Source: Actinomycetota bacterium
GTDB lineage: Bacteria > Actinomycetota > Coriobacteriia > Anaerosomatales > Anaerosomataceae
NCBI GenBank assembly: GCA_009668945.1
Contig: SBEH01000007.1
Location: 1-64,000, forward strand
Direction: 5' to 3'
Length of the DNA stretch: 64,000 nucleotides
The notes under the pieces are model-generated. The model did not search any database, was not told the DNA's origin, and saw only the letters and a program-made list of their open reading frames with translations. Of the stretch, positions 1 through 64,000 are shown piece after piece (position 1 is the stretch's first letter; every line of letters starts with the position of its first letter). Made by a program: the position numbers and the translations under genes.

Positions 1-54
1 CGCGAGGGCGGCCGCACCGTCGGAAGCGGCCGTGTCACGAAGATCCTGAAGTAG
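1..54 (+). CDS. tuf: Elongation factor Tu, C-terminal end (partial)
   Basis: Last 17 codons and stop of EF-Tu, the GTPase that carries aminoacyl-tRNA to the ribosome. The tail REGGRTVGSGRVTKILK is the near-invariant end of EF-Tu domain 3. The 5' part lies outside the window. It ends 33 nt before rpsJ, the usual str-to-S10 junction, so the two operons are probably read together. Confidence 0.93.
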   Translation, partial: REGGRTVGSGRVTKILK

Positions 55-87
55 CTCCAAGTCCGTACAAGACGGAGGTAAGAGAAG

Positions 88-396
88 TTGGCGAACCAGA
101 AGATCCGCATCCGGCTCAAGGCGTACGATCATGAGATCGTGGACCAGTCCACGAAGAAGATCGTGGAGACCGCGCGCAAGACGGGCGCCAAGGTCGCGGG
201 GCCGATACCGCTCCCGACTGAGCGCAACCTCTACTGCGTGATCCGCTCCCCGCACGTCAACAAGGACAGCCGGGAGCACTTCGAGATGAGGACACACAAG
301 CGCCTCATCGACATCCTCGAGCCGACGCCGAAGACGGTCGACGAGCTCATGCGCCTCGATCTCCCGGCTGGCGTGGACATCGAGATCAAGCTGTAG
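88..396 (+). CDS. rpsJ: 30S ribosomal protein S10
   Basis: S10 (NusE) sits in the head of the 30S subunit and also joins NusB and NusG in transcription antitermination. The 102-residue length is standard, and the N-terminal [16 protein letters not shown] stretch is the family signature. The TTG start is chosen because GGAGGT lies 8 nt upstream and the homologous N-terminus begins there. It is the first gene of the S10 operon, followed by a 107-nt structured spacer before rplC. Confidence 0.97.
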
Positions 397-401
397 AACC
401 G

Positions 402-472
402 CCGGCGCCTCCGCGCCGGTTGACGAAGCGCGGCCCTCTGGGAGGCGTCGCACCGAAGTGACGCCAAGGGCC
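402..472 (+). other. Two hairpins in the rpsJ-rplC spacer
   Basis: CCGGCGC (402-408) pairs with GCGCCGG (413-419) around a CTCC loop just after the rpsJ stop. A second stem pairs GGCCCT (432-437) with AGGGCC (467-472), enclosing GGCGTC (444-449) with GACGCC (460-465). No U-tract follows, so a role in pausing, mRNA processing or 3'-end protection is more likely than simple termination. Function is inferred. Confidence 0.55.
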
Positions 473-503
473 CCAAGACCGCCCGGACGAAAGGCACGAA
501 CAG

Positions 504-1124
504 ATGGCAAGTGCGATCCTCGGAAGGAAGCTGGGCATGACCCAGGTCTGGTCCGATGACGACCGGCTCATCCCGGTCACCGTCATCGAGGCCGGCCCCT
601 GCGTCGTCTCCCAGATTCGCACCGAACAGCGCGACGGCTACAGGGCCGTCCAGCTCGCGTTCGGCGATGTGAAGGAGTCGCGGGCGAACAAGCCCATGAC
701 CGGCCACTTCGCGAAAGCGAAGACGACCCCTAAGCGGTTCGTGGCCGAGGTCCCGATGGGCGAGGACGAGCAGATCAAGCTCGGCCAGACCGTTACGGTC
801 GAGGGCTTCGAGCCAGGCATGCAGGTGCACATCACCGGTACCAGCAAGGGCAAGGGCTTCCAGGGCGTCATGAAGCGCCACAACTTCAAGGGCGGTCCGG
901 GTGGTCACGGGTCGCACGCGCATCGTGAACCGGGCTCGGTCGGCCAGGCATCCACGCCCTCGCGCGTCTTCCGGGGCACCCGGCTTCCGGGTCAGATGGG
1001 CGGCGACACGGTAACCATCCGCGGTGTCGAGGTAGTGCGGGTGGATGTCGAGCAGAACCTGCTGCTCGTCAAGGGTGCGGTTCCTGGCGGCAAGGACAGC
1101 TTCCTGACGATCCGCCTCGGCTAG
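504..1124 (+). CDS. rplC: 50S ribosomal protein L3
   Basis: L3 is an early assembly protein of the large subunit whose long loop reaches towards the peptidyl transferase centre. The 206 aa match the family length. The diagnostic KGKGFQG...GGPGGHGSHAHR region covers about residues 115-142. ATG start with AAAGG 9 nt upstream. rplD follows after a 40-nt gap, consistent with one S10 operon transcript. Confidence 0.97.
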   Translation: MASAILGRKLGMTQVWSDDDRLIPVTVIEAGPCVVSQIRTEQRDGYRAVQLAFGDVKESRANKPMTGHFAKAKTTPKRFVAEVPMGEDEQIKLGQTVTVEGFEPGMQVHITGTSKGKGFQGVMKRHNFKGGPGGHGSHAHREPGSVGQASTPSRVFRGTRLPGQMGGDTVTIRGVEVVRVDVEQNLLLVKGAVPGGKDSFLTIRLG

Positions 1125-1164
1125 CGGGCGCGTTCGTCGGTCAGTGACTCTAGGAGTAGAAACG

Positions 1165-1788
1165 ATGGCAACTGTCGAAGTGAAGGACAGCACCGGCAAG
1201 AAGGTGGGCAAGGCCGAACTCGCCGACGGCGTATTCGCGATCGAGCCCAACCCGTTCGCCGTGCATCAGGTGGTGCGCAGCCAGATGGCCGCCCGCCGCC
1301 AGGGCACCCACAGCACGAAGGGGCGCAGCGACGTTTCCGGCGGCGGCGCAAAGCCGTGGCGCCAGAAGGGCACCGGCCGTGCGCGGCAGGGCTCGACGCG
1401 TGCCGGGCAGTGGAAGGGTGGCGGCGCCATCTTCGGCCCGACCCCGCGCAGCTATGCGTTCAAGGTGCCGAACAAGGTCGTGAAGCTTGCAATGCGCAGC
1501 GCGCTCTCGGCCAAGCACTCCGAAGGCCAGCTGTACGTGATCGACTCGTTCGGACTGGACGAGCCGTCCACGAAGAAGGCCGCGGCGGTCCTCTCGGCGC
1601 TCGGCATCGACCGTCGCGTGACCGTGGTCGTGGACAACGAGGATCAGAACGCGTACCTCTCGCTTCGCAACGTCGACAAGGTGCGCGTCATCACCGCGTC
1701 GGAGGCGAACACCTACGACCTAGTTGACAACGTGTCCGTGCTCTTCACCAGGCCGGCGCTCGAGTGGCTCGAGGGGGTGCTGAGCTGA
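1165..1788 (+). CDS. rplD: 50S ribosomal protein L4
   Basis: L4 lines the nascent-peptide exit tunnel and in some bacteria represses its own S10 operon. The glycine/arginine-rich loop ([17 protein letters not shown], then GRARQG) is visible near residues 50-75. The ATG at 1165 (MATVEVKDS) is preferred over an in-frame GTG at 1144 because AGGAG lies 8 nt before it. The gene is 207 aa and its stop overlaps the rplW start by one base. Confidence 0.95.
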
Positions 1789-2072
1789 TGGATGCACGCG
1801 ACGTCATCATCCGCCCCATCGTGTCGGAGAAGAGCTACGACCTGATGGCGCAGAATCGCTACACGTTCGAGGTGGCCAAGGAGGCGAAGAAGCAGCAGAT
1901 AGCCGCTGCTGTCTCCGAGATCTTCGGCGTGACTGTGACCTCCGTGAACACGATGAATGTCTCTGGCAAACCGCGGCGACTCCGCTACAATAAGGGGCTG
2001 TCGCGCTCGTGGAAGAAGGCCATCGTCACCCTCAAGGATGGCGACACGATCGACCTGTACGCGAGCAAGTAA
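1788..2072 (+). CDS. rplW: 50S ribosomal protein L23
   Basis: L23 surrounds the exit tunnel and is the docking site for trigger factor and SRP. The start [16 protein letters not shown] carries the family N-terminal signature. The ATG at 1788 overlaps the rplD stop (TGATG), with a GAGGGGGTG SD-like tract 8 nt upstream, so translation is probably coupled. An upstream in-frame GTG inside rplD gives a non-homologous extension and was not used. Length is 94 aa. Confidence 0.95.
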
Positions 2073-2074
2073 TC

Positions 2075-2190
2075 CCGTGTGCCCCCGAATTCCGGGGCAC
2101 ACGGCGGTTGATGGAGCCACCCGGCACCGTGGTAGGAAGTCCGGCGTCGGGCCGTTCGGAGGAGACAGTCTCCGAGTCCCAAGCGGCCCG
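2075..2190 (+). other. Structured rplW-rplB spacer
   Basis: This 141-nt gap holds an 11-bp perfect hairpin directly after the rplW stop (2075-2085 with 2094-2104, 8-nt loop). A second domain is closed by CGGGCCG (2148-2154) with CGGCCCG (2184-2190) and contains a GGAGA/TCTCC stem. There is no T-run after either. It could be a pause, a processing site or an autoregulatory leader for rplB. The structures are read directly; function is unknown. Confidence 0.55.
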
Positions 2191-2213
2191 GCAATCGGAA
2201 CGAAGGAGAGACA

Positions 2214-3044
<831 letters not shown>

Positions 3045-3064
3045 CGGAAGCAGGGAGCTAAGAG

Positions 3065-3343
3065 ATGAGCAGAAGCCTGAAGAAAGGCCCCTACGTCGAG
3101 CCGCGACTCCTGAAGCGCATTCAGGACATGAACGAGGCCGGCGAGAAGAAGGTCGTCAAGACCTGGTCCCGCGCGTCCACGATCTTCCCCGAAATGGTCG
3201 GTCACACGGTGGCGGTCCACGACGGCCGCAAGCACGTTCCGGTGTACGTGACCGAGTCGATGGTCGGGCACAAGTTCGGCGAGTTCTCCCCGACGCGTAC
3301 TTTCCGCGGCCACGCGGACGATCGGAAGAAGGGCAAGCGCTAA
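3065..3343 (+). CDS. rpsS: 30S ribosomal protein S19
   Basis: S19 lies in the 30S head and contacts tRNA and the subunit bridge. The N-terminal [16 protein letters not shown] and the C-terminal [16 protein letters not shown] signature are both present in 92 aa, the usual length. The stop TAA overlaps the rplV ATG by one base, indicating coupled translation. Confidence 0.98.
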
Positions 3344-3684
3344 TGGAAGCAAGAGCTACCGCGAAGTTCGTGCGGGTGAGCCCGCGCAAGGCGCGCGAGG
3401 TCGTCGACCTCGTCCGGGGCAAATCGGTTCCGGATGCCGAAGCGATCTTGAAGTTCACGCCGCGCGCAGCGGCCGAGATCGTCGGCAAGGTCGTGCACAG
3501 CGCCGCGGCCAACGCGGAGAAGAACCTGCGCATCAGGCCGGAGACACTCTACGTCTCAGAGGCGTTCGTGAACGAGGGTCCGACAATCAAGCGCATCCGC
3601 CCGCGCGCAATGGGCCGTGCGTTCCGCATCAACAAGCGGACCAGTCATATCACTGTGGTCGTCAAGCAGCGAGAGGAGGCATAA
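3343..3684 (+). CDS. rplV: 50S ribosomal protein L22
   Basis: L22 lines the exit tunnel; its long beta-hairpin is a macrolide resistance site. The N-terminus [20 protein letters not shown] and the C-terminal [16 protein letters not shown] hairpin are typical. Length is 113 aa. It starts on the last base of the rpsS stop codon and ends 5 nt before rpsC. Confidence 0.97.
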
Positions 3685-3689
3685 GCGCC

Positions 3690-4439
3690 ATGGGTCAGAA
3701 GGTCTACCCCATCGGGTTCCGTCTCGGCATCACCGAGGAGTGGCGGAGCCGCTGGTACCAGGACAAGGGCTACAGCCAATCGCTCGCCGAGGACCTCGCA
3801 CTTCGCAAGTACCTGCAGTCGAAGCTCCGTCGCGCCGCCATCTCGCGCATCGACATCGAGCGCAAGGGCGACAAGGTCTTCGTCGAGATCTGGACCGCGC
3901 GCCCGGGCATCGTCATCGGCAAGAAGGGCGCCGAGGTCGACGTGCTTCGCAAGGAGCTCGAGAAGCTCGCAGGCCACGCCGTTGCGGTCAATATCGTTGA
4001 GATCAAGCGGCCCGAACTCGATGCCACCCTCGTCGCGCAGAGTGTCGCCGAGCAGCTTGTCGCTCGCGTCTCGTTCCGTCGGGCCATGAAGAAGGCCGTC
4101 ACCAGCGCCATCAAGAGCGGCGCTCTCGGCATCAGGATCCAGTGCTCGGGTCGCCTGGGCGGCGCCGAGATGGGCCGCCGCGAGTGGTATCGCGAAGGTC
4201 GCGTGCCGCTGCACACGCTGCGCGCCAAGATCGACTACGGCACGGCGGATGCCGTCACCACCTTCGGCGTCGTCGGCGTGAAGGTCTGGGTCTACCGCGG
4301 CGACAAGCTGCCGGGTCAGACGATGACCGCGGCCGAGGAAGCGGCGCTTGTCGAGCGTCCGCGTCCCGAGCGTGACCGTGAGCGTCCGCGCGGCAACCGC
4401 CGTGGTGCGCCGGGCGCTGGTGCAGGAAGGAGGGGCTAG
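3690..4439 (+). CDS. rpsC: 30S ribosomal protein S3
   Basis: S3 binds mRNA at the entry channel of the 30S subunit. A KH domain with the GKKG loop is seen at about residues 60-80, followed by the C-terminal S3 domain. The last 30 residues form a basic, Arg/Gly/Pro-rich tail, common in actinobacterial S3 (249 aa). AGAGGAGG 9 nt upstream supports the ATG start. It abuts rplP with no gap. Confidence 0.97.
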
Positions 4440-4865
4440 ATGCTGCTTCCCAAGCGCGTCAAGCACCGCAAGGTGATGCGCGGCTCCCGCAAGGGCGTCG
4501 CGAAGGGCGGGACCGAGATCGCATTCGGCGACTACGGTCTGAAGGCCCTCGAGCCTGCGTGGATCACGAACCGGCAGATCGAGGCGGCCCGTATCGCGAT
4601 GACCCGCTATATGAAGCGTGGCGGCAAGGTTTGGATCAACATCTTCCCGGACAAGCCCGTGACACAGAAGCCGGCCGAGACCCGCATGGGTTCCGGCAAG
4701 GGCAATCCGGAGAAGTGGGTGGCGGTCGTAAAGCCCGGCCGCGTCATGTTCGAGGTCGCCGGAGTGAGCGAAGAGGTGGCCAAGGAAGCCATGCGTCTCG
4801 CGGCGCAGAAGCTTCCGATCAAGTGCAAGTTCGTGACCCGTGCCGAGAGCGGCGGTGAAGGATAG
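4440..4865 (+). CDS. rplP: 50S ribosomal protein L16
   Basis: L16 organises the A-site side of the large subunit near the tRNA elbow. The N-terminal [15 protein letters not shown] and the central [13 protein letters not shown] motif are diagnostic. Length is 141 aa. The ATG follows the rpsC stop directly, with the SD (GGAGGGG) inside the end of rpsC, so the two are translationally coupled. Confidence 0.98.
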
Positions 4866-5075
4866 ATGAAGGCTACAGAGATCAAGGACCTCGCGGAGAC
4901 CGAGATCGCCGAGAAGCTCAAGGAGCGCAGGACGGAGCTCTTCAACCTCCGTTTCCAGCTCGCCACAGGGCAGCTCGACAATCCGCACCGCATCAACGTG
5001 GTCAAGAAGGACATCGCGCGCCTGCACACCGAGCTCCGCGCCCGCGAAATCGCGGCCGCCGGGCCCCAGGCGTAA
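4866..5075 (+). CDS. rpmC: 50S ribosomal protein L29
   Basis: L29 is a small two-helix protein at the exit tunnel rim beside L23, part of the trigger factor and SRP docking area. The 69 aa carry the typical [20 protein letters not shown] helix. It starts at the base after the rplP stop. rpsQ follows with its SD immediately after the rpmC stop. Confidence 0.95.
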
Positions 5076-5090
5076 GTGGGAGGACGGCAG

Positions 5091-5351
5091 ATGAGCACCG
5101 AGCGTAACAGCCGCAAGGAGCGCCAGGGCGTCGTGGTCTCGACAGCCGGCGACAAGACCTGTGTCGTCAAGGTCGAGGCGCGCAAGCGCCACCCGCTCTA
5201 CGGCAAGATGATCACCCGCTCGACCAAGTTCCACGCACACGACGAGAACAACGAGTGCGGCGTGGGCGACGTGGTCAAGATCATGGAGACCCGGCCGGTG
5301 TCCAAGCTCAAGCGTTGGCGCCTGGTCGAGATCGTCGAAAGAGCAAAGTAG
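5091..5351 (+). CDS. rpsQ: 30S ribosomal protein S17
   Basis: S17 is a primary 16S rRNA-binding OB-fold protein of the 30S body. Motifs [10 protein letters not shown] and [11 protein letters not shown] are typical. The ATG at 5091 (86 aa) is preferred over a GTG at 5076 because the sequence between them holds the SD (GGGAGGA) and codes for non-conserved residues. It is the last gene of the classical S10 operon; a 96-nt spacer with a large hairpin separates it from rplN. Confidence 0.95.
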
Positions 5352-5384
5352 CGCCGTCGCCGACCTTTCGGCGGCTACGGCGCT

Positions 5385-5427
5385 CGCGGAATCGAGCAGG
5401 CTCGCGTTGCTCGCTGCTCATTCCGCG
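5385..5427 (+). other. Long hairpin at the S10/spc operon boundary
   Basis: CGCGGAAT (5385-5392) and GAGCAG (5394-5399) pair with CTGCTC (5414-5419) and ATTCCGCG (5420-5427), a 14-bp stem with one bulged C and a 14-nt loop. It lies between rpsQ and rplN, where S10 and spc operons are separate units in E. coli. It has no U-tract, so it may be a partial terminator, processing site or insulator. Confidence 0.6.
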
Positions 5428-5447
5428 ACACGACGTGGAGGAAGAGA

Positions 5448-5816
5448 ATGATTCAGCAGGAGACACGGCTGAAGGTGGCCGACAACTCCGGAGCACGCCA
5501 GGTGGCCTGCATCAAGGTCCTCGGCGGCTCCCGGAGGCGCTACGCGTACGTCGGCGACACCATCGTCTGCTCCGTCAAGGAGGCTACTCCGAACGGAGCG
5601 GTGAAGAAGGGCGATGTCGTCAGGGCGGTCGTCGTCCGCACCAAGAAGGAAGTGCGTCGTCCCGACGGCAGCTACATCAGGTTCGACGAGAACGCCGCCG
5701 TGATCATCGACAACCAGGGCAACCCGCGCGGCACGCGCATCTTCGGCCCGGTCGCTCGCGAGCTGCGTGACCGGAAGTACATGAAGATCGTGTCGCTCGC
5801 ACCGGAAGTGCTGTAG
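5448..5816 (+). CDS. rplN: 50S ribosomal protein L14
   Basis: L14 is a beta-barrel protein at the subunit interface that also binds the silencing factor RsfS. The N-terminal [19 protein letters not shown] and the C-terminal tail ending SLAPEVL are the family hallmarks. Length is 122 aa. GGAGG lies 7 nt upstream of the ATG. It is the first gene of the spc block, 13 nt before rplX. Confidence 0.98.
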
Positions 5817-5829
5817 GAGGGCTTTTCGA

Positions 5830-6153
5830 ATGGCGAAGTCTCTGACCATCCGCAAGGGCGACAAGGTGCACGTGATCGCCGGCAAGGACAAGGGCAAGGA
5901 GGGCAAGGTCCTCCGCTCGATGCCGGAGAAGGAACGTGTCGTTGTCGAGAACGTGCACATGATCAAGAAGCACACGCGTCCGAGCCAGAAGAACCAGCAG
6001 GGCGGCATCATCGAGATGGAAGGCGCGATCCATGTGTCCAACGTGATGCTCGTGTGCCCGAACTGCGGTCAGCCGACCCGGGTCGGCCGCAGGCGCGACG
6101 ATGGCGTGCGCGTGCGTACGTGCAAGAAGTGCGGCAAGGACATCGACAAGTAG
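5830..6153 (+). CDS. rplX: 50S ribosomal protein L24, zinc-ribbon type
   Basis: L24 starts assembly of the 50S subunit. A KOW motif ([17 protein letters not shown], residues 9-25) is followed by a C-terminal domain that here keeps both halves of a possible zinc ribbon, CPNC and CKKC. Length is 107 aa. The SD is GGAGGG just after the rplN stop. An 85-nt spacer precedes rplE. Confidence 0.96.
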
Positions 6154-6160
6154 AGTCACC

Positions 6161-6179
6161 CGGCCGTCTTGCGCGGCCG
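6161..6179 (+). other. Hairpin in the rplX-rplE spacer
   Basis: CGGCCG (6161-6166) pairs with CGGCCG (6174-6179) around a 7-nt loop, 7 nt after the rplX stop. No T-run follows. It is one of a series of post-stop hairpins in this ribosomal cluster. Confidence 0.4.
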
Positions 6180-6238
6180 TGACACGAAGTCCCGTCGGGT
6201 CGGAATCCGCCGGGCGCGATAACAAGTGGAGGTACGCA

Positions 6239-6781
6239 GTGGCACCAAGGTTCAAGGAGAGGTATCGCACGGAGGTCGTGCCGGCGCTCATGGAGCGCTT
6301 CGGCTACGACAACGTGCACGAGGTACCCGAGCTTGACAAGATCGTGGTCAACATGGGCGTGGGTGGCGCGACGCAGGACGCGAAGCTGCTCGAATCGGCC
6401 ATGAACGATCTCACGATCGTCACTGGCCAGAAGCCGGCCGTCACGCGCGCCAAGAAGTCGATCGCGAGCTTCAAGCTGCGCCAGGGCATGGCTATCGGCT
6501 GCAAGGTCACGCTTCGGGGTGACCGCATGTGGGAGTTCTTCGATCGTCTGCTGTCGACCGCGCTGCCGCGCATCCGTGACTTTCGCGGCGTGAGCGCAAC
6601 AGCCTTCGACGGGCGTGGCAACTACTCGCTGGGCGTCACCGAGCAGCTGATCTTCCCCGAGATCGACTACGACAAGGTCGACAAGATCCGGGGCATGGAC
6701 ATCACGTTCGTCACGACCGCGAAAACAGACGAGGAATGCCGGGTGCTGCTCGAGCAGTTCGGGTTCCCGTTCAAGAAGTAG
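6239..6781 (+). CDS. rplE: 50S ribosomal protein L5
   Basis: L5 binds 5S rRNA and forms the central protuberance. Typical stretches are [30 protein letters not shown] and [12 protein letters not shown]. The GTG at 6239 (MAPRFKERY, 180 aa) is chosen because GGAGGT lies 5 nt upstream and upstream in-frame codons overlap rplX without homology. A 52-nt spacer leads to rpsZ. Confidence 0.96.
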
Positions 6782-6833
6782 AGAAGTCCGGGCACGTCCG
6801 CTAGGACCTGCCCCCTTCGAGGAGGTTCGAGAA

Positions 6834-7019
6834 GTGGCAAAGAAGTCGATGATCGCCAAGGCCAAGCGCACGCCGAAGTTCGGTGTCCGCGGGGTGAACC
6901 GCTGCAACCGCTGCGGCCGTCCACGCGGGTTCTACCGACAGTTCGGTCTGTGCCGTGTGTGCGTGCGCGAGCTTGCCAGCCGAGGCGAGCTGCCCGGTGT
7001 CCGCAAGGCGAGCTGGTAG
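6834..7019 (+). CDS. rpsZ: 30S ribosomal protein S14, zinc-binding type (type Z)
   Basis: Short S14 of the 30S head. The 61 aa hold a zinc knuckle with Cys24, Cys27, Cys40 and Cys43 (NRCNRCGR...LCRVCVRE). This is the zinc-dependent form; a zinc-free paralogue, if any, would be elsewhere. GTG start with GAGGAGG 7 nt upstream. Confidence 0.97.
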
Positions 7020-7029
7020 GCCGAATTGC

Positions 7030-7086
7030 GACCCGGGCGTTGCGGGTCCGCGAGGCGCACCGGTCACGGGCCGGGGCGAACCGGTG
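7030..7086 (+). other. Two hairpins in the rpsZ-rpsH spacer
   Basis: GACCCG (7030-7035) pairs with CGGGTC (7043-7048). CACCGGT (7058-7064) pairs with ACCGGTG (7080-7086) around a G-rich loop. The 106-nt spacer has no ORF. The role is unknown; the pattern matches the other long spacers of this cluster. Confidence 0.5.
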
Positions 7087-7125
7087 GACGCGGGAAGCCC
7101 TGACTCATAGGAGGTAGTCAAGAAC

Positions 7126-7524
7126 ATGAGCATGACCGATCCCATCGCAGATATGCTGACGCGCGTGCGCAACGCGAACAACGCGTTCCAGGCCACCACG
7201 TCGATGCCGTCTTCGAACAAGCTCGTCGCGATAGCCAAGATCCTCAAGGGCGAGGGCTACATCGAGGACTACGAGGTCGTCCCCGGTGAGCCTCAGGCGA
7301 CCCTGACGATCACGCTGAAGTATGGTCCCAAGAAGCAGCGCACCATCACGGGCATCCGCCGGATCAGCAAGCCCGGACTGCGCGTCTACGCGAAGAAGGA
7401 CGAGCTGCCCCGCGTGCTAGGCGGACTCGGAATAGCCGTCATCTCGACTTCACACGGCGTCATGACCGAGAAGCAGGCCCGCGCCGCCGGTGTTGGCGGC
7501 GAGGTCATCGCCTACGTCTGGTAG
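7126..7524 (+). CDS. rpsH: 30S ribosomal protein S8
   Basis: S8 is a primary binder of the 16S central domain and, in enterobacteria, the translational repressor of the spc operon. N-terminal [15 protein letters not shown] and the C-terminal [14 protein letters not shown] motif are conserved. Length is 132 aa. The ATG at 7126 follows AGGAGGT (7110-7116) by 9 nt; a second ATG two codons later (MTDP) is also possible. Confidence 0.97.
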
Positions 7525-7552
7525 TCGGACCGGAGAGAAAGGAGCGAAAGCC

Positions 7553-8089
7553 GTGTCTCGTATCGGCAAGCAGCCCATCCCGGTTCCGGCCGGAGTGGAA
7601 GTGACGATTGACGGAAGCGATGTGACGGTGAAGGGTCCGAAGGGCACTCTGTCGCAGTCGTTCAACCCGGATATGGAAATCACGCTCGAGGAGGGCGTCG
7701 TGTACGTTCGACGTCCCACCGACGGGCGTCAGCACCGCAGCCTTCACGGGCTCACCAGGACACTCGTATCCAACATGGTCGTGGGTGTGTCCGAAGGGTT
7801 CCGCAAGGACATGGAGATCGTCGGTGTCGGGTATCGCGCCGCCCTCAAGGGCTCGGACCTCGACCTCTCGCTCGGCCTGAGCCACCCGATGGTCGTGAAG
7901 GCACCGACGGGCATCACGTTCGAGGTTCCCGCGCCGAACCGCATCTCGGTCGTCGGCATCGACAAGCAGCGCGTCGGGCAGATCGCCGCAGAGATCCGCG
8001 GCATCCGTCCGCCGGAGCCGTACAAGGGCAAGGGCATCCGCTATGCGGGCGAGTACGTCCGCCGCAAGGTCGGCAAGGCCGCCAAGTAG
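7553..8089 (+). CDS. rplF: 50S ribosomal protein L6
   Basis: L6 lies near the GTPase-associated centre. Two tandem L6 folds are seen in 178 aa. The N-terminal [14 protein letters not shown] and C-terminal [19 protein letters not shown] are diagnostic. The GTG at 7553 has AAAGGAG 7 nt upstream; an in-frame start inside rpsH was rejected. A 59-nt spacer follows. Confidence 0.97.
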
Positions 8090-8104
8090 GAATCGAGTGG
8101 CCGT

Positions 8105-8120
8105 GCCCGCTTGCGCGGGC
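8105..8120 (+). other. Hairpin in the rplF-rplR spacer
   Basis: GCCCGC (8105-8110), loop TTGC, GCGGGC (8115-8120): a perfect 6-bp stem 16 nt after the rplF stop, with no U-tract. Post-stop hairpin of the same kind as the others in this cluster. Confidence 0.45.
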
Positions 8121-8148
8121 GGGCTTGAGAAGGAGTCTGGGAGACAAG

Positions 8149-8517
8149 ATGGATAAGACGAAAGCGAAGGCAGCAGGTCTCGCCCGCCGCCAGCGCCGTG
8201 TCCGGGGGAAGGTCAGTGGAACCGCTGAGCGGCCCCGCCTGCGGGTCAGCCGCAGCAACCAGAACATCTACGCGCAGTTGATCGATGACGTCACGGGTAC
8301 CACGCTCGTGTCCGCCTCGTCGATCGATCCCGATCTGCGCTCGGCGCTGAAAGCCGGCGCCAACACCGACGCCGCCAAGGCGGTCGGCGAGGCCCTCGGG
8401 CGTCGCGCGCTGGAGGCCGGCATCACCGAGGTCGTCTTCGACCGCGGTGGACGTCTCTATCACGGTCGCGTGGCAGCCCTCGCCGAGGGTGCCCGCGACG
8501 CCGGCCTGAAGTTCTGA
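8149..8517 (+). CDS. rplR: 50S ribosomal protein L18
   Basis: L18 binds 5S rRNA with L5 in the central protuberance. The C-terminal half ([18 protein letters not shown]...[14 protein letters not shown]) is typical. The ATG at 8149 (MDKTKAKA, 122 aa) is preferred over an upstream in-frame codon at 8125, which would place the AAGGAG SD inside the coding region. rpsE follows after 16 nt. Confidence 0.96.
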
Positions 8518-8533
8518 CAGGGAGGATCCACTA

Positions 8534-9046
8534 ATGGCGCATGACAGCAACGCTCCCGTCTCTGAGATCCAGGAGCGCGTCGTCTACATCAACCGCGTCG
8601 CGAAGGTAGTCAAGGGCGGTCGCCGGTTCTCGTTGACGGCGCTCGTGGTCGTGGGCGACGGCAAAGGTCGCGTGGGAGTCGGCATGGGAAAGGCGGCCGA
8701 GGTGCCCGTGGCGATCAAGAAGGGCATCGAGGACGCGAAGAAGAACATGTTCACGTTCCCGCTGACCGGAGCGACGATCCCGCACGCAGTCACCGGCGAG
8801 TATGGTGCGGGCAAGGTCCTTCTCAAGCCGGCGGCTCCCGGTACCGGCGTCATCGCCGGCGGTCCGGTCCGTGCGCTCATGGAACTCGGTGGCGTGCAGG
8901 ACGTGCTCTCCAAGTCGCTCGGCACGAGTAACGCTCTGAACATCGTCAAGGCCGCTGCCGAGGGCCTGAAGGAACTGAAGAGCCCGGCCGAGGTGGCCCG
9001 GAACAGGGGCAAGTCCGTCGCCGAGGTCTACGGCAAAGAGGGGTAG
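8534..9046 (+). CDS. rpsE: 30S ribosomal protein S5
   Basis: S5 is part of the mRNA entry channel and decoding fidelity (ram and spectinomycin-resistance site). The dsRBD-like N-terminal half ([19 protein letters not shown]) and the C-terminal S5 fold are present. Length is 170 aa. ATG start with GGGAGG 8 nt upstream; rpmD starts 5 nt after its stop. Confidence 0.98.
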
Positions 9047-9051
9047 CGATC

Positions 9052-9237
9052 ATGGCAGAGAAGACAATCAAGATCACCCAGGTGAAGAGCGCCATCGGCT
9101 TCCCGAAGGACCAGAAGGCCACGGTTCGTGCGCTAGGCCTGAAGCGCATGAACGACACAGTGGAGCAGGCGGACACGCCCGCCGTGCGCGGCATGGTGTT
9201 CAAGGTGAAGCACCTCGTCCGTGTGGAAGAGGTCTAG
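9052..9237 (+). CDS. rpmD: 50S ribosomal protein L30
   Basis: Small L30 protein of the large subunit. The 61 aa contain [28 protein letters not shown] split by the usual loop, and [17 protein letters not shown]. It is tightly linked to rpsE. A perfect 8-bp hairpin follows its stop codon. Confidence 0.95.
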
Positions 9238-9238
9238 C

Positions 9239-9257
9239 GCGGGACAGCCTGTCCCGC
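9239..9257 (+). other. Hairpin after rpmD
   Basis: GCGGGACA (9239-9246), loop GCC, TGTCCCGC (9250-9257): a perfect 8-bp stem beginning 2 nt after the rpmD stop. The rest of the 97-nt spacer is G/C-rich with no ORF. No T-run follows, so full termination before rplO-secY is unlikely. Confidence 0.55.
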
Positions 9258-9334
9258 CGACGAAGTCAGCCGGCGGCGAGCGGCCGGCAACCCGGGAGGA
9301 TCTCCCGGCGTGAAGCGAGAAGGAGACGAAGAAG

Positions 9335-9781
9335 ATGCAGTTGAACGATCTCACCCCGGCGCCGGGTTCACGCAAGGCGCGGAAGCGTGTCGGGCGCGGC
9401 AACGCGAGCGGCCACGGCACCACCGCCGGTCGCGGCGACAAGGGTCAGAACTCCCGCTCCGGCGGCGGCAAGGGCCCCGGCTTCGAGGGCGGTCAGAACC
9501 CGCTGCACATGCGGATGCCCAAGCTCGGCGGGTTCAAGAACAGGAACCGCGTCGAGTACGCGGTTGTGAACGTCGGCCGCCTCGAAGACCTGTATGCAGC
9601 AGGCGAGACCGTCGACGTCGACAGCCTATTCGCCAAGGGAGTCATCAAGTCCAAGACCACGCCGGTGAAGATCCTCGGCGATGGTGAGCTGACGAAGAAG
9701 CTCGACGTGAAGATCGACAAGGTGTCCGGTCCGGCTCGTGCCAAGGTGGAAGCGGCTGGAGGGACGGTCGATCTCTCGTGA
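9335..9781 (+). CDS. rplO: 50S ribosomal protein L15
   Basis: L15 is a late assembly protein in the core of the 50S subunit. The N-terminal LNDLTPAPGSRKARKRVGRG and the Gly-rich GRGDKGQNSRSGGGKGPGF are typical. Length is 148 aa. AAGGAG lies 9 nt upstream. Its stop overlaps the secY GTG start by 4 nt (GTGA). Confidence 0.97.
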   Translation: MQLNDLTPAPGSRKARKRVGRGNASGHGTTAGRGDKGQNSRSGGGKGPGFEGGQNPLHMRMPKLGGFKNRNRVEYAVVNVGRLEDLYAAGETVDVDSLFAKGVIKSKTTPVKILGDGELTKKLDVKIDKVSGPARAKVEAAGGTVDLS

Positions 9782-11040
9782 TCGAGGCCATCAAGAACGC
9801 CTTCCGCATCCCGGACCTCCGCAAGAAGATCCTCTTCACTCTCGCGATCATCGCTCTCTACCGAGTCGGCGCGCACATACCGGTGCCCGGAGTGAATCCG
9901 GCCGACGTGAAGGACCTTGTCACCGGAGCCGGTAGCGCGCTCGGGCTGCTGAACCTCTTCGCGGGCGGTGCGCTACAGAACTTCGCGGTCTTCGCGCTCG
10001 GCATCATGCCCTACATCACCGCGACGATCATCATGCAGCTGCTGCAGGCGGTCATCCCTGCGATCGAACGCTGGTCGAAAGAGGGCGAAGCCGGGCAGCG
10101 CAAGATCACGCAGACCGCACGCTACATGACGCTAGGCATCGCGCTCATGGAGTCACTGGGCCTGCTCACCGTGTTCCAGGCGCCTGCGTCCGCCGGCGGG
10201 CTTGGAATCCAGTTCGACCTGCTCACGCAGATCGTCATTGTGATCTCGCTTATCGCAGGCACGGCCGCGATCATGTGGATGGGCGAGCTCATCACCCAGC
10301 GTGGCATCGGCAACGGCATGTCGCTGCTGATCTTCGCGAGCATCGTTTCACGCTTCCCGTCGACGATCATCTCGTCGTTCCGCGTGAACGCGTGGCTGAT
10401 GATCACGATGCTCGCAATCTCGCTGCTTGTGGTGGCGGCCGTCGTCTTCATGGAGGGCGGCCAGCGGCGAATCCCCGTGCAGTACGCCAAGCGGGTGGTA
10501 GGACGGCGCGTGTACGGCGGTGTGGGCACGTACATCCCGCTCAAGGTCAACGGCGCCAACGTCATCCCGATCATCTTCGCGTCGTCGCTGTTGCTGTTCC
10601 CGACCACGATCGCGCGGTTCTTCACCAACGTGACGTGGCTGCAGAAGCTGGCAGCCCTTTTGTCCGAGGGCTGGCTGCACATCTCGCTGTACGCCGTCCT
10701 CATCGTGTTCTTCGCGTACTTCTACACCGCCCTCGTGTTCAACCCGATTGAGACCGCGGACAACCTGCGCAAGAACGGCGGGTTCATTCCAGGCGTGCGC
10801 CCCGGGAATCCAACCTCGCAGTACATCGCCAATGTGTTGAATCGCATCACGCTTCCGGGGTCGCTCTTCCTGGCCGCTATCGCGGTCGCGCCGCAGATCA
10901 TCTTCCAGCAGACGGGAGACCCCCTCGTCAAGGCATTCGGCGGCACCTCGATCCTGATTATGGTCGGTGTAGCGCTTGAGACCATGCGTCAGCTCGAGAG
11001 CCAGCTGCAGATGCGCCACTACGACGGGTTCTTCAAGTAG
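9778..11040 (+). CDS. secY: Preprotein translocase subunit SecY
   Basis: Main channel subunit of the Sec translocon in the cytoplasmic membrane. 420 aa with about ten hydrophobic helices; IPVPGVNP near residue 40, LGIMPYITATIIMQLLQ in TM2, QRGIGNGMSLLIFA in TM4 and RRIPVQYAKR in the cytosolic loop are SecY hallmarks. The GTG start overlaps the rplO stop by 4 nt, giving coupled translation. adk follows 95 nt downstream. Confidence 0.97.
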   Translation: MIEAIKNAFRIPDLRKKILFTLAIIALYRVGAHIPVPGVNPADVKDLVTGAGSALGLLNLFAGGALQNFAVFALGIMPYITATIIMQLLQAVIPAIERWSKEGEAGQRKITQTARYMTLGIALMESLGLLTVFQAPASAGGLGIQFDLLTQIVIVISLIAGTAAIMWMGELITQRGIGNGMSLLIFASIVSRFPSTIISSFRVNAWLMITMLAISLLVVAAVVFMEGGQRRIPVQYAKRVVGRRVYGGVGTYIPLKVNGANVIPIIFASSLLLFPTTIARFFTNVTWLQKLAALLSEGWLHISLYAVLIVFFAYFYTALVFNPIETADNLRKNGGFIPGVRPGNPTSQYIANVLNRITLPGSLFLAAIAVAPQIIFQQTGDPLVKAFGGTSILIMVGVALETMRQLESQLQMRHYDGFFK

Positions 11041-11043
11041 GAG

Positions 11044-11109
11044 CGGACGAACGCGTCCGAGTGTGTGACCGCGAGCGCCCCGGTGCCGGTACGAAGCCGG
11101 CGTCGGGGC
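11044..11109 (+). other. Two hairpins in the secY-adk spacer
   Basis: CGGACG (11044-11049) pairs with CGTCCG (11054-11059). A longer stem pairs GCCCCG (11077-11082) and GCCGG (11085-11089) with CCGGC (11097-11101) and CGGGGC (11104-11109), with a symmetric GT/GT internal loop and the loop TACGAAG. No U-run is present. The role is unknown. Confidence 0.5.
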
Positions 11110-11135
11110 ACTAGCGACAAACGGGAGGGAGTGCG

Positions 11136-11783
11136 ATGAACATCATGCTTCTTGGCGCCCCCGGCGCCGGCAAGGGCACGCAGGCCGCTCGCATCGTCGA
11201 GGAGTTCGGACTCGTTCACCTCTCGACTGGCGATATCTTGCGCAAGGCGGTCGCCGACCAGACTCCGCTCGGCCTGGAGGCCAAGCGGCACATGGACGAG
11301 GGTGGTCTGGTGCCCGACGAGGTCGTCATCGGCCTGGTCCAGGACCGGATCACGCAGCCGGACGCGCTGGAGCGCGGCGTGCTCTTCGACGGCTTTCCGC
11401 GCACCATCCCACAGGCGGATGCGCTCGGGGCCGCGCTCGCCGAGAGCGGTCTGGCGCTCGACGCCGTCGTCAGCGTCGAGGTCGATCCCGAAGCGATCGT
11501 CGCCCGCATCACGGCGCGTCGGCAGTGCCGCGGGTGCGGGAAGATCTTCAACGTCGCCACGGACGGCGATTTTGCGGTCTGCACCGAGTGCGGCGGCGAA
11601 GTCTACCAGCGCGATGACGATACGGAAGCGACGGTCCGCAAGCGTCTCGCCGCGTACGACGAGCAGACGAGCAAGCTCATCCCGTACTACGCCGAGCACG
11701 GGACGCTGTTCACGGTCGACGGCAACCGCTCCCCCGCGGACGTGTACGCCTCCATCAGCGAGATCCTTCACGATCTCGCCTAG
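11136..11783 (+). CDS. adk: Adenylate kinase
   Basis: Converts ATP + AMP to 2 ADP in the cytoplasm. The P-loop GAPGAGKGT is at residues 7-15 and the FDGFPRT motif at 84-90. The LID domain has four Cys (131, 134, 149, 152), the zinc-binding long form typical of Gram-positives. Length is 215 aa. GGGAGGG precedes the ATG. It lies between secY and map, the standard spc-cluster position. Confidence 0.97.
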   Translation: MNIMLLGAPGAGKGTQAARIVEEFGLVHLSTGDILRKAVADQTPLGLEAKRHMDEGGLVPDEVVIGLVQDRITQPDALERGVLFDGFPRTIPQADALGAALAESGLALDAVVSVEVDPEAIVARITARRQCRGCGKIFNVATDGDFAVCTECGGEVYQRDDDTEATVRKRLAAYDEQTSKLIPYYAEHGTLFTVDGNRSPADVYASISEILHDLA

Positions 11784-11790
11784 GTCTGTC

Positions 11791-12537
11791 TTGATCATCA
11801 CCAAGTCACCCGCCGAGCTCGAGACCATGCGCGAGGCGGGCCGGATCACCGCCGCGGCCCTGCGCCTCGTGGCGTCGGCGGTCCGACCGGGGGTGACGAC
11901 CGGCGAGCTCGACGCGATAGCCGAAGAGACCATCCGCGCCGCGGGGGCGGCGCCGGCGTTCAAGGGGTACCACGGGTTCCCGGGCACGCTGTGCACCTCT
12001 GTCGACTCGCAGGTCGTGCACGGCATCCCCGGCTCTCGGGCGCTCCGAGAGGGTGAGATCCTCTCGGTCGACTGCGGCGCGATAGTCGACGGCTACTATG
12101 GCGACTCGGCGATGACCTTCCCGGTGGGCACCGTCTCGCAGGAGGCCCGCAACCTCATGGACGCCACCCGGCGGTCGCTTGAGGCGGGGATTGCGCGCTG
12201 CGTTCCGGGTATGAGACTTCACGACATCTCCGCAGCGGTGCAGGGAGTGGCCGAAGACGCGGGCTTCTCCGTGGTGCGCGAGTACGTGGGTCACGGGATC
12301 GGACGCACGATGCACGAGGACCCGCAGGTGCCGAACTACGGGCAAGCCGGCACGGGCCCGACACTCAAGCCAGGGATGGTGCTCGCCATCGAGCCGATGA
12401 TCAACGCCGGACGCTCTGATGTGCGGTCTTTGGACGATGGCTGGACGGTCGTGACGGCCGATGGCAGCCTGTCGGCGCACTTCGAGCACACGGTGGCCAT
12501 CACCGAGTCCGGCCCGATGGTTCTCACGCTGGAGTAG
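11791..12537 (+). CDS. map: Methionine aminopeptidase, type I
   Basis: Removes the initiator Met from new proteins. The metal ligands are visible: Asp pair in [16 protein letters not shown], His in [11 protein letters not shown], Glu in AIEPMI and Glu in FEHTVAITE; the substrate His is in QVVHGIPG. The start is the TTG at 11791 ([17 protein letters not shown]), 7 nt after the adk stop, because the homologous N-terminus begins there. The SD is weak, so re-use of adk ribosomes is likely. 248 aa. Confidence 0.93.
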
Positions 12538-12564
12538 GCGGGCGCCGGAGAAGCGTGTTTCTGC

Positions 12565-12593
12565 TGGACGCGAGCATGAGTATTGGATATACT
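12565..12593 (+). promoter_or_regulatory. Sigma-70-type promoter before infA
   Basis: TGGACG (12565-12570) and TATACT (12588-12593) are separated by 17 nt and sit 43 nt before the infA start. This would add a second transcript start for infA-rpmJ-rpsM-rpsK-rpsD-rpoA-rplQ. It is predicted from sequence only. Confidence 0.6.
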
Positions 12594-12635
12594 GCTGTTT
12601 TGCGACTTCACAGGCTCTTGAAGGGAATCGGCTAC

Positions 12636-12857
12636 TTGGCCAAGCGCGACGACGCCATCGAGATGGAAGGCACGGTTCTCGAGGCACTGCCCAATGCGAT
12701 GTTCCGCGTGGAGCTGGACAACGGGCACAAGATGCTGGCGCACATCTCGGGCAAGATGCGGATGCACTACATCCGGATCCTGCCGGGGGACAAGGTAGTC
12801 GTCGAGCTTTCCCCGTACGACCTCTCCAGGGGCCGTATCACGTATCGCTTCAAGTAG
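12636..12857 (+). CDS. infA: Translation initiation factor IF-1
   Basis: IF-1 occupies the ribosomal A site during initiation. The OB-fold sequence [18 protein letters not shown] ... [19 protein letters not shown] is nearly invariant. The TTG at 12636 (73 aa) matches the usual N-terminus; AAGGGA lies 9 nt upstream, and longer in-frame starts overlap the promoter. A TTG start on IF-1 itself, a start-codon fidelity factor, is curious. Confidence 0.95.
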
Positions 12858-12863
12858 TCGGAG

Positions 12864-12898
12864 CACGGCAGGGCGTCATGGAGACACCCGGAGCCGTG
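12864..12898 (+). other. Hairpin in the infA-rpmJ spacer
   Basis: CACGGC (12864-12869) pairs with GCCGTG (12893-12898); inside, GGGcGTC (12871-12877) pairs with GACaCCC (12883-12889) across one mismatch. It starts 7 nt after the infA stop. The rest of the 123-nt spacer shows no ORF. Confidence 0.5.
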
Positions 12899-12980
12899 TT
12901 AGCACTGTCTGTACGAAAGAACCCGCCTGCGGCTGGGCGATGAGATAGACGCTCGGAACGAGACTTGAGAAGGACCACAG

Positions 12981-13094
12981 ATGAAAGTCAGACCTTCAGT
13001 CAAGAAGATGTGCGAGAAGTGCAAGGTCATCCGCCGCCACGGCCGGGTACTCGTGATCTGCGAGAACCCGCGCCACAAGCAGCGGCAGGGCTAG
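12981..13094 (+). CDS. rpmJ: 50S ribosomal protein L36, zinc-binding type
   Basis: A 37-aa protein starting [20 protein letters not shown], the L36 signature. Zinc ligands Cys11, Cys14, Cys27 and His32 are all present, so this is the zinc-containing form. It stabilises 23S rRNA near the peptidyl transferase centre. It lies in its normal place between infA and rpsM, 19 nt before the rpsM start. Confidence 0.97.
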
Positions 13095-13113
13095 GACCAG
13101 GAGGGAGCGGGCT

Positions 13114-13488
13114 TTGGCACGCATTTCGGGTGTCGACCTTCCGCGCGAGAAGCGCGTGGAGATCGGCCTGACATACATCTTCGGCATCGGCCTCACTACA
13201 TCCCAGCAGATCCTCCGCGAGACGGGCATCAACCCGGATACGCGCGTCCGGAACCTCACCGAGGAAGAGGTCGTGCGTCTTCGCGAGTACATCGACCGGA
13301 ACCTCAAGGTCGAGGGTGATCTGCGCCGTGAGGTCAGCCAGAACATCAAGCGCCTGATGGAGATCGGCTGCTACCGCGGCCTCCGCCATCGCAAGGGCCT
13401 GCCGGTTCGAGGGCAGCGGACGCACACCAACGCGCGCACCCGCAAGGGCCCGCGCCGCCAGATCGGCGCGAAGAAGAAGGGCAAGTAA
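13114..13488 (+). CDS. rpsM: 30S ribosomal protein S13
   Basis: S13 forms the inter-subunit bridge in the 30S head and touches P-site t[23 protein letters not shown] begins the protein and the C-terminal [20 protein letters not shown] is diagnostic. Length is 124 aa. The start is TTG, preceded by AGGAGGGAG (13099-13107). rpsK follows after 3 nt. Confidence 0.97.
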
Positions 13489-13491
13489 GCG

Positions 13492-13893
13492 ATGGCCGCC
13501 AAGAAGAAGACAGCCAAGACCAGGGTCCGCCGCAGCGAGCGCAAGAACATCGCTGTCGGGCAGGCCTACATCAAGAGCACGTTCAACAACACGATCATCA
13601 GCATCACTGATCCATCGGGCAACGTGATCGCCTGGAAGTCCGCCGGTCAGGTCGGCTTCAAGGGCTCGCGCAAGTCCACGCCGTTCGCCGCCCAGCTTGC
13701 GGCCGAGCAGTGCGCGAAGCTCGCCCAGGAGCATGGAGTCCGCAAGGTCACGGTGTTCGTGAAGGGTCCCGGCTCCGGCCGCGAAACCGCGATCCGCTCG
13801 CTGCAGGCCGCAGGCCTGGAGGTCGCGAGCATCCAGGACCGCACGCCCATCCCACACAACGGCTGCCGGCAGCGCAAGCGCCGCCGCGTGTAG
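13492..13893 (+). CDS. rpsK: 30S ribosomal protein S11
   Basis: S11 is in the 30S platform and helps shape the E site. [20 protein letters not shown] and the C-terminal [20 protein letters not shown] are signature sequences. The Lys/Arg-rich N-terminus is normal. Length is 133 aa. It ends 19 nt before rpsD. Confidence 0.97.
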
Positions 13894-13912
13894 TTCGGAA
13901 GGACCAACCTCT

Positions 13913-14539
13913 ATGGCACGTTACACGGGGGCGGACTGCAGGCAGTGCCGCCGCGAAGGTGAGAAGCTCTTCCTGAAGGGCGATCGCTGCTACACCGACA
14001 AGTGCGGCATCGAGAAGCGCCCGTACCCGCCGGGTCAGGCCGGCAAGAAGCGCCCGCGCGACTCGGAGTATCGCCTGCAGCTCCGCGAGAAGCAGAAGGC
14101 CAAGCGCATCTACGGGGTGCTGGAGAAGCAGTTCCGCACATACTACGAACTGGCCACGCGCCAGCCCGGCATCACCGGCGAGAACCTGCTCAGGCTCCTC
14201 GAGAGCCGGCTGGACAACGCCGTGTACCGCCTCGGTTTCGCAAGCTCGCGGGATGAGGCCCGCCAGATGGTTCGCCACGGTCACTTCACCGTGGACGGCC
14301 GTCGGGTGGACATCCCCTCGTTCCGTGTGCGCCCCGGCGCGGTGATCGCAGTGGCCGAGAAGGCCAAGGACCTGACGGCGATCAAGGCAGCCCTGATATC
14401 GTCCTCGAAGATCGAGGTTCCGGGCTGGCTCGAGGTGGACGTCGAGAAGCTGCAGGGTCGCGTGCTGTCGCTGCCGACCCGCGAGCAGATCGAGGCGCCC
14501 GTCCGCGAGCAGCTCATCGTCGAGCTCTACTCCAAGTAA
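13913..14539 (+). CDS. rpsD: 30S ribosomal protein S4, zinc-binding type
   Basis: S4 starts 30S assembly and shapes the mRNA entry helicase site. Cys9, Cys12, Cys26 and Cys31 form the zinc site of C+ S4 proteins; the S4 RNA-binding domain ([17 protein letters not shown]) begins near residue 98. Length is 208 aa. It is co-directional with rpoA, 31 nt downstream. Confidence 0.97.
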
Positions 14540-14570
14540 CCACGCCTTGGCAGCCAAGGAGGCTTAAAGC

Positions 14571-15509
14571 ATGACCGAGTTCATGAGGCCGAAGGTGACC
14601 GTCGACGAGATCGACGCGCGTACGGCTCGTTACGTCGTCGAACCGCTCGAGCGTGGCTACGGCTACACGTTGGGCAACTCCATGCGCCGGGTGCTGCTGT
14701 CGTCGCTTCAGGGCGCTGCGGCCACCTCGATCCGCATCGAGGGCATTCAGCACGAGTTCTCGACGGTCGAGGGTGTCCGCGAGGACGTCACCGACATCGT
14801 ACTGAACGTGAAGGGCCTGATCTTCAGGGACACCGGTATCGGCGAAGGCTATGCAGTGGCAACGCTCTCGGTGACCGGACCCCGTACCGTCACGGGCGCG
14901 GATCTGAGCGTCCCGTCGGAGTTCGAGCTGACGAATCCCGACCACGTGCTCGCGACCCTGCAGAAGGGCGCCAAGCTCGAGATGAGCATCCGTATCGGCG
15001 TCGATCGCGGGTACGTCTCGGCGGACCGCAACAAACGCGACAGCGATCCTATCGGCGTCATCACCGTGGACTCGATCTTCAGCCCGGTCACGCGCTGCAC
15101 GTATGTCGTCGAGAACACTCGAGTGGGCCAGCGCACCGACTACGACAAGCTGATCCTCGAGGTCGAGACCAACGGTTCGGTCTCACCGGCCGATGCGGTC
15201 GCGAGGGCTGCCGTGATCGTGAACGAGCACCTGATGCTCTTCATCGAGCAGGCCGAGGGCGAACTTCCCGAGGGCGGCATCTTCGAGGCCATCCCGGACG
15301 AGAAGGACCGCGTGCTCGACACTCCGATCGAGGAACTGGACTTGACCGTCCGCTCGTACAACTGCCTGAAGCGGCAGGGTGTGAACACCATCGGCCAGCT
15401 GACGGAGTGCAGCGAGACCGATCTGCTCAACATCCGCAACTTCGGCGCCAAGTCGATCGAAGAAGTGAAAGACAAGCTCCAGGCTATGGGCCTGGGTCTC
15501 GCAGGCTAG
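14571..15509 (+). CDS. rpoA: DNA-directed RNA polymerase alpha subunit
   Basis: Alpha dimerises to seed RNA polymerase assembly. The N-terminal domain ([19 protein letters not shown]) covers about residues 1-230. The C-terminal domain ([18 protein letters not shown] ... [17 protein letters not shown]) that contacts UP elements and activators covers 245-310. 312 aa is the standard length. AGGAGG lies upstream of the ATG. It is followed by rplQ, 13 nt away. Confidence 0.98.
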
Positions 15510-15522
15510 GAGAACGCACGAG

Positions 15523-15876
15523 ATGAGACACGCGAAGAAGGGGCGCAAGCTCGGCACCGACGCGAGCCATACCAAGGCGATGCTCCGCAGCCTGGCCGCC
15601 GCCCTGCTCGCCAACGAGCGGATCAAGACCACCGAGACACGCGCCAAGGAGGTGCGGGCCCTCGTGGACCGCATCATCGGCTGGGGCAAGCGCGGCGATG
15701 TTCACTCGCGCAGGCTTGCGCTCGCCGAGCTGGGCGATGCCGCGCTGGTGAAGAAGGTCTTCGAGGACATCGCTCCACGCATGAAGGAGCGCGAGGGCGG
15801 CTACACCCGCATCCTCAAGCTCGGCCCACGCAAGGGCGATGCTGCTCCGATGGTCATTATGGAGCTCGTGGACTAG
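15523..15876 (+). CDS. rplQ: 50S ribosomal protein L17
   Basis: L17 borders the exit tunnel. [20 protein letters not shown] and the C-terminal [19 protein letters not shown] are the family motifs. Length is 117 aa. It ends the ribosomal cluster and is followed by a strong hairpin before the ECF transporter genes. Confidence 0.97.
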
Positions 15877-15902
15877 TATCGGCCCGCGAGGGTCGCACGT
15901 TC

Positions 15903-15934
15903 GCTGAGGGCCTCGCCGGTGCGAGGCCCTCAGC
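15903..15934 (+). terminator. Hairpin terminator candidate after rplQ
   Basis: A perfect 14-bp stem (15903-15916 with 15921-15934, loop CGGT) built on CTGAGGGCCTCGC. It lies 26 nt after rplQ and 19 nt before the ecfA start. The following bases (CGTTCG) are not T-rich, so it may be leaky and let part of the transcript into the ECF genes. Confidence 0.7.
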
Positions 15935-15953
15935 CGTTCGACGGGACGGCCGC

Positions 15954-16769
15954 GTGATCGAACTCCGAGATGTGCACATCACCTATCCGGGTGCCGACCG
16001 CCCGGCGCTGGACGGCGTGTCCCTCTCCATCGCCCCGGGTGAGACCGTCGCGCTTCTCGGCCCGAACGGCTCCGGGAAGTCGACACTGGCACGCCTGTGC
16101 AACGCGTTGCTCGTGCCGGACGCCGGCGAGGTCGGCGTCGACGGGATGGCAACTACCGATGACGGCAGGCTCTGGGACATCCGGTCCCGCGTGGGCTTCG
16201 TGCAGCAGAATCCCGACAACCAGATCGTCGGCACCGTAGCGGAGGAGGATGTCGCGTTCGGGCCGGAGAACCTCGGCGTACCCTCTGACGAACTTCGCGA
16301 GAGGGTGGGCAGGGCGCTGGCGGACGTGGGACTCGCCGGATTCGAACGGCGTGAACCGCACATGCTGTCCGAAGGGCAGAAGCAGCGGCTGGCCATCGCG
16401 GGCGCTCTGGCATTGGAGCCGTCATACCTGGTGCTCGACGAGCCGACGGCCATGCTCGATGGCGCGGGACGCGCGGGCGTCCTCGAAACGCTCGCGAGAC
16501 TGTCGGCTCGCGGCGTCGGGATCCTGCATGTGACGCACCAGCTCGAGGACGTGCTCGGCGCCGACCGCGCCTTGGTCTTGTCGCGCGGCCGCGTTGCGTT
16601 CGAGGGCACGCCGGCGGAGTTGGCCGCCGACCCTGAACGGGCGGCATCGCTCGGGGTGGAAGTGCCGTCATTCCTGGTGATGGTGCGTGCGCTCGCGGCT
16701 GCGGGAGCCCCGGTGCCCGCCCTGCCCGCGGATGCCGAGGCCGTCGTGGAGGCGCTATGGCCCTCGTAG
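15954..16769 (+). CDS. ecfA1: ECF transporter ATP-binding protein (EcfA, first copy)
   Basis: One of two ATPases of the energy-coupling factor module that powers vitamin or metal uptake through exchangeable S components. Walker A GPNGSGKST is near residue 36, the LSEGQKQRL signature near 139 and Walker B YLVLDEPTAMLD near 160. Length is 271 aa. The GTG start lies directly behind the rplQ terminator. It overlaps the next ATPase gene by 13 nt. No S-component gene is nearby, suggesting a group II shared ECF module. Confidence 0.93.
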   Translation: MIELRDVHITYPGADRPALDGVSLSIAPGETVALLGPNGSGKSTLARLCNALLVPDAGEVGVDGMATTDDGRLWDIRSRVGFVQQNPDNQIVGTVAEEDVAFGPENLGVPSDELRERVGRALADVGLAGFERREPHMLSEGQKQRLAIAGALALEPSYLVLDEPTAMLDGAGRAGVLETLARLSARGVGILHVTHQLEDVLGADRALVLSRGRVAFEGTPAELAADPERAASLGVEVPSFLVMVRALAAAGAPVPALPADAEAVVEALWPS

Positions 16770-17587
16770 CCCACGACCTGCACTACGAGTACGGCGCCGG
16801 CACGCAGTACAGCTTGCGCGCGGTTGCCGGCGTGAGTCTCTCCCTCGAGTGCGGGGACCTGATCGTGATCGCAGGAGAGACGGGCTCGGGCAAGTCGACC
16901 CTGCTCCGGATGCTGGCCGGGCTGCTGGAGCCAGCGGAAGGCGGCGTGGAGGTAGACGGCATCTCGCCGCGTGACCGTGCGTCTCGCGGCCGGGTCGCGA
17001 TCGTCTTCCAGAACCCGGAATCCCAGTTCTTCGCCGAATCCCTGCTTGCGGACGTGTCGTTCGGGCCGAGGAATCTCGGCCTGGAAGATCCGACCGGACG
17101 TGCGGCCGCAGCACTTGAGGCCGTCGGACTCGATCCCGATGAGTTCGGACCGAGGTCGCCCTTCAGCCTCTCTGGTGGCGAGGCGCGCAGGGCCGCCATC
17201 GCGGGCGCGCTTGCGATGAGTCCGCGGTACCTACTGCTCGACGAGCCCACCGCGGGGCTGGACGCGGGAGGGCGGCGTGAGGTCCTGGCCGCGATCGCGG
17301 CCGAGAGGGCCGAGTGCGGCGTGGCGGTGGTCACCCACGATCCGGGCGAGTTCCTGCGCGAGGCCACATGTGTGCTGGCGCTTCGGGCGGGATCGGCGGC
17401 GTTCGCCGGTACGGTCAGCGAGCTCACTGATGATCCTTCTGCGTACGAAGCCGCCGGCCTGCGCCTCCCCGATGTCGTGCGTGCACAGCTGCTCGCGCGC
17501 ACACGGGGCGTGCGGCTTGCGCGCATCGAGACCGAGCCGCTGGCTGCGGCGCGCGCGCTGCTAGCAGGCGTGGAGGCGTCGAGATGA
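16757..17587 (+). CDS. ecfA2: ECF transporter ATP-binding protein (EcfA', second copy)
   Basis: Second ATPase of the ECF module. Walker A GETGSGKSTLLRML is near residue 38, Q-loop region FQNPESQFFAE follows, then the LSGGEARRAAIAGAL signature and YLLLDEPTAGLD. In family members the two EcfA chains form a heterodimer. 276 aa. The ATG lies inside the previous gene and the stop overlaps the ecfT start (ATGA), so all three are translationally coupled. Confidence 0.93.
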   Translation: MALVAHDLHYEYGAGTQYSLRAVAGVSLSLECGDLIVIAGETGSGKSTLLRMLAGLLEPAEGGVEVDGISPRDRASRGRVAIVFQNPESQFFAESLLADVSFGPRNLGLEDPTGRAAAALEAVGLDPDEFGPRSPFSLSGGEARRAAIAGALAMSPRYLLLDEPTAGLDAGGRREVLAAIAAERAECGVAVVTHDPGEFLREATCVLALRAGSAAFAGTVSELTDDPSAYEAAGLRLPDVVRAQLLARTRGVRLARIETEPLAAARALLAGVEASR

Positions 17588-18381
17588 GGGTGCCTGTCGC
17601 CTTCGGGCAGTACGTGCCGGTGTCCTCGCCGGTGCACACGCTCGACGCCAAGACAAAGATGGGACTCGTGGCGGTATTCACCGTTGGCGTCTTCCTCGTT
17701 GACGGCTTCTGGGGGCTCCTGGCGATCGCCGGGTGCGTGGGGGTTGCCCTCGCGTTCTCGATGGTCCCTGTCCGGATTGCTCTGCGCGGGATACGCGCGC
17801 TGACGCTGCTGCTGAGCTTCACGCTCGTCGCACACGCCGTCCGCTGGAACCCGGCGACCGTCACCCTCGTCCGGATCGGCCCGCTCGGGATCGACGGTCA
17901 GGGTCTTGTGGACGGCATCTTCTTCGTCGTCCGCGTGATCCTCCTCGTCGTAGGAACCTCGCTGCTCACGCTCACGACGACGCCCGTCCAGCTCACGGAC
18001 GGCCTGGAGCGGGTCATGCGGCCGCTTGAAGCGCTCCGCTTCCCGGCGGGGGAGGTGGCGATGATGCTTACTATCGCGCTGAGATTCATCCCCACGACCG
18101 CGCAAGAGGCAGAGAAGATCATCGTCGCCCAGACGGCGCGGGGGGCGCGGTTCGACGAGGGCGGTCTCATCCGCCGTACGCGGGCCTTTGTGCCGGTGAT
18201 GGTGCCGTTGTTCGTGAACCTCTTCAGGCGCGCGGAAGACCTCGCGCTCGCGATGGAGTCGAGGTGCTACCGAGGCGGGCCGGGCAGGACGCGACTGAAC
18301 CCGTCGCACATGACTGTACGGGACTGGCTGGTGCTACTGTGTGCCTCGGCGGTCCTGATCGTCGTCGGACTGCTGCTCTAG
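17584..18381 (+). CDS. ecfT: ECF transporter transmembrane protein EcfT
   Basis: Membrane coupling subunit that links the EcfA ATPases to substrate-binding S components. Several hydrophobic helices fill residues 20-130 and the C-terminal end. Both Ala-Arg-Gly-type coupling motifs can be seen: QTARGARFDEGG near residue 183 and MESRCYRGG near 225. 265 aa. The ecfA-ecfA-ecfT-truA order behind rplQ is the common Firmicutes/Coriobacteriia arrangement. Confidence 0.94.
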   Translation: MRVPVAFGQYVPVSSPVHTLDAKTKMGLVAVFTVGVFLVDGFWGLLAIAGCVGVALAFSMVPVRIALRGIRALTLLLSFTLVAHAVRWNPATVTLVRIGPLGIDGQGLVDGIFFVVRVILLVVGTSLLTLTTTPVQLTDGLERVMRPLEALRFPAGEVAMMLTIALRFIPTTAQEAEKIIVAQTARGARFDEGGLIRRTRAFVPVMVPLFVNLFRRAEDLALAMESRCYRGGPGRTRLNPSHMTVRDWLVLLCASAVLIVVGLLL

Positions 18382-18391
18382 GGGGTAGACG

Positions 18392-19165
18392 GTGCCGACC
18401 ACCCTTGCACTAACAGTCGCATACGACGGCCGAGGCTTCGCCGGGTTCGCCCGGCAGCCCGGGCTAGTGACGGTGCAGGGTCGGCTCGAAACGGCGCTGG
18501 CGACCGTGTTCCGTCAGGAGGTCGAGACGGTGGGCGCGGGACGCACCGATGCGGGTGTTCACGCGCTAGCGCAGGTGGTCAGCTGTGTAGTCGAATCGGA
18601 CGAAGTCGACACCGGTACCGCACTACGCTCGCTGAACGCGCTCGTCGGCGATGGCATCGTCGTCACTGGTGTTCGGATGGCAGCGCCCGACTTCGACGCC
18701 CGCCGTTCGGCGGTGGCCCGCGAGTATCGGTATCGGATCGCACCGGGTCCCGTTCCGCCGATGTTCCTGGCTCCGTACTCGTGGTGGGTGAAGGGGACCC
18801 TGGACCTTGAGACCATGCGGGCCGCAGGCTCGAGCCTCGTGGGTGAACACGACTTCAAGTCGTTCTGTGTTGCGGCATCCGCTGAGGGCATCCGTACTCA
18901 TCGGCGTCTGTACGTGGTGGAAATGGGCCCCGAGACGGCGATGGGCGAGCAATCGATCGTGATGAGGGTCGTCGGGAACGCCTTCCTGCACTCGATGGTG
19001 CGCGCAATCGTGGGAAGCCTCGTCGAGGTAGGTCTCGGCCGTCGTCCGGCAGGCTGGATGGCCGAGGCACTCGCCGCGCGCGACCGTACCGCAGCTGGTC
19101 CAACGGCCCCTGCAGCCGGCCTCACGCTCTGGCACGTCACGTACCCTGAAGAGTGCTGGCGATAG
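18392..19165 (+). CDS. truA: tRNA pseudouridine(38-40) synthase TruA
   Basis: Makes pseudouridine at positions 38-40 of the tRNA anticodon arm. The catalytic Asp53 lies in the GAGRTDAGVHA motif, and AYDGRGFAGFARQPG at the N-terminus is typical. Length is 257 aa. The GTG start follows a GGGGGT tract. It is 10 nt after ecfT and probably ends that operon. Confidence 0.95.
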   Translation: MPTTLALTVAYDGRGFAGFARQPGLVTVQGRLETALATVFRQEVETVGAGRTDAGVHALAQVVSCVVESDEVDTGTALRSLNALVGDGIVVTGVRMAAPDFDARRSAVAREYRYRIAPGPVPPMFLAPYSWWVKGTLDLETMRAAGSSLVGEHDFKSFCVAASAEGIRTHRRLYVVEMGPETAMGEQSIVMRVVGNAFLHSMVRAIVGSLVEVGLGRRPAGWMAEALAARDRTAAGPTAPAAGLTLWHVTYPEECWR

Positions 19166-19178
19166 CGCCTCAGGCGCT
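19164..19178 (+). terminator. Short hairpin overlapping the truA stop
   Basis: AGCGCC (19164-19169), loop TCA, GGCGCT (19173-19178), overlapping the TAG stop of truA and followed by a GC-rich stretch. It is a weak terminator candidate before the rplM promoter. Confidence 0.4.
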
Positions 19179-19234
19179 CGGGCCCGCGGGTCGCTGCGCG
19201 CGTGATGATGAATGGACACGCCCGGCACCGTTTG

Positions 19235-19263
19235 TTGACACCCCCAGGGCGCGCGGCTAGACT
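19235..19263 (+). promoter_or_regulatory. Consensus sigma-70 promoter for rplM-rpsI
   Basis: TTGACA (19235-19240), 17-nt spacer, TAGACT (19258-19263): the best match to the housekeeping consensus in the window. A start site near 19270 would give a leader of about 65 nt before the rplM TTG. This fits an independent, highly expressed L13-S9 operon. Confidence 0.85.
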
Positions 19264-19335
19264 ACAAGGGTTCGTTTCGAGAGCCCCGTGAACTCGACAA
19301 ACGACCACGTCCAGCATGGTTTCTTGGAGGAACTC

Positions 19336-19770
19336 TTGAAGACCTACTACGCCAAGCCAGGCGAGGTGGAGCGCGAGTGGCTGCTCGTGGATGCCACTGA
19401 CGTCCCCCTCGGCAGACTGGCGAGCGAAGTCGCATCCATCCTCAAAGGGAAGCGCAAGCCGCAGTACACTCCGAACGTCGACACAGGTGACTTCGTCATC
19501 GTCGTCAACGCATCGAAGGTCAAGCTCACCGGCAACAAGCTCGCCGACAAGAAGAAGTACCGTCACTCCGGCTACCCGGGCGGCCTGAAGGAGACCCCGA
19601 TCTCCGAGATGCTCGCCAAGCGCCCGGAGCGCGTCATCGAAGGCGCGGTCAAGGGCATGCTGCCGAAGAACACACTCGGACGGGCGATGGGCAAGAAGCT
19701 CAAGGTGTACGGCGGAGCCGAACACCCGCACGAGGCCCAAAGCCCCCGTCAGATCACCCTGGAGGTCTAG
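19336..19770 (+). CDS. rplM: 50S ribosomal protein L13
   Basis: L13 is an early 50S assembly protein. [19 protein letters not shown] opens the protein and [14 protein letters not shown] follows, both standard. The TTG at 19336 (144 aa) is chosen because GGAGG ends 5 nt upstream; a GTG at 19288 would add 16 non-homologous residues. It lies 3 nt before rpsI under the strong upstream promoter. Confidence 0.95.
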
Positions 19771-19773
19771 CGC

Positions 19774-20172
<399 letters not shown>

Positions 20173-20203
20173 ACGGCCATAGCGCCGCATCACTGTTATC
20201 ATC

Positions 20204-20229
20204 AAGGCCCGCCCGAAACGGCGGGCCTT
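20204..20229 (+). terminator. Terminator hairpin after rpsI
   Basis: AAGGCCCGCC (20204-20213) pairs with GGCGGGCCTT (20220-20229) around CGAAAC, a 10-bp stem 31 nt after rpsI, followed by GTGTG. It separates rplM-rpsI from glmM, which begins 24 nt later. Confidence 0.7.
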
Positions 20230-20253
20230 GTGTGCAAGAGAGGGGCGCATCGC

Positions 20254-21588
20254 ATGGGCAGGCTCTTCGGCACAGACGGCGTGCGCGGTATCGCGAACAG
20301 CGAACTGACGCCCGAGATGGCGTTCAAGCTCGGTGAGGCCGCCGGGCACTTCCTTGGGCAGAAGAGCCGGGGACGAATCGTCGTCGGGATGGACACCAGG
20401 CTCTCGGGCGACATGCTCGAGGCCTCGCTTGTTGCGGGCGTCTGCTCGACCGGGGTGACTGCATTGCGTGCCGGCGTGGTTCCGACGCCCGCGGTTGCCT
20501 TCCTCACCAAGGACGTGCGGGCGGATGGCGGCGTGGTGATCTCGGCATCGCACAACCCCGCCGAGTACAACGGCATCAAGTTCTTCGACCGCGACGGCTT
20601 CAAGCTTCCGGACGAGATCGAGGCCGAGATCGAGGAGTTCCTGGTTGCCGAGCGCGACTGGGAGCGGCCCGTCGGAGCCGGCGTCGGGCGGGCGGAGTGC
20701 CTCGCTGACGGCGCGGATCGCTACATCGCCCATGCCGTGTCCACAGTCCCCGGTCGCCTCGACGGGCTGAGGATCGCCATGGACTGCGGTCATGGCGCGG
20801 CAGCCGTGACCTCGCCAGCAGCGTTCGCGGCACTCGGGGCCGAAGTGACGGCCATCAACTGCGACTGGGACGGCACCGACATCAACCGCGGGTGCGGCTC
20901 AACGCACATGGATGTAATCGCCAGCATGGTGCGTGACGGGCAGTACGACCTCGGCATATCGCACGACGGTGACGCCGATCGGGTGCTGGCTGTCGACGAG
21001 CATGGATCTGTGATCGACGGCGACGCGATCATGACGATCTGCGCGATCGATCTGCTCGAGCGCCGTGCGCTGCCAGGCAAGACCGTAGTCACAACAGTCA
21101 TGAGCAACCTCGGCTTCGAGAAGGTGCTGCACGAGCGCGGCATATCGGTCGTCAAGACCCGCGTGGGCGATCGCTACGTGCTCGATCAGATGCGCACCTC
21201 CGGTGCGGTATTCGGCGGAGAACAGTCCGGACACGTGATCTTCCTTGAGCATGCGAGCACCGGAGACGGGCTGATCACGGCGCTTCAGCTCGCGGCGGTG
21301 ATCCGGCGGTCCGGGAAGCGCCTGTCGGAGCTGGCGGGCGTGATGACCCACTACCCGCAGGTGCTCTTGAACGTGCCCGTGAACCACCGCGAGCTGTTCT
21401 CCGCGAGCTCTGTCATCGCGCAGGCGGTCCGTGAGGCCGAGGCCGAACTTGCCGAGGACGGCCGCGTCCTTGTCCGCACGTCCGGCACCGAGCCGCTTGT
21501 CCGGGTCATGGTGGAGGCCGCCGAGGAAGCGCGGGCCCGCGAGATCGCCGAGCGGATAGCCGGTGTCGTACGCGGCGAACTCGGGTAG
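20254..21588 (+). CDS. glmM: Phosphoglucosamine mutase
   Basis: Converts glucosamine-6-phosphate to glucosamine-1-phosphate for UDP-GlcNAc and peptidoglycan. The phosphoserine loop SASHNP (Ser99), the metal loop DGDADR and the sugar-phosphate loop RTSGTEPLVRVM are all visible. Length is 444 aa. The ATG at 20254 (MGRLFGTDGVRG) is preceded by AGAGAGGGG. glmS, which makes its substrate, is the next gene, behind a ribozyme. Confidence 0.96.
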   Translation: MGRLFGTDGVRGIANSELTPEMAFKLGEAAGHFLGQKSRGRIVVGMDTRLSGDMLEASLVAGVCSTGVTALRAGVVPTPAVAFLTKDVRADGGVVISASHNPAEYNGIKFFDRDGFKLPDEIEAEIEEFLVAERDWERPVGAGVGRAECLADGADRYIAHAVSTVPGRLDGLRIAMDCGHGAAAVTSPAAFAALGAEVTAINCDWDGTDINRGCGSTHMDVIASMVRDGQYDLGISHDGDADRVLAVDEHGSVIDGDAIMTICAIDLLERRALPGKTVVTTVMSNLGFEKVLHERGISVVKTRVGDRYVLDQMRTSGAVFGGEQSGHVIFLEHASTGDGLITALQLAAVIRRSGKRLSELAGVMTHYPQVLLNVPVNHRELFSASSVIAQAVREAEAELAEDGRVLVRTSGTEPLVRVMVEAAEEARAREIAERIAGVVRGELG

Positions 21589-21639
21589 CGGGGCGGCAAC
21601 CGTTCGGTGGCACGGCCGGGTCCGGCCCGGGGGCTCTGT

Positions 21640-21645
21640 TAGAAT
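21640..21645 (+). promoter_or_regulatory. -10 element before the glmS leader
   Basis: TAGAAT, a good -10 hexamer, lies about 55 nt before the glmS ribozyme cleavage site. No clear -35 is seen 16-18 nt upstream; that stretch is GC-rich and contains GGCCGG-GT-CCGGCC. It could start a glmS transcript separate from glmM. Confidence 0.4.
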
Positions 21646-21692
21646 GCACCGTGACTGAGATTGGCGCGAAAGGAGCCGCCTCCCGAAGGATG

Positions 21693-21838
21693 AACGCTAG
21701 CGCCAGGCCTGGTGTGAGTGCGCATCAGGTGACGAGGTGAGGACCTATCGAGAGACTCGGCGGATGGTCCTCCGGCCCCTAACCGGGGTCGAAACGGTAC
21801 GCGACAAAGCCCGCGGGCGACCGCGGAGACAAACCGCT
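21693..21838 (+). ncRNA. glmS ribozyme (GlcN6P-activated self-cleaving riboswitch)
   Basis: The RNA cleaves itself when bound to glucosamine-6-phosphate and so turns glmS down. Core elements appear in order: AGCGCCAG (cleavage between A21699 and G21700), a CCTG/CAGG stem, TGACGAGG (21730-21737), a P3 helix GAGGACC/GGTCCTC enclosing TATCGA and TCGGCGGAT, CCTCCGG, a P4-like hairpin CGGCCCC/GGGGTCG, then two ACAAA segments in the downstream pseudoknot region. It lies 117 nt before the glmS ATG. Outer limits are approximate. Confidence 0.94.
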
Positions 21839-21934
21839 GCCGGACCGGTCATCGAACATGCTGCGGCACGCCGTGCCCCCGCGCGGCACTCGCGATCCGA
21901 GGATGCGCACACCGCAGCCACCACCTTTCACCTC

Positions 21935-21949
21935 CTCCCGAAAGGGGAG
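21935..21949 (+). promoter_or_regulatory. Hairpin holding the glmS ribosome binding site
   Basis: CTCCC (21935-21939) can pair with GGGAG (21945-21949), loop GAAAG. The 3' strand is the SD (AAAGGGGAG), which ends 5 nt before the ATG. This could tune translation after ribozyme cleavage. It is a small stem, and its role is inferred. Confidence 0.45.
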
Positions 21950-21954
21950 CATCC

Positions 21955-23781
<1,827 letters not shown>

Positions 23782-23801
23782 CGGTGGCCGGAGGACAGCA
23801 C

Positions 23802-24284
23802 ATGATCACCGGACTCGGCGTGGACATCGTCGAGATCGAACGCATGCGCGAAGCGCTCGCCCGGCGGCCGCGCCTGAAGGAGCGCCTCTTCTCTGAGGAG
23901 GAGCGGGCCTACTGTGAGAGCCGCAACATGCCCGAGATCCACTACGCGATGCGCTTCGCCGCCAAAGAGGCGGTGCTCAAGGCGCTCGGAACCGGATTCT
24001 CAGGCATGCGTTTCCGCGACGTAGAAGTGATGAGGGATGAGCGCGGCAGGCCCGTACCCAGGCTCTCCGGGCGTGCCGCCGAGGTCGCTGACGCCGCGGG
24101 CGTCGTGGAGATGCATCTCTCGCTCTCGTTCACCCACACGAACGCCGTCGCCTCGGCCGTGGCGATCACCGAGCAGATGCGTCCGCGCAAAGAGCCCGAG
24201 CTGGACACTCCTCAGGGGCGCCTGAGCGCATCGTTCAAGAGTGCGAAGTCGCTGCTGGACGAGGTGGGGAACGAAGAGTCATAG
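23802..24284 (+). CDS. acpS: Holo-[acyl-carrier-protein] synthase
   Basis: Transfers the 4'-phosphopantetheine arm of CoA to acyl carrier protein. The N-terminal GLGVDIVEIERM (metal Asp) and FAAKEAVLKALGTGF (Glu) motifs are intact. The ATG at 23802 follows CCGGAGGAC. At 160 aa it is about 35 residues longer than usual; the charged C-terminal extension (from about residue 125) has no recognised domain. It follows glmS after 20 nt. Confidence 0.93.
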   Translation: MITGLGVDIVEIERMREALARRPRLKERLFSEEERAYCESRNMPEIHYAMRFAAKEAVLKALGTGFSGMRFRDVEVMRDERGRPVPRLSGRAAEVADAAGVVEMHLSLSFTHTNAVASAVAITEQMRPRKEPELDTPQGRLSASFKSAKSLLDEVGNEES

Positions 24285-24334
24285 CGTCTGGTTGTCCGCC
24301 GCCGTGTTGAGCTGGCGCGCCCGAGGGGGTCGGA

Positions 24335-25846
24335 ATGCACTACGCGTTCACCGCCGAGCAGATGCGTGCGATCGAGGATCGCGCTGATGCGGACGGAGTC
24401 GCCACCGTCGCCGAACTGATGCGCCGAGCAGGAGCGACGCTTGCCGCTGAGGTCTCGCGACGCGTGCCGTCCGGACCTGTCGTTGCCGTGTGTGGAACGG
24501 GCAACAATGGCGGTGACGGTTGGGTGGCGGCGAAGCTCCTCCACGAAGCGGGACGAGATGTCCGGGTGGTTGCACTTGCGGCCCCGGGCGACCTCTCGGG
24601 TTCTGCCGCTGATGCCGCGGTCGAGGCCACCCGTGCGGGCGTGCCGTTCGACCTCTGCGGACAACACCGTCCGCTCGAGCGTACGGCTGTGGTGATCGAT
24701 GCGCTCTTCGGCTTCGGCCTGCGCGGAGCCATGCGAGAACCGGCCGCGCGGCTCGTTCCCGAGATCGCGCTATGCGGAGCTGCGGTGATCGCGGCCGACG
24801 TGCCGTCAGGTGTTGATGCGGACACCGGGGCGGTCACCGGTGCGGCGGTGAGTGCCGACGTGACGGTCACATTCACCGCGCGGAAGCCCGGACTCCTGAT
24901 ATACCCGGGTGCATCGTTCGCGGGCGAGGTGGTGGTCGCCGACATCGGCGTCCCGAAGGAGATGCTGAGCGCGCCGGGTGCGCTGGAGCTTCCCGGGGTG
25001 GCCGATGTGTCGAGTCTTCTGCCCGTGGCGCCGCCTGACGCGCACAAGGGCTCGCGGGGCAGGGTGGCGATCGTCGCCGGTTCGCGCGCGTACGCGGGGG
25101 CAGCGGTGCTCGCAGCGCAAGGCGCGCTTCGAATGGGGGCAGGCTACGTGTACGCGGTCGTGCCCGAGGTGATAGGAGATGTCATTCGCGCCTCCCTGCC
25201 GGGAGCGATCGTTCGGGCTGTACCGGCGGCCGCGGACGGCACTGTGGCCAGGCTCGATGCCGTCCTCTCCTCGGTAGCTGATGCCGATGCTGTCGTCGTC
25301 GGCCCGGGGCTCACGACCGCTCCGGGCGTCGGAGAGGTCGTGCACGCGCTCCTAACGAACGTGTCCGTGCCGCTCGTGCTGGATGCGGATGCGCTCAACG
25401 CGCTCGCCGGTGACATGGCTGCGATCGACTCGCGGACCGCGCCACTAGTGCTGACGCCCCATCCGGGGGAGGCGTCCCGGCTGCTCGGCATATCCGCTGA
25501 AGGGGTGCAGGCCGATCGTGTCGGCGCGGCCCTGGCACTGTCGCGGGGGCATCATGTGTGCCTTCTCAAGGGCGCGCGCACAGTGATCGCAGGCGCAGGG
25601 CGCAGCGCGCTGATACTCACCGGGAACGCAGGGCTCGCACGCGCGGGCTCGGGCGACGTGCTAGCAGGCATGGCGGGCACGCTACTCGCCCAGGGAGTCG
25701 CGCCGTTCGACGCGGCGGTGCTTTCGGCGCACCTGCACGGCCGCGCCGCAGAGTACGGGACTGCAGCTCTCACCGAGACATGCTTCACATCCGCTGACAT
25801 CGTCACGTTCCTGCCGGAAGCTGTGCGCGAGCTGACGGGCGGGTAG
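24335..25846 (+). CDS. nnr: Bifunctional NAD(P)HX epimerase / ADP-dependent NAD(P)HX dehydratase
   Basis: Repairs hydrated NADH and NADPH. The N-terminal YjeF domain (about 1-210) carries GTGNNGGDGWVAA and epimerises the hydrate. The C-terminal ribokinase-like dehydratase (about 225-503) shows HKGSRGRVAIVAGS and the nucleotide loop GNAGLARAGSGDVLAGM. Both halves look intact in 503 aa, as in the E. coli fusion. It is the second gene of an acpS-nnr-CBS-alr series, an order common in Gram-positives. Confidence 0.94.
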   Translation: MHYAFTAEQMRAIEDRADADGVATVAELMRRAGATLAAEVSRRVPSGPVVAVCGTGNNGGDGWVAAKLLHEAGRDVRVVALAAPGDLSGSAADAAVEATRAGVPFDLCGQHRPLERTAVVIDALFGFGLRGAMREPAARLVPEIALCGAAVIAADVPSGVDADTGAVTGAAVSADVTVTFTARKPGLLIYPGASFAGEVVVADIGVPKEMLSAPGALELPGVADVSSLLPVAPPDAHKGSRGRVAIVAGSRAYAGAAVLAAQGALRMGAGYVYAVVPEVIGDVIRASLPGAIVRAVPAAADGTVARLDAVLSSVADADAVVVGPGLTTAPGVGEVVHALLTNVSVPLVLDADALNALAGDMAAIDSRTAPLVLTPHPGEASRLLGISAEGVQADRVGAALALSRGHHVCLLKGARTVIAGAGRSALILTGNAGLARAGSGDVLAGMAGTLLAQGVAPFDAAVLSAHLHGRAAEYGTAALTETCFTSADIVTFLPEAVRELTGG

Positions 25847-25896
25847 AATCATCTCCGAGCGGCCGACTCGCGACCGCCGAGGACCACGGAGGTACC

Positions 25897-26358
25897 ATGG
25901 CCGATCTCACCGCACGCGACATCATGACGCCCGACCCCATCACCGTCACGGGCGGGCTCTCGGTGACCGACGCCGCACGGCTGATGGTCGAGCACAAGGT
26001 CGGCGCGCTGCCGGTCCTCGAAGGCGACACGATGGTCGGGCTCGTGACCGAGGACGACTTGATCATGCAGGACGTGAAGGTCGAGTTCCCGACGTACCTG
26101 CACCTTCTGGACGGGTTCATCATGTATCCCCCGGCTACGGCGAAGTTCGAGTCGGAGCTGAAGAAGGCCGTCGGTGCTACGGTCGCAGACGTCATGACGA
26201 CCGAACCGGTCACGGTAGAGGCGGGCAGCAGCGTGAGCGACGTTGCGACTCTGATGATCGAGCGCGAGGTCGACCGCGTGCCGGTGATGGACGGCGGCAA
26301 GCTTGTGGGGGTCGTCAGCAAGTCCGACATCGTACGCTCGCTGATCGCCGAGGGCTAG
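25897..26358 (+). CDS. Two-CBS-domain protein
   Basis: 153-aa soluble protein made of two CBS domains: TARDIMTPDPITV...ALPVLEGDTMVGLVTEDDL (residues 4-55) and VADVMTTEPVTV...VPVMDGGKLVGVVSKSDI (about 95-148), linked by a 35-residue helical insert. CBS pairs usually bind adenine nucleotides or SAM and regulate a partner; the partner here is not known. GGAGGT precedes the ATG. It lies between nnr and alr; a TAGAAT at 25844-25849 could be a -10. Confidence 0.85.
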   Translation: MADLTARDIMTPDPITVTGGLSVTDAARLMVEHKVGALPVLEGDTMVGLVTEDDLIMQDVKVEFPTYLHLLDGFIMYPPATAKFESELKKAVGATVADVMTTEPVTVEAGSSVSDVATLMIEREVDRVPVMDGGKLVGVVSKSDIVRSLIAEG

Positions 26359-26361
26359 TCC

Positions 26362-27483
26362 ATGGAGTACCGTCGCGGCGCCTGGGCCGACGTCGACCTC
26401 GGGGCGATCGCACGCAACGTGCGTGCTCTCAAGGCTCTGACGCCGCCTGCGACGGCGTTCATGGCGGTAGTGAAGGCCGACGGATACGGCCATGGCGCGC
26501 TGGAAGTGGCGCGGGCCGCGGTCTCGGCCGGTGCGGACCGGCTCGGCGTGGCTACTCTGGAGGAGGCCATCGCGCTGCGGGAAGCGGGCGTGAGGGCGCC
26601 GCTGCACGTACTCGCCGAGGTTCCCGCGGATGGCGCGCCCCTGGTAGTCGAGCATGGCATCATCGCAACGGTGGCCACCCGCGAGGTCGCCCTGGCTCTC
26701 AGCCGCGCCGCAACGGACGCGCAGCGCGCGGCGGTCGGTCATCTCAAGGTCGACACCGGGATGAACCGTATCGGCGTCCGCGCGGAGGAGGCGGGCGAGT
26801 TCGGAGCCTGGGTCGCCAACCTGCCAGGTGTCGAACTCGAGGGCGTGTTCACCCACTTTGCGACCGCCGACACGCCCGGTGACTGGGAGTTCGACCGGCA
26901 GGTAGAACGCTTCCGCGTGGCGCTCGAGTCGCTGCGAACCGAGGGCGTCCGACCGCGACTGGCGCACACGGCCAACAGCGCTGCGACGATCCTGCACCCG
27001 CAGACGCATCTCGACATGGTCCGTTGCGGGATCTCGGTCTACGGTCTCCATCCTTCCGAAGCGACCCGGGGCAAGATCGCTCTCGATCCGGCGATGAGCG
27101 TCAAGGCCAGCCTTTCGTTCGTGAAACGGGTAGGTCTTGGCGACGGTGTCAGCTACGGCCTCACATGGCACGCCGGGGGCCCCGCGACGATCGCCACGCT
27201 GCCCCTCGGTTACGCAGACGGGGTGCACCGGGTCCTGTCCGGCCGGATGAGCGTCCTTATAGGCGGACGCCGATGTGTGCAAGTGGGCCGGATCTGCATG
27301 GACCAGCTCATGGTCGAGGTCCCTCCCGGGGTGGATGCGCACGCTGGCGACGAGGCGGTTCTCGTCGGGACGCAGGGTACCGAGTGCATCGGAATGGACG
27401 AGGTTGCCGATCTCGCCGGCACGATCAACTACGAGCTCGCATGCGGCTTCGCGTTGCGCCTGGAGCGCCGCTACTCCCGCTAG
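26362..27483 (+). CDS. alr: Alanine racemase
   Basis: PLP enzyme that makes D-alanine for peptidoglycan. The PLP lysine Lys38 is in MAVVKADGYGHGA and the catalytic Tyr265 in GDGVSYGLTW, the same position as in the well-studied Geobacillus enzyme. Length is 373 aa. It starts 3 nt after the CBS gene. A 263-nt gap follows before the ATPase operon. Confidence 0.95.
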   Translation: MEYRRGAWADVDLGAIARNVRALKALTPPATAFMAVVKADGYGHGALEVARAAVSAGADRLGVATLEEAIALREAGVRAPLHVLAEVPADGAPLVVEHGIIATVATREVALALSRAATDAQRAAVGHLKVDTGMNRIGVRAEEAGEFGAWVANLPGVELEGVFTHFATADTPGDWEFDRQVERFRVALESLRTEGVRPRLAHTANSAATILHPQTHLDMVRCGISVYGLHPSEATRGKIALDPAMSVKASLSFVKRVGLGDGVSYGLTWHAGGPATIATLPLGYADGVHRVLSGRMSVLIGGRRCVQVGRICMDQLMVEVPPGVDAHAGDEAVLVGTQGTECIGMDEVADLAGTINYELACGFALRLERRYSR

Positions 27484-27746
27484 ACACACCGTGGCGGCCG
27501 CGACCGTCGGCTCTCGTGTCGCGATACCGGTACGGCGACTCCTCACATCCTGCGGATTTTGTCCGAACACCTAGCAGGAGTTCGCCTTCATGTTGGCGAA
27601 CAACGCCCTAAGACGGGAACGCGTTAGCGCTCCCGCCCGCCTGTTGCGGCCTGAAGGCAGACCCCGGTAGGGGCCGCAGCGACACAGGACAGGAACTCCG
27701 GCGTGAGCAACAGCCTGCACGCGTGCCGGCAACAAGGAGAGTTCTC
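27484..27746 (+). other. Structured non-coding leader before the V/A-ATPase operon
   Basis: A 263-nt gap with no credible ORF but several strong stems. GTTCGCC (27581-27587) pairs with GGCGAAC (27596-27602). CGGGA/CGC (27614-27622) pairs with GCG/TCCCG (27627-27635). CTGTTGC (27641-27647) pairs with GCAACAG (27707-27713), closing a 73-nt domain that can also form GCGGCC (27646-27651) with GGCCGC (27672-27677). The AAGGAGA of the first ATPase gene follows at 27734. It resembles a cis-regulatory RNA; no known class could be assigned. Confidence 0.5.
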
Positions 27747-28115
27747 ATGGACGAGAAGGTTCTGGAGGAGATCAGAGTCCATCAGGATGCGGTGACACGG
27801 GACGCCAGCTCGCCCCTGTACCAGATTCGTGAGAAGGAGATGGAGATCTCAGGGCGTGTCTTCGCCGCCCGAAACCAGGCGGACAAGATGATCAGCGATG
27901 CCCGCCAGCGCGCCCTCGACATCGTGCGGAGCGCACACGCAGACGCCGAGCGTCTTGCCAAGGAGCATTCCGACAAGGTACTCGCCGATATCGAGGGCTC
28001 CATCGAGGACGTCAAGACGCAGGGCGTGGCAGAGGTCGAGCAGCTCAAAGTGGAACTCGCGGCGCGTCATGCCGAAGCGGCCGACTTCGTGGTGAAGCTG
28101 GTCACCCAGGTCTGA
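27747..28115 (+). CDS. V/A-type ATPase stalk subunit G/H
   Basis: 122-aa, almost fully alpha-helical, charged protein with a long coiled coil and many Ala/Glu/Lys heptads. As the first gene of a V/A-ATPase operon this is the position of the peripheral stalk subunit G (also called H), which pairs with subunit E. ATG at 27747 with AAGGAGA 6 nt upstream. Sequence conservation in this family is low, so the call rests mainly on context and helix pattern. Confidence 0.8.
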   Translation: MDEKVLEEIRVHQDAVTRDASSPLYQIREKEMEISGRVFAARNQADKMISDARQRALDIVRSAHADAERLAKEHSDKVLADIEGSIEDVKTQGVAEVEQLKVELAARHAEAADFVVKLVTQV

Positions 28116-28164
28116 AGCACGCAACAAGTGGGGGTATCCCGGTGAATCGGGGAGGAGGGTGCGT

Positions 28165-30135
28165 ATGTTGGTCCCAATGGCACGGATGGAGCTGATCGGC
28201 CCGAAGAACATCTTCTTCGATGTTCTGAGCCTGCTTCACGAGGCGGGCACGCTGCATATCGAGGATCTCGCGAAGAAGATCAGCGCCGGCGAGTTGCCGC
28301 TCGATCAGATGGAAGTGGTCGAGAACCAGCTCGCCGAGCAGGAGCGCATGGAGGAGCTGCTGATCCGCCTGCGCTCGATAATCAAGGCCCTCCACCTGCC
28401 CTCGGAGTCCATAGATGAGGTGGACCGGCAGAAGCGCTACCTAGAGCTGTGGCAGCTCGACAGCAAGGCGCTCGCTGCCGAGGTCACGAGCGTCATCGAC
28501 CAGGTCGAGGACCGCACATCGAGTCTCGCGCAAGCGCAGTTCTCGATGGAGGCCGAGATGGGACTCCTCGGCCGCTACGAGCCGATCCTCCAGAAGATCC
28601 AGCCGTTGGCGAAACAGATCGTCACCACGGGCGCGTACGACTCCGTCGCGCTTCTCGTCGAGCGCCGGTACAAGGGCGCGCTTGAGGGCCTGAAGAAGGA
28701 GCTCGACGGCATCACCAGCAACCAGTGTGAGATCGTATCCACGGACGTGGATGAAGACACCACCGCGGTCATCATGGTCTTCGGCAAGAAGTACTCCGAG
28801 GCTGTGCACAAGTTCCTGGCGATGGAGAACGTCAACCAGGTCCGCTTGCCTTCGGAGTTTCAGGACATGCCCTTCGACGTCGCCTACGACCAGCTGCGCC
28901 AGCGTCGTGCGGACCTCCCCACGCAGCTCGAGAAGGTCAAGACCGAACTCGAGGACATGTCGCGGGTCTGGTACACGAAGCTCACAACCATCCGCGACGT
29001 CCTGGTGGACAAGATCGATGAGACCTCCGCCATCCCGAAGTTCGGGCAGACCGAGTACGCGTTCGTGATCACCGGCTGGCTGCCTGTAGACGGCGTCAAG
29101 GACTTCCGGAAGATGATCTCCGACAAGTTCGGTGCGGACGTCATCGTGAATCAGCTCGAGATCGACGAGCACGACTATGCTGAGACGCCGGTTGCCCTGC
29201 AGAACCGCAAGTGGGTTGAGCCGTCGTCGTGGGTGATGAGCTACCTCATGGGCGGCAAGCCCATGTACGGCACGATCGACCCGTCGATGATCTGGGCCAT
29301 CAGCTACCCGCTGATCTTCGGCATGATCGTCGGCGACATCGGCTACGGCGCCGTGATGCTCGCGATCATCCTGTACATGCGGTTCAAGAACAAGGACAAG
29401 CCGTTCGTGCAGATCGCGACCGGTCTCCTCGGTCCAGCCGCCACGTCCGCGATCCTGTTCGGCGTGTTCTACGGCGAGTTCTTCGGCGCGATTCCGTGGG
29501 AGCAGAACTGGATCAAGCCCATCAATCTCCTCGGCTGGACGATCACCGCGTACAACCGCGAGCACGACGTCATCCCGCTGATGATGATGGCGCTCGGGCT
29601 AGGCGTGATACAGCTCCTGTTCGGCCTGATACTCGGCATGATCAACGCCATCAGGACCAAGCACCTGAAGCACGCGTACATCAAGGGCGGCCTCGCGGGC
29701 TTCATGGCGGGTGCGATTCTGATCATCATCTCGATGGCTCTGCTCGGGCCGGGCATCAAGCCGATCGTCCAGGCGGTAGGCGCTCTCGTGATGGGCGTCG
29801 GATTCGTCGCGGCGATGCGGTGGGGCGGGATCATGGGCTTCGTCGAGACGCTCGAGATCCTGTCGGGTACCGCGAGCTACCTGCGTATCATGGCGGTCGG
29901 TCTGTCGGATGCAATATTCGCGACCGCCATCAACAAGATGGCCGAAGGCATGCCGGCCGTAGTCGGAATCCTCGCAGCGCTGTTCTTCCACTCGCTGCAC
30001 CTCGTCCTGGCGGTGTTCACGCCTACCATCCATGCACTACGTCTCAACTTGCTGGAGTTCGGCGGCAAGTACTACGAGGCGAGCAATGCAGAGTACAAGC
30101 CGTTCCACAAAACCGGAGGTGAAAAGAGCGCATGA
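28165..30135 (+). CDS. atpI: V/A-type ATPase subunit I (a-subunit homologue)
   Basis: Membrane stator that forms the ion half-channels next to the K ring. The N-terminal half (about 1-340) is cytosolic and coiled; seven or eight hydrophobic helices follow from about residue 370 (ISYPLIFGMIVGDIGYGA is typical). The EILSGTASYLRIMAVGLS helix near 560 carries the essential Arg of the ion path. The ATG at 28165 is preferred over a GTG at 28159 because GGAGGAGG ends 6 nt before it. 656 aa. Confidence 0.94.
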   Translation: MLVPMARMELIGPKNIFFDVLSLLHEAGTLHIEDLAKKISAGELPLDQMEVVENQLAEQERMEELLIRLRSIIKALHLPSESIDEVDRQKRYLELWQLDSKALAAEVTSVIDQVEDRTSSLAQAQFSMEAEMGLLGRYEPILQKIQPLAKQIVTTGAYDSVALLVERRYKGALEGLKKELDGITSNQCEIVSTDVDEDTTAVIMVFGKKYSEAVHKFLAMENVNQVRLPSEFQDMPFDVAYDQLRQRRADLPTQLEKVKTELEDMSRVWYTKLTTIRDVLVDKIDETSAIPKFGQTEYAFVITGWLPVDGVKDFRKMISDKFGADVIVNQLEIDEHDYAETPVALQNRKWVEPSSWVMSYLMGGKPMYGTIDPSMIWAISYPLIFGMIVGDIGYGAVMLAIILYMRFKNKDKPFVQIATGLLGPAATSAILFGVFYGEFFGAIPWEQNWIKPINLLGWTITAYNREHDVIPLMMMALGLGVIQLLFGLILGMINAIRTKHLKHAYIKGGLAGFMAGAILIIISMALLGPGIKPIVQAVGALVMGVGFVAAMRWGGIMGFVETLEILSGTASYLRIMAVGLSDAIFATAINKMAEGMPAVVGILAALFFHSLHLVLAVFTPTIHALRLNLLEFGGKYYEASNAEYKPFHKTGGEKSA

Positions 30136-30464
30136 TCAAGAACAAGCTCGCAAAGGTGGTGTTCGGGAGTACATTCCTGACCGCCATGGTCGTCCCGGCA
30201 ATCGCGCTTGCCCAGGAGGGCGAGGCAGCCGCTGAGGTAGCCGTCGATCCGGCTGTCGGCGTTGCCAAGTACGCTGCGGCAGGCGCGGCCATTTGCGTTG
30301 CGGCCCTGAGCGCCGCCTATGCGCAGTCCAGGATCGGTGCCGCAGGCGCCGGTACGCTCGCCGAGCGTCCTGAGGCCGGCACGACCCTCATCGTTCTCAT
30401 GGCCCTTCCTGAGGTTATCGTCCTGCTCGGCTTCGTCATCGCGTTCATGATCGGCACCGCCTGA
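30132..30464 (+). CDS. atpK: V/A-type ATPase subunit K (rotor ring proteolipid)
   Basis: Forms the membrane ion-translocating ring. A cleavable-looking signal helix (residues 1-27, ending AIALA) precedes a two-helix hairpin (about 45-75 and 85-108). The ion-binding Glu94 is in ALPEVIVLLG. Gln65 is in helix 1. The P-E-[ST]-x-x-x-Y pattern of many sodium rings is absent, so proton use is favoured but not proven. 110 aa. The ATG overlaps the subunit I stop. Confidence 0.92.
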   Translation: MIKNKLAKVVFGSTFLTAMVVPAIALAQEGEAAAEVAVDPAVGVAKYAAAGAAICVAALSAAYAQSRIGAAGAGTLAERPEAGTTLIVLMALPEVIVLLGFVIAFMIGTA

Positions 30465-30509
30465 CGCTTCGTGCGCGTCGACGGAACCGATTCATGGAAG
30501 GACTGACGC

Positions 30510-31088
30510 ATGGCGATCGAAGACATCTTCAAAGCGCTTGAGGAGCAGGCCGACTCGGAGGTCAACCAGATTCTGCACGTTGCCACCGTGCAGGCCGACT
30601 CGGTTGAGCATGAGGCCCGGGACGAGGCCGAGCGCATCACGGCTGCGCGGATCGACGCTGCGGACCACGCGGTCCGTACGAAGGCGACGAAGGCCGTCAA
30701 CGCGGCTCGTCTTCAGGTCAGGCGCGACCTGGCCGCGGTTCGTGACAGCGCGGTCGATGCGGTCTTCGGGGAGGCCGCCAAGCGTCTCGCGGCGATGCGC
30801 GGCACCGCTGAGTACGAGCGCGTGTTCGCGGCACTCGCGAAGGAGGCGTTGGCGGAAGTGGATGCCGAATGCGAGATCCAGGTCGCTTCGGCTGATGCCG
30901 CCCTCGCCAAGAAGGTCGCGGGCGGGATCGGGGTCAACGCGACCGTCTCGCCGACACTCGACTCCATCGGTGGACTCGTGGTTTCCACGCATGACGGGCG
31001 GGTCGTCTTCCGGAACACGTTCGAGAGCCGGCTGATGAAGGCCAGGAGCCTTGCCGGCGCGAAGATCGCCGAGGTCCTCACTTCATGA
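30510..31088 (+). CDS. atpE: V/A-type ATPase subunit E
   Basis: Peripheral stalk subunit that pairs with G/H and holds the A3B3 head. The N-terminal half is a long helix (EEQADSEVNQILHVATVQAD) and the C-terminal half a mixed fold ending SIGGLVVSTHDGRVVFRNTFESRL, the typical subunit E end. 192 aa. The stop overlaps the start of subunit C (ATGA). Confidence 0.92.
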   Translation: MAIEDIFKALEEQADSEVNQILHVATVQADSVEHEARDEAERITAARIDAADHAVRTKATKAVNAARLQVRRDLAAVRDSAVDAVFGEAAKRLAAMRGTAEYERVFAALAKEALAEVDAECEIQVASADAALAKKVAGGIGVNATVSPTLDSIGGLVVSTHDGRVVFRNTFESRLMKARSLAGAKIAEVLTS

Positions 31089-32185
31089 GCCCAGCACGCC
31101 CAGCAGTCAAGGTCGTGAAGTACCGCCCGGCCGGGCGGGACTACGGCTACCAGAACGCTCGCATTCGCGGGATGCGTTCGCGTCTGCTGCGGCAGTCGTT
31201 CTTCGACGAGCTCTTGGCTGCGAAGGACATCGGCGCGATGATCCAGAAGATGATCGAGACGGAGTACGGTCCGCAGCTTGAGGACCGGATTCTTCACGGT
31301 CGCACGGCAACCCAGGTGGACGAAGCGCTGAAGGACAATATGCAGAGCACGTTCCGGAAGGTCCTCAGCCACTGCAACAACGAGGCGACGACCCTGGTGA
31401 CAACACTGCTCGGCAGGTGGGATCTGTTCAACGTCAAGACCATCGTACGTGCCAAGCACATGAAGCTCGAGGCCGAGGAGCTGCTGGACAGCCTCATCGC
31501 GGTGGGGCAGTTGTCGCAGATCGACAATGAGGAGTTGGCCAGGCAAGGCGACATCCGCGGCCTGGTGGACACGCTTTCCACGTGGGGTCTGCCATTCGCG
31601 GTGCCGCTGCGCGCGGTGCTGCCCGAGTACGAGGAGTCCGACGACCTCTCGCTTCTTGAGCTTGCTCTCGACCGCTACTACTACGAGTGGGCGGCGAAGC
31701 GGCTGAAGGGCTGGCGGGAGAATCACAGGATCGCCCGGAGATTCCTCGCAGCGCAGGTCGACACCATGAACCTGCTCACCAGCATCAGGCTGCTCAACGC
31801 CGATCTCGCACCGGAAGAGGCGGCACGGTTCTTCCTTCCGGGCGGGGATGTCGTCGATGAGGCGTTGTTCCTGGAACTCTCGGTGATGTCGGACGTCGAC
31901 GAGGTCTTCAGGAGAGTGAAGAAGACACAGTACGGGAAGCCGCTGGACGAGGCCGCGCTTCTGTACATGGAGAAGGGCTCGGTCTCGGTGTTCGAACGCG
32001 CACTGGAGGACTTCCTCTTCCGCCAGGCGTTTGGGACGGGCAAGGGCGATCCGTTGGGTATCGGTCTCACGATCAGCTACCTGTGGGCCAAGGCAAACGA
32101 GGTCACCAACCTCCGCATCGTCGTCAAGGGCGTCTCCGTCGGCATGCCCGAGGAGCGGATGAGGGAGGAGCTCATCGTTGTATAG
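31085..32185 (+). CDS. atpC: V/A-type ATPase subunit C (d-subunit homologue)
   Basis: Socket that connects the central rotor to the K ring. All-helical V-ATPase C/AC39 family: DYGYQNARIRGMRSRLL at the N-terminus and TISYLWAKANEVTNLRIVVKGV near the C-terminus are characteristic. 366 aa. It overlaps its upstream (4 nt) and downstream (8 nt) neighbours. Confidence 0.93.
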   Translation: MSPARPAVKVVKYRPAGRDYGYQNARIRGMRSRLLRQSFFDELLAAKDIGAMIQKMIETEYGPQLEDRILHGRTATQVDEALKDNMQSTFRKVLSHCNNEATTLVTTLLGRWDLFNVKTIVRAKHMKLEAEELLDSLIAVGQLSQIDNEELARQGDIRGLVDTLSTWGLPFAVPLRAVLPEYEESDDLSLLELALDRYYYEWAAKRLKGWRENHRIARRFLAAQVDTMNLLTSIRLLNADLAPEEAARFFLPGGDVVDEALFLELSVMSDVDEVFRRVKKTQYGKPLDEAALLYMEKGSVSVFERALEDFLFRQAFGTGKGDPLGIGLTISYLWAKANEVTNLRIVVKGVSVGMPEERMREELIVV

Positions 32186-32510
32186 GCTCATCGTCCTCAC
32201 CGATCCCGATACGGCCGACGGTTTCGGTCTTGCGGGGGTGACCGTGCGGATCGCAGAGTCGCCGGAAGACGCGCGGCGCAAGCTGTCGGCGCTTATCGAC
32301 GATGACGAGAGTGGCATCGTCGCCGTGAACGAGGCCTTCATGGCCGATATCGACGAGCGCACGCAGCAGAAGATCAACCAGTCGTACCGGCCGATCGTCA
32401 TTTCGCTGCCGATACGGGAGAAGCTGGCAACTGAAGAGGACCATCGGGCGTATCTGTCGCGCCTGATCAGACGGGCCATTGGATTCGACATTACGCTGAG
32501 GCGAGGCTGA
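32178..32510 (+). CDS. atpF: V/A-type ATPase subunit F
   Basis: Small rotor-shaft regulatory subunit with a Rossmann-like fold. [24 protein letters not shown] begins the protein and RPIVISLP lies in the core. 110 aa. The TTG start at 32178 lies inside the end of subunit C, with GGGAGGAG 7 nt upstream; the stop overlaps the A-subunit ATG (TGATG). Confidence 0.92.
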
Positions 32511-34264
32511 TGATTGTCGGAACACTTTCAAAGATCACCGGTCCTGTCGTCGTCGCTGACGGCATGACTGGGACCAAGATGTACGACGTCGTCCGGGTCG
32601 GCAACGCCGGCCTCATGGGCGAGGTCATCAGGCTCGAAGGCGAGCTCGCCACGATCCAGGTCTACGAGGACACCTCGGGCCTGCTGATCGGCGAGCCGGT
32701 CGAGTCGACCGAAGGCGCGCTGATGCTGGAGCTCGGGCCTGGGCTGCTCTCGTCGATCTATGACGGCATCCAGCGCCCGCTGCCCGTCATCGCGGATGAC
32801 ACGGGCAGCGACTTCATCGCGCGCGGTACGGTCGCGAGCGCTCTGGACCGCACGAAGACGTGGGAGTTCACGCCCGTTGCCGAAGTCGGGCAGCAGGTCA
32901 CCGGTGGCGATGTGCTAGGGACCACGCCCGAAGGAGCGACCGTGCTCCACCGCGTGATGGTTCCGCCGAAGATGTCCGGCAAGATCGCGAAGATCGTGGC
33001 GGCAGGCTCCTACACCGTCGACGATGTGATCGCGGTTCTTGATGACGGCGCCGAGATCAAGATGAGCCAGTGGTGGCCGGTGCGTTACGGGCGGCCTTAC
33101 AAGCGCAAACTCGATCCGACGACCCCGTTCATGACGGGCATGCGCATCCTGGACACCTTCTTCCCGGTAGCGCTCGGCGGCAACGCGATCATCCCGGGCG
33201 GATTCGGCACCGGAAAGACGGTCACACAGCAGTCGCTCGCCAAGTGGGCCGACGTCGACATCATCGTCTATGTCGGCTGCGGCGAACGCGGCAATGAGAT
33301 GACGGAAGTGCTTGCCGAGTTCCCCGAACTCGACGATCCGCGCACGGGCCACAAACTCATGGACCGTACCGTGCTCGTTGCGAACACATCGAACATGCCT
33401 GTTGCCGCCCGTGAGGCCTCGATCTACACGGGCGTTACGCTGGCGGAGTACTACCGCGACATGGGCTACAACGTCGCGATGATGGCCGACTCCACCTCCC
33501 GCTGGGGCGAGGCGCTCCGCGAGGTCTCCGGTCGTCTTGAAGAGATGCCCGGCGAGGAAGGCTATCCGGCCTATCTCGCCACCCGACTTGCGAGCTTCTA
33601 CGAGCGCTCCGGACGTGTCGAGGCACTCGGCGACGGAGAGCGGGTCGGTTCAGTCACGATGGTCGGCGCGGTTTCACCTCCGGGCGGCGACATGTCCGAA
33701 CCGATGACCCAGAACTCCCTGCGCGTAACCGGTGCCTTCTGGGCTCTGGACACCTCATTGGCACACCGCCGGCACTTCCCGGCCATCTCATGGACCAAGT
33801 CGTACACGCTGTACCTCGGGCAGGTCCAGGACTGGTTCGAAAGCAAGGTCTCGGACGATTGGCGCGCCGTCCGCGAGCGCGCGATGTTCATCCTCCAGAA
33901 AGAGACCGAATTGCAGGAGATCGTGCAGCTGGTCGGCCCGGACGCCCTTCCCGAGACCGAGAAGATCATCCTCGAGGTCGCCCGCATGATTCGCGAGGAC
34001 TTCCTGCAGCAGTTCGCGTTCGACGCGGTCGATGCGTACTGTCCGCCGGAGAAGGCCTACTGGATCTTGAAGACGATCCTCGCGTTTCACGACGCGGCCA
34101 CCCAGGCCATGTCGAGGGGCGTCTCGCTCAGGCAGGTGCTTCAGCTGCCATCGCGCGATGAGATCTCGACGCTGAAGACGACGCCACACGACAAGGCGCT
34201 CGAGCGCATGCCCGAGCTGGTCCAGCAGATCAGCGAACAGATCGCCGGAATCGAGGTGCTGTAG
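32510..34264 (+). CDS. atpA: V/A-type ATPase catalytic subunit A
   Basis: Catalytic nucleotide-binding subunit of the A3B3 head. Walker [18 protein letters not shown] begins near residue 230; the non-homologous region typical of A subunits (about 115-185) precedes it. [20 protein letters not shown] and [19 protein letters not shown] are strong family motifs. 584 aa, standard. It abuts subunit B directly. Confidence 0.98.
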
Positions 34265-35692
34265 ATGACCGCGGAGGCAACACTCGACCGTTCGCTGCTG
34301 TCCAAGGAGTACCGGACACTCACCTACGTCACCGGTCCTCTGATCTTCGTGGAGAACGTCCACGGCGTCGCATACAACGAGATGGTGGCCGTGCTCATGC
34401 CCGACGGGAGTGAGCGCAGCGGCCAGGTACTCGAGGTGTCCGGCACCACCGCGGTCATCCAGGTGTTCGAGGGGACGCAGGGCATAGACGTCGACGCGAC
34501 GAGGGTGAGGTTCCTCGAGGAGGTTGCGAAGATCGACGTCGCACCCGAGCTTCTGGGCCGCATCTTGAACGGCACCGGCAAGCCGATCGACGGCGGTGCT
34601 CCGATCATCCCGGAGAAGCGTCTGGATATCACCGGTTCGCCGATCAACCCGTATCGGCGCGCACAGCCGGCCGACTTCATCGAGACGGGCATCTCCGCGA
34701 TCGACGGTCTGAACACGCTCGTTCGCGGCCAGAAGCTCCCGATCTTCTCCGGCTCGGGTCTGCCGGCCAACGAGCTTGCGGCGCAGATCATCCGCCAGGC
34801 GCGGGTCAAGTCGGGCGAGGAGTTCGCCATCGTCTTCGGTGCCATGGGCATCACGCACCGCGAGGCCGCGTACTTCATGTCGCAGTTCGAGACCACCGGC
34901 GCGCTCGAGCGAGTCGTGTTCTTCCTGAACCTCGCAGACGACCCAACGGTAGAGCGGCTGCTCACCCCGAAGTGCGCCCTCACTGTCGCCGAGTACCTCG
35001 CATTTGAGAAGGACCTGCAGGTACTCGTCATCCTCTCCGACATGACGAACTACTGTGAGGCGCTTCGCGAGGTCTCGACCGCGCGTGAAGAGGTGCCGGG
35101 TCGCCGAGGCTACCCCGGCTATATGTACACGGACCTCTCGACCATCTACGAGCGCGCCGGTCGCATCAAGGGCCAGAAGGGCTCGGTAACGCAGCTCCCC
35201 ATCCTGACGATGCCGGACGACGACATCACGCACCCGATTCCGGACCTGACAGGCTACATCACCGAGGGTCAGATCGTGCTCTCACGGCACCTCCACCGCC
35301 GCGGCGTGTTTCCGCCGATCGACGTGCTGCCCTGTCTGTCACGCCTGATGAATCTCGGCATCGGTGAGGAGAAGACCCGCGACGACCACCGCGCGGTGGC
35401 CAACCAGCTCTATGCGGCGTACGCGCAGGGTCGCGACCTCCGCCGCCTGGTCGCCATCGTCGGCGAGGAAGCGCTCTCGGACACCGACCGGCGGTACCTG
35501 CACTTTGCCGACGAGTTCGAGCGTCAAATCGTCGGTCAGGGCGATGTCGGCCGGTCGATCGAGGACACCCTCGGCATCGGCTGGGAGCTGATGAGCGAGC
35601 TGCCGATGGGCGAGCTCAAGCGCGTACGCGACTTCATCGACAAGTACCATCCCTCATCCGCGTCAGGCGGCGGAGAGATGGGCGATCTGTAG
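34265..35692 (+). CDS. atpB: V/A-type ATPase subunit B
   Basis: Non-catalytic nucleotide-binding partner of subunit A. It lacks the Walker A lysine loop, as expected ([18 protein letters not shown] instead), and keeps [17 protein letters not shown] and [24 protein letters not shown]. 475 aa. It starts at the base after the A stop. Confidence 0.98.
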
Positions 35693-35723
35693 CGTTGCCG
35701 CGTCGGACGCGGGGAGGTGAGAC

Positions 35724-36371
35724 GTGGAGGAAGTACGGCCGACCAGATCCGAGCTGCTAGAGCGCAAGCAGCAGATCACGCTCGCCGAGCAGGGCATGGA
35801 TCTGCTCAAGCAGAAGCGTGACGCGCTGCTGATCGAGTTCATGTCCGTTATGGACGAGACGCTGCGTCTCTCGAGCGACCTCCAGCGCACGACGAACGAG
35901 GCGCAGTACAGTCTGGCGATCGCTAAGGCGGTCGACGGTGTCGTGTCGGTGCGTTCGGCGGCATTCGCCACGCGCGGCGAGATCACCATCGACATGACCG
36001 GCACCAAGATCATGGGCATCTCGGTTCCGGTCGTGACCAAGGGCGAGAGCCCGTTGCGAACGTCGTTCACGCGCGGCTACGCCATCACCGGCGTCTCGTC
36101 CCGGATCGACGAGACCGCAGACAAGTTCGAGCGCATCCTCGACGTCATCATCGAGTACGCCGACATCGAGACGCGCCTCAAGCGGCTAGGCGAGGAGATC
36201 CAGAAGACGAACCGCCGCGTGAACGCGCTCGAGCAGATCACCGTACCGTCACTGAGGGAACAGGTCGCCTACATCCGGCAGGCGCTCGACGAGCGAGCCC
36301 GGGAGGACCTGTTCCGACTGAAGAAGGTCAAGAAGAAGATCGAGCAGAAGAAGTCCGCGCACGGTTCCTAG
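35724..36371 (+). CDS. atpD: V/A-type ATPase subunit D (rotor shaft)
   Basis: Central shaft that turns inside A3B3. The N-terminal PTRSELLERKQQITLAEQGMDLLKQKRDALL helix is split here by family-typical residues, and the C-terminal RRVNALEQITVPSLREQVAYI closes the coiled coil. 215 aa with a GTG start behind GGGGAGGTGAG. It is the last gene of the nine-gene ATPase operon; a bidirectional terminator follows. Confidence 0.94.
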   Translation: MEEVRPTRSELLERKQQITLAEQGMDLLKQKRDALLIEFMSVMDETLRLSSDLQRTTNEAQYSLAIAKAVDGVVSVRSAAFATRGEITIDMTGTKIMGISVPVVTKGESPLRTSFTRGYAITGVSSRIDETADKFERILDVIIEYADIETRLKRLGEEIQKTNRRVNALEQITVPSLREQVAYIRQALDERAREDLFRLKKVKKKIEQKKSAHGS

Positions 36372-36467
36372 CGACTGCGCGACCGAAGACTGTGAGGCGG
36401 TGCTGTCTACCGGGGGGTACCTGGCGCCGCCTCACCGCATGTCCTAGCTCTCGGATCTCACGACGAA

Positions 36468-36499
36468 CTGAAACGGCCGCCTTCAGGCGGCCGTTTCAG
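36468..36499. terminator. Bidirectional terminator between atpD and the - strand gene
   Basis: CTGAAACGGCCGCC (36468-36481), loop TTCA, GGCGGCCGTTTCAG (36486-36499): a perfect 14-bp stem. The AAAC/GTTT outer part gives short A/T runs on both sides, so it can serve the ATPase operon on the + strand and the facing gene on the - strand. The other parts of 36372-36517 show no feature. Confidence 0.85.
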
Positions 36500-36517
36500 C
36501 GGCGGGAGGGGCCCGTG

Positions 36518-36859
36518 CTATTCGTGCGCGCGGATGATGTCTCCGACGCGTTCGAGCGTAGCCACCGTGTCATGCGGGTTGTCGCGCAGCTCCCGGGCGA
36601 TCGAGATGATTTCGAGAACGTCGTCGCCGGAGATCTTGCTGAACTTCAGGTCCTCCCAGTCGGCACGCTTCTCATACGCCCAGAGCTCGCCGATCATCCA
36701 GCCGAGGTCGGCCAGATCGCGCTGGGTGAACATCCCCCAGCTCGACTTGTTGCCCTGCCGGATGCGGTCGATCGCGCGCTCGACGGCCTTGGCCCTGCGG
36801 AGCTGGAATGCCCGCATGCCGATATCCTCGTCGGTGATGTCGGGCCTGTTGCTGTTCAT
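36518..36859 (-). CDS. Hypothetical protein, 113 aa
   Basis: Not recognised. A soluble, charged protein (MNSNRPDITDEDIGMRAFQLRRAK at the start, with many acidic and basic residues), probably all alpha-helical, without Cys clusters, signal peptide or membrane segment. The middle part (GMFTQRDLADLGWMIGELWAYE) is the most hydrophobic. GGAGGT stands 8 nt before the ATG. It faces the ATPase operon across a shared terminator and is divergent from the nitroreductase gene. Single-gene unit. Confidence 0.7.
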   Translation of the reverse strand: MNSNRPDITDEDIGMRAFQLRRAKAVERAIDRIRQGNKSSWGMFTQRDLADLGWMIGELWAYEKRADWEDLKFSKISGDDVLEIISIARELRDNPHDTVATLERVGDIIRAHE

Positions 36860-36942
36860 ACGTCACCCACCTCCTGACGCAATGTTCGCCGCCGGGGAAT
36901 GCAACTCCTGCCTCATTCGTCGCCGCACGCCGAGGACTCGGA

Positions 36943-36948
36943 TAGAAT
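36943..36948 (+). promoter_or_regulatory. -10 element before the nitroreductase-udg-tsa operon
   Basis: TAGAAT, 41 nt before the ATG of the first gene, in the 129-nt divergent gap. A -35 is not obvious. A start site near 36955 would give a leader of about 34 nt with the SD GAGAGAGGA. Confidence 0.4.
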
Positions 36949-36988
36949 GGGCGCGGGCCGAGTGGCGAGGCTACCGAGAGAGGAACCG

Positions 36989-37504
36989 ATGGAGTTCAGC
37001 GAGGTCATCGACAGACGGCGAAGCGTGCGTCACCTGAACGCGAAGCTCGCCGTGAGCGACGAGGACGTACAAGCACTCCTGGAGGCCGCAGTGGCCGCGC
37101 CGACGGCAGGCAACATCCAGCCGTGGCGGTTCTTCGTGGTGCGCTCGGCTGACGCGCGGGAGCGGCTGGCGGCTGCGCTTCACCAGCGCTGGGCCGCGGC
37201 GGCGCCGCTCGTCATCGTGGTTGCGGTGGACCCGCGGCCGTGCGCAGCGCGGTACGGCGACCGGGGCGAGTACTTGTATTCGATCCAGGACACGGCCGCG
37301 GCCGCGGAGAACATCCTGCTGGCCGCGGTGGACAGGGGTCTCGCGTCCTGTTGGATCGGCGCCTTCGACGAGGGCCTCGTCTCCGAGGCGATCGGAGCGG
37401 TGCAGCCCATCACGCCGATCGCCGTGCTCCCCATCGGTTACTCGGCCGAGTCCGCCGGCAGGCCGGCCCGGCGGCCGCTCGAAGAAGTGACGACCTGGCT
37501 GTAG
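36989..37504 (+). CDS. Nitroreductase family protein
   Basis: FMN-dependent NAD(P)H oxidoreductase family; substrate unknown. MEFSEVIDRRRSVRHLN at the N-terminus, AAVAAPTAGNIQPWRFFVV near residue 38 and LLAAVDRGLASCWIGAFDE are typical FMN-binding and dimer motifs. 171 aa, short for the family (about 170-220). The ATG at 36989 follows GAGAGAGGA. First gene of an operon with udg and the t6A genes, with 10-nt spacing. Confidence 0.88.
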   Translation: MEFSEVIDRRRSVRHLNAKLAVSDEDVQALLEAAVAAPTAGNIQPWRFFVVRSADARERLAAALHQRWAAAAPLVIVVAVDPRPCAARYGDRGEYLYSIQDTAAAAENILLAAVDRGLASCWIGAFDEGLVSEAIGAVQPITPIAVLPIGYSAESAGRPARRPLEEVTTWL

Positions 37505-37514
37505 GAGGCTCGGC

Positions 37515-38150
37515 GTGTCCGAAGGGTCTCCACACGACCTCCTGACCGGTGGCTCCGCCGACTTGCAGTCGCTTCGCGCCGTGCTTGGCGACTGCCACCG
37601 CTGTCCTCTCGGCGACACACGGACGACGGTCGTCTTCGGTGTGGGGGATCCCGGTGCCCGGCTGATGTTCATCGGCGAGGCGCCAGGCCGCAATGAGGAC
37701 CTCCAGGGCGAGCCATTCGTGGGGGCGGCAGGCAAGCTGCTCGACGAGCTTCTGGCAAGCATCGGCCTCGATCGCAGCGAGGTGTACATCGCCAACGTGC
37801 TCAAGTGCCGTCCGCCGGGCAACCGCGATCCGTTGCCGGATGAGATCGATACGTGCACGCCGTTTCTGAACGAGCAGGTCCGGCTGATCGCGCCGGATGT
37901 GATCGCCACTCTCGGCAACTTCGCTACGCGTCACGTGCTCCGGACCGAGCGTCCCATCTCGGCCCTCCGCGGGAGGCTCTTTCACGTCGACGGGCGGCGG
38001 ATCGTGCCGATCTTCCATCCCGCAGCGGCACTGTACGATCAAAACAAGCGTGCGGTGCTGGCCGATGACTTCAGGCGTCTCAGGGCCGTGCTGGACGCGG
38101 CGGCCGATGATCCGGAAGACGTCGCCACCGGTCAGCCGAGTCTGTTCTAG
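37515..38150 (+). CDS. udg: Family 4 uracil-DNA glycosylase (Fe-S type)
   Basis: Removes uracil from DNA as the first step of base excision repair. Motif 1 GEAPGRNEDLQGEPFVG and motif 2 HPAAALY are family 4. Cys27, Cys30, Cys98 and Cys114 have the spacing of the [4Fe-4S] ligands of the Thermotoga enzyme (14, 17, 85, 101, each shifted by 13). 211 aa. GTG start; it lies 9 nt before tsaE. Confidence 0.93.
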   Translation: MSEGSPHDLLTGGSADLQSLRAVLGDCHRCPLGDTRTTVVFGVGDPGARLMFIGEAPGRNEDLQGEPFVGAAGKLLDELLASIGLDRSEVYIANVLKCRPPGNRDPLPDEIDTCTPFLNEQVRLIAPDVIATLGNFATRHVLRTERPISALRGRLFHVDGRRIVPIFHPAAALYDQNKRAVLADDFRRLRAVLDAAADDPEDVATGQPSLF

Positions 38151-38159
38151 GGAGCCGGG

Positions 38160-38645
38160 GTGACGGGCAGCTTCGAGACGGCGAGCGCTGAGTCGACCCG
38201 ACGAGCAGGGAAGTCGCTGGCGCGGTTCCTGCGCCCCGGCGATGTCGTCGCTCTCGCGGGCGACCTCGGCGCGGGCAAGACGCAACTGGTGGGCGGCGTC
38301 GCGACCGGGCTTGGTGTCGACGAGCCGGTGACCAGCCCGACGTTCAACTTGCTCCTGGTGCATCCCGGCGCGCTCCCGCTCTACCACTTCGATCTCTACC
38401 GGCTTGAGCGCGAGGCCGAACTCGAGGACCTCGCGTTCTACGAGACTCTTGAAGGTGACGGGGTGTCCGTGATCGAGTGGGGCGACCGCTTTCCACGCGC
38501 CTTGCCCGCCGATCACCTGCTCGTCACTATCCGCCGGCGGGGTCCGGAAGACCGTGTGTTCGAACTCCTCCCCTCCGGCTCGCGCAGCGCCGAGCTCGCC
38601 CGGGAGTGGATGGGTGCGCTTGCCGCGCAGGGCAACGCGCCATGA
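38160..38645 (+). CDS. tsaE: tRNA t6A biosynthesis ATPase TsaE
   Basis: P-loop ATPase that drives turnover of the t6A (threonylcarbamoyladenosine) complex acting on tRNA position 37. The P-loop GDLGAGKT is at residues 34-41; SPTFNLLLVHP and YHFDLYRLE follow. 161 aa. GTG start. The stop overlaps the tsaB ATG (ATGA), so the partners are made together. Confidence 0.95.
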   Translation: MTGSFETASAESTRRAGKSLARFLRPGDVVALAGDLGAGKTQLVGGVATGLGVDEPVTSPTFNLLLVHPGALPLYHFDLYRLEREAELEDLAFYETLEGDGVSVIEWGDRFPRALPADHLLVTIRRRGPEDRVFELLPSGSRSAELAREWMGALAAQGNAP

Positions 38646-39436
38646 GGCCCTTCCTGGCGTTCGACACCGCGACCGATTACCTTGCGCTCGGGGTCGGCGA
38701 CCTCGATGCGCCGGACCGGGTGATTGCTGCAGTCGACTTCACGGCGCCCCGCGCGGCGAACGCGGTGGTGCTTCTTGCCGTCGAGCGTCTGCTCGCGGGC
38801 GCCGGCGTGTCCGCGGACGCACTGTGCGCAGTAGCCGTCGGGCGCGGTCCGGGGTCGTTCACGGGCGTGCGCATCGGTGTCGCGACCGCCAAGGGCCTGA
38901 CGCACGGGCTTCGAGTGCCGCTCGTGGGCTTCGGGACGCTTGATGCGATAGCGCTGCGTGCCGGAGAAGACGGGCTTGTCGGCGTTGTCGGCGACGCGAT
39001 GCGAGGCGAGGTGTATCCGGCGCTGTTCCGGTCCGAAGGCGACCGCGTCGAGCGCGTGAGCCCGGATCGTGTCGCGTCCCCTTCCGACGTCGCGGCGGAG
39101 TGGGCGGCGCTGGGCGAGCCGATCAGTCTCACGGGCGCAGGGCTGGCAAAGCACGCGGTGGTGCTGGAGACAACGCTCGGGAGCAGCGCCGTCGTGGTCG
39201 AGAAGCGAAGATGGGTGCCCACAGGGGAGGCGCTCGTGGCGGCAGCGTGGGCTGCCACGGGAGACCGGACGCTTGCGAGTGTGGCCGCCCTCGATCGCGC
39301 CGCTGCATATGAGACGGCCCATCCGCAGTCGATGCTGCCGATCTACACGCGGCTGGCCGATGCCGAAGAAGCTGAGCGGCGTGCGGGTCGGCATATGCCT
39401 CCCGGCGGCGTTGTCGGCCCGGAGGCGACGCGGTGA
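38642..39436 (+). CDS. tsaB: tRNA t6A biosynthesis scaffold TsaB
   Basis: Inactive ASKHA-fold paralogue of TsaD; the TsaB-TsaD dimer binds TsaE. LAFDTATDYLALGVG at the start and VGRGPGSFTGVRIGVATAKGL near residue 75 are diagnostic. 264 aa, with a C-terminal half longer than the E. coli protein, as in Gram-positives. Overlaps both neighbours by 4 nt. Confidence 0.95.
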   Translation: MRPFLAFDTATDYLALGVGDLDAPDRVIAAVDFTAPRAANAVVLLAVERLLAGAGVSADALCAVAVGRGPGSFTGVRIGVATAKGLTHGLRVPLVGFGTLDAIALRAGEDGLVGVVGDAMRGEVYPALFRSEGDRVERVSPDRVASPSDVAAEWAALGEPISLTGAGLAKHAVVLETTLGSSAVVVEKRRWVPTGEALVAAAWAATGDRTLASVAALDRAAAYETAHPQSMLPIYTRLADAEEAERRAGRHMPPGGVVGPEATR

Positions 39437-40920
39437 CCGTCTTCCGCGACATGCGCGAGACGGACCTGGGCCATGTGCTCGAGGTCGAGCGCGTCAGCTT
39501 CGCCGCGCCGTGGAGCGAGTCGCTCTTCCGGGACGAGATCGGCCGACCGGACCGCCGGTGGGTCGTCGCAGAGGATGCCGGCGACGTCGTGGGCTACGGC
39601 GGTGTGATGGTCGTGGGCGATGAGGCGCATCTCATGAACCTTGCGGTCGATGCCGACCGGAGACGCGGTGGAATCGCGCGCGCGCTTGTATGGCGCCTCG
39701 CCGGGGAAGCAGCCGCGCTCGGGGCGGCCAGGATGACGCTCGAAGTCGCGGAGTCCAACTTCGCCGCGATCGAGTTGTACCGGACGTGCGGTTTCGATGG
39801 CGCAGGGCGCAGGGTGGGCTACTATCCCGAAACCGGCGAGGACGCCGTCGTCCTTTGGTCTCGGCCGATCGCACCAGCCCTGCGTGCCATGAACGCCGCG
39901 CGTTCGGGCGAGGACCTCATACTAGCCATCGAGACCTCCTGCGACGAAACCGCGGCTTCGGTGCTGCGCGGCGGCTCCGAGGCGCTTTCGGCGGTCATCG
40001 CCAGCCAGGTCGACTTCCATGCGCGTTTCGGTGGTGTGGTGCCCGAGATCGCCTCGCGCAAGCACACCGAGGCGCTCGTTGCGGTGGTGGATGAAGCGCT
40101 GGCGGAGGCCGGCGTCGGGCTCGACGACCTGCATGCGCTAGCGGTCACACAGGGACCCGGGCTGGTAGGGGCGCTCGTAGTCGGTCTTGCGTACGCGAAG
40201 GGGCTGGCGCTCGCCAGGGGCCTTCCGCTGGTCGGCGTGAACCACCTCGAGGGGCACATCTACGCCGCACGCCTGCTCGAGCCGACGCTGCAGCCGCCAC
40301 TTATCGCGCTTCTCGTCTCAGGCGGGCACACGCTGATCGTACACGCGTCCGAATGGGGACGGTACGAGCTGCTCGGCCGCACGCTGGACGATGCGGCCGG
40401 CGAGGCGTTCGACAAGGTGGCGAAGCTTCTCGGACTCGGCTATCCCGGCGGCCCCGCGATCTCTCGCCTTGCCGCCGACGGGGATCCCCAAGCGATTCCG
40501 TTCCCGCGGGCGATGCTTAGGAGCGGCAACCTCGACGTGTCACTATCCGGGCTCAAGACGGCGGTGATCCAGTACGTGGACGCCGAGCGCGGCGCCGGGC
40601 GTGAACTGCGGTTGCCGGACATCGCTGCGTCCTTCCAGGCCGCGGTCATCGAGGTGCAGGTCGCGAAGACGCTACGGGCCGCGACGGACCACAAGGTGAG
40701 AAGCGTCGTCCTCGCCGGCGGGGTCGCCGCGAATCCCGCCCTACGGGAGGGCCTGAGGGTCGCACTCGCAGGGCACGGCATCTCGTTGTCCGTGCCGCCA
40801 ATGGGGCTCTGCACGGACAACGCCTCGATGATCGCCGCAGCCGCGCACGACCGCCTCCTCACTGGGCATGTCCTCGGCCTTGAGGCTGATTCTGTGCCCA
40901 ATATGCGCCTCGACGGGTAG
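39433..40920 (+). CDS. tsaD: Fusion of RimI-type N-acetyltransferase and TsaD
   Basis: One 495-aa reading frame. Residues 1-147 are a GNAT domain of the RimI family (acetyl-CoA loop RRRGGIARAL at 77-86, C-terminal NFAAIELYRTCGFDGAGRR), which acetylates protein N-termini such as ribosomal S18. Residues 162-495 are TsaD, which transfers threonylcarbamoyl to A37: AIETSCDETAASVL, metal motif NHLEGHIYAARL, LLVSGGHT and LAGGVAANPALR. The linker is about 15 residues. An internal ATG at 39889 has no SD. The GTG start overlaps tsaB. Confidence 0.93.
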   Translation: MTVFRDMRETDLGHVLEVERVSFAAPWSESLFRDEIGRPDRRWVVAEDAGDVVGYGGVMVVGDEAHLMNLAVDADRRRGGIARALVWRLAGEAAALGAARMTLEVAESNFAAIELYRTCGFDGAGRRVGYYPETGEDAVVLWSRPIAPALRAMNAARSGEDLILAIETSCDETAASVLRGGSEALSAVIASQVDFHARFGGVVPEIASRKHTEALVAVVDEALAEAGVGLDDLHALAVTQGPGLVGALVVGLAYAKGLALARGLPLVGVNHLEGHIYAARLLEPTLQPPLIALLVSGGHTLIVHASEWGRYELLGRTLDDAAGEAFDKVAKLLGLGYPGGPAISRLAADGDPQAIPFPRAMLRSGNLDVSLSGLKTAVIQYVDAERGAGRELRLPDIAASFQAAVIEVQVAKTLRAATDHKVRSVVLAGGVAANPALREGLRVALAGHGISLSVPPMGLCTDNASMIAAAAHDRLLTGHVLGLEADSVPNMRLDG

Positions 40921-40965
40921 CCCCGACATCTGAGTGCCCGATTGTCAGGTTCCCGCAGAAGGCTC

Positions 40966-40995
40966 TTGCATTCCTCGTCGCCGTCGGCCTAGAAT
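40966..40995 (+). promoter_or_regulatory. groESL promoter
   Basis: TTGCAT (40966-40971), 18-nt spacer, TAGAAT (40990-40995). The predicted start near 41002 falls at the left arm of the CIRCE element, so repressor binding would block transcription. Confidence 0.75.
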
Positions 40996-41003
40996 CTCCT
41001 TCG

Positions 41004-41030
41004 CTGGCACTCGGCGCCTTGGAGTGCCAA
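41004..41030 (+). promoter_or_regulatory. CIRCE operator (HrcA binding site)
   Basis: The inverted repeat CTGGCACTC - 9 nt - GAGTGCCAA matches the CIRCE consensus TTAGCACTC-N9-GAGTGCTAA except for a symmetric A-to-G/T-to-C change and the first base. HrcA bound here represses groESL until heat or misfolding stress. hrcA itself is not in the window. Confidence 0.92.
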
Positions 41031-41123
41031 CACTTCTGAGAACGGGGAACATAGGTATCCGTCGCGATGCCACGGTTCCGCGAGTGTCCATGTGTTAGGT
41101 AACCGGAAGCAGGAGGGTAGAGC

Positions 41124-41417
41124 ATGAACCTGAAGCCGCTGTTCGACAATGTCGTGGTCAAGCCGGCGAAGGCCGAGGAGCAGACCAAGAGCGGCATCTT
41201 CCTCCCCGATACAGCCAAGGAGAAGCCCCAGAAGGGCGAGATCGTGGCTGCGGGCGAGGGCCGCTGGGACGACGAGGGCGCCAAGCGCGTGCCGATGGAC
41301 GTCAAGGTCGGCGACATCGTGATCTACAAGGAGTGGGGCAAGACCTCGATCAAGCTCGATGGCGAGGAGTACTTCATCCTGTCGCAGAGCGACATCCTCG
41401 CGGTCGTACAAGGCTAG
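41124..41417 (+). CDS. groES: Co-chaperonin GroES
   Basis: Heptameric lid of the GroEL folding chamber. LKPLFDNVVVKPAKAEEQTKSGIFLPD holds the start and mobile loop (residues 2-28, split by family variation); VGDIVIYKEWGKTSIKLDGEEYFIL forms the end. 97 aa. AGGAGGG lies 7 nt before the ATG. Under CIRCE control with groEL 45 nt downstream. Confidence 0.97.
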   Translation: MNLKPLFDNVVVKPAKAEEQTKSGIFLPDTAKEKPQKGEIVAAGEGRWDDEGAKRVPMDVKVGDIVIYKEWGKTSIKLDGEEYFILSQSDILAVVQG

Positions 41418-43091
<1,674 letters not shown>

Positions 43092-43123
43092 CCCGCGCAT
43101 CTGCCACCAGGCGCTGTGCGTAT

Positions 43124-43153
43124 GAGGGCCCCGGCGAGCATGCCGGGGCCCTC
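43124..43153 (+). terminator. Terminator after groEL
   Basis: GAGGGCCCCGGC (43124-43135), loop GAGCAT, GCCGGGGCCCTC (43142-43153): a perfect 12-bp stem 32 nt after groEL, followed by TCGCATG. Strong hairpin, short U-content. Confidence 0.75.
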
Positions 43154-43194
43154 TCGCATGCGCCCGCGCGGATCTTCGAACCGGCATGTGCGGT

Positions 43195-43222
43195 TTGTGG
43201 GTTCGGGGCTGTGCGGTACAAT
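43195..43222 (+). promoter_or_regulatory. Promoter candidate for the Cys-rich protein gene
   Basis: TTGTGG (43195-43200), 16-nt spacer, TACAAT (43217-43222). Good -10, weak -35. It would give a leader of about 27 nt before the ATG at 43256. Confidence 0.5.
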
Positions 43223-43255
43223 CTCCCCGCGAGACGGGCGCACCGGGGGGACACT

Positions 43256-43624
43256 ATGACGCAGAACATCCACTTTCTTGCCGAGTGGCACCAGCTGAAG
43301 AACGAGCACACACACGATCGCGACATTGCGAACAACTACGGTTGCTTCAACGTCGAGGCGTGTCGCAACTGCAACTACATCTACAACGCCCGCGCCTGCA
43401 TCAGCTGCCACAACTGCGATAGCGTCATCGAATGCGTTCAATGCGTCGACTGTCGCGACTGTGCGTACTGCGTCGGCCTGAACGGCGCGCGCTTCCATAT
43501 CCTCAACAAGGAACACACCGAGGAGGAGTACTACGCGAAGCTCCGGGCCTTCGGAATCGAATGGGACGTGCAGGCCTTCGACCCGCTGGATCCGTACGCA
43601 TCGCTCGGCGACGGTTCCGCCTAG
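43256..43624 (+). CDS. Cys-rich repeat protein, 122 aa
   Basis: Function not known. Eleven Cys lie between residues 30 and 72, with a ladder spaced every three residues (48, 51, 54 and 60, 63, 66, 69, 72). This could bind metal or Fe-S, or form a stacked beta-helix. After it comes [17 protein letters not shown], which resembles the 'YCIxNKxYxxEEY' segment of uncharacterised Cys-repeat proteins in other bacteria (recalled, not searched). No signal peptide. The ATG at 43256 follows GGGGGG. The stop overlaps the facing LysE gene stop at CTAG. Confidence 0.75.
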
Positions 43625-44271
43625 ACGAGACCCAGTCCCTCGAGCGCGAACTTTGCGCCGAGGTAGAGCAAGAACAGCGCGCACGCTCCGATGATCGCCC
43701 GGTAGGGCCTGTCGGCGAGCAGGTGCCGACCCTTCGAGACTGCCGCGATCACGAACCCGTACCACGCCACGTCGGCCAGCTCGTGCCCGATGAAGAACGC
43801 CGCGAAGCCCCACCAGCCGATGGCGAGCGCATCGGAGGCGAGCTTCACGCCGATCGTCGCCCACCAGAGCGTCCAGTACGGGCTCGCGAGGCTCATCGCC
43901 GCCCCGTGCAGGATCGGGCCGAATCGGCTGGTGACCGCTGTGCTGTCGCCTTGCGGTCTGATCGTCCCCTTGATAGCGCCGCGCAAGAACCCCCAGCCCA
44001 TCCAGAGAAGGACGGCGCCTCCCAGCAGGGCGAGCACGTTTGCCGCGTGCGGATTCGTCAGCACCTTCTGCAGACCGAATGCGAACCCGACGAGGAGGAG
44101 TGCTTCGAGAGCCGCATGGCCGACGAGCATGAGGGCGGCCGACAGCCGTCCTTTCGTTAGCGTCCGCGCGATGGTCACGGTCAGGAACGGTCCCGGCGCC
44201 ATGGCGCCGGAGAGCGCCACGACGAAGGCAGCGCCGCCTAGTGCGAGTGCCCTTCCGAGATCGCCGGTCAT
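43621..44271 (-). CDS. LysE/RhtB family transporter
   Basis: Membrane exporter family for amino acids or similar small molecules; substrate unknown. About six hydrophobic helices in 216 aa. The N-terminal [25 protein letters not shown] region with the APGP motif is typical of LysE proteins, as is [13 protein letters not shown] in the middle. Single gene, convergent with the Cys-rich protein; the two stops share the palindrome CTAG. Confidence 0.85.
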
Positions 44272-44326
44272 GTCGGCCGGTCAGGCTCGCAGGCGCACGT
44301 GATGGGCAGGGAGGGCAGGAGCATGG

Positions 44327-44335
44327 TGGTATAGT
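44327..44335 (+). promoter_or_regulatory. Extended -10 promoter before ychF
   Basis: TGG followed directly by TATAGT (44330-44335), an extended -10 type element, about 50 nt before the ychF GTG. No -35 is needed for this class and none is seen. Confidence 0.5.
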
Positions 44336-44383
44336 AGCGCACGTCGCGCAGCCGTCCGGGCGCGCAGGAGATGAGAGGCGCGC

Positions 44384-45448
44384 GTGAGCCTGTCCATCGG
44401 TATCGTCGGTCTTCCCAATGTCGGCAAGTCCACGCTGTTCACCGCACTCACCCGAAAGCAGGTGGACGCGGCGAACTACCCGTTCGCCACCATCGAGCCG
44501 AATGTCGGAATCGTGCCGGTCCCGGATGCCCGGCTGGATCGTCTGGCCGCCCTGGTGCATCCCGAGCGAGTCGTGCCTGCCGCGGTGGAGTTCGTCGATA
44601 TAGCCGGTCTCGTGAAGGGCGCCAGCGAGGGGGAGGGGCTCGGCAACCAGTTCCTGGCGAACATCCGCGAGACCGACGCGATCGCTGAGGTCGTCCGCTA
44701 CTTCCGCGATCCGAACGTCATCCACGTCGACGGCAAGGTGGATCCGGCGGGCGACGTTGAGACCATCAAGACGGAACTCGTCCTCGCAGATCTCGGCACG
44801 CTCGAGCGCGCTCTGCCGCGGCTCGAGAAGGACGCAAGGCGCGACGCGACGCTGGCGCGCAAGCTCGACGTTGCGAGGCGCCTGGAGTCGTGGATGGAAC
44901 AGGGTCACAGGGCGCGGACGATGGCGATGGCCGACGATGAGCGCGAGCTCGTCCATGACCTGCATCTGCTGACGATGAAGCCGATGCTGTACGTTGCCAA
45001 CGTGGATGAGAGCGAGATCGGTTCGCCGCTTGCCGAGATCGATGGCATCGCGCCGGTGCCGATCTGCGCGAAGATCGAGTCGGAGATGTCCGAGCTCGAC
45101 CCGTCCGAACTCGCCGAGTACCTGGAGATGGAAGGACTCGCGGAGCCCGGTCTGAACGTGCTCATTCGCGAGGCATACAGACTCCTCGGCCTGCAGTCCT
45201 TCTTCACGGCAGGTCCGCAAGAGGTGCGCGCGTGGACGGTGCGCGCCGGCGCGAAGGCGCCCGAGGCGGCGGGTGTCATTCACACCGACTTCGAACGAGG
45301 GTTCATCAAGGCCGAGGTCATCTCGTATGCCGACTACGACGCGCTCGAGAACGAGGCCGCTGTCAAGGCCGCCGGCAAGCTGAGGATCGAGGGCAAGGAG
45401 TACGTCTTCGCCGACGGCGACGTGGCGCACTTCCGGTTCAACGTCTAG
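44384..45448 (+). CDS. ychF: Redox-regulated ATPase YchF / OLA1 family
   Basis: Obg-related P-loop protein that prefers ATP and binds ribosomes. G1 [14 protein letters not shown] (residues 8-21), [20 protein letters not shown]3 [20 protein letters not shown], and NVDESE in place of NKxD (the basis of ATP preference) are visible; a C-terminal TGS domain ends [11 protein letters not shown]. 354 aa. GTG start. Its stop and that of the facing amidase gene lie in the palindrome CTAGCCGGCTAG (45445-45456). Confidence 0.95.
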
Positions 45449-45452
45449 CCGG

Positions 45453-47114
45453 CTAGTCGATCGCCTTCAGCACGTAGTGGTCGACGGCCGGAGGCAGGGT
45501 CGCATAGTCGCCGACCATGGTGATCGCGTATACGCGGTCACCGTTGTTCTCGAGCCACTCGCGCGTATATGGTGACAGGCCGGTCGTGCCGGCGATCGGA
45601 ACGGCCACTCCTCCGGCGCCTCGTGCCGCCGCGGTCGCCGCGATGATGCCGTCCATCGGCACGAGCGGGTTGTAGCAGTACAGCCAGAGGTATCCGATTG
45701 GCCTGGCGACGGTCGCATTCATCGCGACGGTCTGCATGGCATCCGTGGAGCCGATCCGCACCCGGTTGGGCAGGCCGGCCAACGCACCGTCGGGCACCGT
45801 ACCCACCGCGATCGCAGCCCCGATCTCGGGCCGGTGGTCCGCGAGATACGCGGCGGCTTCGGGCGGGAGTGTCCCGTCGGCGCGAGCTAGCAGCAGCGCG
45901 CCGTTGCACGTGGACGCAACCGACGCGGCGGCAAGCGCCTCGGTAGGGCTGGTGGCAGACGCCAGCACGATCGTGGTCGACGTCTCTGCGCTCACCGTGA
46001 GACCGGAGAGCAGCGGGGCTGTAGATGCGGCCTCGGCGCCTGCGAGCCGCGTCACGGCGGAAGGGTCGATCCCAGCAGCGGACGCTGCCTGCGCAAGGAC
46101 CGCATCGGGCACCTCGGCGCCGAGGGCGATGATGCGGGAGGGATGCAGGCGCGCGATCTCGGCGGCCACCGGCGGTGTGATGCCGAGGACGTCGGCAAAG
46201 AGAAGGGGAGCACCGAGCTTCGCCGTCCCGAGCGGGGCGGCGAGCGCGCTTGCGGTATCCGACGTCATTGCGAGCATCAGCGTATCGGCGCCAGCGGCCC
46301 ACTGCGCTTTGGAGGCCATGACCGCTGCCTCCGGCCGGGTGCGCGCCGTGTAGCGGGGATGAACGGGTCGGGTCGGCGCCGTGGACCACCACCGGTTCAC
46401 GCCGTTGACGATCCCGGCTGCGTAAGCCCGTCTCCAAGTTGCGTTGGCGATCGCGGCGCCCTCGGCGGAGTTGCTCATGAAACCCGCCTCGACCAGCAGC
46501 GCGGGCATGTTCGTCCACCGGACCACGTAGAAGTCGGTGACGCCTGCGCCCCGGTCGCGCTGGCGGGTCTGCTCGAGCACGGCGGCCTGGACGTACTGGC
46601 CGAGCTGCTGACCGAGTATGTCGTGACTCGAGGCCCAGTTCTCCGTCCCGCGGGCGGAGGACGACGCCGCGCCGTTGCAGTGGACCGAAATGAAGACGTC
46701 CGCGCCGAGGCTGTTCGCGATGTCGCACCGCGCCTGGAGGTCGTCGCGCGGGACCGCATCCGAGTACCAGTAGACTCCGTCCGGAGCGTAGGTCCAATGG
46801 TCGGTCCAGTGCCAGGTGGGCAGGTCGACGTAGGAGACCGCCGTGTCGGTCGTTCGCGTGAACCGCACGTCGTACCCGGACGCGTAGAGTTGGCGCCCCA
46901 GCTCGAGTGCGATGAGCAGGTTGGCGTCCTTCTCGAGGAACGAGCCGTAGCGCGCGTGGTTGTACGGGCCGCCGTGGCCAGGATCGATGACGACGAGGGG
47001 ACGCGCGAACGCTGGCACAGTTACCGCGAGAGACAGCGCGAACGCGAGCGCGACGGGCAAGTACCGGCTGCGGGACGCGCGGACCAGGATCCGACTGCTG
47101 CGACTAGGCTTCAA
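45453..47114 (-). CDS. Secreted N-acetylmuramoyl-L-alanine amidase with cell-wall-binding repeats
   Basis: Zinc amidase that cuts the stem peptide from MurNAc. A basic start and hydrophobic helix (residues 1-38, ending VPAFA) form a signal peptide. The Amidase_3 domain (about 40-265) has ligands His47 (DPGHGG), Glu61 and His145 (SVHCN), plus VEAGFMSN. The C-terminal 275-553 contains three CWB2-like repeats ([12 protein letters not shown]...RIIALG). The TTG at 47114 is chosen because AGGAGG lies 7 nt before it; upstream ATGs give an unlikely long N-terminus. 553 aa. Confidence 0.88.
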
Positions 47115-47285
47115 CTTCGTGCCTCCTGGCATGCGTGGAGGGGCGTGCTGCAGTGATTGTACCTCATGCCCGTACATGCGCCGCACTGCTTTCGGCTCAC
47201 ACTACCCGTCGCTCGCGACGAGCCGTATCCTTGGAAAGGCCGGAACACGGGGACGGCGAGGCAAGGCTACAAGGAGGCTGATGGG

Positions 47286-48158
47286 TTGGCGCGAAGGATC
47301 TTCATGGCAGGGTGCGCGGTTGCGCTTGTCTTCCTGCTCTGGGCTCTCCCCGCCGCCGGCGCGACCGACGATGACGTCCCGGGCGTACCCGTCGCACCGT
47401 CGCCGATCGTCGGATTGCTGGACTCGGCCACAGACCCTTCGGACGTCTGGTCGCTCGCGCTCAACCAGGGCGATGTGCTAACAGCGCAGCTCACGGTGGG
47501 TGGGGCATCCGCAGGCTTCGACCCGACGCTGTTCCTGTATCCGCCAGGAACGCCGACACTCGCATCGTCCCCGGACTGGGTGGCCGAAACGCCGCAGCCT
47601 GCCTTCCCCAAGGGTTTCAGCTACACCGCGCCGGTCTCGGGCGTCTACTACCTCGTTGCGTTCCAGTCGCCCTTCGCATCGCCTGCGACCTCTGGAACGA
47701 CGGTCGTCACCTGGAGGGTCCACAGCCCCGTATACCGCTTCTACAACGCGCGCAGTGGCACGCACTTCTACACGCCGTCGCTCGAAGAACGGAACATGGT
47801 CGTCGCACTGTGGTCGAACGTCTTCCAGTACGAGGGCATCGCGTACTACACGCAGCCCTACGTGAACCCGCAGCCGCTGTACCGCTTCTACAACCGTCGC
47901 AGTGCCAGCCATTTCTACACCGCCTCGCTGGACGAGGCGAACAACACGGTCCTGCGGTACAGCAACGTGTTCACGTACGAGGGGACGACCTACAGCGTTG
48001 CGCTCGGCGGACCGCCCACGGCGGCCGTCTACCGCTTCTACAACGTGCGCAACGGCAGCCACTTCTTCACCGCGTCCGCCCAGGAGCGCGACGCGGTCAT
48101 GGCCAACTGGCCGACGGTGTACAGCTACGAGGGGACCGCCTTCTACCTCGGACCGTGA
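47286..48158 (+). CDS. Secreted protein with three DUF5648-type repeats
   Basis: Signal peptide at residues 1-26 (IFMAGCAVALVFLLWALPAAGA). Residues 35-145 form a beta-rich domain like pre-peptidase C-terminal domains (GDVLTAQLTVGG, FSYTAPVSGVYYLV). Three repeats start at 150, 199 and 249, each with YRFYN-x-R-x-[GA]-[ST]-H-F-[YF]-T and a closing YEG-[IT]-[AT]-[YF]-Y. The TTG at 47286 has AAGGAGG 8 nt upstream. 290 aa. The repeats are usually found on surface or wall proteins; exact function unknown. Divergent from the amidase. Confidence 0.82.
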   Translation: MARRIFMAGCAVALVFLLWALPAAGATDDDVPGVPVAPSPIVGLLDSATDPSDVWSLALNQGDVLTAQLTVGGASAGFDPTLFLYPPGTPTLASSPDWVAETPQPAFPKGFSYTAPVSGVYYLVAFQSPFASPATSGTTVVTWRVHSPVYRFYNARSGTHFYTPSLEERNMVVALWSNVFQYEGIAYYTQPYVNPQPLYRFYNRRSASHFYTASLDEANNTVLRYSNVFTYEGTTYSVALGGPPTAAVYRFYNVRNGSHFFTASAQERDAVMANWPTVYSYEGTAFYLGP

Positions 48159-48206
48159 TGCGCGCCGTGCATGTCCACGCGCTTCCGGGCGGCGGTCGCC
48201 CGTGGT

Positions 48207-48235
48207 TTGACCCCCCATGAGGGCTGGCGTAGCAT
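48207..48235 (+). promoter_or_regulatory. Promoter for guaB3-guaA
   Basis: TTGACC (48207-48212), 17-nt spacer, TAGCAT (48230-48235). It would start a transcript near 48242 with a leader of about 145 nt that contains a strong hairpin. Confidence 0.65.
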
Positions 48236-48281
48236 ATACGCACTAAGCACCCACCAGGCACCTCTTCGTCGCAGCATCTTC

Positions 48282-48314
48282 GGACCAGGCCATCCGCAAT
48301 CGCGGTCCTGGTCC
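48282..48314 (+). promoter_or_regulatory. Leader hairpin before guaB3
   Basis: GGACCAGG (48282-48289) pairs with CCTGGTCC (48307-48314); inside, CCGC (48294-48297) pairs with GCGG (48302-48305) around AATC. Followed by TTCGTG and then 72 nt to the ATG. It could be an attenuator or a protein-binding site. No purine riboswitch core was found. Confidence 0.5.
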
Positions 48315-48386
48315 TTCGTGCATCGAGGGGCGGCTTCTTTGGCGGATGACCGGGCGATGCGGACTGACCGAGAGGAATCGTCACTC

Positions 48387-49562
48387 ATGGAGATCGAGAT
48401 CGGGCGTGGCAAGACGGCACGGCAGGCCTACGGCTTCGACGACATCGCGATCGTCCCCAGCCGCCGGACTCGAGATCCGAGGGACGTGAACATCGCATGG
48501 GAGTTCTCCTTCAAAGGCCGTGACTACAGCTTCCCGCTGCCCGTGCTTGCATCGGCCATGGACGGCGTGGTCGACCCGGCGTTCGCGATCACGCTGGGCA
48601 AGCTCGGAGGTCTTGCGGTGCTCAACCTCGAGGGCATCCAGACGCGCTATGCCGATCCCGGCCCGCAGCTCGATGCGATTGCGTCATTCACGCGGGAAGA
48701 GGCCACCGGCAAGTTGCAGGAGATCTATGCTGCCGAAGACGTGAAGGCCGACCTCGTCAGGCAGCGCGTGGCCGAGATCAAGGCCGGAGGCGTGCTCGCC
48801 GCCGCCTCGCTGACGCCGCAGAACGTCGAGAAGCTCATCAGACCCGCGCTTGAAGGCGGGCTCGACGTCCTCATCATCCAGGGCACCGTCGTCTCGGCCG
48901 AGCACGTGTCGAGCTTCGACAAGCCGCTGGACCTCAACGCGTTCATCGGCGGACTGGATATCCCGGTGATCGTCGGTGGCTGCTGCAGCTACCAGGGAGC
49001 GCTGCACCTCATGCGTACGGGCGCGGTGGGCGTGCTCGTGGGCGTGGGCCCGGGCCACGCGTGCACCTCGCGCCGCGTGCTGGGCATCGGTGTCCCGCAG
49101 TGCACCGCGATCGCAGACGCCGCAGCGGCACGGATGCGGCACCTAGACGAGACCGGCACGTACTGCCACGTGATCGCCGACGGCGGGATGCGCACCGGCG
49201 GCGACCTCGCGAAGGCGATCGCCTGCGGTGCGGATAGCGTGATGATCGGCTCGCCGCTCGCCTCAGCCGCCGAGGCGCCCGGTCGCGGATTTCACTGGGG
49301 CATGGCCACCTTCCACCCCGACCTCCCGCGCGGTACCCGCGTGCAGGCCGGCGTGAAGGGAAGCCTCGCAGACGTACTCATCGGGCCGGCGCACGAGAAC
49401 GATGGCACGCTCAACCTCTGCGGCGGCCTTCGGACTTCGATGGCCACGTGCGGATACGAGAACCTCAAGGCCTTCCAGAAGGCCGAGGTCATGGTCGCTC
49501 CGGCCCTGCAGACGGAAGGCAAGACGCTCCAGCAGGCCCAGGGCGTCGGCATGGGACGGTAG
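48387..49562 (+). CDS. guaB3: GuaB3 family IMP dehydrogenase
   Basis: IMPDH-fold protein of the actinobacterial and cyanobacterial GuaB3 group, without CBS domains. The active-site loop [20 protein letters not shown] (catalytic Cys near residue 227), [22 protein letters not shown] and the [12 protein letters not shown] start are clear. It probably makes XMP from IMP with NAD, which guaA then aminates. 391 aa. The ATG at 48387 follows GAGAGGA; an ATG ten codons earlier is possible. guaA follows after 10 nt. Confidence 0.92.
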
Positions 49563-49572
49563 GCGTGCGCGA

Positions 49573-51123
49573 GTGACGGACTACCACGGGGAGCAGCCCA
49601 CCGTCTTCGTCCTGGACTTCGGCGCGCAGTACGCGCAGCTGATCGCCCGCCGCGTCCGTGAGGCGCGCGTGTATTCGGAGATAGTCCCGCACGACATCAG
49701 CGCCGAGGAGATCGAGCGTCGCCGTCCGGCGGCGCTCATCCTCTCGGGCGGACCTGCGAGTGTGTACGCACCGGGCGCGCCGAGGATGGATGCGCGCATC
49801 TACGATCTCGGTATCCCCGTGCTCGGCTTCTGCTACGGCATGCAGCTCATGGCGCTCGATCTGGGCGGCGAGGTGCCGCACACCGATGTCGGCGAGTACG
49901 GATTCGCCGAGCTCACGGTGATGGAGCCGGAGTGCCGCCTGCTCGACGGGCTGCCGGAGACGTCGCAGTGTTGGATGAGTCATCGAGACAGCGTCGGCAC
50001 CGCGCCCGAAGGCTTCCTGGTCACCGCCCGGACCGCGATCACCGCCGTGGCCTCGATGGAGGACACCGCACGCGGACTGTACGCGACGCAGTTCCACCCC
50101 GAGGTGGCGCACACCGAGTTCGGGCAGCAGATCATCAGGCGCTTCTTGCACGACATCGCGGGCATCCCGCCGTTGTGGACGATGGTGAACATCATCGACG
50201 AGACGGTCGGGCGCGTGCGCGAGCAGGTCGGCTCAGACCGGGTGATCTGCGCGCTCTCCGGCGGCGTCGACTCGAGTGTGGTGGCTGCGCTGCTGCACCG
50301 CGCGATCGGCGACCAGCTCACATGCGTGTTCGTCGACCACGGACTGCTGCGCCTGAACGAGGCCGAACAGGTGGTGCGCACCTTCCGCGACCAGTTCCAC
50401 ATCGACCTCGTCCACGTGCAGGCCGAGGAGCGTTACCTGGGGCTTCTCGCCGGCGTGACCGATCCCGAGAAGAAGCGCCGCATCATCGGCGAGGAGTTCT
50501 GGAAGGTGTTCTTCGAGCAGGCCGAGAAGCTTGAAGGCGTGAAGTGGCTGGCTCAGGGGACGTTGTATCCGGACGTGATCGAGAGCGGCAACAAGACCGC
50601 CGCCAAGATCAAGAGCCATCACAACCTCATCCCGTTCCCGGAAGGCGTGCACTTCGATCTGATCGAGCCTTTGAAGGCGCTTTTCAAGGACGAGGTGCGA
50701 GCCGTCGGCTCCGAGCTCGGTCTGCCCGACGAGATCGTGCACCGGCAGCCGTTCCCCGGGCCGGGTCTGGCGGTGCGGATCATCGGTGAGATCACCCATG
50801 ACAAGCTCGAGACTCTAAGGCGTGCCGACGCGATCATCCGCGAGGAGATCTCGGAGTGGGACACCGCGCGCGGCGTGTGGCAGTACTTCGGCGTGCTGCC
50901 TGACATCAGGAGCGTCGGCGTCATGGGGGACGAGCGGACCTACGGTCATCCGATCATCATCCGGGCTGTCTCCTCGGCGGATGCCATGACCGCCGACTGG
51001 GCGAGGCTGCCGCACGAGCTGCTCGCGAAGATGAGCAACCGCATCATCAACGAGGTCGAGGGCATCAACCGGGTGGCTTACGACATCACGAGCAAACCAC
51101 CCGGCACGATCGAGTGGGAGTAG
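49573..51123 (+). CDS. guaA: GMP synthase (glutamine-hydrolysing)
   Basis: Converts XMP, ATP and glutamine to GMP. The class I glutaminase domain has the nucleophile Cys87 (GFCYGMQLM) and the HPEV triad part. The ATP-pyrophosphatase loop [15 protein letters not shown] begins near residue 228, and KPPGTIEWE is the standard C-terminus. 516 aa. The GTG at 49573 lies 10 nt after guaB3 with a weak SD; ribosomes probably run on from guaB3. Confidence 0.96.
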
Positions 51124-51196
51124 GGTAGAGAGTGTTGTCGCGCGGGCGTCGGGCAACCGGCGCCTGGCACGAACGGACTACGCGAGGAGAGCCGAG

Positions 51197-51475
51197 ATGA
51201 CCCAGGACCTCGAGGCCCAAGAGCTGATCGCCGAGCACCGCGCGCGCATCGACGAGATCGACGGCGAACTCGTGCGGCTGCTGAATGAGCGCGCCGTCCA
51301 GTCGCTTGCGATCAGGGCGCTCAAGCCGCAGGTGCACTGGGGGCTGTACGATCCCAAGCGCGAAGAGGAGATATTCGCCAACCTGGCGAAGTGCAACCAT
51401 GGCCCGCTCTACGCGGAGAACCTGCGCGAGATCTTCGAGGCCATCCTGCACGTGATGAAGGAGCTGCGCGCATGA
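51197..51475 (+). CDS. aroQ: Chorismate mutase, AroQ type
   Basis: Rearranges chorismate to prephenate for Phe and Tyr. The three-helix fold is marked by RARIDEIDGELVRLLNERA (active Arg), LYDPKREEEIFANL and a final helix ENLREIFEAILHVMKEL. 92 aa, monofunctional. ATG with CGAGGAGAG upstream. Its stop overlaps the DAHP synthase ATG (ATGA), linking the last and first steps of the chorismate route. Confidence 0.92.
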   Translation: MTQDLEAQELIAEHRARIDEIDGELVRLLNERAVQSLAIRALKPQVHWGLYDPKREEEIFANLAKCNHGPLYAENLREIFEAILHVMKELRA

Positions 51476-52269
51476 GCGGCGCAGCGCGACAGGCGGCGAA
51501 CCCGATAGTGAGGGACGGCGCGGTCACCATCATCGCCGGTCCGTGCTCGGTGGAGACACGCGAACAGATGGACGAGGTGGGCGCGGCACTGGCCGATCTC
51601 GGCATCCGGGTGATGCGCGGTGGGGCGTACAAGCCGCGCACGAGTCCGCATTCGTTCCAGGGACTCGAGGAGGAGGGCCTCAAGATCCTGCGAGAGACGG
51701 CGGAGAAGTACGGCATGCTCTTCGTCACCGAGGTCACCGACTCCGCGCACGCCGAGGTCGTAGACGCGTACGCGGACATCCTGCAGATCGGGACACGAAA
51801 CATGGCGAACTTCAGCCTGCTGAAGAAGATCGGACAGGTGACGGCGGCCAGTGGCAAGCCAGTGGTGTTCAAGCGCGGTATGGCGGCAACGATTCAGGAG
51901 TGGCTGCAGGCGAGCGAGTACCTCACGATGCCCGGCAATGAGAACGTGATCCTGTGCGAGCGCGGTATCCGCACCTTCGAGACGGCTACCCGCTTCACGC
52001 TGGACATCAGCGCAGTGCCGGTGGTGAAGAAGCTCTCCCTGCTCCCGATCATCGTGGATGTGTCGCATCCTACCGGCGTCGCGGACCTGGTGCCTGCCGT
52101 CTCGCGCGCGGCGGTGGCAGTGGGGGCGGACGGCATCATGGTCGAGGTACATCCGGATCCGCGAGCTGCGCTGTGTGACGGGCCGCAGTCGCTCGACCTC
52201 GACGGCATCCGCTCGCTCGTCGCCGAATTGCGACCGGTCGCGGAGGCGATCGGCAGGACGATAGGCTGA
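51472..52269 (+). CDS. aroF: DAHP synthase (3-deoxy-7-phosphoheptulonate synthase), type I-beta
   Basis: Joins PEP and erythrose-4-phosphate, the first step of aromatic synthesis. IIAGPCSVETREQM, GGAYKPRTSPHSFQG, VFKRGMAATIQEWL, ILCERGIRTFE and VDVSHPTG are typical of the I-beta/KdsA-like group. 265 aa, without the N-terminal ferredoxin-like regulatory domain. Translational coupling to aroQ suggests that the separate mutase could act as its feedback subunit, as in AroQ-linked enzymes of other bacteria (inference). Confidence 0.93.
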   Translation: MSGAARQAANPIVRDGAVTIIAGPCSVETREQMDEVGAALADLGIRVMRGGAYKPRTSPHSFQGLEEEGLKILRETAEKYGMLFVTEVTDSAHAEVVDAYADILQIGTRNMANFSLLKKIGQVTAASGKPVVFKRGMAATIQEWLQASEYLTMPGNENVILCERGIRTFETATRFTLDISAVPVVKKLSLLPIIVDVSHPTGVADLVPAVSRAAVAVGADGIMVEVHPDPRAALCDGPQSLDLDGIRSLVAELRPVAEAIGRTIG

Positions 52270-52303
52270 TTCGTACCGCTGGTCGAAAGAACCTTAGGGA
52301 ACC

Positions 52304-52332
52304 TTGTGACCGGCAAGCACGCTTGTCAGAAT
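52304..52332 (+). promoter_or_regulatory. Promoter candidate before the zinc-ribbon gene
   Basis: TTGTGA (52304-52309), 17-nt spacer, CAGAAT (52327-52332). Moderate match in the 142-nt gap between aroF and the next gene; no other clear feature is seen in this gap. Confidence 0.45.
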
Positions 52333-52411
52333 GTAGCCGAAGGCGGTCAACCGGCGAGCGACTTGCTGCAAACACTTCCGCCCGGAGGTCGCACCAACGG
52401 AGGTAGGGCGC

Positions 52412-52618
52412 ATGCCCGAGGCAGCATTCAGCCGGATATGCATGCACTGCGGCTCGATCGGCGCGCAGCGGATCGGCGTGTGCGACGAGTGCGGCACGCC
52501 GGTGTGTGAGAAGTGCGGCAACTCGCAGATTGCCTTGAATGAGCGCAAGATCATGCACGACAGCTGTCTCAAGCAGTGCGCCGAGACCCATTTCTCGATG
52601 ATCAAGTTCTTGAAGTAG
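52412..52618 (+). CDS. Small zinc-ribbon protein, 68 aa
   Basis: Function not known. Cys pairs CMHC (residues 10-13), CDEC (24-27) and CEKC (32-35), and further Cys near 52 and 56, suggest one or two zinc sites. The C-terminal half (NERKIMHDSCLKQCAETHFSMIKFL) is helical. GGAGGT precedes the ATG. It stands alone between aroF and pcrA, each with its own likely promoter. Confidence 0.7.
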   Translation: MPEAAFSRICMHCGSIGAQRIGVCDECGTPVCEKCGNSQIALNERKIMHDSCLKQCAETHFSMIKFLK

Positions 52619-52631
52619 CCGTTCTGCGCCG

Positions 52632-52660
52632 TTTCAACCGGCACACCCTCGGGGTACACT
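52632..52660 (+). promoter_or_regulatory. Promoter for a probably leaderless pcrA transcript
   Basis: TTTCAA (52632-52637), 17-nt spacer, TACACT (52655-52660). A start 7-9 nt downstream falls at 52667-52669, on the pcrA ATG itself. The bases before the ATG (GGCACCCC) contain no SD. Confidence 0.55.
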
Positions 52661-52668
52661 GGCACCCC

Positions 52669-54909
52669 ATGACTCTCTCTCCGGACGATCTCAATCCCGC
52701 GCAGCGTGACGCCGTCACGACTACGCAAGGCCCGCTTCTGGTGCTCGCTGGCGCAGGCAGCGGCAAGACGCGCGTTCTCACGTACCGCATCGCGCATCTG
52801 GTGCGCGATCTCGGTGTGTCACCCGCCGAAGTCCTCGCCATCACCTTCACCAACAAGGCTGCGCAGGAAATGCGGGACCGTCTCGGCGAGCTCGTCGGGC
52901 CGGCGACGCGGGCCATGTGGGTGATGACGTTCCACGCGTTTTGCGGACGCCTGCTGCGCGCTGACGGCGGCAGGCTCGGCTTCACCCGGTCGTTCACCAT
53001 CTACGACGAGGACGACGCCCGTCGGCTTCTCACGAGCGTGGTGGCCGAGCTCGACATCGATCCGAAGCAGTTCCCGGTCAAGGGGATCGCCGCGCGGATC
53101 TCCACGGCGAAGAACGAGCTCGTAGGGCCTGTCGAGTACGAAGCGAAGGCCGTGATGCCGCCGGAGAAGGTGACTGCGAAGGCATACCGCCGCTACCAGC
53201 AGCGCATCTCTGAGGCCAACGCAATGGACTTCGACGACATGCTCGTGAACGCCGAGCGGCTGCTGCGCGAGAACCCCGACGTGCTCGAGTTCTACCAGGA
53301 CCGGTTCCGCTACGTACTCGTGGACGAGTATCAGGACACGAACCACGCGCAGTACGAGATCGTGAACCGGCTCGCTGCGCGTGACCGCAACCTCATGGTC
53401 GTCGGCGACGACGACCAGTCGATCTACTCGTGGCGCGGCGCGGACATCGCCAACATCCTCGAGTTCGAGCGCGACTACCCCGACGCTACCGTCATCCGCC
53501 TCGAGCAGAACTACCGTTCCACCGAGACGATCCTGGCGGCGGCCAACGCCGTGGTCGCCAACAACCGGGGACGCAAGGCGAAGACGCTATGGACGGCGAA
53601 TGTCGGCGGCGAGGCCGTCGTCCGCTATTCGGCGACCGACGAACGTGACGAGGCGCGCTTTGCCGCGGATGAGATCGAGCGCCTGCTTCGCGACGAGCAT
53701 CGCTCGTACGCCGACTTCGCGGTGTTCTACCGCACGAACGCGCAGTCGCGCATCGTGGAGGACACGTTCCTGCGCGCGGGTGTGCCGTACCGGCTGGTCG
53801 GCGGCACGCGGTTCTTCGAGCGCGCGGAGATCAAGGACGTCATGGCGTGGCTACGGGCCGCCGTGAACCCGACCGACGTGCAGTCGCTCGTCCGCGTGCT
53901 CGACAAGAGGCAGGGGATCGGCAAGACGACCATCGACACGCTGCGCTCGCATGCCATCGCCGAGGGGATCTCGCTCTCCGACGCGGTCGCACGAGCCGGG
54001 GGCGCAGGGTGGCTGGCTTCGGCGCCCGCGAAGCGCGTGGCGGCGCTCGCGGAGGACCTCGCCGCGGCGCGGGATGCAAGCGGCGGGGGCTTGCGCGGGC
54101 AGGTGGAGGAGATCGTCGGCCGTTCCGGGCTGCTCAGCTCGCTTGTCGCCGAGAACACGCACGAAGCGGCGGGTCGTGCCGAGAACGTTCGCGAGTTCTT
54201 CGGGGTGGTGGACGAGTACGACCTGCAGCATGAGGAGCCGGAGGCGCGCACGCTCGAGGCGTTCCTGGAGTGGGTCGCGCTCCGTACCGACCTCGACGAG
54301 GTCGAGGAGAGTGACCGGGCGGTCACGATGATGACGGTCCACTCGGCCAAAGGGCTCGAGTTCCGGGTCGTGTTCATGCTCGGCATGGAGGACTCGCTCT
54401 TCCCGCACGCCAGCTCGATGTTCGAACAGACCGGTCTCGAGGAAGAACGGCGGCTGTGCTACGTCGGCATCACGCGCGCGCGGGAGCGCCTGTACCTCAT
54501 GCACGCATCGATGCGGCAGCTATTCGGCCAGACACAGTACAACCAGCCGAGCATGTTCATCTCCGAGATCCCGGACGAGCACGTACGCTCCGAGGGCATC
54601 GGTTCGGCGGGTTTTGGCGGCGCGGCACCGGGACGGGGCAGGGGCGACCGGGGCGGTGCGATCAGGTGGGCGAGCGAGCGAGGTCCGAGCGGAACAGACG
54701 GAGGGCGCGTGTTCGGCTCCGGCGCGCGGGCACGACGGGAACCCGAGCCGAAGCTTGTGCTCGCGCCCGGCGACACCGTCGAACACAAGGTGTTCGGCCG
54801 TGGCATCGTCCAGTCGGTGGCCGGCGACAAGGTGGCCGTCACATTCCCCGGGGGCGGGACGAAGAACCTGCTCTTGGGTTACGCTCCGATACGCAAGGTC
54901 GAGGAGTAG
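52669..54909 (+). CDS. pcrA: ATP-dependent DNA helicase PcrA/UvrD
   Basis: SF1A 3'-5' helicase of DNA repair and plasmid or rolling-circle replication. Helicase motifs in order: LNPAQRDAV (Q motif), LAGAGSGKT (I), ITFTNKAAQEM (Ia), VLVDEYQDTN (II), VGDDDQSIYSWRGA (III), LEQNYRST (IV), TVHSAKGLEF (V), ITRARERL (VI). The C-terminal 40 residues have the Tudor-like fold (GDTVEHKVFGRGIVQ) that binds RNA polymerase in PcrA. 746 aa. ATG at 52669 without an SD. Confidence 0.95.
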   Translation: MTLSPDDLNPAQRDAVTTTQGPLLVLAGAGSGKTRVLTYRIAHLVRDLGVSPAEVLAITFTNKAAQEMRDRLGELVGPATRAMWVMTFHAFCGRLLRADGGRLGFTRSFTIYDEDDARRLLTSVVAELDIDPKQFPVKGIAARISTAKNELVGPVEYEAKAVMPPEKVTAKAYRRYQQRISEANAMDFDDMLVNAERLLRENPDVLEFYQDRFRYVLVDEYQDTNHAQYEIVNRLAARDRNLMVVGDDDQSIYSWRGADIANILEFERDYPDATVIRLEQNYRSTETILAAANAVVANNRGRKAKTLWTANVGGEAVVRYSATDERDEARFAADEIERLLRDEHRSYADFAVFYRTNAQSRIVEDTFLRAGVPYRLVGGTRFFERAEIKDVMAWLRAAVNPTDVQSLVRVLDKRQGIGKTTIDTLRSHAIAEGISLSDAVARAGGAGWLASAPAKRVAALAEDLAAARDASGGGLRGQVEEIVGRSGLLSSLVAENTHEAAGRAENVREFFGVVDEYDLQHEEPEARTLEAFLEWVALRTDLDEVEESDRAVTMMTVHSAKGLEFRVVFMLGMEDSLFPHASSMFEQTGLEEERRLCYVGITRARERLYLMHASMRQLFGQTQYNQPSMFISEIPDEHVRSEGIGSAGFGGAAPGRGRGDRGGAIRWASERGPSGTDGGRVFGSGARARREPEPKLVLAPGDTVEHKVFGRGIVQSVAGDKVAVTFPGGGTKNLLLGYAPIRKVEE

Positions 54910-54937
54910 GAGAGCTCCTTTCCAGGAGAGGGTGACG

Positions 54938-56566
54938 ATGGGACCGATCCTCGTCTTCGGGCACCGCAATCCCGACAATGACTCCATTTGCTCGGCGGTC
55001 GCATACGCGCACTTGAAGAACATAGTCGACCCGGACGAGGTCTACCTGCCCGCGCGTCTGGGGCCAGTGCCACCGGAAACAGAGTGGGCATTCGAGCGCT
55101 TCGGCGCCGACCTGCCCGATGAGGTCACACACGTTCGTACGCGAGTACGCGATGCGATGACGCCGGACCCGGTCTCGGTATCACCGCGCGACAACCTGCT
55201 TTCGGCAGGCCGAACGATGCGTGAGAGCGCCGTGCGGGCGGTCCCGGTCGTGGACGGCGAAGGGGTCGTGCGCGGGCTGCTCAACCAGGCGAACCTCGCC
55301 GAGCTCTACATCGACGAGACCGAGATGCTCGGCTTCGAGAAGCTGCCGGTGACCGTCGGTGAGCTCGCCGCCGTGCTCGGTGGCGCGATCCTGGTCGGAG
55401 ATGCCGGCATGCGGCTGGCAGGCCACGTGCTCATAGGTGCCATGGAGCCCGACACGATGGTCTCGTACATCAAGCCCGGCGACACCCTCATCGTCGGCGA
55501 TCGGCTGCGCACGCAGCCCCGGGCGCTGGAGGCCGGCGCGACTTGTCTGATCATCTCCGGAGGCGCACCGCCGGACGACGGCGTGATAGCGCTAGCGGAG
55601 CGGAGCGGTGCCTCCATCATCTCGAGCCCGCACGACACGTACGCGACTGCTCGGCTCGTGAACCTCGGACACTCGGTCGAGGGAGTCATGGACACAGCAC
55701 CGCTGCTAGTAGGTCCTGACGCGCTTCTCGCCGAGGTTGCCGAGGACCTCATGGACACGGCGCGTCGTGAGGCGATAGTGGTGGACGATGACTCGCGACT
55801 CGTCGGCATGCTCACCCGGTCGAACCTCGCCCGCGGGTTCCGCAGGCGCGTGATCCTCCTCGATCACAACGAGATGTCGCAGTCGGCGCCGGGCGCGGAG
55901 GAAGCGGCTGTGGTCGAGATCGTCGACCACCACCGCATCGGCGACGTGCAGAGCGCCGGACCGATACTCTTCCTCAATCTGCCCGTAGGCTCGACCGCTA
56001 CGATCGTGGCCGAGCGCTACCGGGATCTCGGGGTCGTTCCGCCGAACAGCATGGCCGGCATCCTGCTATCGGCGGTTCTGACCGATACCGTTCTTCTGAA
56101 GTCCCCGACAACGACGCCGCTAGACCGCACGGTTGCGGACCGTCTGGCGGACCAGCTCGGATTGGACGCGGTCGAGTTCGGACTCGAGATGTTCCGGGCG
56201 CGGTCGGAACGGGTTGCGTTCTCGGCGGTCGACTCCGTCAGCCGAGACCTCAAGGAATACCGCATGGGCGATCACGCCGTCGGAGTGGCCCAGGTCGAAA
56301 CGGTGGACTCCGCCGAGTACCTCGAGCGCGCCGACGAGCTCGCGGCAGCCCTTGCGGCGCTCGCAGCTGCCCGCGGCTTCGATCTCGCGATGCTTCTCGT
56401 AACGGACGTGGTGCGAGAGGGCAGCCACGTCTTCGCGTCCGGGAAGGTGCGCATGGCCGAGCGCGCGCTGGGCGTCACCTTCACCGACGGACCCGCCTGG
56501 ATCGATGGGCTGCTGTCCCGCAAGAAGCAGGTCGCTTCGCGGCTGCTCGAGACCGCCGGAGCATAG
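54938..56566 (+). CDS. ppaC: Family II inorganic pyrophosphatase with CBS-DRTGG insert
   Basis: Mn/Co-dependent hydrolysis of pyrophosphate. Domain order: DHH start (FGHRNPDNDSICSA, residues 7-20), CBS1 (about 70-120), DRTGG (about 130-240), CBS2 (about 255-300), DHH rest (LLDHNE at 308, DHH at 330-332), DHHA2 (about 430-542). In this family the CBS-DRTGG insert makes the enzyme sensitive to adenine nucleotides and diadenosine polyphosphates. 542 aa. AGGAGAGG precedes the ATG. It lies 28 nt after pcrA. Confidence 0.93.
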   Translation: MGPILVFGHRNPDNDSICSAVAYAHLKNIVDPDEVYLPARLGPVPPETEWAFERFGADLPDEVTHVRTRVRDAMTPDPVSVSPRDNLLSAGRTMRESAVRAVPVVDGEGVVRGLLNQANLAELYIDETEMLGFEKLPVTVGELAAVLGGAILVGDAGMRLAGHVLIGAMEPDTMVSYIKPGDTLIVGDRLRTQPRALEAGATCLIISGGAPPDDGVIALAERSGASIISSPHDTYATARLVNLGHSVEGVMDTAPLLVGPDALLAEVAEDLMDTARREAIVVDDDSRLVGMLTRSNLARGFRRRVILLDHNEMSQSAPGAEEAAVVEIVDHHRIGDVQSAGPILFLNLPVGSTATIVAERYRDLGVVPPNSMAGILLSAVLTDTVLLKSPTTTPLDRTVADRLADQLGLDAVEFGLEMFRARSERVAFSAVDSVSRDLKEYRMGDHAVGVAQVETVDSAEYLERADELAAALAALAAARGFDLAMLLVTDVVREGSHVFASGKVRMAERALGVTFTDGPAWIDGLLSRKKQVASRLLETAGA

Positions 56567-56570
56567 GGCG

Positions 56571-57275
56571 ATGCTCCCCGGGAAGCGAGACCGTTGGCAG
56601 CGCGATCCCCGGTCAGGCGTTCTCGTCATCATGGCTGGCGCGGGAATCGTCGGCTTCATCGCGGTAGCGGTTGCGATACTCCTGGCTCCAGCATTCGTTC
56701 GGTTCGACCTCGCGGCGTCAGAGGCCATACGCGGCTTCGAAGCGCCCGGACTCGAGACGTTCGCGACCTGGGTCACCAGGGTGGGGGACTTGTGGCCGAT
56801 GGTGATACTCACGGCCCTGGCTGGAGGGCTGTTCTGGGTTCGCGGACGCCGGACCTCGGCGGTCACACTCGTGGTCACCGTCCTGCTCGGCACCGTCGTA
56901 GGCCAGGTGCTGAAGCTGGCATTCCAGCGCGTGCGCCCGGCGCTCGAGGTAGCGCGGATCCCGATCCCGGAGACCTACAGCTTCCCTTCCGGACACGCGC
57001 TCACGAGCCTGCTCTTCTTCGGTTCGCTGGCGTTTCTCGTCATGTTGCACGAGAGGTCCCTCAGAAGGGCGGTGGTGGAGGTGGCGCTCTGCATCGCGGC
57101 GGCGCTCGCGATCGCGATGGCGCGCGTCTACCTTGGCGTTCACTATCTCGGAGATGTAGTGGGGTCCTGGCTGCTCGGGATGGGGCTGCTGGCCCTGATG
57201 GTGATCGTTTCCGCGCGCTGGGGCGCCAGTTCAGGTGACGGAGAGGCTACCGCGCTCTCGGCAGACGAAGAGTGA
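56571..57275 (+). CDS. PAP2 family membrane phosphatase
   Basis: Phosphatidate / undecaprenyl-diphosphate phosphatase-like membrane enzyme. The acid phosphatase motifs KLAFQRVRP, SFPSGHAL and ARVYLGVHYLGDV are all present, with about five or six helices in 234 aa. Undecaprenyl-PP recycling is possible, but the substrate is not shown. ATG at 56571, 4 nt after ppaC. The 3' end overlaps the facing kinase gene by 29 nt. Confidence 0.9.
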   Translation: MLPGKRDRWQRDPRSGVLVIMAGAGIVGFIAVAVAILLAPAFVRFDLAASEAIRGFEAPGLETFATWVTRVGDLWPMVILTALAGGLFWVRGRRTSAVTLVVTVLLGTVVGQVLKLAFQRVRPALEVARIPIPETYSFPSGHALTSLLFFGSLAFLVMLHERSLRRAVVEVALCIAAALAIAMARVYLGVHYLGDVVGSWLLGMGLLALMVIVSARWGASSGDGEATALSADEE

Positions 57276-59007
57276 CCGAAGTCCCGCCCCCGGGCCTCGA
57301 GACGATCGTGGACTCACCGCCTGCCCGCTCGACGGCATTCCGGACCAGAGAAAGGCCTAGCCCGGTTCCGCCACCGTTGCGCGATCGGGCGCGGTCTACC
57401 CGGTAGAAGCGTTCGAACACCCGCTCAAGGTCCTTCTTGGGGATCCCAATGCCGGTGTCGGCGACTTCGACCGACACTTCGGCGTCGTCGGCAGCGACAC
57501 TGACCGTCACGGCCCCTTCCTCTGTGTATGCGATGGCGTTCGACAGCAGATTGTCGAGGGCGACCGCAAGATCGGTCGGATCCATCGCCACCGCGACGTC
57601 CTCGCCGCTCACTGCGGTGAAGTCGGCACTGAGCGATAGCCCCTTTGTCGCAGACGCGCGACGGTGACCCGCGAGTGCGAGGTCGACGGCACGGCGTACA
57701 TCTGCAATCCTCCCGGGCTTGGCGGGCCCTTCAATGCGCGACAGGTCAAGCAGGTCCGCGACAAGCTGGCGCAGTCTGTTGGCCTCCGCGTGGATCTGGG
57801 ATACGAACTCGAGCGCCTGCTTCTGGTCGCCGTCGGCAGCTGCCTGGTCTGCTGCCTCGGCAAGCAGCAGTATCGCGGCTGTGGGCGTCTTGAGCTCGTG
57901 CGACGCGTTCGTCACGAAGTCACGCCGCACGGCCTCAAGACGCATTCTCTCGGTGACGTCGCTCGTCACGACCAGGGTGCGCCTGGTCGGCTCGCCTCCG
58001 CCAAGGGGTAGCACGAGCACGCGATGGTAGCGCCGGTAAGGGTCGGGGCCGAGCTCCGCGACGGAGGGAACGTCCGCCTGCAGCCGGGACCGGATGGCCG
58101 ACACCATCGACGCGGGGAGTCCGATGGAGTCGAGGTCTCGACCCGCCAGGCCGCCCGGAGCGGCCGGGAGCATCGCGGTGGCACTCCGGTTGGCGAGACT
58201 CACACTCTCGCCGTCGAGAAGCAACACTGCGTCCGACAGACCGTTCAGAGCGACTTCCAGCGTTCTGCGCTCCTCGTCGAGCGCTCCGAGCCGCTGGCGC
58301 AGCTGCTCCCGGAGCTCGGTGAGGGCCACCGACAGAGGCTGAAGCGGCCCGTAGTCGGCGGGGATGGGGGTGCCGAGTTCGCCATCGGCCATGGCGCGCG
58401 CCACTTCGGCGAGACTCTCTACCGGACGCGTGGTCGAGGCGCTGATTCGCCAAGCAGCAGCAACGGTGATCGTCAGCACGACGACAAGAGCGAGCAGACC
58501 GCTCCGGCGGGTCTGCGCCGAGAGCGCAGCGATCTGTTCCAGCGACTCGGAGGCCCGAAGGACGGTCTGGGCGCCGCGGTAGTCGGCGGGAACAGCGACG
58601 TACATCCAATCGACGCCCTGAGTGTCCGGCATCCGGATGTCAGTGCCTACCTCGCCGGCGAGTGCCGCCCGGACCTCGGGGCGGTCGCCGTTGTTCTCCA
58701 TCTCCCGCGCGTCCGCCTCGGTGTCGGCCAGCACCGTGCCGTCTTCCGCAACGAGTGTCAGGCGCATGGGACCGTCGGCGGCGACATCCGCGAGCAGCTC
58801 CTCGACCGGGCGGTCGCTCACTTCGATGGCCATGCTTGTGGCGCGGGCGACATCCTCGAGGCTGGCCCGCTGTCGGTCCATCGCCGCTTCCTCTAGCGTT
58901 GCATGCAGATTCCAGATCCAGGCGCCCAACACAAGCACGACGACCGCCGCGAAGCAGGCGACCACCCGGGTCTGGTAGGACGGGAATGTCCGATGCGCGA
59001 GTGTCAT
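57247..59007 (-). CDS. phoR: PhoR-type sensor histidine kinase
   Basis: Membrane sensor. TM helices at about 15-34 and 170-189 flank an extracytoplasmic domain; HAMP (190-243), a PAS-like domain (250-355), HisKA with His370 (NASHELKTPT) and HATPase with DNLLSNAIAYTEEG, VADTGIGIP and GGGTGLGLSL follow. 586 aa. The start overlaps the regulator stop (ATGA). The PhoR assignment rests on domain order and the adjacent pst operon; the periplasmic domain is larger than in simple PhoR proteins. Confidence 0.88.
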   Translation of the reverse strand: MTLAHRTFPSYQTRVVACFAAVVVLVLGAWIWNLHATLEEAAMDRQRASLEDVARATSMAIEVSDRPVEELLADVAADGPMRLTLVAEDGTVLADTEADAREMENNGDRPEVRAALAGEVGTDIRMPDTQGVDWMYVAVPADYRGAQTVLRASESLEQIAALSAQTRRSGLLALVVVLTITVAAAWRISASTTRPVESLAEVARAMADGELGTPIPADYGPLQPLSVALTELREQLRQRLGALDEERRTLEVALNGLSDAVLLLDGESVSLANRSATAMLPAAPGGLAGRDLDSIGLPASMVSAIRSRLQADVPSVAELGPDPYRRYHRVLVLPLGGGEPTRRTLVVTSDVTERMRLEAVRRDFVTNASHELKTPTAAILLLAEAADQAAADGDQKQALEFVSQIHAEANRLRQLVADLLDLSRIEGPAKPGRIADVRRAVDLALAGHRRASATKGLSLSADFTAVSGEDVAVAMDPTDLAVALDNLLSNAIAYTEEGAVTVSVAADDAEVSVEVADTGIGIPKKDLERVFERFYRVDRARSRNGGGTGLGLSLVRNAVERAGGESTIVSRPGGGTSVTLRLPRAR

Positions 59008-59717
59008 CGCGGAGGGTCGCCCGCAGTCTTCGGTCGGGCCTCGAAGCGGTAGCCGGCTCCGTGCACGGTATGGATGTACGTGTATGCTGAGTCCTCCTCT
59101 ACCGCCTGCCGAACGCGGCGGATGTGGACGTCTATCGTGCGGGAGGTGGCGAGATGTCCGTACCCCCAGACCTCCGCCGCGAGCCGCTGTCTGGACATCA
59201 GCGAGCCTGCATTGCGCGCCAAGGCGAGGAGCAGCTGGAACTCCTTGAGCCGCAGGTTGGCGGGATTGCCCGCGACCGTTGCGCGGAGTTCGCCTGGCTC
59301 GATGGCGAGATCGCCCACCGCGATCACCTCGTTGTCTTCGGCCAGCACACGCGAGCGCACACGTCTCAGGTTCGCGCGTACCCGCGCGAGCAGTTCCTCC
59401 ATTGCGAACGGCTTGCCGATGTAGTCGTCCGCACCGGCGTCGAGTCCGCGTACCGTGTCCCTTTCGCTATCGAGCGCCGTGACCATCACGATCGCAACGT
59501 CGCTTGAGGTCCGTCTGACCTCCTCAGCGAATCGCAACCCGTCAAGGCCGGGAAGCATGAGGTCGAGCACGATGAGATCAGGCTTCCACGTCAGCGCGAT
59601 CTCAAGTCCCGCAATGCCGTCGGCCGAACTCGTGACCTCGAAGCCAGCGCGCTTGAGCGCGTACTCCTCTGTCTGCCTGATGATCGGGTCGTCTTCGACA
59701 ACCAGAATGCGAGCCAC
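59004..59717 (-). CDS. phoB: PhoB/PhoP-type response regulator
   Basis: OmpR-class transcription factor. Receiver domain 1-115 with acidic pocket EDD (8-10), phospho-acceptor Asp52 (LIVLDLMLPGLDG), Thr80 and Lys102 (GKPF); winged helix 130-230 (SRTIDVHIRRVRQAVE, HTVHGAGYRF). 237 aa. The GTG at 59717 is chosen because GGGAGG ends 7 nt before it and the protein then starts MARILVVEDD. Divergent from pstS with candidate binding repeats between. Confidence 0.92.
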   Translation of the reverse strand: MARILVVEDDPIIRQTEEYALKRAGFEVTSSADGIAGLEIALTWKPDLIVLDLMLPGLDGLRFAEEVRRTSSDVAIVMVTALDSERDTVRGLDAGADDYIGKPFAMEELLARVRANLRRVRSRVLAEDNEVIAVGDLAIEPGELRATVAGNPANLRLKEFQLLLALARNAGSLMSRQRLAAEVWGYGHLATSRTIDVHIRRVRQAVEEDSAYTYIHTVHGAGYRFEARPKTAGDPPR

Positions 59718-59815
59718 CGGCGACCTCCCGTCTTGTGATCCGGCACCGGCCATTGTGACACGCTCGTCGGCAGCGCATGCGCATTTCACAGGGAGTTTAC
59801 GTTGATTTCCCGAGA

Positions 59816-59833
59816 CGTAACAACTGTGTAACC
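59816..59833 (+). promoter_or_regulatory. Pho-box-like direct repeat
   Basis: CGTAACA (59816-59822) and TGTAACC (59827-59833) are direct repeats with an 11-nt period, the geometry expected for tandem OmpR/PhoB-class regulator binding. An inverted GTTTACGT half lies upstream (59795-59802). The site ends 20 nt before a -10 hexamer, where an activator-type Pho box replaces the -35. Prediction only. Confidence 0.55.
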
Positions 59834-59853
59834 ATTCGCGTGCCTTGGCTGTC

Positions 59854-59859
59854 TACTCT
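59854..59859 (+). promoter_or_regulatory. -10 element of pstS
   Basis: TACTCT, 20 nt downstream of the candidate Pho box and about 53 nt before the pstS GTG. No -35 consensus is found, as expected for a PhoB-dependent promoter. Confidence 0.5.
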
Positions 59860-59912
59860 CAGTCGTGCCGGCAGTCGCCGGTGCGGATGAAGTCGATCAG
59901 AAGGAGCATGGT

Positions 59913-60809
59913 GTGAAGCTCAAGAAGTACATCGCGTTCGGCATGGCGGTTCTTCTGCTCGCGGGTGTGTCGATCGCGGCTGGCTGCGACAAGGAGGAGG
60001 CAGGCACCGAGACCTCCACCGATGGCGCCACCACGACCGAGCCGGCGGAGCCGGAGCTCGAGGGCACCATCAACATCCAGGGGTCGGACACGATGCTCAA
60101 CGTGGCGACCGCCTGGAGCGAGGCGTTCATGGACGAGAATCCGGGCGTGGATATCTCCGTTCAGGGCGGCGGGTCCGGCACCGGTGTCGCGGCGCTTATC
60201 AACGGCACCGTGGATTTCGCCAATGCTTCGCGCGGGATGAAGGACGAGGAGATCGCGCAGCTCGAGGCTAATGGCGGCAAGGCTGCGGAGTACAAGGTGG
60301 CCATCGACGGTATCGCGGTCGTGGTGAACCCGGCGAACGGCGTCGAGGCGCTCAGCATGGACCAGCTGGGCAAGATCTTCCGCGGCGAGATCACCAACTG
60401 GAAGGACGTCGGCGGCAAGGACGCCCAGATCGTCCTGCTCTCCCGCGACAGCTCCTCGGGTACGTACGAGTACTTCAAGGAAGAGGTTGTGGGCAAGGAT
60501 GCGGAGTACGCGCAGAGCGCCAAGCTGCTCCCCTCCAACCAGGCGATCGCCGATGAGGTCAAGAGCAACGAGGCCGGCATCGGCTACATCGGTCTTGGGT
60601 ACATCACGAGTGCCGTGAAGGTCGTCGCCATCGATGGCGTGAAGGCCTCTGTCGCTGCGGCCGCGGACGGTTCGTATCCCATCAGCCGCTACCTGTACAT
60701 GTACAGCAACGGCGAGGCTGAGGGAGTCATGAAGGCGTATCTCGACTGGATCCTAGGATCAGAGGGTCAGAAGCTGGTTGAGGATGAGGGCTTCGTACCA
60801 GTACAGTAA
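59913..60809 (+). CDS. pstS: Phosphate ABC transporter substrate-binding lipoprotein PstS
   Basis: Captures phosphate outside the membrane. A lipoprotein signal ends IAAGC with Cys25, followed by a Thr/Glu-rich linker. NIQGSDTMLNVATAW, VQGGGSGTGVAALINGTVDFANASR and LLSRDSSSGTYEYF are phosphate-binding motifs. 298 aa. The GTG at 59913 has AAGGAG 6 nt upstream. First gene of pstSCAB; probably induced by phosphate starvation through the divergent phoBR. Confidence 0.95.
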   Translation: MKLKKYIAFGMAVLLLAGVSIAAGCDKEEAGTETSTDGATTTEPAEPELEGTINIQGSDTMLNVATAWSEAFMDENPGVDISVQGGGSGTGVAALINGTVDFANASRGMKDEEIAQLEANGGKAAEYKVAIDGIAVVVNPANGVEALSMDQLGKIFRGEITNWKDVGGKDAQIVLLSRDSSSGTYEYFKEEVVGKDAEYAQSAKLLPSNQAIADEVKSNEAGIGYIGLGYITSAVKVVAIDGVKASVAAAADGSYPISRYLYMYSNGEAEGVMKAYLDWILGSEGQKLVEDEGFVPVQ

Positions 60810-60814
60810 GGCAG

Positions 60815-61741
60815 ATGTCCGAACCGTTCTCCTCTAGGCGAAACAGCCCCGGCCGCACGACGTTCCGTCGTGCGGCCGAAGGCGTTGCTCGCGGACTCAT
60901 CTACACGTGCGGGTGGGCGGCGATCGTCGTTCTTGCGGCGATCGCCGTCTTCCTGGCCACCAACGCAGTCCGCGCGATGCGCGAAGCCGGGCTGTCAAGC
61001 ATGCTGTCGGGCACGCAGTGGTACCCGACGTCTGAACCGGGCAAGTTCGGGCTGCTGCCGCTGGTCCTAGGTTCGCTCTACGTGACGGGGGTTGCGCTCG
61101 CGGTCTGTGTGCCGCTTGGGGTGGCAGCCGCCGTCTTCATATCCGAGTTCGCGGACAAGCGTCTTACCGAGGTGATGAAGTCGATCATCGAGTTCATGAC
61201 CGCGGTGCCGTCGGTCGTCTACGGCCTGATAGGAGTCGCCGTCCTGATTCCGTTCGTCAAGGATGCGTTCGGCCTGGACAGCGGGATGACCGCCCTGACT
61301 GGCGGTGTCGTGCTCGGCGTGATGTCCCTGCCGACGGTCATCTCCATCTCCGAGGACGCGCTCCATGCAGTGCCGGTGGACCTTCGACGGGGCTCGGCGG
61401 CGCTCGGCAACACCCGCTGGCAGACGACGGTCAAGGTGACACTCCCGGCGGCCAGCTCGGGCATCTTCGCCGCAGTCATGCTGGGACTTGGCCGTGCAAT
61501 CGGGGAGACGATGGCGGTGCTCATGCTCACGGGCAACGCTGCCATTATGCCGACCAGTGTCTTCGACTCTGTGCGAACGATGACTGGTACCATCGCAGCG
61601 GAGATGGGGGAGGTCGTGCAGGGCGGGCTGCACTACTCGGTGCTGTTCACGGTGGGTCTCGTGCTCTTTGCGATCACGTTCGCCATCAACCTGGCTGCCG
61701 ATATCGTTCTTGAGCGTCAGCGGAAGCGGTGGCGCAGGTGA
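60815..61741 (+). CDS. pstC: Phosphate ABC transporter permease PstC
   Basis: First membrane subunit of the phosphate importer. About six helices in 308 aa; the permease motif is at ALGNTRWQTTVKVTLPAASSG, with GLGRAIGETMAVLML after it. It starts 5 nt after pstS. Its stop overlaps the pstA start. Confidence 0.95.
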   Translation: MSEPFSSRRNSPGRTTFRRAAEGVARGLIYTCGWAAIVVLAAIAVFLATNAVRAMREAGLSSMLSGTQWYPTSEPGKFGLLPLVLGSLYVTGVALAVCVPLGVAAAVFISEFADKRLTEVMKSIIEFMTAVPSVVYGLIGVAVLIPFVKDAFGLDSGMTALTGGVVLGVMSLPTVISISEDALHAVPVDLRRGSAALGNTRWQTTVKVTLPAASSGIFAAVMLGLGRAIGETMAVLMLTGNAAIMPTSVFDSVRTMTGTIAAEMGEVVQGGLHYSVLFTVGLVLFAITFAINLAADIVLERQRKRWRR

Positions 61742-62604
61742 GTACTAGCGCGCGCGTTAGGAGTGCACGCAAAGCCGACATGACGGCTCGCGTCGTCACG
61801 GGCGTCGCTGCCGGGAGCATAGTGGCTGTAGCCGTCTTCGTGCTGGGCTACATCGTGTATCACGGTATCGGCGCCATCGACTGGACGTTCCTCACCAGCA
61901 TTCCGAAGGATCAGGGCCGGGCCGGCGGAATCTTCCCGGTTATCATGGGCACCGTGTTCGTGACCGCGGGGACGGCAGCGCTCACGCTGCCGATCGGTGT
62001 GTTTGCCGGCATCTATCTGGCCGAGTACGCACCGAGGAACTTCGCCACGCGGGCGATACGTCTGTCCATCACCAACATGGCCGGCGTTCCCTCGATCGTC
62101 TACGGGTTGTTCGGTCTCGCCGCATTCGTACTTCTGGCGGGCTTCGGCCGCTCCATCATCGCAGCCGCTCTCACGCTCACGTGTATGACGCTACCCGTTG
62201 TGATCACTGCTACCGAAGAGGCCTTGAGGCAGATACCCGCCGACCTCAGGCAGGCCTCGCTTGCACTCGGAGCCACCCGACTGCGTACCATTCGCAAGGT
62301 CGTTCTTCCGGCTGCGGCACCGGGCATCATCACGGGCTCTATCCTGGGTCTGGCGCGCGCGGCGGGAGAGACGGCGCCGATCCTCTTCACCGGGGCCGTC
62401 TTCCAGATGCGGCGCATCCCTGATTCGCCGACATCGCAGTTCATGGCGCTGCCGTATCATGTCTATGCACAGGTCACATCGGTGCCCGGCTGGAATCGGA
62501 CGCTGGTCTGGGGTACGGCGCTTGTTCTGGTCGCGGGCATCAGTATCGTCAGCATTCTGGCCGCGGCGTGGCGGTCTGCACAGAGAAGGAGAGTCACGTG
62601 GTGA
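61738..62604 (+). CDS. pstA: Phosphate ABC transporter permease PstA
   Basis: Second membrane subunit. Six helices; the permease loop [21 protein letters not shown] and the [15 protein letters not shown] helix are typical. 288 aa from the GTG at 61738, which overlaps the pstC stop (GTGA). A GTG three codons earlier (61729) is an alternative. The stop overlaps the pstB start. Confidence 0.93.
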
Positions 62605-63539
62605 TCCCACTGCACGTCTCGGGCAACGGCGGGATCGCCGCGGGGATGCGGAACCTCAACGCCGGGTCCGGAGGCGCCGATGAGGGAGAACCACGGTTCC
62701 TTCGCGAGGAAGATGAGGGTGACGACCCAGTGGTTGGAGTGAGCGCGGTCGCGGAGGCCGAAGGAGGTCTTGGCGCATTCGCCCTGGCCGATGTCTCGGT
62801 CTCGTATGGTCGGGACCGCGTCCTCGAGGGCGTGAGCATGGATATCCCGGCACAGAAGGTGACGGCGCTCATCGGCCCCTCGGGATGTGGAAAGTCGACG
62901 CTTTTGCGATGCCTCAACCGGATGAATGATGAGTACGGTGACGTACGCGTAACCGGCACGATCGCGCTCGACGGGCAGGACGTGATGGCCAAGGGCGTCG
63001 ACCCGGTAGAACTCCGTATGCGCGTGGGGCAGGTGTTCCAGAGGCCGAATCCGTTTCCGATGACCATCTTCGAGAATGTCGCATATGGTCCTCGTACGCA
63101 GGGAATCAGGGCTCGGGACGAGTTGTCCGCCGTAGTGGAGGAGTCGCTACGCGGTGCCGCGCTCTGGGACGAGGTCAAGAACAGCCTGAAGAAGCATGCA
63201 TTCGAACTCTCGGGCGGCCAGCAGCAGCGGCTATGCATCGCCCGCGCGCTGGCAACCAAACCCGAGGTCATCTTGATGGACGAGCCGGCTTCGGCTCTCG
63301 ACCCCATCTCCACCCAGCAGATCGAGGACACGATAGCCGAGCTCAAGTCCACCGTCACGATCGTGATCGTGACGCACAACATGCAGCAGGCGGCCAGGAT
63401 CTCGGATCTGACCGCGTTCATGCTTCGCGAGAGCCTCGACCGCCCGGCGCACTTGATCGAGGTTGGCGACACGAAGCACATGTTCACCAACCCGGACGAC
63501 CCAAGAACCGAGTCCTACATCACCGGCCGCTTCGGCTAG
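62601..63539 (+). CDS. pstB: Phosphate ABC transporter ATP-binding protein PstB
   Basis: ATPase of the importer. Walker [21 protein letters not shown]-loop [19 protein letters not shown], signature [15 protein letters not shown] and Walker [14 protein letters not shown] are standard PstB. From the GTG at 62601 (GTGA overlap with pstA, GAAGGAGA upstream) it has 312 aa, about 55-60 more than usual: the N-terminus is a Gly/Glu/Asp-rich tail. A GTG at 62730 would give a normal-length protein but has a poor SD. Confidence 0.94.
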
Positions 63540-63590
63540 GCCGGTCAGCGAGAGCAGCTTCGGCGTTGCGGGACCCCCAGGGAAGAGGAA

Positions 63591-63616
63591 CGAGGCGCGT
63601 GGGGGGCGCGCCTCGT
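63591..63616 (+). terminator. Terminator of the pst operon
   Basis: CGAGGCGCG (63591-63599) pairs with CGCGCCTCG (63607-63615), extended by an A-T pair (63590/63616); loop TGGGGGG. It is followed by CTCGTTT, a modest T-run. It lies 51 nt after pstB. Confidence 0.8.
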
Positions 63617-63699
63617 CTCGTTTGAGCGGCGATTCCCCGCGTCCGAGGGGGGGGAGGGATAGCGGGTCGCACTGCTCGCGGGTACAAGTGCAACACCCG

Positions 63700-63733
63700 T
63701 GCCAAATCCTGCGAGGTTCTCGCGAATCTGGCA
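63700..63733. other. Hairpin between pstB and the MFS gene
   Basis: TGCCA (63700-63704) and GCGAG (63711-63715) pair with CTCGC (63719-63723) and TGGCA (63729-63733), with an internal loop and GTT apex. It lies 12 nt past the stop of the facing MFS gene, so it may end that transcript. The rest of 63617-63745 shows nothing else. Confidence 0.45.
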
Positions 63734-63745
63734 GCGAACGGGCGA

Positions 63746-64000
63746 CTAGCAGCCCTTCGGGGCGTCTTCCGGACAGAGTACGCGCGGCCGGACGGCGAGG
63801 AACGTCGCCCACCCGAGCAGCACCACAGCACCGGCGAACACGGCCTCACTCGGCCCGATGGCATCGCCGAGGCGCCCGAATCCGATCGCGCCGAAGGGCA
63901 TCATGCCCATGAACGAGATCACGAAGAGCGCCATCACGCGGCCGCGAAGCTCGTCGGGCACGGCCACCTGGACGTTTGTGTTGATACTCGAGACGCAGGA
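63746..64000 (-). CDS. MFS transporter, C-terminal end (partial)
   Basis: The gene enters from the right edge of the window on the - strand and ends here; 84 codons plus stop are seen. NTNVQVAVPDELRGRVMALF followed by two hydrophobic helices (FVISFMGMMPFGAIGFG and AVFAGAVVLLGWATFL) matches the C-terminal part of 12-helix major facilitator proteins of the EntS-like group. Substrate unknown. Convergent with pstB. Confidence 0.82.
   Translation of the reverse strand, partial: SCVSSINTNVQVAVPDELRGRVMALFVISFMGMMPFGAIGFGRLGDAIGPSEAVFAGAVVLLGWATFLAVRPRVLCPEDAPKGC

Follow-up and report, generated by a model that had tools for sequence, protein, structure and literature searches.

The glmS ribozyme is a well-known type of self-cutting RNA switch, which senses the product of GlmS. 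The closest described systems to the element analyzed here are the members of this class (Rfam family RF00234) from Bacillus subtilis, Bacillus anthracis and Thermoanaerobacter tengcongensis. The ribozyme found in the window, i.e. the whole 64-kb stretch of DNA that was analyzed, has the same core sequence, the same P1–P2.1–P2.2 double pseudoknot and the same P3/P3.1 arrangement as these ribozymes. It also shares with the Bacillus and Thermoanaerobacter elements a P4 helix with an internal loop (IL4) and a GNRA loop, the predicted A/G cut and the position in the glmS leader, and its helices are neither added nor missing. It differs from them in the higher G+C content of its variable stems (66% overall, equal to that of the window), in a bulged C in P4, in a C replacing a G at position 21834, and in its actinobacterial host. 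McCown et al. reportedly described, in 2011, structural variants from Deinococcus-Thermus with extra core stems; the window ribozyme has no such stems.

The RF00234 covariance model matches positions 21688–21852 of the forward strand, on which its parts and the neighbouring glmM, glmS and acpS genes are also located, with a score of 83.4 bits (E-value 1.1e-17; the gathering score is 37 bits). The match is full length (model positions 1–167 of 167). The glmS ribozyme stands alone in the window, where no other Rfam family exceeds its cut-off, and the 1.92 Mb genome (99% complete) contains one copy of it. An order-specific model, R1, which was trained on 31 rows including the window's own ribozyme, gives it 147 bits. 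The ribozyme lies in the 5′ leader of glmS, with its 3′ end 102 nt before the glmS start. A first-pass annotation had read the element at 21693–21838 and named a covariance search with the Rfam model as its check; the significant match bears out the element, but its end had been placed about 10 nt too early, cutting off the base of P4 and P3.1, because the 3′ strand of P4 runs to 21842 and the 3′ strand of P3.1 occupies 21846–21849.

All five core blocks listed in that annotation are present in the order and at the places given: AGCGCCAG (21699–21706), TGACGAGG (21730–21737), TATCGA (21746–21751), CGGCGGAT (21758–21765) and CCTCCGG (21769–21775). In RNA terms, the catalytic core consists of A/GCGCC (the slash marks the cut), GACGAGG, AUCGA and UCGGCGGAUG, all of which are there, in columns that are invariant or nearly so. 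The RF00234 alignment places the predicted cleavage site between A(-1) at 21699 and G(+1) at 21700 (model positions 12 and 13, respectively), in agreement with the cut proposed earlier, and both A12 and G13 are invariant in the 31 sequences of the order. The published active-site residues comprise, in B. subtilis numbering, A-1/G1, C2, the A37–G42 strand, C54/G55/A56 and G67 (PMC11602151, PMC7125110). Carried onto the window by eye via the Rfam alignment, all of these positions are conserved in the window ribozyme and invariant across the 31 order sequences. The window ribozyme departs slightly from the order consensus: position -2 is a U, P4 contains one additional, bulged C (21800), and G is replaced by C at 21834, which is the end of the 3′ strand of IL4. 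All three lie outside the catalytic residues, and the last two are also found, by eye, in another genome of the same genus (G001). An open reading frame that begins at 21690 within the ribozyme (MNASARPGVSAHQVTR) was dismissed as a chance occurrence, its ATG being unconserved in the alignment.

The secondary structure was evaluated in an alignment, A1, of 31 ribozyme sequences from the same order as the window. Pairing is retained in 97.5% of its cells, with two-sided changes in 22 of the 42 pairs. There are 136 cells with two-sided changes compared to a mean of 37.8 in shuffled alignments, and none of 500 shuffles reached the observed number. When the partners are slid by one to three columns, pairing falls to 28–42%. 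Among the individual helices, the P1 hairpin (21707–21730) has two-sided changes in four of its seven modelled pairs, P2 (21739–21744 with 21767–21772) is paired in 100% of cells with three of six pairs changing on both sides, and the P3 hairpin (21773–21778/21786–21791) is paired in 98.4% of cells, again with three of six such pairs. The P3.1 pseudoknot, formed by loop L3 (21782–21785) and the 3′ strand at 21846–21849, is paired in 90.3% of cells, and three of its four pairs change on both sides. P4 (21795–21803/21835–21842) carries the bulged C at 21800 and the internal loop IL4 (ACAAA/ACAAA), and ends in a distal 6-bp stem (21811–21816/21821–21826) capped by the GNRA loop GCGA at 21817–21820. 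The P3 and P4 stems, which the first-pass annotation had called complementary, both form and show two-sided changes. Judged from the aligned sequences, P1, P2, P3, P3.1 and P4 are thus backed by two-sided covariation, which supports these predicted helices.

The double pseudoknot P2.1/P2.2 is complementary in 31 of 31 sequences. P2.2 (21701–21704 with 21759–21762) forms four of four pairs, and these, like the P2.1 pairs 21733–21750 and 21734–21749 and the core strands ACGAGG (21732–21737) and CGA (21749–21751), are invariant in the 31 sequences. Since the P2.1/P2.2 pairs never vary, covariation says nothing on them. The same lack of covariation in P2.1/P2.2 was remarked upon for the class overall (PMC2258182).

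The evidence obtained directly for the window ribozyme comprises its sequence, its structure with covariation, its gene context, a conserved promoter element and an RNase J gene, and the element is almost certainly a functional, canonical glmS ribozyme that controls glmS. The alternative that fares best, that of a decayed ribozyme in which the fold is kept, useful cleavage is gone and the level of glmS is set by the promoter, appears very improbable. Some relatives have no element at all, so selection can relax; the score of 83.4 bits belongs to the lower part of the range in the order (62.8–111.5 bits); and small changes in IL4 and P4 have occurred in the window's genus. However, the catalytic-core columns are all retained and every helix is intact, and the ribozymes of two other genomes of the genus are alike, with 84.3 and 83.0 bits, as would be expected for a maintained element. 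A chance or convergent resemblance of an unrelated GC-rich leader to the model can be practically discarded, given the E-value of 1.1e-17, the full-length match, the place before glmS, the covariation in 31 relatives and the fact that the best weak match elsewhere (locus L161) reaches just 17.9 bits and misses the core blocks.

The gene context is also that described in the first-pass annotation. The phosphoglucosamine mutase gene glmM (20254–21588; TIGR01455, 562 bits, cut-off 448) precedes the ribozyme, and the regulated gene glmS (21955–23781; TIGR01135, 831 bits, cut-off 418), with its Shine-Dalgarno sequence GGGGAG at 21944–21949, follows it. A scripted search found the ribozyme upstream of glmS in 30 of 31 loci of the order and in 12 of 12 loci of the phylum. 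In the exceptional locus (L012), extending the region examined (L166) reveals glmS as well. The idea that a regulatory hairpin covers the Shine-Dalgarno sequence of glmS was rejected, as the 3′ part of the leader folds no better than its shuffles (z = -0.73).

An extended -10 promoter element, TGTTAGAAT, is located at 21637–21645, 63 nt before the predicted cut. Its consensus, TGNTANNNT, recurs 58–93 nt upstream of the cleavage site in 29 of the 31 ribozyme leaders of the order, compared to a mean of 1.5 and a maximum of 6 in shuffled sequences. A default sigma-70 scan returned no promoter; the extended -10 emerged from the comparison of leaders. It has no evident -35 box and may be a usual promoter form in this order. 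Transcription of glmS would start at approximately 21652. As the conserved extended -10 lies between glmM and glmS, the latter most likely has its own start after glmM, and, given such a separate start, glmM is most likely outside of ribozyme control.

This position of the promoter upholds one half of the earlier proposal that feedback acts on the first enzyme of the pathway only, namely the exclusion of glmM. The word "only" is uncertain because acpS (23802–24284; above the cut-offs of both NF000832 and TIGR00516) starts 20 nt downstream of the glmS stop codon in a tight run of genes, and no extended -10 is found before it in 23601–23801. Hence, acpS and further downstream genes may share the cleaved glmS transcript. 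The closely spaced genes behind glmS (23781–27483 of the window) are acpS, nnrD, a CBS-domain gene and alr. If the string from glmS to alr is co-transcribed, cleavage could also touch cell-wall genes such as alr.

By analogy with the known class, the ribozyme would function as follows. The extended -10 promoter at 21637–21645 would drive glmS, and the leader would fold into the double-pseudoknot core with P3 and P4. GlcN6P, the product of GlmS, would then enter a preformed pocket and serve as the cofactor when the RNA is cut between A21699 and G21700. The mRNA on the 3′ side of the cut would be left with a 5′-hydroxyl end and would be degraded in the 5′ to 3′ direction by RNase J, such that plentiful GlcN6P would result in less GlmS. 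The GlcN6P dependence, the chemistry and the RNase J decay are all carried over here from the known class. In the Bacillus model, RNase J is required for the decay of the 5′-OH fragment (PMC7125110, PMC11476745). The genome of the window encodes an RNase J-type protein (G000:C7:5124-6761, 565 bits, cut-off 400). The family is widespread, with 9 of 14 control genomes over the cut-off, and its presence therefore permits this mechanism and does not single it out.

The first-pass annotation noted that the class is best known from Firmicutes and that this element may be a high-GC variant; a reading as a high-GC variant in an unexpected host is weak. Within the order, the ribozyme occurs in 43 of 61 genomes, a set consisting of the window's genome and 60 relatives, as it does in 55 of 300 genomes in a sample of the class and 75 of 397 in a sample of the phylum, and the host is therefore not exceptional. 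Two of the 14 control genomes have a match, B. subtilis and Deinobacterium chartae. The nearest named records, metagenome-assembled genomes labelled 'Coriobacteriia bacterium' and 'Actinomycetes bacterium', have GlmS proteins 79–81% identical to that of the window, and both carry the ribozyme. The proposed high-GC variant has the standard architecture and the G+C content of its surroundings (66.1% vs 65.9% for the window), and the ribozymes of its relatives span 56 to 71%. Other Actinomycetota ribozymes (L132–L143, no more than about 200 nt away from the start of glmS), L088 and that of D. chartae are, like the window's, full-length RF00234 matches; on the order-specific model they score 91–108 bits vs 127–169 bits for members of the order. 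The window ribozyme is thus an ordinary member of its class in a lineage where the class is common, and such ribozymes routinely take part in the control of glmS throughout this actinobacterial order. It is not mentioned for this lineage in the open-access papers searched; the main papers on its distribution fall outside that search, and the element is not presented as a first discovery.

The ribozyme is not essential to the lineage, because relatives live without it. The 18 relatives that lack a match fall into four groups, and reading all of them as losses was rejected, since just seven keep a native glmS without the ribozyme. In four assemblies (G003, G026, G029, G031), no glmS is seen: there is either no match at all or just weak ones to the glutaminase half (about 30% identity). 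A fifth assembly (G025) has a glmS fragment only. The seven genomes with a native glmS (72–77% identical) are G006 (locus L163), G016 (L181), G020 (L182), G023 (L118), G030 (L164), G032 (L165) and G051 (L120), and neither a permissive Rfam search nor the order-specific model finds a ribozyme in them. Inspected by eye, the leaders of G006, G016, G020, G030 and G032 keep the TGSTATAAT promoter. In G006, G016 and G020, glmM is directly upstream of glmS; G030 and G032 have other sequence between the two genes, and G051 carries glmM on a different contig. Five of these seven genomes are included in the tree described below, where ribozyme absence with retention of native glmS takes three changes.

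In the remaining six genomes, an inverted, ribozyme-free cassette located between rpsI and acpS replaces the glmM–ribozyme–glmS segment: G002 (L160, 8225–13856), which belongs to the window's own genus, G012 (L161, 7231–12761), G010 (L162, 8290–13844), G013 (L167), G019 (L183) and G022 (L184). In the three annotated cassettes (G002, G010 and G012), the gene order is a GlmU acetyltransferase-like protein, GlmM′, a NagB-like deaminase and GlmS′. GlmM′ and GlmS′ are present in all six genomes and are 44–51% identical to the native proteins; the flanks remain of the family type (S9 92–95% and AcpS 84–87% identical). The NagB-like protein scores 147 bits against NagB models, below the equivalog cut-off of 237. 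The 17.9-bit match to the order-specific model in L161 (12703–12861) was rejected as a ribozyme remnant, as it lies in the convergent terminator region of rpsI and glmS′ and contains neither GACGAGG nor UCGGCGGAUG.

On the tree, built from ten proteins of the flanks in 28 genomes, the cassette requires four changes, three of which are forced by well-supported branches. The six carriers are polyphyletic, and their grouping into one clade is rejected (p-AU 1.6e-5); G002 is placed inside the window's genus and G013 beside two ribozyme carriers. The simplest reading is whole-segment exchange by recombination in the flanks; a long-standing polymorphism, in which the forms repeatedly replaced each other in either direction, is possible. 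Identities among GlmS′ proteins (82–89%) are similar to those of native GlmS when flank distances are matched, which leaves room for such a polymorphism and does not support the idea that all carriers acquired the cassette in a recent spread. A rather doubtful proposal, offered tentatively, is that the rpsI–acpS site is dimorphic in this family of Coriobacteriia-like bacteria, with the glmM–ribozyme–glmS segment and the inverted cassette repeatedly swapped, and that feedback by RNA on GlcN6P synthesis thereby gives way to an enzyme that removes GlcN6P. It is a guess that the NagB-like deaminase fills the role of the ribozyme. More unusual than the ribozyme itself is that forms with and without it have interchanged at a single site in the chromosome. 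Close relatives display three natural states of one locus, i.e. the ribozyme present, a native glmS that has lost its ribozyme, and the whole segment replaced, and what is gained or lost with the RNA switch can therefore be asked by comparing neighbours. GlmS′ of G002 is split into two adjacent pieces in different frames (11868–13382 and 13387–13710 of L160), which may reflect a frameshift or an assembly error.
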